From: a virus
IMG/VR virus record: IMGVR_UViG_3300020055_000156
Span: 1-23,973 of that record
Length of the DNA: 23,973 bases
Reading direction: 5' to 3' (one strand)
Shown: positions 1-23,973 of the stretch, one piece after another
Position numbering within the stretch: the first letter of the stretch is position 1
How the letters are laid out: each line of letters begins with the position of its first letter
The notes under the pieces: generated by a model
The model's database searches: none
Seen by the model: only the letters and a program-made list of their open reading frames with translations
What the model was told of the DNA's origin: nothing
Translations under genes and position numbers: made by a program

Positions 1-1
1 A

Positions 2-64
2 GTTAGTGCTACAAATCCGTTTAATGCTTCAGGTCGTATTACATGGTCAGAATCACAAGCATAA
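2..64 (+). CDS. 3' end of an upstream protein (partial)
   Basis: The window opens inside a reading frame that gives a 20-residue tail ending in RITWSESQA and stops with TAA at 62-64. The stop lies 18 bases before the start of the large fibre gene, a spacing normal for this genome. Too little is left to name the product. Its position just upstream of fibre genes suggests a virion or fibre protein, but that is only context. Another frame cannot be excluded on 64 bases. Confidence 0.45.
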   Translation, partial: VSATNPFNASGRITWSESQA

Positions 65-82
65 TAATTATTAGGAATATTA

Positions 83-3000
83 ATGGCAGAGTCTAGAAAT
101 AAAAAATTAATGAGGTCGTTGAGAAACTCGTTTCTCGACAATCAAATAGAAGAAGATGGTGATTTAGTACCTAATATTATTTTAGATACAACACCTCAAC
201 TTGGTGGTAATCTAGACTTAAATGGTTTTAATATTACTGGTTCAGGTGCTATTGATATTACTGGTGCAATTAATCCAGTATATGCACAATTTGTTTATAC
301 TGCAACTGCAAATCAATCTACATTTTCTGGTGCTGATGATAATAATGCAACATTAGCTTATGTTGCTCAAAAAGTTTTAGTTTTTCAAAATGGTGTTTTA
401 CTTGCAGATACAGATGACTATACTGCAACAAACGGAACATCTATTCAATTACAATCAGGTGCATTAGTAAACGATACAATTCAAATTGTTGCATTATCTA
501 GTTCTGGTGGTGGAGGTGGTGGTTCTGTTGATTTAAGTGCAGTTGCACAAGACATTATACCAGATGCAGATAATACTTACGATTTAGGTTCTTCATCAAA
601 ACAATGGGCAGAATTACATTTAGCAGGTGGAACATTCTTTCTTGGTGGTGCTCGTATGCAAACAGACCCAACAACTGGTGCGATTGCATTTATTCCTAAA
701 GCAACTGCAAGTGTACCAAATCCAAAAGGAATTGTTTTATCACAAGATGGTAAATTAAAACCAGTAGACACTACTGGTGGTTCAGTTTCTAGTTCAGATT
801 TTCAAGATGCAGCTAATAGTGATAATTCAACACCATCAACTGCATCATATACAAACGCAAGTGATTTACCTTTAACTGGTGTTACTGCTGGAACAACTGC
901 ATTTGTTTCTGCAACAAATAGATTATATCTATTTACTGGAACTGGTTGGTATAACATTGCACTTGTAAATAACAGTCCAACAATTACAACAGGTTCACCT
1001 GCTACTGTTACATTAAACACAAATGGTACTGCAACAGTATTAACTTTAGTTGCAACAGACCCTGAAGAAGTTCCAATCACTTGGAGTTATGCAGTTACAG
1101 GTGGCAGTTTAACAAATGGTGGTGGTGCAACTGCAACAGTTACTCAATCAAACAATGTATTTACAATAACACCAACAACTACTGAAGCTTATGCAGGAAC
1201 ATTTTCATTAACATTTAGTGCAAGTGATGGTGTTAACACAGCAACATCAACTGGTGTATTTACTTTAGCATTTGCATTTACTGACACAAACTTTGCAAGT
1301 GTTGTTGCATTTTATGATGGTAGTGGTGTTGCTGGTACGCATAGTAGTGCATCATTTACAGATAATAGTTCTAACAATTTTACTGTAACTTCAACTGGTA
1401 CAACTAAACAAATATCGACAAGTCCATATTATCTTCCAACTGGTTATCGTTCTGTATATTTTGACGGTAGTAATGATGATATAAGATATACATCTTCAGG
1501 AGTTATACCTCAACCTATGGAATGGTTAGATGGTGCAAGTGATTATGGTACTTACGAATTATTTGTTAAATTAGATGGTACTCAAATAACACCATCACAA
1601 ACATATACTCCGGCCTCTTTTGGTTGTATTGGTGGTACATACATAAACTTTGGTGTTACAAACACAGGTGCATTAAGATATTATTGGTGGACTGGTGGTT
1701 CAAATTATGTAGATTCTACAACTACATTATCACCAAACACATGGAATCATATTGCACTAGTAAGAGATTCTACAACTATAAAATTTTATATAAATGGTTC
1801 ATTAGATGCTACAACACAAACTAATTATGCTGGCGTTTCGTGGGCAACTGGTGCTACTGGTGAAGTTCTTTACATAGGTAGAGGTCATGCTTCAGCAGAT
1901 GCTGATGGTATGTTTAAAGGTCATATTTCAAATTTAAGAAGTAGTGATATTGCAAGATATAGTGGTTCTTCATATACAGTTCCAACATCACCATTTACTT
2001 CAGATGCAAATACATTATTATTAACTTGTAATGATTTAATAATTGCAGACAAAAGTAGCAACGCATATTCATTAACATTAAATGATATACCAAAAGTAAG
2101 AAGTTATTATCCTGATGATATAACAGGAATGACTACTGAATATCAACCTAGTTCGCAAGGTGGTTCTGCATATTTTGCCAATAGTGGTACTCAATATTTG
2201 ACTGTGGGTAGTGCAGGAGATTTTGCTACTGGAACTGGTGAATTTTGTTTTGAGATTTGGTTTAAACAAGATGTGGCATTTGCAGACTATAAAGACATCT
2301 GGAGTACATATGATGGTTCTAATGGTAATTTTGTACACACACGATCAAATCAAACTGTTATTTGGGGATCAGAAGGTACAATTCGTATCACCAGTAATGA
2401 TCTAATAAAACTTAATACTTGGTATCATTTAGCAATAGTTAGAGATTCAGGTGGTGTCATTAAAATGTATCTTAATGGAAAAGCTCAAACTCAAACTTAT
2501 ACTCGTTCTACTGATATACCACACACAACCAATCCATTGACATTGGGTTATCTTGCTGGATTTACCAGACCTTGGGGTGGTTATTTATCAGACTTTAGAT
2601 TTGTCAAAGGATCAGCAGTTTACACATCAGACTTTACACCACCAACTACACCATTGTCTGCTATCACTAATACTGAATGTTTATTAAAATTTGGTGGTTA
2701 TCCTTTATTTGAAAGAACAGGAAAAGAGTATCTTACTACTTTCAATGGTAATTCAGAAATTACTGATGCAAATTATGTACATTTAAGATATGCTTCTTTT
2801 TATGATGGTAGTGGTGATTATCATACAATATCAAGTAACTCTAATCGTGCAATAGCTACTAATCAAGACTTTACTATAGAAACATGGATAAAAGTAAATG
2901 CGTTTACACAATATGGTCATTTTGCAACAACTTATAATAATGTTGGTGATGATGAAGATTATTTCTTCAGATTAAATAATACTGCACAATCATGGCAATT

Positions 3001-3985
3001 TCAATTAGGTTCTCAAAATTCTATAGCAGTAAATTCATCAACAAATTTAATTCAACATAAATGGCATCATCTTGCAGTTACAAGAAGTAGTGGAACAGTT
3101 TATTTGTGGCAAGATGGTGTTCAAGTTGGTTCTGCTTCTGATACACAAGCATTAAATGATAATACAGTATATCTTGGACAAGCAATCAACGGTTATCCTT
3201 TAAATGCATATATGTCAGATTTTAGAGTTGTTGTAGGAACAGCAGTTTATACATCTGCATTTACACCACCAACTTTAGCATTAACTGCTATAAGTGGTAC
3301 TCAAATGTTAATAACAAGTTCTGCATCTACTGTTGCAGATGCAAGTTCAAATGCAGCTACTGTAACTGCTAATGGTACTGTAAGTTTAACAAAAGAAGTT
3401 GACCATCATACAAACATGACATTCCCTGATGATGTTACTGGAACTTTAAAATTTAGAGGTGATACCGATTATATAACTGTTACAAATCATGAAGCGATGA
3501 ATTTAAGAGATCAAGATTTTACTATTGATTTCTGGTTCAAACGAGATGCAGTTAATAGTGGAACATATGGTGATACATTTATTTGTAATGTTACTGGTAC
3601 TGGTGCAATTGCACTTGCAATCAATCCATCAGGTTATACAGGTGTATCTTATAGAAATACAGTTAGTGGAAGTTGGACAAAAGTAGGAACAGACCCAGGC
3701 GATACATACGGTAGTGTTCAAGTTGGTTTAAATAAATGGACACATTATGCAGTTGTAAGAACAGGAACAACTGGTTATCAATTTGTCAATGGTGTTCTCG
3801 CAGAAACATTTACATTTACTGGAACTATAACTGATTGGAATGGTGGTATGCACTTTAGTCATTGGCATGATGGTTATACTAGAGGCCTTATTGGAGAAAT
3901 CTTTGGATTTAGAATAACAACAGGTGTTGCAAGATATACTTCAGCGTTTAGTGTTCCAACAGAACCGCCTGGAAGAAGGAATTAA
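83..3985 (+). CDS. large tail-fibre-like protein with four LamG/concanavalin A-like modules
   Basis: A 1300-residue protein, probably a virion fibre or adhesin that binds glycans on the host surface. Residues about 35-66 carry the phage fibre motif DTTPQLGGNLDLNG. Residues about 66-140 form a beta module (VFQNGVLLADTDDYTATNG), followed by a glycine run and a DLGSSSKQWAELHL module near 165-185. Residues about 298-400 look like a cadherin/Ig-type domain (TLVATDPEEVPITWSY, then LTFSASDGVN). Four divergent LamG-type modules follow, each marked by a W-x-H-x-A-x-x-R strand and an NG or DG turn: TWNHIALVR (about 552), TWYHLAIVR (about 778), KWHHLAVTR (about 992), KWTHYAVVR (about 1218). Each ends with a similar linker such as SDFRFVKGSAVYTSDFTPP. 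There is no enzymatic motif. The ATG at 83 follows a TAGGAA ribosome site. Virion location and glycan binding are inferred from fold and context. Confidence 0.85.
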   Translation: MAESRNKKLMRSLRNSFLDNQIEEDGDLVPNIILDTTPQLGGNLDLNGFNITGSGAIDITGAINPVYAQFVYTATANQSTFSGADDNNATLAYVAQKVLVFQNGVLLADTDDYTATNGTSIQLQSGALVNDTIQIVALSSSGGGGGGSVDLSAVAQDIIPDADNTYDLGSSSKQWAELHLAGGTFFLGGARMQTDPTTGAIAFIPKATASVPNPKGIVLSQDGKLKPVDTTGGSVSSSDFQDAANSDNSTPSTASYTNASDLPLTGVTAGTTAFVSATNRLYLFTGTGWYNIALVNNSPTITTGSPATVTLNTNGTATVLTLVATDPEEVPITWSYAVTGGSLTNGGGATATVTQSNNVFTITPTTTEAYAGTFSLTFSASDGVNTATSTGVFTLAFAFTDTNFASVVAFYDGSGVAGTHSSASFTDNSSNNFTVTSTGTTKQISTSPYYLPTGYRSVYFDGSNDDIRYTSSGVIPQPMEWLDGASDYGTYELFVKLDGTQITPSQTYTPASFGCIGGTYINFGVTNTGALRYYWWTGGSNYVDSTTTLSPNTWNHIALVRDSTTIKFYINGSLDATTQTNYAGVSWATGATGEVLYIGRGHASADADGMFKGHISNLRSSDIARYSGSSYTVPTSPFTSDANTLLLTCNDLIIADKSSNAYSLTLNDIPKVRSYYPDDITGMTTEYQPSSQGGSAYFANSGTQYLTVGSAGDFATGTGEFCFEIWFKQDVAFADYKDIWSTYDGSNGNFVHTRSNQTVIWGSEGTIRITSNDLIKLNTWYHLAIVRDSGGVIKMYLNGKAQTQTYTRSTDIPHTTNPLTLGYLAGFTRPWGGYLSDFRFVKGSAVYTSDFTPPTTPLSAITNTECLLKFGGYPLFERTGKEYLTTFNGNSEITDANYVHLRYASFYDGSGDYHTISSNSNRAIATNQDFTIETWIKVNAFTQYGHFATTYNNVGDDEDYFFRLNNTAQSWQFQLGSQNSIAVNSSTNLIQHKWHHLAVTRSSGTVYLWQDGVQVGSASDTQALNDNTVYLGQAINGYPLNAYMSDFRVVVGTAVYTSAFTPPTLALTAISGTQMLITSSASTVADASSNAATVTANGTVSLTKEVDHHTNMTFPDDVTGTLKFRGDTDYITVTNHEAMNLRDQDFTIDFWFKRDAVNSGTYGDTFICNVTGTGAIALAINPSGYTGVSYRNTVSGSWTKVGTDPGDTYGSVQVGLNKWTHYAVVRTGTTGYQFVNGVLAETFTFTGTITDWNGGMHFSHWHDGYTRGLIGEIFGFRITTGVARYTSAFSVPTEPPGRRN
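184..216 (+). repeat. 33-bp direct repeat, copy 1 (fibre anchor motif)
   Basis: These 33 bases are identical to 4093-4125 in the next gene. They encode the DTTPQLGGNLD motif near the N-terminus of both fibre-like proteins. Flanking sequence diverges on both sides. The repeat is either recent recombination between the two genes or strong conservation of a virion-attachment motif. Confidence 0.9.
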
Positions 3986-3988
3986 TAA

Positions 3989-5998
3989 ATGGCAGAAACA
4001 AGAAATAAAAATATAGTAAAAGCTATAAGTAATGCATTAGTTCTAGGAGAGATAGACACTACTGGTAATATTGCTGGTGGTGATTTAGATGCAGATACAA
4101 CACCTCAACTTGGTGGTAATCTAGATATTAATGGTAACGATATTATTTCTCTTGCTGGTGCGAACATTGATATCTTACCACATACTTCAGGTAAGATAAA
4201 TTTAGATGGTGATGGAAGTACAAGTGGTGTTAGTGTAACAGATGGTCTTATTGAAATGCGAACATCTACTGGTAGTGTTGCGGCTATTGATATGTATTGT
4301 GAAGTTAGTAATGCACACAAAGTTACAATTAAACCACCACCTCATGCAGATTATAGTGGTAATGTAACTTTTCAACTTCCATCAAGTAATGGTACTAGTG
4401 GTTATCTTTTACAAACAGATGGTAATGGTGTAACAAGTTGGGCAGCTGCTGGTGTTACTGGATTTGATTCTGCCGATAATACATCATCACCTAACAATAC
4501 TATAAATGCAGCTTCTCTTACAGTAAATTCATCATCAACAGATGCAGATTTTGTTATTGAACCAAAAGGTGCTGGTGCGATTTTATCTCACATACCTGGC
4601 GGTGATGCCGCTACTGGTAATAAACGAGGTGCATTTGCAATAGATTTACAACTCAATAGAACAGATGGTACTCCTGCGGCTGGAAATGTTCCATCAGCAT
4701 ATGGTGCTACTATTATTGCTGGTTATGATAATAAAATAGCTGCTAGTGGTTCTGGAACAGACAATTCTAATAGTGCAACTGTTAGTAGAGGTGCAATAAT
4801 CGCTTCTACTGGTAGTACAGTTACAAGTGCTTCATCAGGTACTCAATATCAAATAAAAGAAGCTATAATAATTGGTTCAAAAGATAGTAGTCTTACATCA
4901 ACTGGTGCAACATCTTATCAATCTATAATAGCAGGTGGTTCAGTTCATACAATTAACGGTCACGATAGAGGTGGAATTTTCTCTGGTAGACAAAACACTC
5001 TAGGTAATGGTGATTATAGTACCATAGTAGGTGGTTATTTACACAATGTTAATGGTAGTTATAATAACGCCACAGCTGGTTATGACCATCAAATAGATTC
5101 TACAGCCATTTACTCATCCATAAATGCTGGTTATTTCAATGAAATAGAAGGTGATTATACTTTCATAGGTGGTGGATATTCTCACTTTATTGATGACGGT
5201 TGTCAATATGGTGCAATAGTTGGTGGTTATAATCATACTTTAGACGGCGATTATGCTGGAATGTTTGCTGGTAGAGATAACGCTATGACATCTACTAATT
5301 CTCAATATAGTGTAATATTAGGTGGTTATGCATTATCAATAGCAGGAAATTATTCAGCTATACTTTCTGGTGTTTTAAGTGAAGTTACTGGTAATCAAGC
5401 AGCAATTGTTGGTGGTTATGACAATCATGTTTCTGACCATTACTCTGTTGTTATTGGTGGTAGAGATAACGATATAGATGGCCAAGGTTCTGTTGCTCTT
5501 GGTGGACATCATGGTTATGATCATGGAAAAAATGCTAGTGTTATAATGCCTGCTGGTATTTTTGATAATTCTTGGGATGATGGTGAAGCACAACAAAAAT
5601 ACAATACTGTAGCACATGAAACAACTGATGCAACACAAACTGCATTAAATACTCACGCTGGTGATCTTACCGTTGGCAGTTCTTATTTTGCAGGTTCTTT
5701 AAATTCAAACGGCGCTTCTTTATTCAAAATAACTCTTATTGCAAATGTAACAGGTGGTGGTGATACAAAAGCATGGACATTTGAAGGTGTTTTTAAAAAA
5801 GGTTCTTTAGCTTCTTCTGTTGCATTTGTAGGAACACCTGTAAAAAATGTCATAGCATCAGATACAGGTGCATCATCTTGGGATGCTGATGTTCAAGTAA
5901 ATACTACTTATGGTGGTGTAGAAGTGGCTTGCACAGGTGCGGCTTCGACAACAATTCGTTGGGTTGCTCAAATATCACAGACACAAGTTGCATTTTAA
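3989..5998 (+). CDS. fibre-like virion protein with YadA-type beta-roll repeats
   Basis: A 669-residue protein whose N-terminus (MAETRNKN, then DTTPQLGGNLDING) matches the start of the preceding fibre gene, so both probably attach to the virion in the same way. Residues about 100-150 hold a common phage fibre module (VTFQLPSSNGTSGYLLQTDG), and about 185-225 another (DFVIEPKGAGAIL, then NKRGAFAIDLQ). From about 311 to 505 there are at least ten imperfect repeats of the type GGYxHxxxGDYSxIxGG, resembling the left-handed beta-roll of YadA-type trimeric adhesin heads. The last 110 residues look like a beta-sandwich. The gene starts three bases after the upstream stop. Host-receptor binding is inferred from fold. 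It could instead be a capsid or whisker decoration. Confidence 0.8.
   Translation: MAETRNKNIVKAISNALVLGEIDTTGNIAGGDLDADTTPQLGGNLDINGNDIISLAGANIDILPHTSGKINLDGDGSTSGVSVTDGLIEMRTSTGSVAAIDMYCEVSNAHKVTIKPPPHADYSGNVTFQLPSSNGTSGYLLQTDGNGVTSWAAAGVTGFDSADNTSSPNNTINAASLTVNSSSTDADFVIEPKGAGAILSHIPGGDAATGNKRGAFAIDLQLNRTDGTPAAGNVPSAYGATIIAGYDNKIAASGSGTDNSNSATVSRGAIIASTGSTVTSASSGTQYQIKEAIIIGSKDSSLTSTGATSYQSIIAGGSVHTINGHDRGGIFSGRQNTLGNGDYSTIVGGYLHNVNGSYNNATAGYDHQIDSTAIYSSINAGYFNEIEGDYTFIGGGYSHFIDDGCQYGAIVGGYNHTLDGDYAGMFAGRDNAMTSTNSQYSVILGGYALSIAGNYSAILSGVLSEVTGNQAAIVGGYDNHVSDHYSVVIGGRDNDIDGQGSVALGGHHGYDHGKNASVIMPAGIFDNSWDDGEAQQKYNTVAHETTDATQTALNTHAGDLTVGSSYFAGSLNSNGASLFKITLIANVTGGGDTKAWTFEGVFKKGSLASSVAFVGTPVKNVIASDTGASSWDADVQVNTTYGGVEVACTGAASTTIRWVAQISQTQVAF
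4093..4125 (+). repeat. 33-bp direct repeat, copy 2 (fibre anchor motif)
   Basis: Perfect copy of 184-216, in the same frame and at a comparable place in the protein. See copy 1. Confidence 0.9.
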
Positions 5999-6016
5999 TT
6001 AAAAGGAAAATAAATA

Positions 6017-6310
6017 ATGGCAATACAATTAAACTTAACAGCAGAAAATACTAAATTAAATGTTCCATTGAATTCAGTATATGCAAGAATATCTAGTTTA
6101 AGAGGAAACAAAACAACATTTGAGTACAATGTTCAAGTGTTTATAAATGAAACATCAGCAAATCCAGGCGAGGGTTTAAGAACCTCAAGACCAATTAGAG
6201 TTGATAGTTTTAGTTTTCCAATAACAGATATTGACAATACAAATATAATGGAATTTTGTTATAATCATTTGAAAACGCAAACTTTATACACAGAGGGAGT
6301 TGATGTGTAA
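6017..6310 (+). CDS. small protein of unknown function in the fibre cluster
   Basis: 97 residues, not recognised. It has alternating polar and hydrophobic segments suggesting beta structure (VYARISSLRG, FEYNVQVFINE), no signal peptide and no membrane segment. The ATG at 6017 has an AAAAGGAAA ribosome site about ten bases upstream. Its TAA shares one base with the ATG of the next gene (TAATG), so the two are probably translationally coupled. Position between fibre genes and the neck genes suggests a minor virion or fibre-assembly protein; this is context only. Confidence 0.7.
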   Translation: MAIQLNLTAENTKLNVPLNSVYARISSLRGNKTTFEYNVQVFINETSANPGEGLRTSRPIRVDSFSFPITDIDNTNIMEFCYNHLKTQTLYTEGVDV

Positions 6311-6570
6311 TGACTATTCATTTAAAACATCAAAATGCAGGAGATGTAATTTTACAAACTGATGCAGATGGTAATTTACAGATAAATCCAGATAATACAA
6401 ATGGAATAGGATCAGTAATTAGTTCAGGTGTATTGTATGAACACGCACACACAATTAGTTCAGCATATTCAATATCAAGTGGAAATAATGCAATGAGTGC
6501 TGGGCCTATCACGGTTGCAACAGGCGGTAGTGTTACAGTACCCACAGGCTCTGCATGGACAGTAGTGTAA
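6310..6570 (+). CDS. small fibre-type structural protein
   Basis: 86 residues. The C-terminal half (SSGNNAMSAGPITVATGG, then VTVPTGSAWTVV) is a glycine/threonine-rich module often found at the C-terminus of marine phage fibre and structural proteins. The N-terminal half (GDVILQTDADGNLQINP) is also fibre-like. It may be a stand-alone fibre tip or a reduced remnant of a longer fibre. It overlaps the preceding gene by one base and ends four bases before the late promoter of gp13, so it closes the fibre-side transcription unit. Its exact role is unknown. Confidence 0.7.
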   Translation: MTIHLKHQNAGDVILQTDADGNLQINPDNTNGIGSVISSGVLYEHAHTISSAYSISSGNNAMSAGPITVATGGSVTVPTGSAWTVV

Positions 6571-6573
6571 TAT

Positions 6574-6581
6574 TATAAATA
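6574..6581 (+). promoter_or_regulatory. T4-type late promoter octamer before gp13
   Basis: Perfect TATAAATA in the 31-base gap before gp13. With T4 spacing (octamer at -13 to -6) transcription would start near 6587, giving a 15-base leader that contains the AAAAGGA ribosome site. Octamers of this kind also arise by chance in such AT-rich DNA, so the intergenic position is the main support. Confidence 0.75.
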
Positions 6582-6601
6582 GAATTAAAAGGAAAAATTA
6601 A

Positions 6602-7414
6602 ATGGCTACTCCAAACACAAGAGATACATTTAAAGAATATTGTTTAAGAGCATTAGGGAAACCTGTAATTGAAATAAATGTAGACCCAGATCAGATAGAC
6701 GATAGAATAGACGAAGCGTTACAATACTTTGCACAATATCACTATGATGGTATTGAGAGAATGTATCTTAAATATCAAATAACATCTGCTGACATTACAC
6801 GAGCTCGTTCTAATAACAACTTAACTCAAGTTACTGATGTTGATAGTTCAACAACTGCAACATGGAAAGAAGCAAAGAATTATATACCTATTCCATCAGC
6901 AGTTATGTCTGTTGTAAAAGTTTTTCCTTTTACAGATAAAGGTATGCAAAACTTATTTGATGTTAGATATCAATTAAGATTAAATGATTTATATGACTTC
7001 AGTTCGACATCTGTTTTACACTATCAGATGACAATGCAACATTTAGATTTTTTAGACCATATTCTAGTAGGTGAAATACCAATAAGACATAATCAACATC
7101 AAAATAGATTATATCTTGACATGGACTGGCAGACAGTATCTGCTGATGAATATATTGTAATAGAATGTTATAGAAATTTAGACCCTGCTACATACACAGA
7201 TGTATGGAATGATATTTTCTTAAAGAAGTATGCAACTCAATTAATTAAAAAACAATGGGGTGCAAACTTATCTAAATTCCAAGGTGTGCAAATGTTAGGT
7301 GGTGTTGTTCTGAACGGTGAACAGATTTATACTCAAGCTCAAGAAGAATTAAATAAACTAGAAGAACAAATGCAACTCGCATATGAGTTACCACCAATGC
7401 ACATGATTGGATAA
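6602..7414 (+). CDS. 13: neck protein gp13 (head completion)
   Basis: 270 residues, somewhat shorter than T4 gp13 (about 309). In T4, gp13 and gp14 form the neck collar that closes the DNA-filled head and receives the tail. The N-terminus (TRDTFKEYCLRALGKPVIE, then DQIDDRIDEALQYFAQYHYDG) is the characteristic start of gp13 homologues in marine T4-like phages. The middle has the pattern VVKVFPFTDKG. Near the C-terminus is KKYATQLIKKQWGANLSKF, matching the conserved helix of the family. The gene begins a tight block with gp14, gp15 and gp16 in T4 order and has its own late promoter. The ATG at 6602 follows AAAAGGAAAAA. Confidence 0.92.
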   Translation: MATPNTRDTFKEYCLRALGKPVIEINVDPDQIDDRIDEALQYFAQYHYDGIERMYLKYQITSADITRARSNNNLTQVTDVDSSTTATWKEAKNYIPIPSAVMSVVKVFPFTDKGMQNLFDVRYQLRLNDLYDFSSTSVLHYQMTMQHLDFLDHILVGEIPIRHNQHQNRLYLDMDWQTVSADEYIVIECYRNLDPATYTDVWNDIFLKKYATQLIKKQWGANLSKFQGVQMLGGVVLNGEQIYTQAQEELNKLEEQMQLAYELPPMHMIG

Positions 7415-7418
7415 TTAA

Positions 7419-8285
7419 ATGCCTACTAATGTATATTTCGACACAGGTACAAAACCAGAACAAGCACTCTATGAAGATTTAATCATAGAACAGCTTCGTA
7501 TCTATGGGCAAGATGTTTACTATATTCCTAGAAACATGAATAGTGAAGATAAAGTATTTGGTGAAGATGAATCATCTTCATTTGATGACGCATACCTGAT
7601 TGAAATGTATATGGAAAATGTAGATGGTTATGAGGGAGAGAAAGAATTAATGTCTAAATTTGGTTTAGACATAAAAGATGATGCAACATTTGTTGTTGCA
7701 AGAAGAAGATGGGAACAATTCGTTTCAGTTGATAATAATTTAATTGTATCTTCAAGACCAAACGAAGGTGATTTAATTTATTTTCCAAAAGCCTCAAAGA
7801 TGTTTGAGATTACTTTTGTAGACCATGATGACCCATTTTACCAAGTACATAACTTACCAACATATAAATTAAAGTGTAAGACATTTGAGTATGGTTCTGA
7901 ACAGATTGATACTGGTATTGCAGAAGTTGATGCAATAGAAACTGATAATAGTTTAGATCAACTTGCACATCAAGTAACATTAGAACAAACAACATTTACT
8001 GAAGAATTTAGATTAGAAAGTGGAGAAGGTTTACTTGTATTAGATGGAACAAATCCAATAGGTGCAGATACTGGTGATAATTTAATTACAGAAACACAAA
8101 CACATAATGGTTCTTTATTATTAGAAAATCCAGTAGAAGGTGCAGACGCATCATATATAATATTAGAATCTTATGTTCTTGATTCGATAGATGAAAGAGC
8201 ACAAAATGATTTATATTCAACATTAGATGATAATGTTTTAGATTTTTCTGAAACAAACCCATTTGGAGATGCAGGGATAGATTGA
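7419..8285 (+). CDS. 14: neck protein gp14
   Basis: 288 residues; T4 gp14 is 256. It partners gp13 in the neck. The start PTNVYFDTGTKPEQALYED and the segment YGQDVYYIPRNM are typical of gp14 homologues. An acidic stretch (FGEDESSSFDDAYLIEMYME) and VVARRRWEQFV follow, and FPKASKMFEITFVDHDDPFY is a well-conserved family patch. The C-terminal third is acidic and repetitive (LLVLDGT, LLLENPVEG, YIILESY); this extension probably accounts for the extra length relative to T4. It starts four bases after gp13 and its stop is one base before gp15. Confidence 0.9.
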   Translation: MPTNVYFDTGTKPEQALYEDLIIEQLRIYGQDVYYIPRNMNSEDKVFGEDESSSFDDAYLIEMYMENVDGYEGEKELMSKFGLDIKDDATFVVARRRWEQFVSVDNNLIVSSRPNEGDLIYFPKASKMFEITFVDHDDPFYQVHNLPTYKLKCKTFEYGSEQIDTGIAEVDAIETDNSLDQLAHQVTLEQTTFTEEFRLESGEGLLVLDGTNPIGADTGDNLITETQTHNGSLLLENPVEGADASYIILESYVLDSIDERAQNDLYSTLDDNVLDFSETNPFGDAGID

Positions 8286-8286
8286 T

Positions 8287-9111
8287 ATGATAGGACAATA
8301 TTTTTATAACGAAGCGACAAGAAATGTAGTAGTTGCATTTGGAACGCTTTTTAACAGAGTACAGATTGCAAAGAAAGATAGTTCTGGTAATGTAACACAG
8401 ACTATGAAAGTTCCATTAGCATATGGGCCTAAACAAAAATGGTTATCAAGACTACAGGAAGACCCAAACTTAAATAAAAAAGTTGCAGTAACATTACCAA
8501 GATTAGGTTTTGAAATATCTGGTATTGAATATGATACTGCAAGAAAATTAAATAAAATAATCAAAGTTAAGAAAAAAGTTGATGGTGTTGATTATGACCA
8601 ATTAAAGTCAGGATTTATGCCTGTTCCTTATAATATCAATTTTGAATTATATGTAATGGCAAAACAATCTGATGATGCACTACAAATCGTAGAACAAATA
8701 CTACCATATTTTCAACCAGAATATACTGTAACAATGAGAGAAGTTCCAGAGTTAGATATTATCAGAGATGTTCCTATTGTATTAAACAGTATCAACTATG
8801 AAGATAATTACGAGGGTGAATTTACAAGTAGAAGAGCTATAATTTATACAATGAGTTTTACTGCAAAGTATTTCCTATACGGCCCAATCACTTCTACAAA
8901 TGTTATTCGTAGTGTTCAAGTTGACCAGTATACAGATATGCCAGTTAATACACCAAAAAGAGAACAGAGATATACAGTTGAACCAGACCCAACAAATGTT
9001 TCACCTGCTGTGTTTGATCCTAATGATGATGATAACTTTGGATTTAATGAAACTGCATCATTCTTTGAAGATGCAAAAACATACAATCCAGTAACTGACG
9101 AAGATGAGTAA
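8287..9111 (+). CDS. 15: tail sheath stabilizer and completion protein gp15
   Basis: 274 residues, almost the same as T4 gp15 (272). In T4 gp15 caps the finished tail tube and sheath and forms the joint to the neck. Recognisable parts are the N-terminus YFYNEATRNVVVAFGTLFN, the patch VPLAYGPKQKWLSRLQEDP, TLPRLGFEISGIEYD, and the mid region VPYNINFELYVMAKQSDDA. The remaining 70 residues end in an acidic tail (FDPNDDDNFGFNE). Its last eight bases overlap the start of gp16, which suggests coupled translation. Confidence 0.93.
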   Translation: MIGQYFYNEATRNVVVAFGTLFNRVQIAKKDSSGNVTQTMKVPLAYGPKQKWLSRLQEDPNLNKKVAVTLPRLGFEISGIEYDTARKLNKIIKVKKKVDGVDYDQLKSGFMPVPYNINFELYVMAKQSDDALQIVEQILPYFQPEYTVTMREVPELDIIRDVPIVLNSINYEDNYEGEFTSRRAIIYTMSFTAKYFLYGPITSTNVIRSVQVDQYTDMPVNTPKREQRYTVEPDPTNVSPAVFDPNDDDNFGFNETASFFEDAKTYNPVTDEDE

Positions 9112-9523
9112 GTCAACTGAAGTCCTAGACGGAGTATTAGGTATAACTGATGTTGTAGATAATGCAATGTCTACTACTACAAAAGAAGTAGTAAAGAAAC
9201 CAGTTATTGTGAAAACAAATGATGATGACATTGACAATGATTATAAGTATCAAAGAGAAAACTTTTATAATTTAGTTGAAAGAGGTCAAGACGCAATAGA
9301 TGGTATTTTAGAGCTCGCAAGAGAATCTGAACACCCAAGAACATATGAGGTTGCAGGTAACTTAATAAAACAAGTTGCAGAAGTAACAGAGAAACTTGGT
9401 GATTTACAAGAGAAGATGAAAAAACTGAAAGATGTTCCTAGTAATGCACCAAAGAATGTAACTAATGCACTTTTTGTAGGTTCTACTGCTGAATTACAAA
9501 AATTACTAAAAGGAAAGAAATAA
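9104..9523 (+). CDS. 16: terminase small subunit gp16
   Basis: 139 residues; T4 gp16 is 164. It recognises and regulates packaging of concatemeric DNA together with gp17. The core is helical and coiled-coil-like: RENFYNLVERGQDAIDGI, HPRTYEVAGNLIKQVAE, then KLGDLQEKMKKLKD, followed by the conserved C-terminal patch NALFVGSTAELQKLLKGKK. The N-terminal 45 residues are variable and acidic, as usual for the family. The start overlaps gp15, and the stop TAA abuts the ATG of the next gene directly. Unlike in T4, gp17 does not follow immediately: two extra genes are inserted. Confidence 0.9.
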   Translation: MSKSTEVLDGVLGITDVVDNAMSTTTKEVVKKPVIVKTNDDDIDNDYKYQRENFYNLVERGQDAIDGILELARESEHPRTYEVAGNLIKQVAEVTEKLGDLQEKMKKLKDVPSNAPKNVTNALFVGSTAELQKLLKGKK

Positions 9524-10234
9524 ATGTCAACAACCATTACAAGTACATCAATAAATGTTAATAATGCTACTGACCCATCATCACCCTCTACTGGTGATTC
9601 ATACTACAATACCACAACAAATGATTGGAAATTTTACAATGGAACTTCTTGGATACCTTTAGAAGAAGGTGCTGTACAACAATATCCAATAGAACATCTA
9701 GGAAATTGGGAAAATAAATCACCATCACAAGGTTGGTACTGGATAAAACCGCCAGGTGCGAGTGAAGCTTTTTTCTGCGAGTATAGTGGTGGTGATTATA
9801 AGTCTACTGGTTATGGTTTTTGGAGATGGTGGAGATGTAATGATGACTATCATTCAATTTTAAATCATCATTATAATAAAGGATATCAATGGAATGTTTT
9901 GATGGTAGAAAAAGAAAATACTGGTACATGGCAAACAGCAGGTTTTAATACCAATCAAACTTTTAATCAAAGAAATAGCACCGCCGTATCTACATCAGGT
10001 ACAAGGACTGGATATAGAGTCTACTTTGGGTATGCTGGAGGTCATGGAATATATAATACAGGTCAAAGCGTTTGTAATTGGGGTAGTTCTTCTGGTGGTT
10101 TAGGTTCAGGGTTTAATGGAAGCAATTGTGGTTCATTTCCAGATAATTTATACATGGGTACTGGTGGTGGTTCTAATACCTATGGTAGTAGAGGAGGTGT
10201 ATGGTCTTTTTGGTTTAGGTGGTTAGACACATGA
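9524..10234 (+). CDS. fibre-tip-like protein inserted between terminase genes
   Basis: 236 residues. Residues about 17-45 hold the phage fibre module SPSTGDSYYNTTTNDWKFYNG followed by TSW, which usually ends or links fibre proteins. From about 68 the sequence GWYWIKPPGASEAFFCEY resembles the start of a fibrinogen-like or collagen C-terminal domain (pattern G-x-Y-W-I-x-P, then a Cys on the next strand). The rest is very rich in Gly, Trp, Asn and Ser, with scattered Cys, ending GGVWSFWFRWLDT. It probably recognises a surface ligand. It abuts gp16 and overlaps the next small gene by the ATGA junction, and with it forms a two-gene cassette. The domain assignment is tentative. Confidence 0.75.
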   Translation: MSTTITSTSINVNNATDPSSPSTGDSYYNTTTNDWKFYNGTSWIPLEEGAVQQYPIEHLGNWENKSPSQGWYWIKPPGASEAFFCEYSGGDYKSTGYGFWRWWRCNDDYHSILNHHYNKGYQWNVLMVEKENTGTWQTAGFNTNQTFNQRNSTAVSTSGTRTGYRVYFGYAGGHGIYNTGQSVCNWGSSSGGLGSGFNGSNCGSFPDNLYMGTGGGSNTYGSRGGVWSFWFRWLDT

Positions 10235-10536
10235 GTTATATTTGGCAAAATCCTAATTTTGCACGACCACATAAGTATGATGATTATATTGATTGGTTAA
10301 ATGCAGAAGATCGTACGGCATATTTAGCCGCTAAAGAAGCTACTATGGATGCAGATTATTTTATTCTATGGAAACAAGATTTAGTAAAACAATGTCAATT
10401 GAAAAGATTTGAAGAATACCCATCTATAGAAGAACAAATGGAAATGCAGTTTAATGATAAAGTAAATTCTACTACTACATGGGATAATGCAATTAATATG
10501 GTTAAAACTAATAACCCAAAACCAATTATTGATTAA
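10231..10536 (+). CDS. putative tail-fibre assembly chaperone-like protein
   Basis: 101 residues if started at the ATG at 10231, which overlaps the upstream stop as ATGA; a GTG at 10219 would add four residues but lies inside the upstream gene without need. Residues about 69-98 read EEYPSIEEQMEMQFNDKVN, then TTTWDNAINMVKTNNPKP. This is the YPSI-x-x-Q-x-x-x-x(Y/F) ... W-x-x-A-I ... P pattern seen in small proteins encoded next to phage tail fibres. I infer that it helps fold or attach the 236-residue fibre-like protein upstream. The function is not proven by sequence. Confidence 0.7.
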   Translation: MSYIWQNPNFARPHKYDDYIDWLNAEDRTAYLAAKEATMDADYFILWKQDLVKQCQLKRFEEYPSIEEQMEMQFNDKVNSTTTWDNAINMVKTNNPKPIID

Positions 10537-10548
10537 AATGAATATATT

Positions 10549-12192
10549 ATGCAAAATATTGACCATTATCTCGGTAATCCCCTACTAAAGAAAGCAAATG
10601 TTTCTGTCGAATGGACAGAAGAACAAATTGTTGAATTTAAAAAGTGTATGGAAAATCCTTTACACTTTATTGAAAATTACATAAAGATTGTATCACTAGA
10701 CCACGGTTTAGTTCCATTTGATATGTTTCAATTTCAAAAAGAAATGGTTGATACAATTCACAACAATCGTTTCACAATCTGCAAACTACCTCGACAGTCA
10801 GGTAAATCTACAACATTAGTATCTTACATATTACATTATGTTGTTTTCAATGCAAACATGAATGTAGCGATACTTGCAAACAAAGCCTCTACTGCAAGAG
10901 ATATTCTTTCTCGATTACAACTTGCATATGAAAATTTACCAAAATGGTTACAACAAGGTGTAATGTCATGGAATAAAGGTTCATTAGAATTAGAAAATGG
11001 TTCTAGGGTAGTTGCATCATCTACATCATCAAGTGCAGTTCGTGGTGGTTCATACAACATGATATTTTTAGATGAGTTCGCATTTGTTCCTAATAATGTT
11101 GCAGAAGATTTCTTTTCATCTGTATATCCTACAATATCATCTGGTAAATCTACAAAAGTTATTATTGTGTCAACACCTAATGGTATGAATCTGTATTACA
11201 AACTATGGACTGATGCAGAAAACAAAAGAAACTCTTATAACATTATTGATGTACATTGGAGTGAAGTGCCAGGCAGAGATGAGAAGTGGAAACAAGAAAC
11301 TATTGCAAATACATCTGAAGAACAATTCAAAAGAGAGTTTGAATGTGAGTTTTTAGGTTCTACAAACACATTAGTTGCACCACACAAGATTAAATCAATG
11401 TCATATGCAGAACCATTAACAAAAAATGCAGGTCTTTCTATTTACAAACAAAAAGTAAATGGTCATCAATATGTTTTAGTGGCTGATGTTGCAAGAGGTA
11501 TTCAAAACGATTATTCTGCATTTGTTGTATTTGATGTTACACAAATACCATATACAATTGTTGCAACATATAGAAACAATGAGATAAAACCTTTACTATT
11601 TCCTAATATTATCAAACAAGTTGCAACAAACTATAATCTTGCACATATTTTAGTTGAAATCAATGATATAGGTGACCAAGTTGCAAATGCATTACAATTT
11701 GATTTAGAATATGAAAATATGATAATGTCATCTATGAGAGGTCGTGCAGGTCAAATGGTAGGTGCAGGTTTCTCTGGTGGTCGTTCACAATTAGGTGTCA
11801 GAACAACAAAAGCAGTCAAAAAGATGGGTTGTTCTAATTTAAAACAGATTGTAGAAACTGACAAACTTATCATACAAGATTATAATTTAATCAATGAATT
11901 TTCTACATTTTCATTAAAAGGTCAATCTTACGAGGCTGAAGAAGGTCATACAGATGATTTAATTATGTGTTGTGTATTATTCTCATGGTTAGCACAACAA
12001 ACATACTTTAAAGAGTTAACTGATGATGATATTCGTGCAAGAATGTATGCAGAACAACAAAATCAATTAGAACAAGACATGGCACCTTTTGGATTTGTTG
12101 ATGATGGTTTAGATAACTATGGTGAAAAGATGACTGATGAATATGGAACAGTATGGTCACCAGTTATAAGAACGCATGATTCAGATTGGTAA
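10549..12192 (+). CDS. 17: terminase large subunit gp17 (packaging ATPase and nuclease)
   Basis: 547 residues; T4 gp17 is 610. It is the DNA-packaging motor and headful nuclease. ATPase domain: Walker A PRQSGKST at 81-88, Walker B MIFLDEFAFV at 171-180 with D175 and catalytic E176, coupling motif VSTPNG at 208-212. RNase H-like nuclease domain: D313 in LVADVARG, E370/D373 in LVEINDIGDQ, and D469/D470 in EEGHTDDLIM, giving a complete acidic triad. The start ATG at 10549 lies 12 bases after the upstream stop without a strong ribosome site. The last 12 bases overlap the convergent minus-strand gene. No promoter octamer is visible just upstream, so it is probably read from upstream promoters. Confidence 0.96.
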   Translation: MQNIDHYLGNPLLKKANVSVEWTEEQIVEFKKCMENPLHFIENYIKIVSLDHGLVPFDMFQFQKEMVDTIHNNRFTICKLPRQSGKSTTLVSYILHYVVFNANMNVAILANKASTARDILSRLQLAYENLPKWLQQGVMSWNKGSLELENGSRVVASSTSSSAVRGGSYNMIFLDEFAFVPNNVAEDFFSSVYPTISSGKSTKVIIVSTPNGMNLYYKLWTDAENKRNSYNIIDVHWSEVPGRDEKWKQETIANTSEEQFKREFECEFLGSTNTLVAPHKIKSMSYAEPLTKNAGLSIYKQKVNGHQYVLVADVARGIQNDYSAFVVFDVTQIPYTIVATYRNNEIKPLLFPNIIKQVATNYNLAHILVEINDIGDQVANALQFDLEYENMIMSSMRGRAGQMVGAGFSGGRSQLGVRTTKAVKKMGCSNLKQIVETDKLIIQDYNLINEFSTFSLKGQSYEAEEGHTDDLIMCCVLFSWLAQQTYFKELTDDDIRARMYAEQQNQLEQDMAPFGFVDDGLDNYGEKMTDEYGTVWSPVIRTHDSDW

Positions 12193-12486
12193 ATCTTCAA
12201 TAATCTCATTCTCTAACTTTAAATAACAATTTGCACAAACAATTTTAGATGTTTTCATAAGTTTTAGAATATCTCTCCTAGCTTCTTCATTTAAACCTTT
12301 CTTTCGTGTCGTTCTTCTAATTTCTTTCTCATGTGGGTGAAATTGTAAACACGCATTTTCAGATTCACCACAGTATGTACAAAACTTATCAGACAAATAT
12401 TCATTTACCCAAATCGTTCTTTTTCTGTAGTTTCTTTTGAAAACTCTTTTGATTGTTTCTTTATATTTTTCGTAATGACTTGACAT
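12181..12486 (-). CDS. small HNH-like zinc protein, antisense within the late block
   Basis: 101 residues, read against all neighbours. The N-terminal 30 residues are very basic (RVFKRNYRKRT). C36-x2-C39 (FCTYCGES), then LQFHPHEKE with H50 and H52, then C84-x2-C87 (KIVCANCYLKLE) follow the HNH endonuclease layout: CxxC, F-H-(x)-H, CANC. In most HNH proteins the last motif is CxNCH; here a Tyr replaces that His, and the central pair is HPH rather than HH, so nuclease activity is uncertain. It may be a homing-type or packaging-associated nicking enzyme, or a DNA-binding derivative. It overlaps gp17 by 12 bases. A perfect late octamer sits six bases upstream on the same strand. Confidence 0.8.
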   Translation of the reverse strand: MSSHYEKYKETIKRVFKRNYRKRTIWVNEYLSDKFCTYCGESENACLQFHPHEKEIRRTTRKKGLNEEARRDILKLMKTSKIVCANCYLKLENEIIEDLPI

Positions 12487-12491
12487 AAAGA

Positions 12492-12499
12492 TATTTATA
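12492..12499 (-). promoter_or_regulatory. minus-strand T4-type late promoter octamer for the HNH-like gene
   Basis: The plus strand reads TATTTATA, i.e. TATAAATA on the minus strand, pointing at the HNH-like gene. With T4 spacing, +1 falls at 12486, the A of the gene's ATG, so the message would be leaderless. No Shine-Dalgarno is present between octamer and ATG. The element lies inside a small inverted repeat (GACATA at 12482-12487, TATGTC at 12498-12503). Confidence 0.6.
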
Positions 12500-12542
12500 T
12501 GTCAGTTGTTCTATAAAAATGTGTTTTTAAGATAGTCTTTTT

Positions 12543-12550
12543 TATAAATA
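12543..12550 (+). promoter_or_regulatory. T4-type late promoter octamer before gp18
   Basis: Perfect TATAAATA in the 119-base divergent intergenic region. The predicted start near 12556 gives a 50-base AT-rich leader ending in the ribosome site AAGGAGAAA before the gp18 ATG. It is 44 bases from the minus-strand octamer, back to back. Confidence 0.8.
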
Positions 12551-12605
12551 TAATTAAATGAAAAAATTGAAATTTATATTATATAATCCATAAGGAGAAA
12601 CAGAG

Positions 12606-14558
12606 ATGGCATTTCAAGTATCCCCTGGCGTTCTCGTAAAAGAGATTGATTTAACGAATGTTGTTCCTGCTGTTGCTACATCAATCGGTGCAATTGCTGC
12701 TGGATTCCCAAAAGGGCCAGTAGAAGAAATTGTTCCAATTGGTTCAGAGGAAGAACTCGTTCAAATTTTTGGTAAACCTAATTCAGATAATTTTGAAACA
12801 TTTTTTACCGCCGCCAATTTTTTACAATACGGCAACGCTTTGCGTGTTGTTCGTGCAGATACAGCCGCTGTTAATGCTACAGCAGACGGTGTTGGTCTAA
12901 AAATTAAAAATGATGATGATTACGAAAATAATTACGAAGATGGTTCTGGTTCTAGTGGCGAATGGGCTGCAAGATTCCCAGGCACTTGGGGTAATGCGTT
13001 AGGTGTATCAATATGTTCAAATGCAACTGCATACGAACAAACAACAACTGCACTTGTTGATCAAGCAGATGTTGCCGCTGGTGATACAACTATTACAGTA
13101 GATGATGGAGCTGAATTTAATGTTGGTGACATTGTTTACTTTCAAGAAACTACTGGACAACAGTATGAAATTACTGCAATCGCAGTAAACGATTTAACTG
13201 TTAGACAATTAGACAATGCAAACGGTGGTGGTTTAAAATCTGCAATTGCAGATAATACTGCTATTCGCAGAAGATGGAGATATTACGATTTATTTGATGG
13301 TGCTCCAGGCACATCACAATATGCAACTGATAGAGGTCTTTTATCTGATGAGATGCATGTTGTTGTTTTTGATTACACAGGTGGTATTACTGGATTTGAT
13401 ACAGATTTAGCTGGTCAAAGAACAAACGCAGTATTAGAAACATTCCCATTTGTATCACAAGCATTAAGTAGTAAAACACCTCAAGGTGGAACAAACTTCT
13501 ATAAAAATGTAGTAAATGTTGGTTCTAGTTATGTTAGATGGATGGATCATGATGCATCACTAACAAATGCAGGAACAGATCCAGCAGGTGGAACTACATT
13601 TGCATCAACTGCTGGTAAAGCAGGTGTCTTAACAGACACTCTTGGTGGTGGAACAGATGACACACCTTCAATCGGTGAGTTAGAACTTGCATATGACAAA
13701 TTTGCAGATGTTGATACAGTAGATGTAAATTTAGTTATGGCAGGTACTTCACCAGCATCAACTGATGGTGTTACACACGCAACAATGATTATTGATTTAT
13801 GTGAATCAAGAAAAGATTGTGTTGGTTTCATCTCTCCTCGTAGAGAAGATGTTGTTGGTGTAACTACTGGATTTGCACAGACTGGTAATGTCAAAGGATT
13901 CTTTGATTCATTATCAAGTTCCTCTTATGCAGTATTCGATTCTGGTTACAAGTATATGTACGACAAATACAATGATGTTTACAGATATGTACCATTGAAT
14001 GGTGATATTGCAGGACTAGCCGCAAATACAGATAATGTTGCAGACCCTTGGTTCTCGCCTGGTGGTTACAACAGAGGTCAGATTCGTGGTGCAGTTAAAC
14101 TTGCATACAATCCTACTAAATCAGAAAGAGATATACTTTATCCTGCAAGAATTAACCCAGTTGTTACATTCCCAGGCCAAGGTACAGTCTTATTTGGTGA
14201 TAAAACTGCTCTTGCAAAACCAAGTGCATTTGATAGAATCAATGTTAGAAGATTATTCTTGGTTCTTGAAAAAGCAATTGCAACTGCGGCTAAATATCAA
14301 CTCTTTGAGTTTAATGATGTATTCTCAAGAGCACAATTTAGAAATTTGGTAGAACCTTTCTTGAGAGATGTTCAAGGTCGTAGAGGTATTACAGACTTTT
14401 CTGTTGTCTGTGACGAAACAAATAATACAGGAGAAGTAATTGATAGAAATGAGTTTGTTGCAGATATATTCATCAAACCTGCTCGTTCAATTAACTTTAT
14501 AACATTAAACTTTATCGCTGTGAGAACTGGTGTTTCATTTAGCGAAGTTGGCGGTTAA
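12606..14558 (+). CDS. 18: contractile tail sheath protein gp18
   Basis: 650 residues, very close to T4 gp18 (659). Sheath subunits polymerise around the gp19 tube and contract on infection. The N-terminus FQVSPGVLVKEIDLTNVVP is the family signature. It is followed by AAGFPKGPVEEIVPIGSEEE and a KPNSDNFETFFTAANFLQYG patch. The C-terminal assembly domain is clear: GGYNRGQIRGAVKLAYNPT, DRINVRRLFLVLEKAIATA, and the end FIAVRTGVSFSEVGG. The middle third is the variable surface-exposed domain. It has its own late promoter and a strong ribosome site (AAGGAGAAA), which suits a highly abundant protein. The tube gene follows after 14 bases. Confidence 0.96.
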   Translation: MAFQVSPGVLVKEIDLTNVVPAVATSIGAIAAGFPKGPVEEIVPIGSEEELVQIFGKPNSDNFETFFTAANFLQYGNALRVVRADTAAVNATADGVGLKIKNDDDYENNYEDGSGSSGEWAARFPGTWGNALGVSICSNATAYEQTTTALVDQADVAAGDTTITVDDGAEFNVGDIVYFQETTGQQYEITAIAVNDLTVRQLDNANGGGLKSAIADNTAIRRRWRYYDLFDGAPGTSQYATDRGLLSDEMHVVVFDYTGGITGFDTDLAGQRTNAVLETFPFVSQALSSKTPQGGTNFYKNVVNVGSSYVRWMDHDASLTNAGTDPAGGTTFASTAGKAGVLTDTLGGGTDDTPSIGELELAYDKFADVDTVDVNLVMAGTSPASTDGVTHATMIIDLCESRKDCVGFISPRREDVVGVTTGFAQTGNVKGFFDSLSSSSYAVFDSGYKYMYDKYNDVYRYVPLNGDIAGLAANTDNVADPWFSPGGYNRGQIRGAVKLAYNPTKSERDILYPARINPVVTFPGQGTVLFGDKTALAKPSAFDRINVRRLFLVLEKAIATAAKYQLFEFNDVFSRAQFRNLVEPFLRDVQGRRGITDFSVVCDETNNTGEVIDRNEFVADIFIKPARSINFITLNFIAVRTGVSFSEVGG

Positions 14559-14572
14559 TAGGGAGATAAAAA

Positions 14573-15097
14573 ATGGCAAGTATTGACGATTTTAAATCTA
14601 ACCTAATCGGTGGTGGCGCTAGAGCTAATCAGTATAGAGTGATAATGACAACGCCTGGTGCAATTGCAACAGGTCTTGATTCTAATAGAACTCAATTTTT
14701 AGTAAAAGCGACTTCATTGCCTGGTCAAACTATTCCTGAAATTACTGTAAATTTCAGAGGTAGACAGTTGTTTATTGCTGGTGATAGGACATTTGAAACA
14801 TGGACTACTACTGTACTAAACGATACTGACTTTATGGTTAGAAACGCAATAGAAAGATGGATGTCTGGAATTAACGATTTAGAAACTAATGTTGGTCTTA
14901 ATAATGTTGCAGACTATACTGCTCAAGTAACAGTTGAACAGTTAGACAGAGATGACAACTTATTGAAATCATATGTGTTAACAAATTGTTGGCCTACAAT
15001 TCTAGCACCTATCGAGTTATCATATGATACAGTTAGTGATATTGAAACTTTTGATGTAACATGGAGATACACATCATTCTCTGCAAGTAGTGTCTAA
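14573..15097 (+). CDS. 19: tail tube protein gp19
   Basis: 174 residues; T4 gp19 is 163. It forms the inner tube through which DNA passes. The N-terminus DDFKSNLIGGGARANQYRV and the loop VKATSLPGQTIPEITV are standard for T4-type tube subunits. RQLFIAGDRTFETWTTTV, then NAIERWMSGIND and the end TFDVTWRYTSFSAS, complete the tube fold. It is preceded by GGGAGATAAAA as a ribosome site, 14 bases after gp18, and is probably co-transcribed with it. Confidence 0.95.
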   Translation: MASIDDFKSNLIGGGARANQYRVIMTTPGAIATGLDSNRTQFLVKATSLPGQTIPEITVNFRGRQLFIAGDRTFETWTTTVLNDTDFMVRNAIERWMSGINDLETNVGLNNVADYTAQVTVEQLDRDDNLLKSYVLTNCWPTILAPIELSYDTVSDIETFDVTWRYTSFSASSV

Positions 15098-15140
15098 TTC
15101 AAGTATACTAAATAAGTAGAAAGAATAGGAGAATTATAGA

Positions 15141-16640
15141 ATGGCAGAGTTATTCGGTTTCAGAATTACTAGGGCGAAAAATGACAAACAGACAAGTGGT
15201 GTAGCACAGAGTGTTGCACCACCTTCTGCTGATGATGGAACAATAGATATCGCAGGTGGTGGTTTTTATTCTTCAGTTTTATCGACTGACGGTCGAGATG
15301 CAACTGAACTAGACCTCATTAGAAGATATCGTGATATTGCACAACAAGCTGAATGTGATAGTGCAATAGAGGACATCACAAATGAAGCCATAGTATCTGA
15401 TGAAAGAGGACAGTCAGTATCGTTATCGTTAGATAAATTCGATATTTCACAAACAATTAAACAAAAAATTCGTGAGGAATTTGACGAAGTTTTGCGTTTA
15501 TTAGATTTTAATTCAAAAGGACATGACATCTTTAGAAGATGGTATGTTGATGGTAGATTATTTTATCATAAAATTATTGATGAAAAATCACCAAGAAAGG
15601 GTATTCAAGAAGTAAGATATATTGACCCTAGAAAAATAAAAAAAGTAAGAGAACAAATTGTTGACAAAGACAGAAGAACTGGTCTTGACTTAACAAAAAG
15701 AACACAAGAATATTATCTTTTTAATGCTTCAGGTAATGGTAAATCAACTTCACAAGGATTGAAGATATCACCTGATTCAGTTTCATATTGTCCATCTGGT
15801 TTGGTAGATATGCACAAAGGTACTGTTCTATCACATTTACACAAAGCAATCAAACCAGTCAATCAATTAAGAATGATTGAAGATTCTTTAGTTATCTATC
15901 GTATTTCAAGAGCTCCTGAAAGAAGAATTTTTTACATTGATGTTGGTAACTTACCAAAAATCAAAGCAGAAGCTTACCTTAAAGATGTAATGAATCGTTA
16001 TAGAAACAAACTTGTTTATGATGCAAGTACAGGTGAGATTCGTGACGACAGAAATCATATGTCAATGTTAGAAGATTTCTGGTTGCCTCGTAGAGAGGGT
16101 GGTCGTGGTACAGAGATCACCACACTACCAGGCGGTTCTAATCTTGGTGAGATAGATGATATTAAATATTTTCAAAGAAAATTATATCGTTCATTAAATG
16201 TTCCAGTAACAAGACTTGCAGAAGAAACGGGATTTCAGATAGGTCGTTCTGATAACATAACAAGAGATGAATTGAAGTTTACAAAATTTGTTCAGAAACT
16301 TCGTAAGAAGTTTACAGTTTTGTTTACTGATATGTTAAAAACACAATTAGTGTTAAAAGGTATTATTGCAATTGATGAATGGCCAATGTTTAAAGAAAAC
16401 ATTCAGTTTGACTTTTTACAAGATGGTCATTTCACAGAACTCAAAAACGCAGAAGTTATGAGAGAAAGACTTGAAATGTTAAGTCAAATAGAACCTTATG
16501 TTGGACAGTATTTTTCTAAAGAGTATATTAAGAAAAATATTTTAAGAATGAATGACGAAGAAATAGAAGATATTAACAAACAAATTGAAAACGAATCTGA
16601 AGATGCTGGTGATGAAGAACCAGTAGATGACGAAAATTAA
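15141..16640 (+). CDS. 20: portal protein gp20
   Basis: 499 residues; T4 gp20 is 524. A dodecamer at one capsid vertex initiates head assembly and serves as the DNA channel for packaging. Recognisable family patches: AECDSAIEDITNEAI near 75, the stretch RRWYVDGRLFYHKIIDE near 135, RYIDPRKIKKVREQ, YRISRAPERRIFYIDVGNL near 255, ITTLPGGSNLGEIDDIKYF near 326, and RDELKFTKFVQKLRKKF near 375. The C-terminus is acidic (EDAGDEEPVDDEN). The gap before it contains TATACTAAATAAG, at best a weak late-promoter variant, and a clear AGGAGAA ribosome site. Confidence 0.96.
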   Translation: MAELFGFRITRAKNDKQTSGVAQSVAPPSADDGTIDIAGGGFYSSVLSTDGRDATELDLIRRYRDIAQQAECDSAIEDITNEAIVSDERGQSVSLSLDKFDISQTIKQKIREEFDEVLRLLDFNSKGHDIFRRWYVDGRLFYHKIIDEKSPRKGIQEVRYIDPRKIKKVREQIVDKDRRTGLDLTKRTQEYYLFNASGNGKSTSQGLKISPDSVSYCPSGLVDMHKGTVLSHLHKAIKPVNQLRMIEDSLVIYRISRAPERRIFYIDVGNLPKIKAEAYLKDVMNRYRNKLVYDASTGEIRDDRNHMSMLEDFWLPRREGGRGTEITTLPGGSNLGEIDDIKYFQRKLYRSLNVPVTRLAEETGFQIGRSDNITRDELKFTKFVQKLRKKFTVLFTDMLKTQLVLKGIIAIDEWPMFKENIQFDFLQDGHFTELKNAEVMRERLEMLSQIEPYVGQYFSKEYIKKNILRMNDEEIEDINKQIENESEDAGDEEPVDDEN

Positions 16641-16651
16641 GGAGATAAATT

Positions 16652-16837
16652 ATGAGTAATATTAAAGATTTTGTAGATTCACTATCTGATGGTGACAATG
16701 TTTCAGCAGAAACACATTTCAACTCTATTCTATCAAATAAAGTTGGTGATGCTCTTGCAGTTAAACGACAAGAGGTTTCACAGTCAATGATTAAGAATCA
16801 TGTTCCAGAAACACCAGAGGAAGAAAGTAGTGATTAA
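16652..16837 (+). CDS. 67: prohead core protein, gp67-like
   Basis: 61 residues; T4 gp67 is about 80. In T4 it is a minor component of the internal prohead core, degraded by gp21. Support is position, directly between portal and gp68/gp21 as in T4, plus the pattern FVDSLSDGDNVSAETHFNSI followed by LSNKVGDALAVKRQEVSQSM, which fits the conserved F-x-x-x-l-x-x-K ... A-l-x-x-K/R-x-x-x-x of this family in marine T4-like phages. The C-terminus is acidic (PETPEEESSD). Ribosome site AAGGAGATAAA. The last eight bases overlap the next gene. Confidence 0.8.
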   Translation: MSNIKDFVDSLSDGDNVSAETHFNSILSNKVGDALAVKRQEVSQSMIKNHVPETPEEESSD

Positions 16838-17078
16838 ATCGTTTGAAAATTTTAGAAAACAGTTGCCTGAAAAAGATGAACACAAGATGACGCAACAGTA
16901 TAAGAAATTAACACCTAAAATGAAGAAGGCTGTTGATGAAATTTTTACAATTATGGATAAAAAGCCGTCAGATTTTATAAATACTTTTGAAAAAACAATA
17001 AAACAAGTTTCAAAAAAACATAATGTACCTGAAAAGAACATTATGAGTTATTTTGAAAAAGAGATGTTATCAATTTAA
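16830..17078 (+). CDS. 68: prohead core protein, gp68-like (GTG start)
   Basis: 82 residues if begun at the GTG at 16830, which is preceded at seven bases by AGAGGAAG and overlaps the gp67-like stop. An ATG at 16800 would add ten residues read inside the gp67-like gene and has no ribosome site, so I prefer the GTG. The protein (IKSFENFRKQLPE, YKKLTPKMKKAVDEIF) is basic and helical. T4 gp68 is 141 residues, so this is a short version. Identity rests mainly on gene order 67-68-21-22-23. A perfect late octamer lies inside its coding region. Confidence 0.72.
   Translation: MIKSFENFRKQLPEKDEHKMTQQYKKLTPKMKKAVDEIFTIMDKKPSDFINTFEKTIKQVSKKHNVPEKNIMSYFEKEMLSI
16976..16983 (+). promoter_or_regulatory. 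possible internal late promoter upstream of gp21
   Basis: Perfect TATAAATA inside the gp68-like gene, 106 bases before the gp21 start. Predicted +1 is near 16989. Because it lies in coding AT-rich DNA it may be a chance match; a role in boosting gp21 expression is inference. Confidence 0.35.
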
Positions 17079-17089
17079 AGGAAATAACT

Positions 17090-17734
17090 ATGAAATTAAT
17101 CGCAGAACAAATCAATGATATAGAATATATTGTTGAAGAAAAAGACGGCGAAAAAGAAATGAAAATTAAAGGTATCTTTATGCAAGCAGACATTAAGAAC
17201 AGAAATGGTCGTGTATATCCGATGGCTGTTTTGCAAAAAGAAGTAGATAGATACAATAAAGAATTTGTTGCTGAAGGTCGTGCCTTTGGTGAACTAGGAC
17301 ATCCTGACGGTCCTACTGTCAATCTTGACAGAGTTTCACATATGGTTACGAGTTTAGAGGCTGATGGAAAGAACTTCATTGGTGAGGCAAAATTGTTGTC
17401 CACTCCTATGGGGGAAATTGCGAAAGCACTTATTAAAGACGGTGGTAAACTTGGTGTTTCATCTAGAGGCATGGGTTCACTAGAATCTAGAAATGGTGCA
17501 AATTATGTGAAAAATGACTTTTATTTGGCAACTGCTGCCGATATCGTTGCAGACCCATCTGCACCAAAGGCCTTTGTAGAAGGTATTATGGAAGGAAAAG
17601 AATGGGTTTGGTCCAATGGTATTCTAAAAGAGGTAGAAGTCGAACAAATTAAGGAAGATATTGAAGCAGATGTGCGTAAAAAAACTTACAATTTTGAAGC
17701 GCTTGCGTTTGCAAAGTTCCTTAAAAAACTTTAA
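17090..17734 (+). CDS. 21: prohead core protease gp21
   Basis: 214 residues, matching T4 gp21 (212). This serine protease (peptidase family S77) cleaves gp22, gp23 and core proteins after L/I-x-E sites during head maturation. The active-site His is H71 in GELGHPDGP; the Ser is in GVSSRGMGS, S125 most likely (S124 adjacent); an acidic residue of the triad may be D151 in AADIVADPSAP. The N-terminal part (GIFMQADIKNRNGRVYP) is the typical start of the fold. It follows the gp68-like gene by 11 bases with AAAGGAAA as ribosome site. No inactivating change is visible. Confidence 0.94.
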   Translation: MKLIAEQINDIEYIVEEKDGEKEMKIKGIFMQADIKNRNGRVYPMAVLQKEVDRYNKEFVAEGRAFGELGHPDGPTVNLDRVSHMVTSLEADGKNFIGEAKLLSTPMGEIAKALIKDGGKLGVSSRGMGSLESRNGANYVKNDFYLATAADIVADPSAPKAFVEGIMEGKEWVWSNGILKEVEVEQIKEDIEADVRKKTYNFEALAFAKFLKKL

Positions 17735-17737
17735 AAT

Positions 17738-17745
17738 TATAAATA
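17738..17745 (+). promoter_or_regulatory. T4-type late promoter octamer before gp22
   Basis: Perfect TATAAATA four bases after the gp21 stop. Predicted +1 near 17751 gives a 31-base leader with ribosome site AAAGGAGAAA before the gp22 ATG at 17782. Confidence 0.8.
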
Positions 17746-17781
17746 TAATATGACAAAACAACAACCAAAGGAGAAATCCCA

Positions 17782-18831
17782 ATGTCAGAAATAGATAAGA
17801 CAATTGAGGAACTCGAGGCAGAAGTATCGCAAGAATTAGAAGAAGCACAAGCTGATGTTGCGAAAAAAGGCGCTGTCAAAGGTGAACCCTCAAAAAAGGT
17901 TGATGGAGAAGTTCAAGATTTAGGCCCTGCTGTTGACGAACCACAAGATAAAGATACTGGTTCTGCAAAAGCTGGAGACAAAGTCAAGAAAGCTGCTGAT
18001 CCAAAAGCCAAAAAAATTGCTGCTGGTTACAAAATGAAAGCAGAAGTTAAAAAAGAAGATGTTGAGAAAGATGAGAAAGAGGAATCTACTCTTGATAGTC
18101 GTTTAGCATCTATTGATGTTTCTGAAGATGTTGATGCGTTAATGAATGGACAAGAATTGTCTGAAGAATTCAAAAACAAAGCAAAAACAATCTTTGAAGC
18201 TGCTGTAAAATCTAAAATTCGTTCAGAAGTTGAAAGAATTGAAGAAGAAAGCAAAAAAGAAACAGAAACTCAAATGGAATCTTTTAAATCCGATTTAACT
18301 GAAAAAGTTGATAACTATCTAAACTATGTTGTAGAACAATGGTTAAAAGATAATGAATTAGCTATCGAAAGAGGATTAAAGGGTGAAATTGCTGAAGATT
18401 TCATTACTGGTCTTAAAACTCTTTTTGAAGAGCATTATATTGATGTACCAAATGAGAAGTATGATGTTCTCGAATCACAATCTGAAAAGATTGACGAGTT
18501 AGAGAAGAAATTGAACGAACAAGTCGAGAAAAATGCCGAGTTAAACGGTAAAGTATCTGGAATGGTTCGTGATTCTTTAATCGCTGAAGTTTCTGCTGAT
18601 TTAGTAGATACAGAAATCGAGAAGTTTAAAGAATTAGCAAAAGATGCTGAATTTACTACGGAAGAATCTTTTAAGGAAAAACTTGAAACATTGAAAGAAA
18701 GTTATTTCCCAAAGAAGAAAGTAGTTAGTGAATCTGTAGATTCTGAATCTGATTCATCAGAAGTAGAATCGAAAGAAGTTAGTGGTTCAATGGCAAGTTA
18801 CTTGGCTGCAATCACTAAAACAAAAAAGTGA
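17782..18831 (+). CDS. 22: major prohead scaffold protein gp22
   Basis: 349 residues, clearly longer than T4 gp22 (269). It forms the internal scaffold on which gp23 assembles and is degraded by gp21. It is highly charged: an N-terminal Glu-rich helix (IEELEAEVSQELEEAQADV), then a Lys/Ala/Gly/Asp-rich flexible segment (about 30-100) that probably accounts for the extra length, then a long helical and coiled-coil region (about 100-310). Several L/I-x-E tripeptides could serve as gp21 sites. The C-terminus is Ser/Glu-rich and ends SGSMASYLAAITKTKK, the part that in this family usually contacts the shell. It has its own late promoter and sits directly before gp23. Confidence 0.9.
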   Translation: MSEIDKTIEELEAEVSQELEEAQADVAKKGAVKGEPSKKVDGEVQDLGPAVDEPQDKDTGSAKAGDKVKKAADPKAKKIAAGYKMKAEVKKEDVEKDEKEESTLDSRLASIDVSEDVDALMNGQELSEEFKNKAKTIFEAAVKSKIRSEVERIEEESKKETETQMESFKSDLTEKVDNYLNYVVEQWLKDNELAIERGLKGEIAEDFITGLKTLFEEHYIDVPNEKYDVLESQSEKIDELEKKLNEQVEKNAELNGKVSGMVRDSLIAEVSADLVDTEIEKFKELAKDAEFTTEESFKEKLETLKESYFPKKKVVSESVDSESDSSEVESKEVSGSMASYLAAITKTKK

Positions 18832-18853
18832 TAAGTGTAAAAACTTAAAATTT

Positions 18854-18861
18854 AATAAATA
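18854..18861 (+). promoter_or_regulatory. probable late promoter before gp23 (one mismatch)
   Basis: AATAAATA, one change from TATAAATA, in the 61-base gap before the capsid gene. Predicted +1 near 18867 gives a 26-base leader containing AAAAGGAGAAA. It is notable that the gene expected to be the most strongly expressed has the imperfect octamer; gp23 may also be read through from the gp22 promoter. Confidence 0.5.
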
Positions 18862-18892
18862 ATATTAACAAACTGTAAAAGGAGAAATACAA

Positions 18893-20182
18893 ATGTTTCA
18901 AACTGAACATTTACAGGAAAAGTGGCAGCCAGTTTTAGAGCATAAAGATTTACCTGAAATCAAAGACTCTTATAGAAAAGCTGTAACCACAGTTATCCTA
19001 GAAAACCAAGAAAAAGCCCTTAAAGAAGATGCCGCATTTCTTTCAGAGGCTGCACCTACAAACTCAACTGGTGCTTCTATCGGAAATTGGGATCCAATCT
19101 TAATTTCTTTAGTTAGAAGATCAATGCCTAACTTAATTGCATATGATGTTTGTGGTGTACAACCTATGACAGGTCCAACAGGTCTTATCTTTGCAATGAG
19201 AGCTAAGTATTCATCACAAACTGGTACTGAAGCTTTCTACGCTGAGCCAGATAACGACTTTGCTGGTGGTAACACTCAAATGCAAGGTACTAACCCTGCT
19301 GTTCTTAATGATGACCCTGCTGGTACATATGTAACTGGTGTTGCAATGCAAACATCGGCTGCTGAAGCAAAAGGTGATTCTGCTACAAACGCTTTTGCAC
19401 AAATGGCGTTCTCAATTGACAAGCAAACTGTTACTGCAAGATCAAGAGCTTTAAAAGCTGAGTACACAATGGAACTTGCTCAAGACTTAAAAGCAATTCA
19501 CGGTCTAGACGCAGAAACAGAACTTGCTAACATTCTTTCTAGTGAGATTCTTGCTGAAATCAATAGAGAAGTTGTTAGAAACATCTACATTACTGCAAAA
19601 GAAGGTGCTGCTGTTGATACAACTACACAAGGTACATTCGATTTAGATGCAGATTCAAATGGTAGATGGTCTGTTGAGAAATTCAAAGGACTATTATTCC
19701 AAGTTGAAAGAGATGCAAATGTTGTTGCACAAGAAACTCGTAGAGGAAAAGGTAACATAGTTATCTGTTCTTCAGATGTTGCTTCTGCACTTTCAATGGC
19801 TGGTGTTCTTGACTATGCTCCTGCATTAAACACTAACTTAAATGTTGACGATACTGGTAATACTTTTGCTGGTACAATCAATGGTAAGTACAAAGTGTAT
19901 ATTGACCCATATTCTGCTAACGGTTCTGCTAATCAGTTCTTCGTTGTTGGATATAAGGGTTCTTCACCTTATGATGCAGGTATTTACTACTGCCCATATG
20001 TTCCATTGCAAATGGTTCGTGCAGTTGGTGAGAATACATTCCAACCAAAAATTGGTTTCAAAACAAGATACGGTCTTGCAATGAACCCATTCTCTCAAGG
20101 TAGTACAGCAATTACAGACGGAACAATGACTGCAAATGCTAATGTCTACTATCGTAGAGTAAAGGTTACTAATTTAGTATAA
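18893..20182 (+). CDS. 23: major capsid protein gp23
   Basis: 429 residues; T4 gp23 is 521, and shorter forms are usual in marine T4-like phages. It builds the capsid hexamers. The N-terminal propeptide ends with the gp21 site FLSE at 49-52, so the mature protein should begin at A53 (AAPTNSTG). Family signatures: LIAYDVCGVQPMTGPTG, KAEYTMELAQDLKAIHGLD, SEILAEINREVVRNI, AQETRRGKGNIVICSSDVA, the stretch YKVYIDPY, YDAGIYYCPYVPLQMVRAV, and FQPKIGFKTRYGLAMNPF near the C-terminus. The part between about 110 and 160, where T4 has a longer insertion, is short. A strong intrinsic terminator follows, isolating this unit from the next. Confidence 0.97.
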   Translation: MFQTEHLQEKWQPVLEHKDLPEIKDSYRKAVTTVILENQEKALKEDAAFLSEAAPTNSTGASIGNWDPILISLVRRSMPNLIAYDVCGVQPMTGPTGLIFAMRAKYSSQTGTEAFYAEPDNDFAGGNTQMQGTNPAVLNDDPAGTYVTGVAMQTSAAEAKGDSATNAFAQMAFSIDKQTVTARSRALKAEYTMELAQDLKAIHGLDAETELANILSSEILAEINREVVRNIYITAKEGAAVDTTTQGTFDLDADSNGRWSVEKFKGLLFQVERDANVVAQETRRGKGNIVICSSDVASALSMAGVLDYAPALNTNLNVDDTGNTFAGTINGKYKVYIDPYSANGSANQFFVVGYKGSSPYDAGIYYCPYVPLQMVRAVGENTFQPKIGFKTRYGLAMNPFSQGSTAITDGTMTANANVYYRRVKVTNLV

Positions 20183-20220
20183 TAGTAATTTTATAATAAT
20201 AAAATAATATACCTCGCACT

Positions 20221-20255
20221 AAAGACCCACCCTAAAAAGTGGGTCTTTTTTTTTT
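20221..20255 (+). terminator. rho-independent terminator after gp23
   Basis: Perfect 10-bp stem AAAGACCCAC / GTGGGTCTTT (20221-20230 with 20239-20248), an 8-base loop, and an uninterrupted T run at 20246-20255. It lies 38 bases after the gp23 stop and is the only classic intrinsic terminator I found in the window. Confidence 0.93.
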
Positions 20256-20258
20256 GTG

Positions 20259-20266
20259 TATAAATA
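20259..20266 (+). promoter_or_regulatory. T4-type late promoter octamer before the tube-like gene
   Basis: Perfect TATAAATA three bases after the terminator's T run. Predicted +1 near 20272 gives a 16-base leader carrying AAAAGGAAA before the ATG at 20288. The terminator-promoter arrangement separates gp23 output from the next unit. Confidence 0.8.
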
Positions 20267-20287
20267 GTATCATAAAAGGAAAATACT

Positions 20288-20881
20288 ATGGTAGATTTTA
20301 ACCCACTTGCAAGACAACCATCAAATATAGACTATGCAAATAATACACAGTTTAGATTTGATATAATGAAATTACCCAATGTTCAGTATAATGTTATACG
20401 AGCAAATGTACCAGGCTTATCATTTGATGGTAATGCAGAATATACAACAAGATTTAAAAGAATACCTGCAATGGGTGAAGTTGTAAATTACGAAGATTTA
20501 AATCTTACTTTTATTGTACAAGAAAATTTTGCAAATTATATTGAAGTACATGATTGGATTATTGGTATAGGTTTTCCAAAAAGTACAACACAATTTGCAA
20601 ACGCAATTGCATCTGGTGAAACTGGATTAAAACCAAACGCAGGTGGTGATGTTAGTAGAACAGACACAAGTTCAAAAGTTGCAAACATATCTGCATTAGA
20701 AAGTGATGCAACATTAACTATTTTGACAAATAAAAATAATCCAACTGTCAGAGTTAATTTTAAAAGTTTGTATCCATCTGCACTTACTGGTGTTGAGTAT
20801 GATGTTCAATCTACAACAACTACACCATTAACAGCTACAGTAACTTTCAAATATTCAATTTATGAATTTGAAACTTTATAA
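20288..20881 (+). CDS. tail tube-fold-like virion protein
   Basis: 197 residues. The start (DFNPLARQPSNIDYANNTQF, then MKLPNVQYNVIRANVPGLSF) and the segment VNYEDLNLTFIVQENFANYI plus VHDWIIGIGFP follow the tube-fold layout of gp19: a -lP- loop, a second -PG- loop, a beta-hairpin, then a helix carrying W. It may be a tube initiator or terminator (gp54- or gp3-like role) or another tube-like baseplate protein; I cannot decide between these. It lies between gp23 and uvsY, has its own late promoter, and its TAA is embedded in a further late octamer that begins the next unit. Confidence 0.75.
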   Translation: MVDFNPLARQPSNIDYANNTQFRFDIMKLPNVQYNVIRANVPGLSFDGNAEYTTRFKRIPAMGEVVNYEDLNLTFIVQENFANYIEVHDWIIGIGFPKSTTQFANAIASGETGLKPNAGGDVSRTDTSSKVANISALESDATLTILTNKNNPTVRVNFKSLYPSALTGVEYDVQSTTTTPLTATVTFKYSIYEFETL

Positions 20882-20884
20882 ATA
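20877..20884 (+). promoter_or_regulatory. T4-type late promoter octamer driving the structured RNA
   Basis: Perfect TATAAATA overlapping the stop codon of the tube-like gene. With T4 spacing +1 is 20890, the first base of a 9-bp closing stem. It would transcribe the structured segment and possibly uvsY onward. Confidence 0.65.
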
Positions 20885-20889
20885 ATTAT

Positions 20890-20990
20890 GAGCAGTTTAA
20901 GGTTGGCTTGAACATTTGACAACCTTTCAGTCTTTCAATAGATAATATAGAAACTGCAAGTTGCAAACCAAACTGCTCACTCTCTTTTTA
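20890..20990 (+). ncRNA. putative structured phage late RNA (free sRNA or uvsY leader)
   Basis: A 113-base gap without a useful reading frame. Closing stem GAGCAGTTT (20890-20898) pairs perfectly with AAACTGCTC (20970-20978). Directly inside it AAGGTTG (20899-20905) pairs perfectly with CAACCTT (20920-20926), loop 14 bases. A weaker third hairpin joins CAGT-ct-TTC (20928-20936) with GAA-ACTG (20950-20956), giving a three-way junction. Bases 20907-20910 in the second hairpin's loop could pair with 20957-20960 as a pseudoknot. Alternatives exclude these: GCAGTTT can instead pair with AAACTGC at 20951-20957, and GTTTAAG (20895-20901) with CTTGAAC (20907-20913). A T-rich run (20985-20989) follows six bases after the stem, so it is not a classic terminator. 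I do not recognise the family. The 3' end is a guess. Confidence 0.6.
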
Positions 20991-21006
20991 AATTATGGAA
21001 CTCACT

Positions 21007-21438
21007 ATGACCCTCGAAGAATTGAAAATACAATCAGAAAAAGACATAACAATAGATGATATCGAATGTGATAAAGAAACCGTTCGTACTCATGCACTCA
21101 AAATAAAATACTTAAGACTATTCTCAAAATATAGATTACAAGAAAGAAAACATCATTTTGATTATCTAACTTTGAAAAAAGAAAAATGGGAATACTACGC
21201 TGGTAAAGCAAGTCCTGAAGTATATAGAGATAAACCATTCGACCACAAAATTCTTCGTGGTGATATTCCAATCTATCTAGAAGCCGATGAAGAATTAAAT
21301 ACTCTATTACAGAAAAAAGAATACTTTGAAACTTGTAAAGATTATTGTGAAGAAGTTTTGAAAACAATTAATAGTAGAAGTTTTGAAATTAAAAATATTA
21401 TTAATTGGAGAAGATTCATGGAAGGTATGGATGAATAA
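21007..21438 (+). CDS. uvsY: recombination mediator UvsY
   Basis: 143 residues from the ATG at 21007; T4 UvsY is 137. UvsY loads the UvsX recombinase onto gp32-coated single-stranded DNA. From MTLEELKIQSEKDITIDD the sequence lines up without gaps with the T4 start (MRLEDLQEELKKDVFIDS), which favours 21007 over the in-frame ATG at 20995; GGAA at 20998-21001 is a suitable ribosome site. Other shared points are KWEYYAGKASPEVY (T4: lDYYSGRGD), an L-rich C-terminal helix, and the end INSRSFEIKNIINWRRFMEG (T4: IKSRGFAIKHIQDMRAFEAG). It leads an overlapping three-gene unit with an oxygenase and UvsW and lies behind the structured RNA. Confidence 0.9.
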   Translation: MTLEELKIQSEKDITIDDIECDKETVRTHALKIKYLRLFSKYRLQERKHHFDYLTLKKEKWEYYAGKASPEVYRDKPFDHKILRGDIPIYLEADEELNTLLQKKEYFETCKDYCEEVLKTINSRSFEIKNIINWRRFMEGMDE

Positions 21439-22006
21439 AATTATAGACCAGTATTTGATTTATAAATTAGATGAAATGATGTTGCAGAATATTCGTGTAG
21501 TAGATTCAAAATTTATATCTGGAGAAGTTGGTAAAGCTGATAATACAAAAAATGAACAAACTGAAGTAAATTTAAAAAGTAGAGATTCAAAAATAAAATT
21601 TATTAAAGATAATGTAGTAAAACAAAATTTATTTTCTGTTATAAGTTTTTTAAATTTAGAAGCTAATTGGAAATATCATTTAACTATTCTAGAGGATTTA
21701 CAATACACAGTTTATGATGTTGACCAATATTATAATTGGCATACAGATTCTAATTTTTTATCTACACCTACTACAAGAAAATTAAGTTTTTCTATTGGAT
21801 TAAATGACCCAAATGAATATGAGGGTGGTGAACTTGATATAGAAATACATGGCCCTAATATAAAAGGTAAAAGGTTTGAAACTATTGTATTAGAAAAAAA
21901 TGAAATGGTTTGTTTCAGGTCTAATTTGTGGCACAGAGTAAGACCAATAACAAAGGGTGTTAGAAAAAGTTTAGTTGGTTGGGTTCGTGGCCCACAGTTT
22001 ATATGA
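21431..22006 (+). CDS. 2-oxoglutarate/Fe(II)-dependent oxygenase
   Basis: 191 residues from the ATG at 21431, which overlaps the uvsY end by eight bases and has GAAGG upstream; an ATG at 21383 would extend it into uvsY and is less likely. It has the jelly-roll oxygenase motif set: YYNWHTDS with H104 and D106, EGGELDIE near 131, distal H168 in NLWHRVRPI, and R178 in RKSLVGWVRG for 2-oxoglutarate. All metal and cosubstrate ligands are present, so it is probably active. It resembles prolyl/lysyl hydroxylase-type enzymes (PKHD/PiuC-like). The substrate is unknown: a host or phage protein, or a nucleobase. Its place between uvsY and uvsW, both overlapping, ties its expression to recombination genes. 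Confidence 0.9.
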   Translation: MNKIIDQYLIYKLDEMMLQNIRVVDSKFISGEVGKADNTKNEQTEVNLKSRDSKIKFIKDNVVKQNLFSVISFLNLEANWKYHLTILEDLQYTVYDVDQYYNWHTDSNFLSTPTTRKLSFSIGLNDPNEYEGGELDIEIHGPNIKGKRFETIVLEKNEMVCFRSNLWHRVRPITKGVRKSLVGWVRGPQFI

Positions 22007-23472
22007 AAATAGAAAAAATAAATGAAGTATACATGAGAGTTGATTGTGAGAGATCAACTGCAATGGCACTTTCAGATTATTTTACATTTGAAGTACCTGG
22101 CGCTCGTTTTATGCCAGCATATAGAAATAGAATTTGGGATGGTAAGATAAGATTATTTTCTGTAACAACAGGGGAACTTTATGTTGGTCTTTTATCTTAC
22201 TTATTAAAATGGGCAAAAGAATATGGGGAAGAATATGAACTTGATGACAGTTTACAAATTAACAATGATTTATCTAAAGAAAATTTATCAAAATTTATTA
22301 AAAGTCTTAAAATTAAATCTCAAGGAAAAAGTATTACAGTTAGAGATTATCAGATTGACGCCATTGACTATGGTATCAGAAACAATCGTGCATTATTGCT
22401 TAGCCCTACTGCTAGTGGTAAATCGTTAATCATCTATTCATTAGTAAGATATTATAATTTATTATTAAGAGATGAAAACAAAAAAATACTAATACTTGTT
22501 CCAACAACATCACTAGTAGAACAAATGTATTCTGACTTTTTAGATTATGGTTGGTTAGAATATCATATGCAAAAGATTTATCAAGGACATGATAAGAAAG
22601 TAGAAAAAGATATTGTAATATCAACTTGGCAATCAATCTATAAAATGCCTAAAAAATACTTTGAACAATTTGGTTGTGTATTTGGTGATGAAGCTCATTT
22701 ATTCAAAGCAAAATCTTTAACATCAATAATGACAAAGTTACATTTATGTAAATATCGTTTTGGTTTAACTGGAACTATTGATGGCACACAAACACATAGA
22801 TTAGTATTAGAAGGATTATTTGGTTCTCTAAACAAAGTAGTTTCTACAAAAGAATTAATTGATAAGAAAACATTGTCTGATTTTAAAATAAGATGTTTAG
22901 TTTTATCGTATCCTGAAGAAGTTTGTAAACTTGTAAAAGATATGAAGTACCAAGATGAAATAGATTTTATTGTTACGAATACAAAACGAAATGAATTCAT
23001 AAAAAATCTTGCATTTGTTTTACATAGAAATACTTTAATATTATTTCAGTTTGTAGAGAAACATGGTAAACAACTTTATGATTTAATTAAGAATGATACA
23101 AAGAGAAGAATATTTTTTGTTTATGGTGGAACTGATACACAGACAAGAGAACAGATTAGAGAAATTACTGAAGAAGAAAAAGATGCGATTATAATTGCAT
23201 CATATGGAACATTTTCTACTGGTATTAATATTCGTAATTTACATAACATAGTTTTTGCATCACCATCAAAGAGTAGAATCAGAACATTACAATCTATTGG
23301 TCGTGGTTTAAGAAAGAGTGAACAAAAAGAACAAGCTGTACTTTATGATATTGCTGATGATTTAAGATATAAAAGTAAAAGAAATTATACATTAGGTCAT
23401 TTTTTAGAAAGACTAAATATATACAACGAAGAAAAATTTAATTACGAATTACAAAGGATAAAAATAAAATAA
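22003..23472 (+). CDS. uvsW: UvsW helicase (recombination, origin R-loop removal)
   Basis: 489 residues from the ATG at 22003, joined to the oxygenase stop by ATGA; T4 UvsW is about 500. In T4 it unwinds branched DNA and R-loops, switching replication from origin- to recombination-dependent. The N-terminal domain (VDCERSTAMALSDYFTFE, then RNRIWDGKIRLF) matches T4 UvsW. Helicase motifs: Q-type RDYQIDAI near 114, Walker A SPTASGKS at 134-141, LVPTTSLVEQM near 165, DEAH at 229-232, GLTGT near 254, YGTFSTGIN at 401-409, and QSIGRGLRKS at 430-439. The end EEKFNYELQRIKIK fits the family (T4: DEKFNYVMKTV). An upstream start at 21979 would lie in the oxygenase gene and is not needed. Confidence 0.96.
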   Translation: MKIEKINEVYMRVDCERSTAMALSDYFTFEVPGARFMPAYRNRIWDGKIRLFSVTTGELYVGLLSYLLKWAKEYGEEYELDDSLQINNDLSKENLSKFIKSLKIKSQGKSITVRDYQIDAIDYGIRNNRALLLSPTASGKSLIIYSLVRYYNLLLRDENKKILILVPTTSLVEQMYSDFLDYGWLEYHMQKIYQGHDKKVEKDIVISTWQSIYKMPKKYFEQFGCVFGDEAHLFKAKSLTSIMTKLHLCKYRFGLTGTIDGTQTHRLVLEGLFGSLNKVVSTKELIDKKTLSDFKIRCLVLSYPEEVCKLVKDMKYQDEIDFIVTNTKRNEFIKNLAFVLHRNTLILFQFVEKHGKQLYDLIKNDTKRRIFFVYGGTDTQTREQIREITEEEKDAIIIASYGTFSTGINIRNLHNIVFASPSKSRIRTLQSIGRGLRKSEQKEQAVLYDIADDLRYKSKRNYTLGHFLERLNIYNEEKFNYELQRIKIK

Positions 23473-23711
23473 TGGCTAAACCAGACTATGCAACATTACT
23501 AGGTCAAATAGCAGTAGAAACAGACCCTGTTGTTAAACAACAATTGACAGATCAATGTTATGTTTTTACAGAACCATTAACAAATGAAGAAAAAGATTTG
23601 TTTGGTTATATTAATAGTGATTATTTTGTAGACAATCCAAGTGCAACAGAGTCTTTTATTGATGACGGAGTTTTAAAAGCTAAAAGTTTTGTAGGAGTTT
23701 ATTTCAAATGA
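23472..23711 (+). CDS. small protein of unknown function
   Basis: 79 residues, not recognised. It starts on the last base of the uvsW stop (TAATG) and ends in an ATGA overlap with the next gene, so it is part of the same run of coupled genes. It is acidic, mostly helical in the first half (PDYATLLGQIAVETDPVVKQ) with FTEPLTNEEKDLFGYINSDY after it. There is no signal peptide or membrane segment. The tight link to a fibre-type gene downstream suggests a virion-related role, but this is weak. Confidence 0.65.
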   Translation: MAKPDYATLLGQIAVETDPVVKQQLTDQCYVFTEPLTNEEKDLFGYINSDYFVDNPSATESFIDDGVLKAKSFVGVYFK

Positions 23712-23973
23712 CAATTACTAAAAGAAGTGTTAAAGGTTCAGCATTGACTTATGAGGAGATGGATGAAAACATAAGAGATTTAGTTGAAGGTTCAAGTTTA
23801 AGTGATGGTAAAGGTGTTTCAAGGGTTGGGGAGAGAAATTTAATAATTAACGGTGGTATGAATATTTGGCAGAGAGCTAGTGCAAATACACAAATAACTC
23901 AATCTGGTGGTGCAGGAATAGAAGCTCCTTTTGCATATGATACACAAGACAGATGGGCATTTGGTTTTAATGA
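23708..23973 (+). CDS. N-terminus of another fibre or structural protein (partial)
   Basis: The reading frame opens at the ATG at 23708, overlapping the previous stop as ATGA, and runs off the window after 88 codons with no stop. It begins KRSVKGSALTYEEMDENIRD, a start common in marine phage fibre and structural proteins (GSALT-x-x-EMD-x-N). It continues NLIINGGMNIWQRAS and later TQDRWAF; this NGG-x-x-x-WQR ... DRW pattern is a widespread phage tail protein module. It is probably a third fibre-type gene, placed after uvsW. Length and C-terminal domains are unknown. Confidence 0.75.
   Translation, partial: MTITKRSVKGSALTYEEMDENIRDLVEGSSLSDGKGVSRVGERNLIINGGMNIWQRASANTQITQSGGAGIEAPFAYDTQDRWAFGFN

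Follow-up and report, generated by a model that had tools for sequence, protein, structure and literature searches.

Candidate RNA at a predicted late promoter upstream of uvsY

A noncoding segment that folds directly downstream of a phage late-promoter motif raises the question of whether it is a genuine RNA element and, if so, whether it acts as a free small RNA or as part of the mRNA that follows. The window, that is, the whole stretch of 23,973 nt that was analyzed (IMG/VR record IMGVR_UViG_3300020055_000156), is a fragment of a T4-like marine myovirus, and its genes, all on one strand, encode the tail sheath, portal, prohead protease, scaffold, gp23, tail tube, UvsY, a 2OG-Fe oxygenase, and a UvsW-like helicase. 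An initial sequence-only reading had placed the segment between gp23 and uvsY; the gene immediately upstream proved to be that of the tail tube. The features of the locus are as follows.

18893–20182: gp23, not directly upstream of the RNA
20288–20881, + strand: tail-tube protein, the upstream neighbor (phrog_45)
20877–20884, + strand: T4-type late promoter octamer TATAAATA, exact in sequence, predicted +1 at 20890
20890–20898, + strand: P1 5′ strand, GAGCAGTTT (core GAGCAG at 20890–20895; 9 bp in the window phage)
20899–20926, + strand: alternative local hairpin of 7 bp, AAGGTTG (20899–20905) with CAACCTT (20920–20926), exclusive with P2; from the lowest-energy fold of the window sequence
20901–20904, + strand: P2 5′ strand, GGTT, pairing with 20966–20969
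20906–20910, + strand: P3 5′ strand, GCTTG, pairing with 20957–20961
20911–20914, + strand: conserved unpaired AACA after P3, its C invariant in the 54-sequence alignment
20930–20943, + strand: P4 hairpin (20930–20933 with 20940–20943)
20944–20949, + strand: conserved unpaired AATATA after P4, with one A and one U invariant in the 54 sequences
20957–20961, + strand: P3 3′ strand, CAAGT (covariation, RNAalifold)
20966–20969, + strand: P2 3′ strand, AACC (covariation, permutation test)
20970–20978, + strand: P1 3′ strand, AAACTGCTC (core CTGCTC at 20973–20978)
20979–21006, + strand: ribosome-binding segment between P1 and uvsY; 76 of the 80 distinct cases have a purine-rich stretch here that resembles a Shine-Dalgarno sequence
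21007–21438, + strand: uvsY, recombination mediator (phrog_231, E 1.3e−40)

The octamer overlaps the stop codon of the tail-tube gene. When it is placed at −13 to −6, +1 falls on 20890, and in the DNA the octamer is indeed followed by 5 nt and then by a 9-bp stem whose first base is 20890, as had been noted at the outset. This is the arrangement of a T4-type late promoter (TATAAATA, with the start ~6 nt downstream). The octamer occurs seven times in the window against 3.85 expected, a count that is not above chance by itself; the case for a promoter depends instead on the octamer-to-RNA spacing, which is fixed in relatives at 5 nt (4 in a few) before the first paired base in ~100 distinct sequences. 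The suggestion of a structured RNA starting at the predicted late +1 was thus borne out in phages other than the one that prompted it, and transcription is predicted, from the octamer spacing, to begin at 20890. Genes for gp55 and gp33 are annotated in the cultured methylophage Melnitz. For uvsY, homology favors the start at 21007, which aligns with the ATG used in relatives; another in-frame ATG lies at 20995.

Distribution of the RNA among marine T4-like phages

Relatives were gathered by UvsY and tail-tube searches of IMG/VR and by a location-blind scan with the pattern TATAAATA-N5-GWGYAG...CTRCWC, which together yielded more than 240 placed instances representing ~100 distinct sequences. 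All confirmed instances with readable flanks, including those from the location-blind scan, lay between the tail-tube gene and uvsY, and the few scan stretches found elsewhere bore no resemblance to the RNA family. A CM search of complete genomes detected exactly one sense copy, unannotated, in Melnitz (MZ577097.1, positions 129850–129932) and zero sense copies in each of HTVC008M and Mosig. The lengths of the tail tube–uvsY gaps were bimodal: none of the 57 unique gaps of ≤75 nt contained the RNA, and all 109 unique gaps of 105–141 nt did, with still longer gaps mostly holding inserted genes. These results indicate that the RNA element is real and widespread in marine T4-like phages. Phages without the RNA clustered together on the UvsY tree, suggesting that it has been inherited vertically over a long time; one phage in this tree (L128) has no CM match, and when it was dropped, the RNA label needed even fewer changes.

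In gaps of ≤75 nt, which lack the RNA, a sigma70-like promoter typically precedes uvsY, and the slot thus behaves as a promoter and leader slot of uvsY. This bears on the idea that the element terminates or stabilizes the 3′ end of the late capsid/tail-tube transcript upstream and overlaps a late promoter by chance. The RNA does begin ~9 nt 3′ of the tail-tube stop codon, and about half of the cases have a U-run, but neither the fixed 5-nt octamer spacing nor the fixed distance to uvsY is explained in this way, and the sigma70-like promoter occupies the same gap in phages that lack the RNA; we therefore regard this explanation as very unlikely. Separately, two loci (L124 and L129) have a terminator-like hairpin after the tail-tube gene, followed by a TATAAATA promoter for uvsY and no RNA.

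In three divergent loci among these 109 (L138, L133, and L143), TATATAAT plus 5 nt replaces TATAAATA, and P1 is a wholly different helix of 9–10 bp, while the core is shared. Because of this replacement, late expression of the RNA in these three phages is not certain. In L138 and L143, TATAAATA is nevertheless retained at the tail-tube gene.

Searches beyond this locus gave no sign of a known family or of another origin. None of the 4,227 models of Rfam 15 matched the window or 20 diverse loci at the gathering threshold (best chance match, E 0.47), and no description of the element was found in the literature on uvsY and structured or noncoding RNA. When the P1/promoter pattern was searched in 84,980 bacterial and archaeal species, 99 matches were obtained; they were scattered, and the best CM score among the 80 loci scored was 22.7 bits, so they were taken as chance and a host origin was rejected. 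A core-motif pattern retrieved 70 new loci, none with a CM match at E < 0.05, uvsY, or a tail-tube gene. A coding role was also rejected: there is no conserved ORF, every RNA has stops in two or more frames and 90 of 101 have them in all three, and RNA lengths differ by non-multiples of 3.

Conserved fold and covariation

The window sequence alone has a folding energy of −23.6 kcal/mol, compared with −16.4 ± 3.1 kcal/mol for shuffled sequences (z = −2.35; 5 of 200 as low), and in it the fold with the local hairpin (−21.9 kcal/mol) is slightly favored over a nested fold (−20.2 kcal/mol). The fold was then judged from relatives, using a MAFFT alignment of 54 distinct RNAs built without structure, in which RNAalifold found P1 and P3 unaided. 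Across P1–P4, 95.2% of the cells were paired, and 93 cells showed double changes, compared with 28.4 ± 4.3 in shuffles (0 of 500) and at most 21 in slid controls. Compensatory changes of the kind that the sequence-only reading had proposed to look for are present in all four helices. In P1, the exchanges seen in relatives are CG/UA, GC/AU, and AU/UA, and its 5′ strand has changed at least nine times on the UvsY tree with pairing kept. The last pair of P3 (UA in 27, GC in 20, AU in three, and UG in three of the 54 sequences) has likewise changed at least nine times on the tree, pairing held. P2 occurs as GGU:ACC, GGUG:CACC, GAU:AUC, and GGAU:AUCC; P4, although weak in the window phage (4 bp including one G-U), is paired in 94.8% of its cells, with double changes in all five pairs of the family helix.

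Because the location-blind scan required P1, this helix was re-checked on the protein-fetched loci alone: a perfect 6-bp P1 was present in 61 of the 64 unique gaps of 100–145 nt, and the other three had a different P1 of 9–10 bp. Furthermore, an alignment-free permutation test on 16 divergent sequences (<80% identity) gave p < 0.0002 for P1 and for P3 and p = 0.002 for P2, and no signal when, as a control, the local strands were paired with the distal strands. G-U cells outnumbered A-C cells (59 versus 8), indicating that the RNA strand is the sense strand of uvsY, and clear members scored ~52–81 bits on the + strand and up to 31 bits on the − strand with the CM. Taken together, the comparison of relatives supports a conserved fold in which P1, P2, and P3 are nested and P4 lies inside.

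Two elements of the original description must be reassigned accordingly. The pairing of GCTTG with CAAGT, suggested as a loop pseudoknot, is present and conserved, but it is helix P3 of the nested fold. The 7-bp local hairpin exists in the sequence as described, yet in relatives it is a weakly supported alternative (52.6% of cells paired in register; permutation p = 0.10), and it was rejected as the main fold in favor of P2 and P3. In one divergent member (L168:1393–1476), two pairing partners are clearly open to GUGUGA: the adjacent UCACAC and the distal strand of P1. The unpaired AATATA is kept as (U)AAUAUA in the divergent loci L138, L133, and L168.

A 5′ leader of uvsY or a free small RNA

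The distance from the end of P1 to the uvsY ATG is 17–32 nt in 76 of 80 distinct cases, and the ribosome site lies outside the fold. The four exceptions (L305, L338, L335, and L376) have a longer P1–uvsY gap with a second, sigma70-like promoter (TTGACN..TAATAT-like). The element thus has the marks of a cis-acting 5′ leader, namely, its position from promoter to start codon, its constrained distance, and its sense-strand covariation. An intrinsic terminator, consisting of a GC-rich stem and a conserved U-run, was not found, since P1 encloses ~75 nt and a TTTT run lies within 12 nt of P1 in 39 of the 80 cases. The constrained distance to uvsY, the ribosome-binding segment, and the lack of a consistent terminator all fit a 5′ leader; termination after P1 is possible in some phages, because those 39 have a run of at least four T residues there.

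The sequence-only reading had favored a discrete late small RNA, which would start at the late promoter, end by termination or processing after P1, be stabilized by its paired ends, and act in trans. The 5′ and 3′ ends do pair in P1, 39 of the 80 cases have the TTTT run, and the window itself has CTCTCTTTTT after P1. On the other hand, 41 of the 80 lack even a TTTT run (e.g., ACCCCTGAAAG and ACCCTATAAGATGG), the uvsY ATG follows at a tightly constrained distance, and the location-blind scan and the core-pattern scan found a single genomic context. With a ribosome-binding segment and uvsY following directly, the relatives do not support a separate RNA, and we consider one unlikely, at about one chance in five.

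A replication-origin element like T4 ori(uvsY)/oriF, in which a transcript made from the uvsY promoter serves as primer by forming an R-loop, would be another reason for a conserved transcript here, and T4 oriF has the same neighbor gene, uvsY. We find this highly improbable: the conserved folding in the RNA sense, with G-U pairs, is not required by an RNA-DNA hybrid, and the octamer here is of the late type. In T4, by comparison, oriF does form R-loops, but its RNA is made from a middle promoter that depends on MotA and is off late in infection (PMC3016281).

On balance, we hold it somewhat more probable than not that the element acts in cis, as a conserved and structured leader at the 5′ end of the late uvsY(-uvsW) mRNA, where it would seal that end and present its core to a partner.

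Pairing of the 5′ end and possible regulation

In the leader reading, a T4-type late promoter would start the transcript at the first base of P1, as the spacing predicts, and the initial ~89 nt would form, through P1, P2, and P3, an interrupted hairpin in which the 5′ terminus is paired and which carries P4, leaving a ribosome-binding site of ~20–30 nt outside. RppH acts preferentially on 5′ termini that are single-stranded, and structure at the 5′ end makes mRNA more stable (PMC3997798). The sealed end may therefore block 5′-end-dependent mRNA decay, which needs unpaired 5′ nucleotides. The predicted pairing probability of +1 to +3 averaged 0.94, compared with 0.29 with shuffled leaders. In Melnitz, structural genes have short late leaders whose 5′ ends are mostly unpaired (0.00–0.36), against 0.87 for uvsY; paired 5′ ends (0.73–0.93) are predicted for uvsY, hsp20, and a hypothetical gene at 31038, and one more leader is intermediate (0.62). 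This leader anatomy makes 5′-end sealing a likely part of the mechanism, although pairing of +1 would also arise if P1 had another purpose. Sealing cannot be the whole function, because the core is conserved. The AACA after P3 and the AAUAUA after P4 would form a putative site that binds a ligand or a protein of phage or host origin, and a partner bound there may tune the late output of uvsY and the co-transcribed uvsW.

One extension of this scheme, to which we give limited credence, is a switching regulatory RNA, in which the 5′ segment (GGUU/GAU) pairs with either a local strand or the distal P2 strand and a protein or ligand at the core chooses between them. If so, the choice would time the late production of UvsY and UvsW, i.e., recombination-dependent replication. 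A metabolite riboswitch controlling uvsY translation is less likely still. The conserved unpaired core and the mutually exclusive pairings of P2 and the local hairpin would suit one, and riboswitches are common in the streamlined hosts of these phages, with a glutamine riboswitch in Melnitz itself (PMC9004378). However, the Shine-Dalgarno sequence lies outside the fold and is no less exposed than when the leader is shuffled (0.56 versus 0.47 unpaired); pairing of the ribosome-binding site with the RNA as a whole gave no signal, two segments being marginal (p = 0.014–0.02); and uvsY is not a metabolic gene. Neither form of expression platform, a consistent terminator or a sequestered Shine-Dalgarno sequence, was found.

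Other late-promoter leaders in Melnitz

Melnitz has further leaders downstream of late promoters. Its hsp20 gene has a late promoter followed by a ROSE_3-like leader (MZ577097.1, L483:37870–37944) that scored 34.1 of 43 bits (E 5e−6), below the gathering score; the promoter and 5′ hairpin recur in three viral contigs, and hsp20 is a phage heat-shock gene with a putative RNA thermometer. A second late-promoter RNA (L481:30925–31010) consists of TATAAATA, 5 nt, and a GAATAAC...GTTATTC stem from the predicted +1. It is nearly identical in 10 further viral contigs (L484–L493), lies upstream of a small hypothetical gene, and has no Rfam match. The Melnitz gene for gp55, the late sigma factor (MZ577097.1:132264), has its own TATAAATA and a 135-nt leader, which suggests late autoregulation of gp55.

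Comparison with known systems

According to the main review of T4 (PMC3014915), neither riboswitches nor trans-acting regulatory RNAs had by then been functionally characterized in that phage. In pelagimyophages, late promoters were reported as not recognizable and searches gave no regulatory RNAs (PMC7029224), and the Melnitz paper described only a tmRNA and a glutamine riboswitch (PMC9004378). Among T4 RNAs, one parallel is the gene 32 leader: in this T4-type phage too, the mRNA of a replication/recombination gene begins with a structured leader. That leader has a 5′ pseudoknot and then, covering the ribosome-binding site, an A+U-rich operator free of structure (PMC3014915), and serves gp32 autoregulation, whereas the uvsY RNA is an interrupted hairpin that runs from the predicted +1 and precedes uvsY; its covariation follows the nested fold rather than a 5′ pseudoknot with such an operator, and no homology is implied. 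RNAC and RNAD, two small T4 RNAs without a known role (PMC3014915), are derived from the tRNA region, whereas the uvsY RNA is placed as the leader of uvsY.

The 5′-terminal stabilizing stems of bacterial mRNAs similarly pair the 5′ nucleotides and hinder RppH and RNase E tethering (PMC3997798); there, however, a stem suffices, and the uvsY RNA adds a conserved unpaired core and four covarying helices. The manA, wcaG, and glutamine RNAs are likewise structured cis-elements of marine T4-like phages (PMC2864571; PMC9004378), but they occur in other gene contexts, and the uvsY RNA matches no Rfam covariance model. The ROSE RNA thermometer (RF02523) resembles it as a cis leader of a late gene, hsp20, in Melnitz, and differs in sequence, fold, and gene. 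We therefore file the uvsY RNA as a new family within a known kind, the structured 5′ leader: a covariation-supported family, widespread in marine T4-like phages and tied to one recombination gene. It can serve as a landmark for late promoters in the genomes of these phages, and because Melnitz, a phage cultured on OM43, carries it, the 5′ end, the leader function, and the protection of the mRNA are directly testable.
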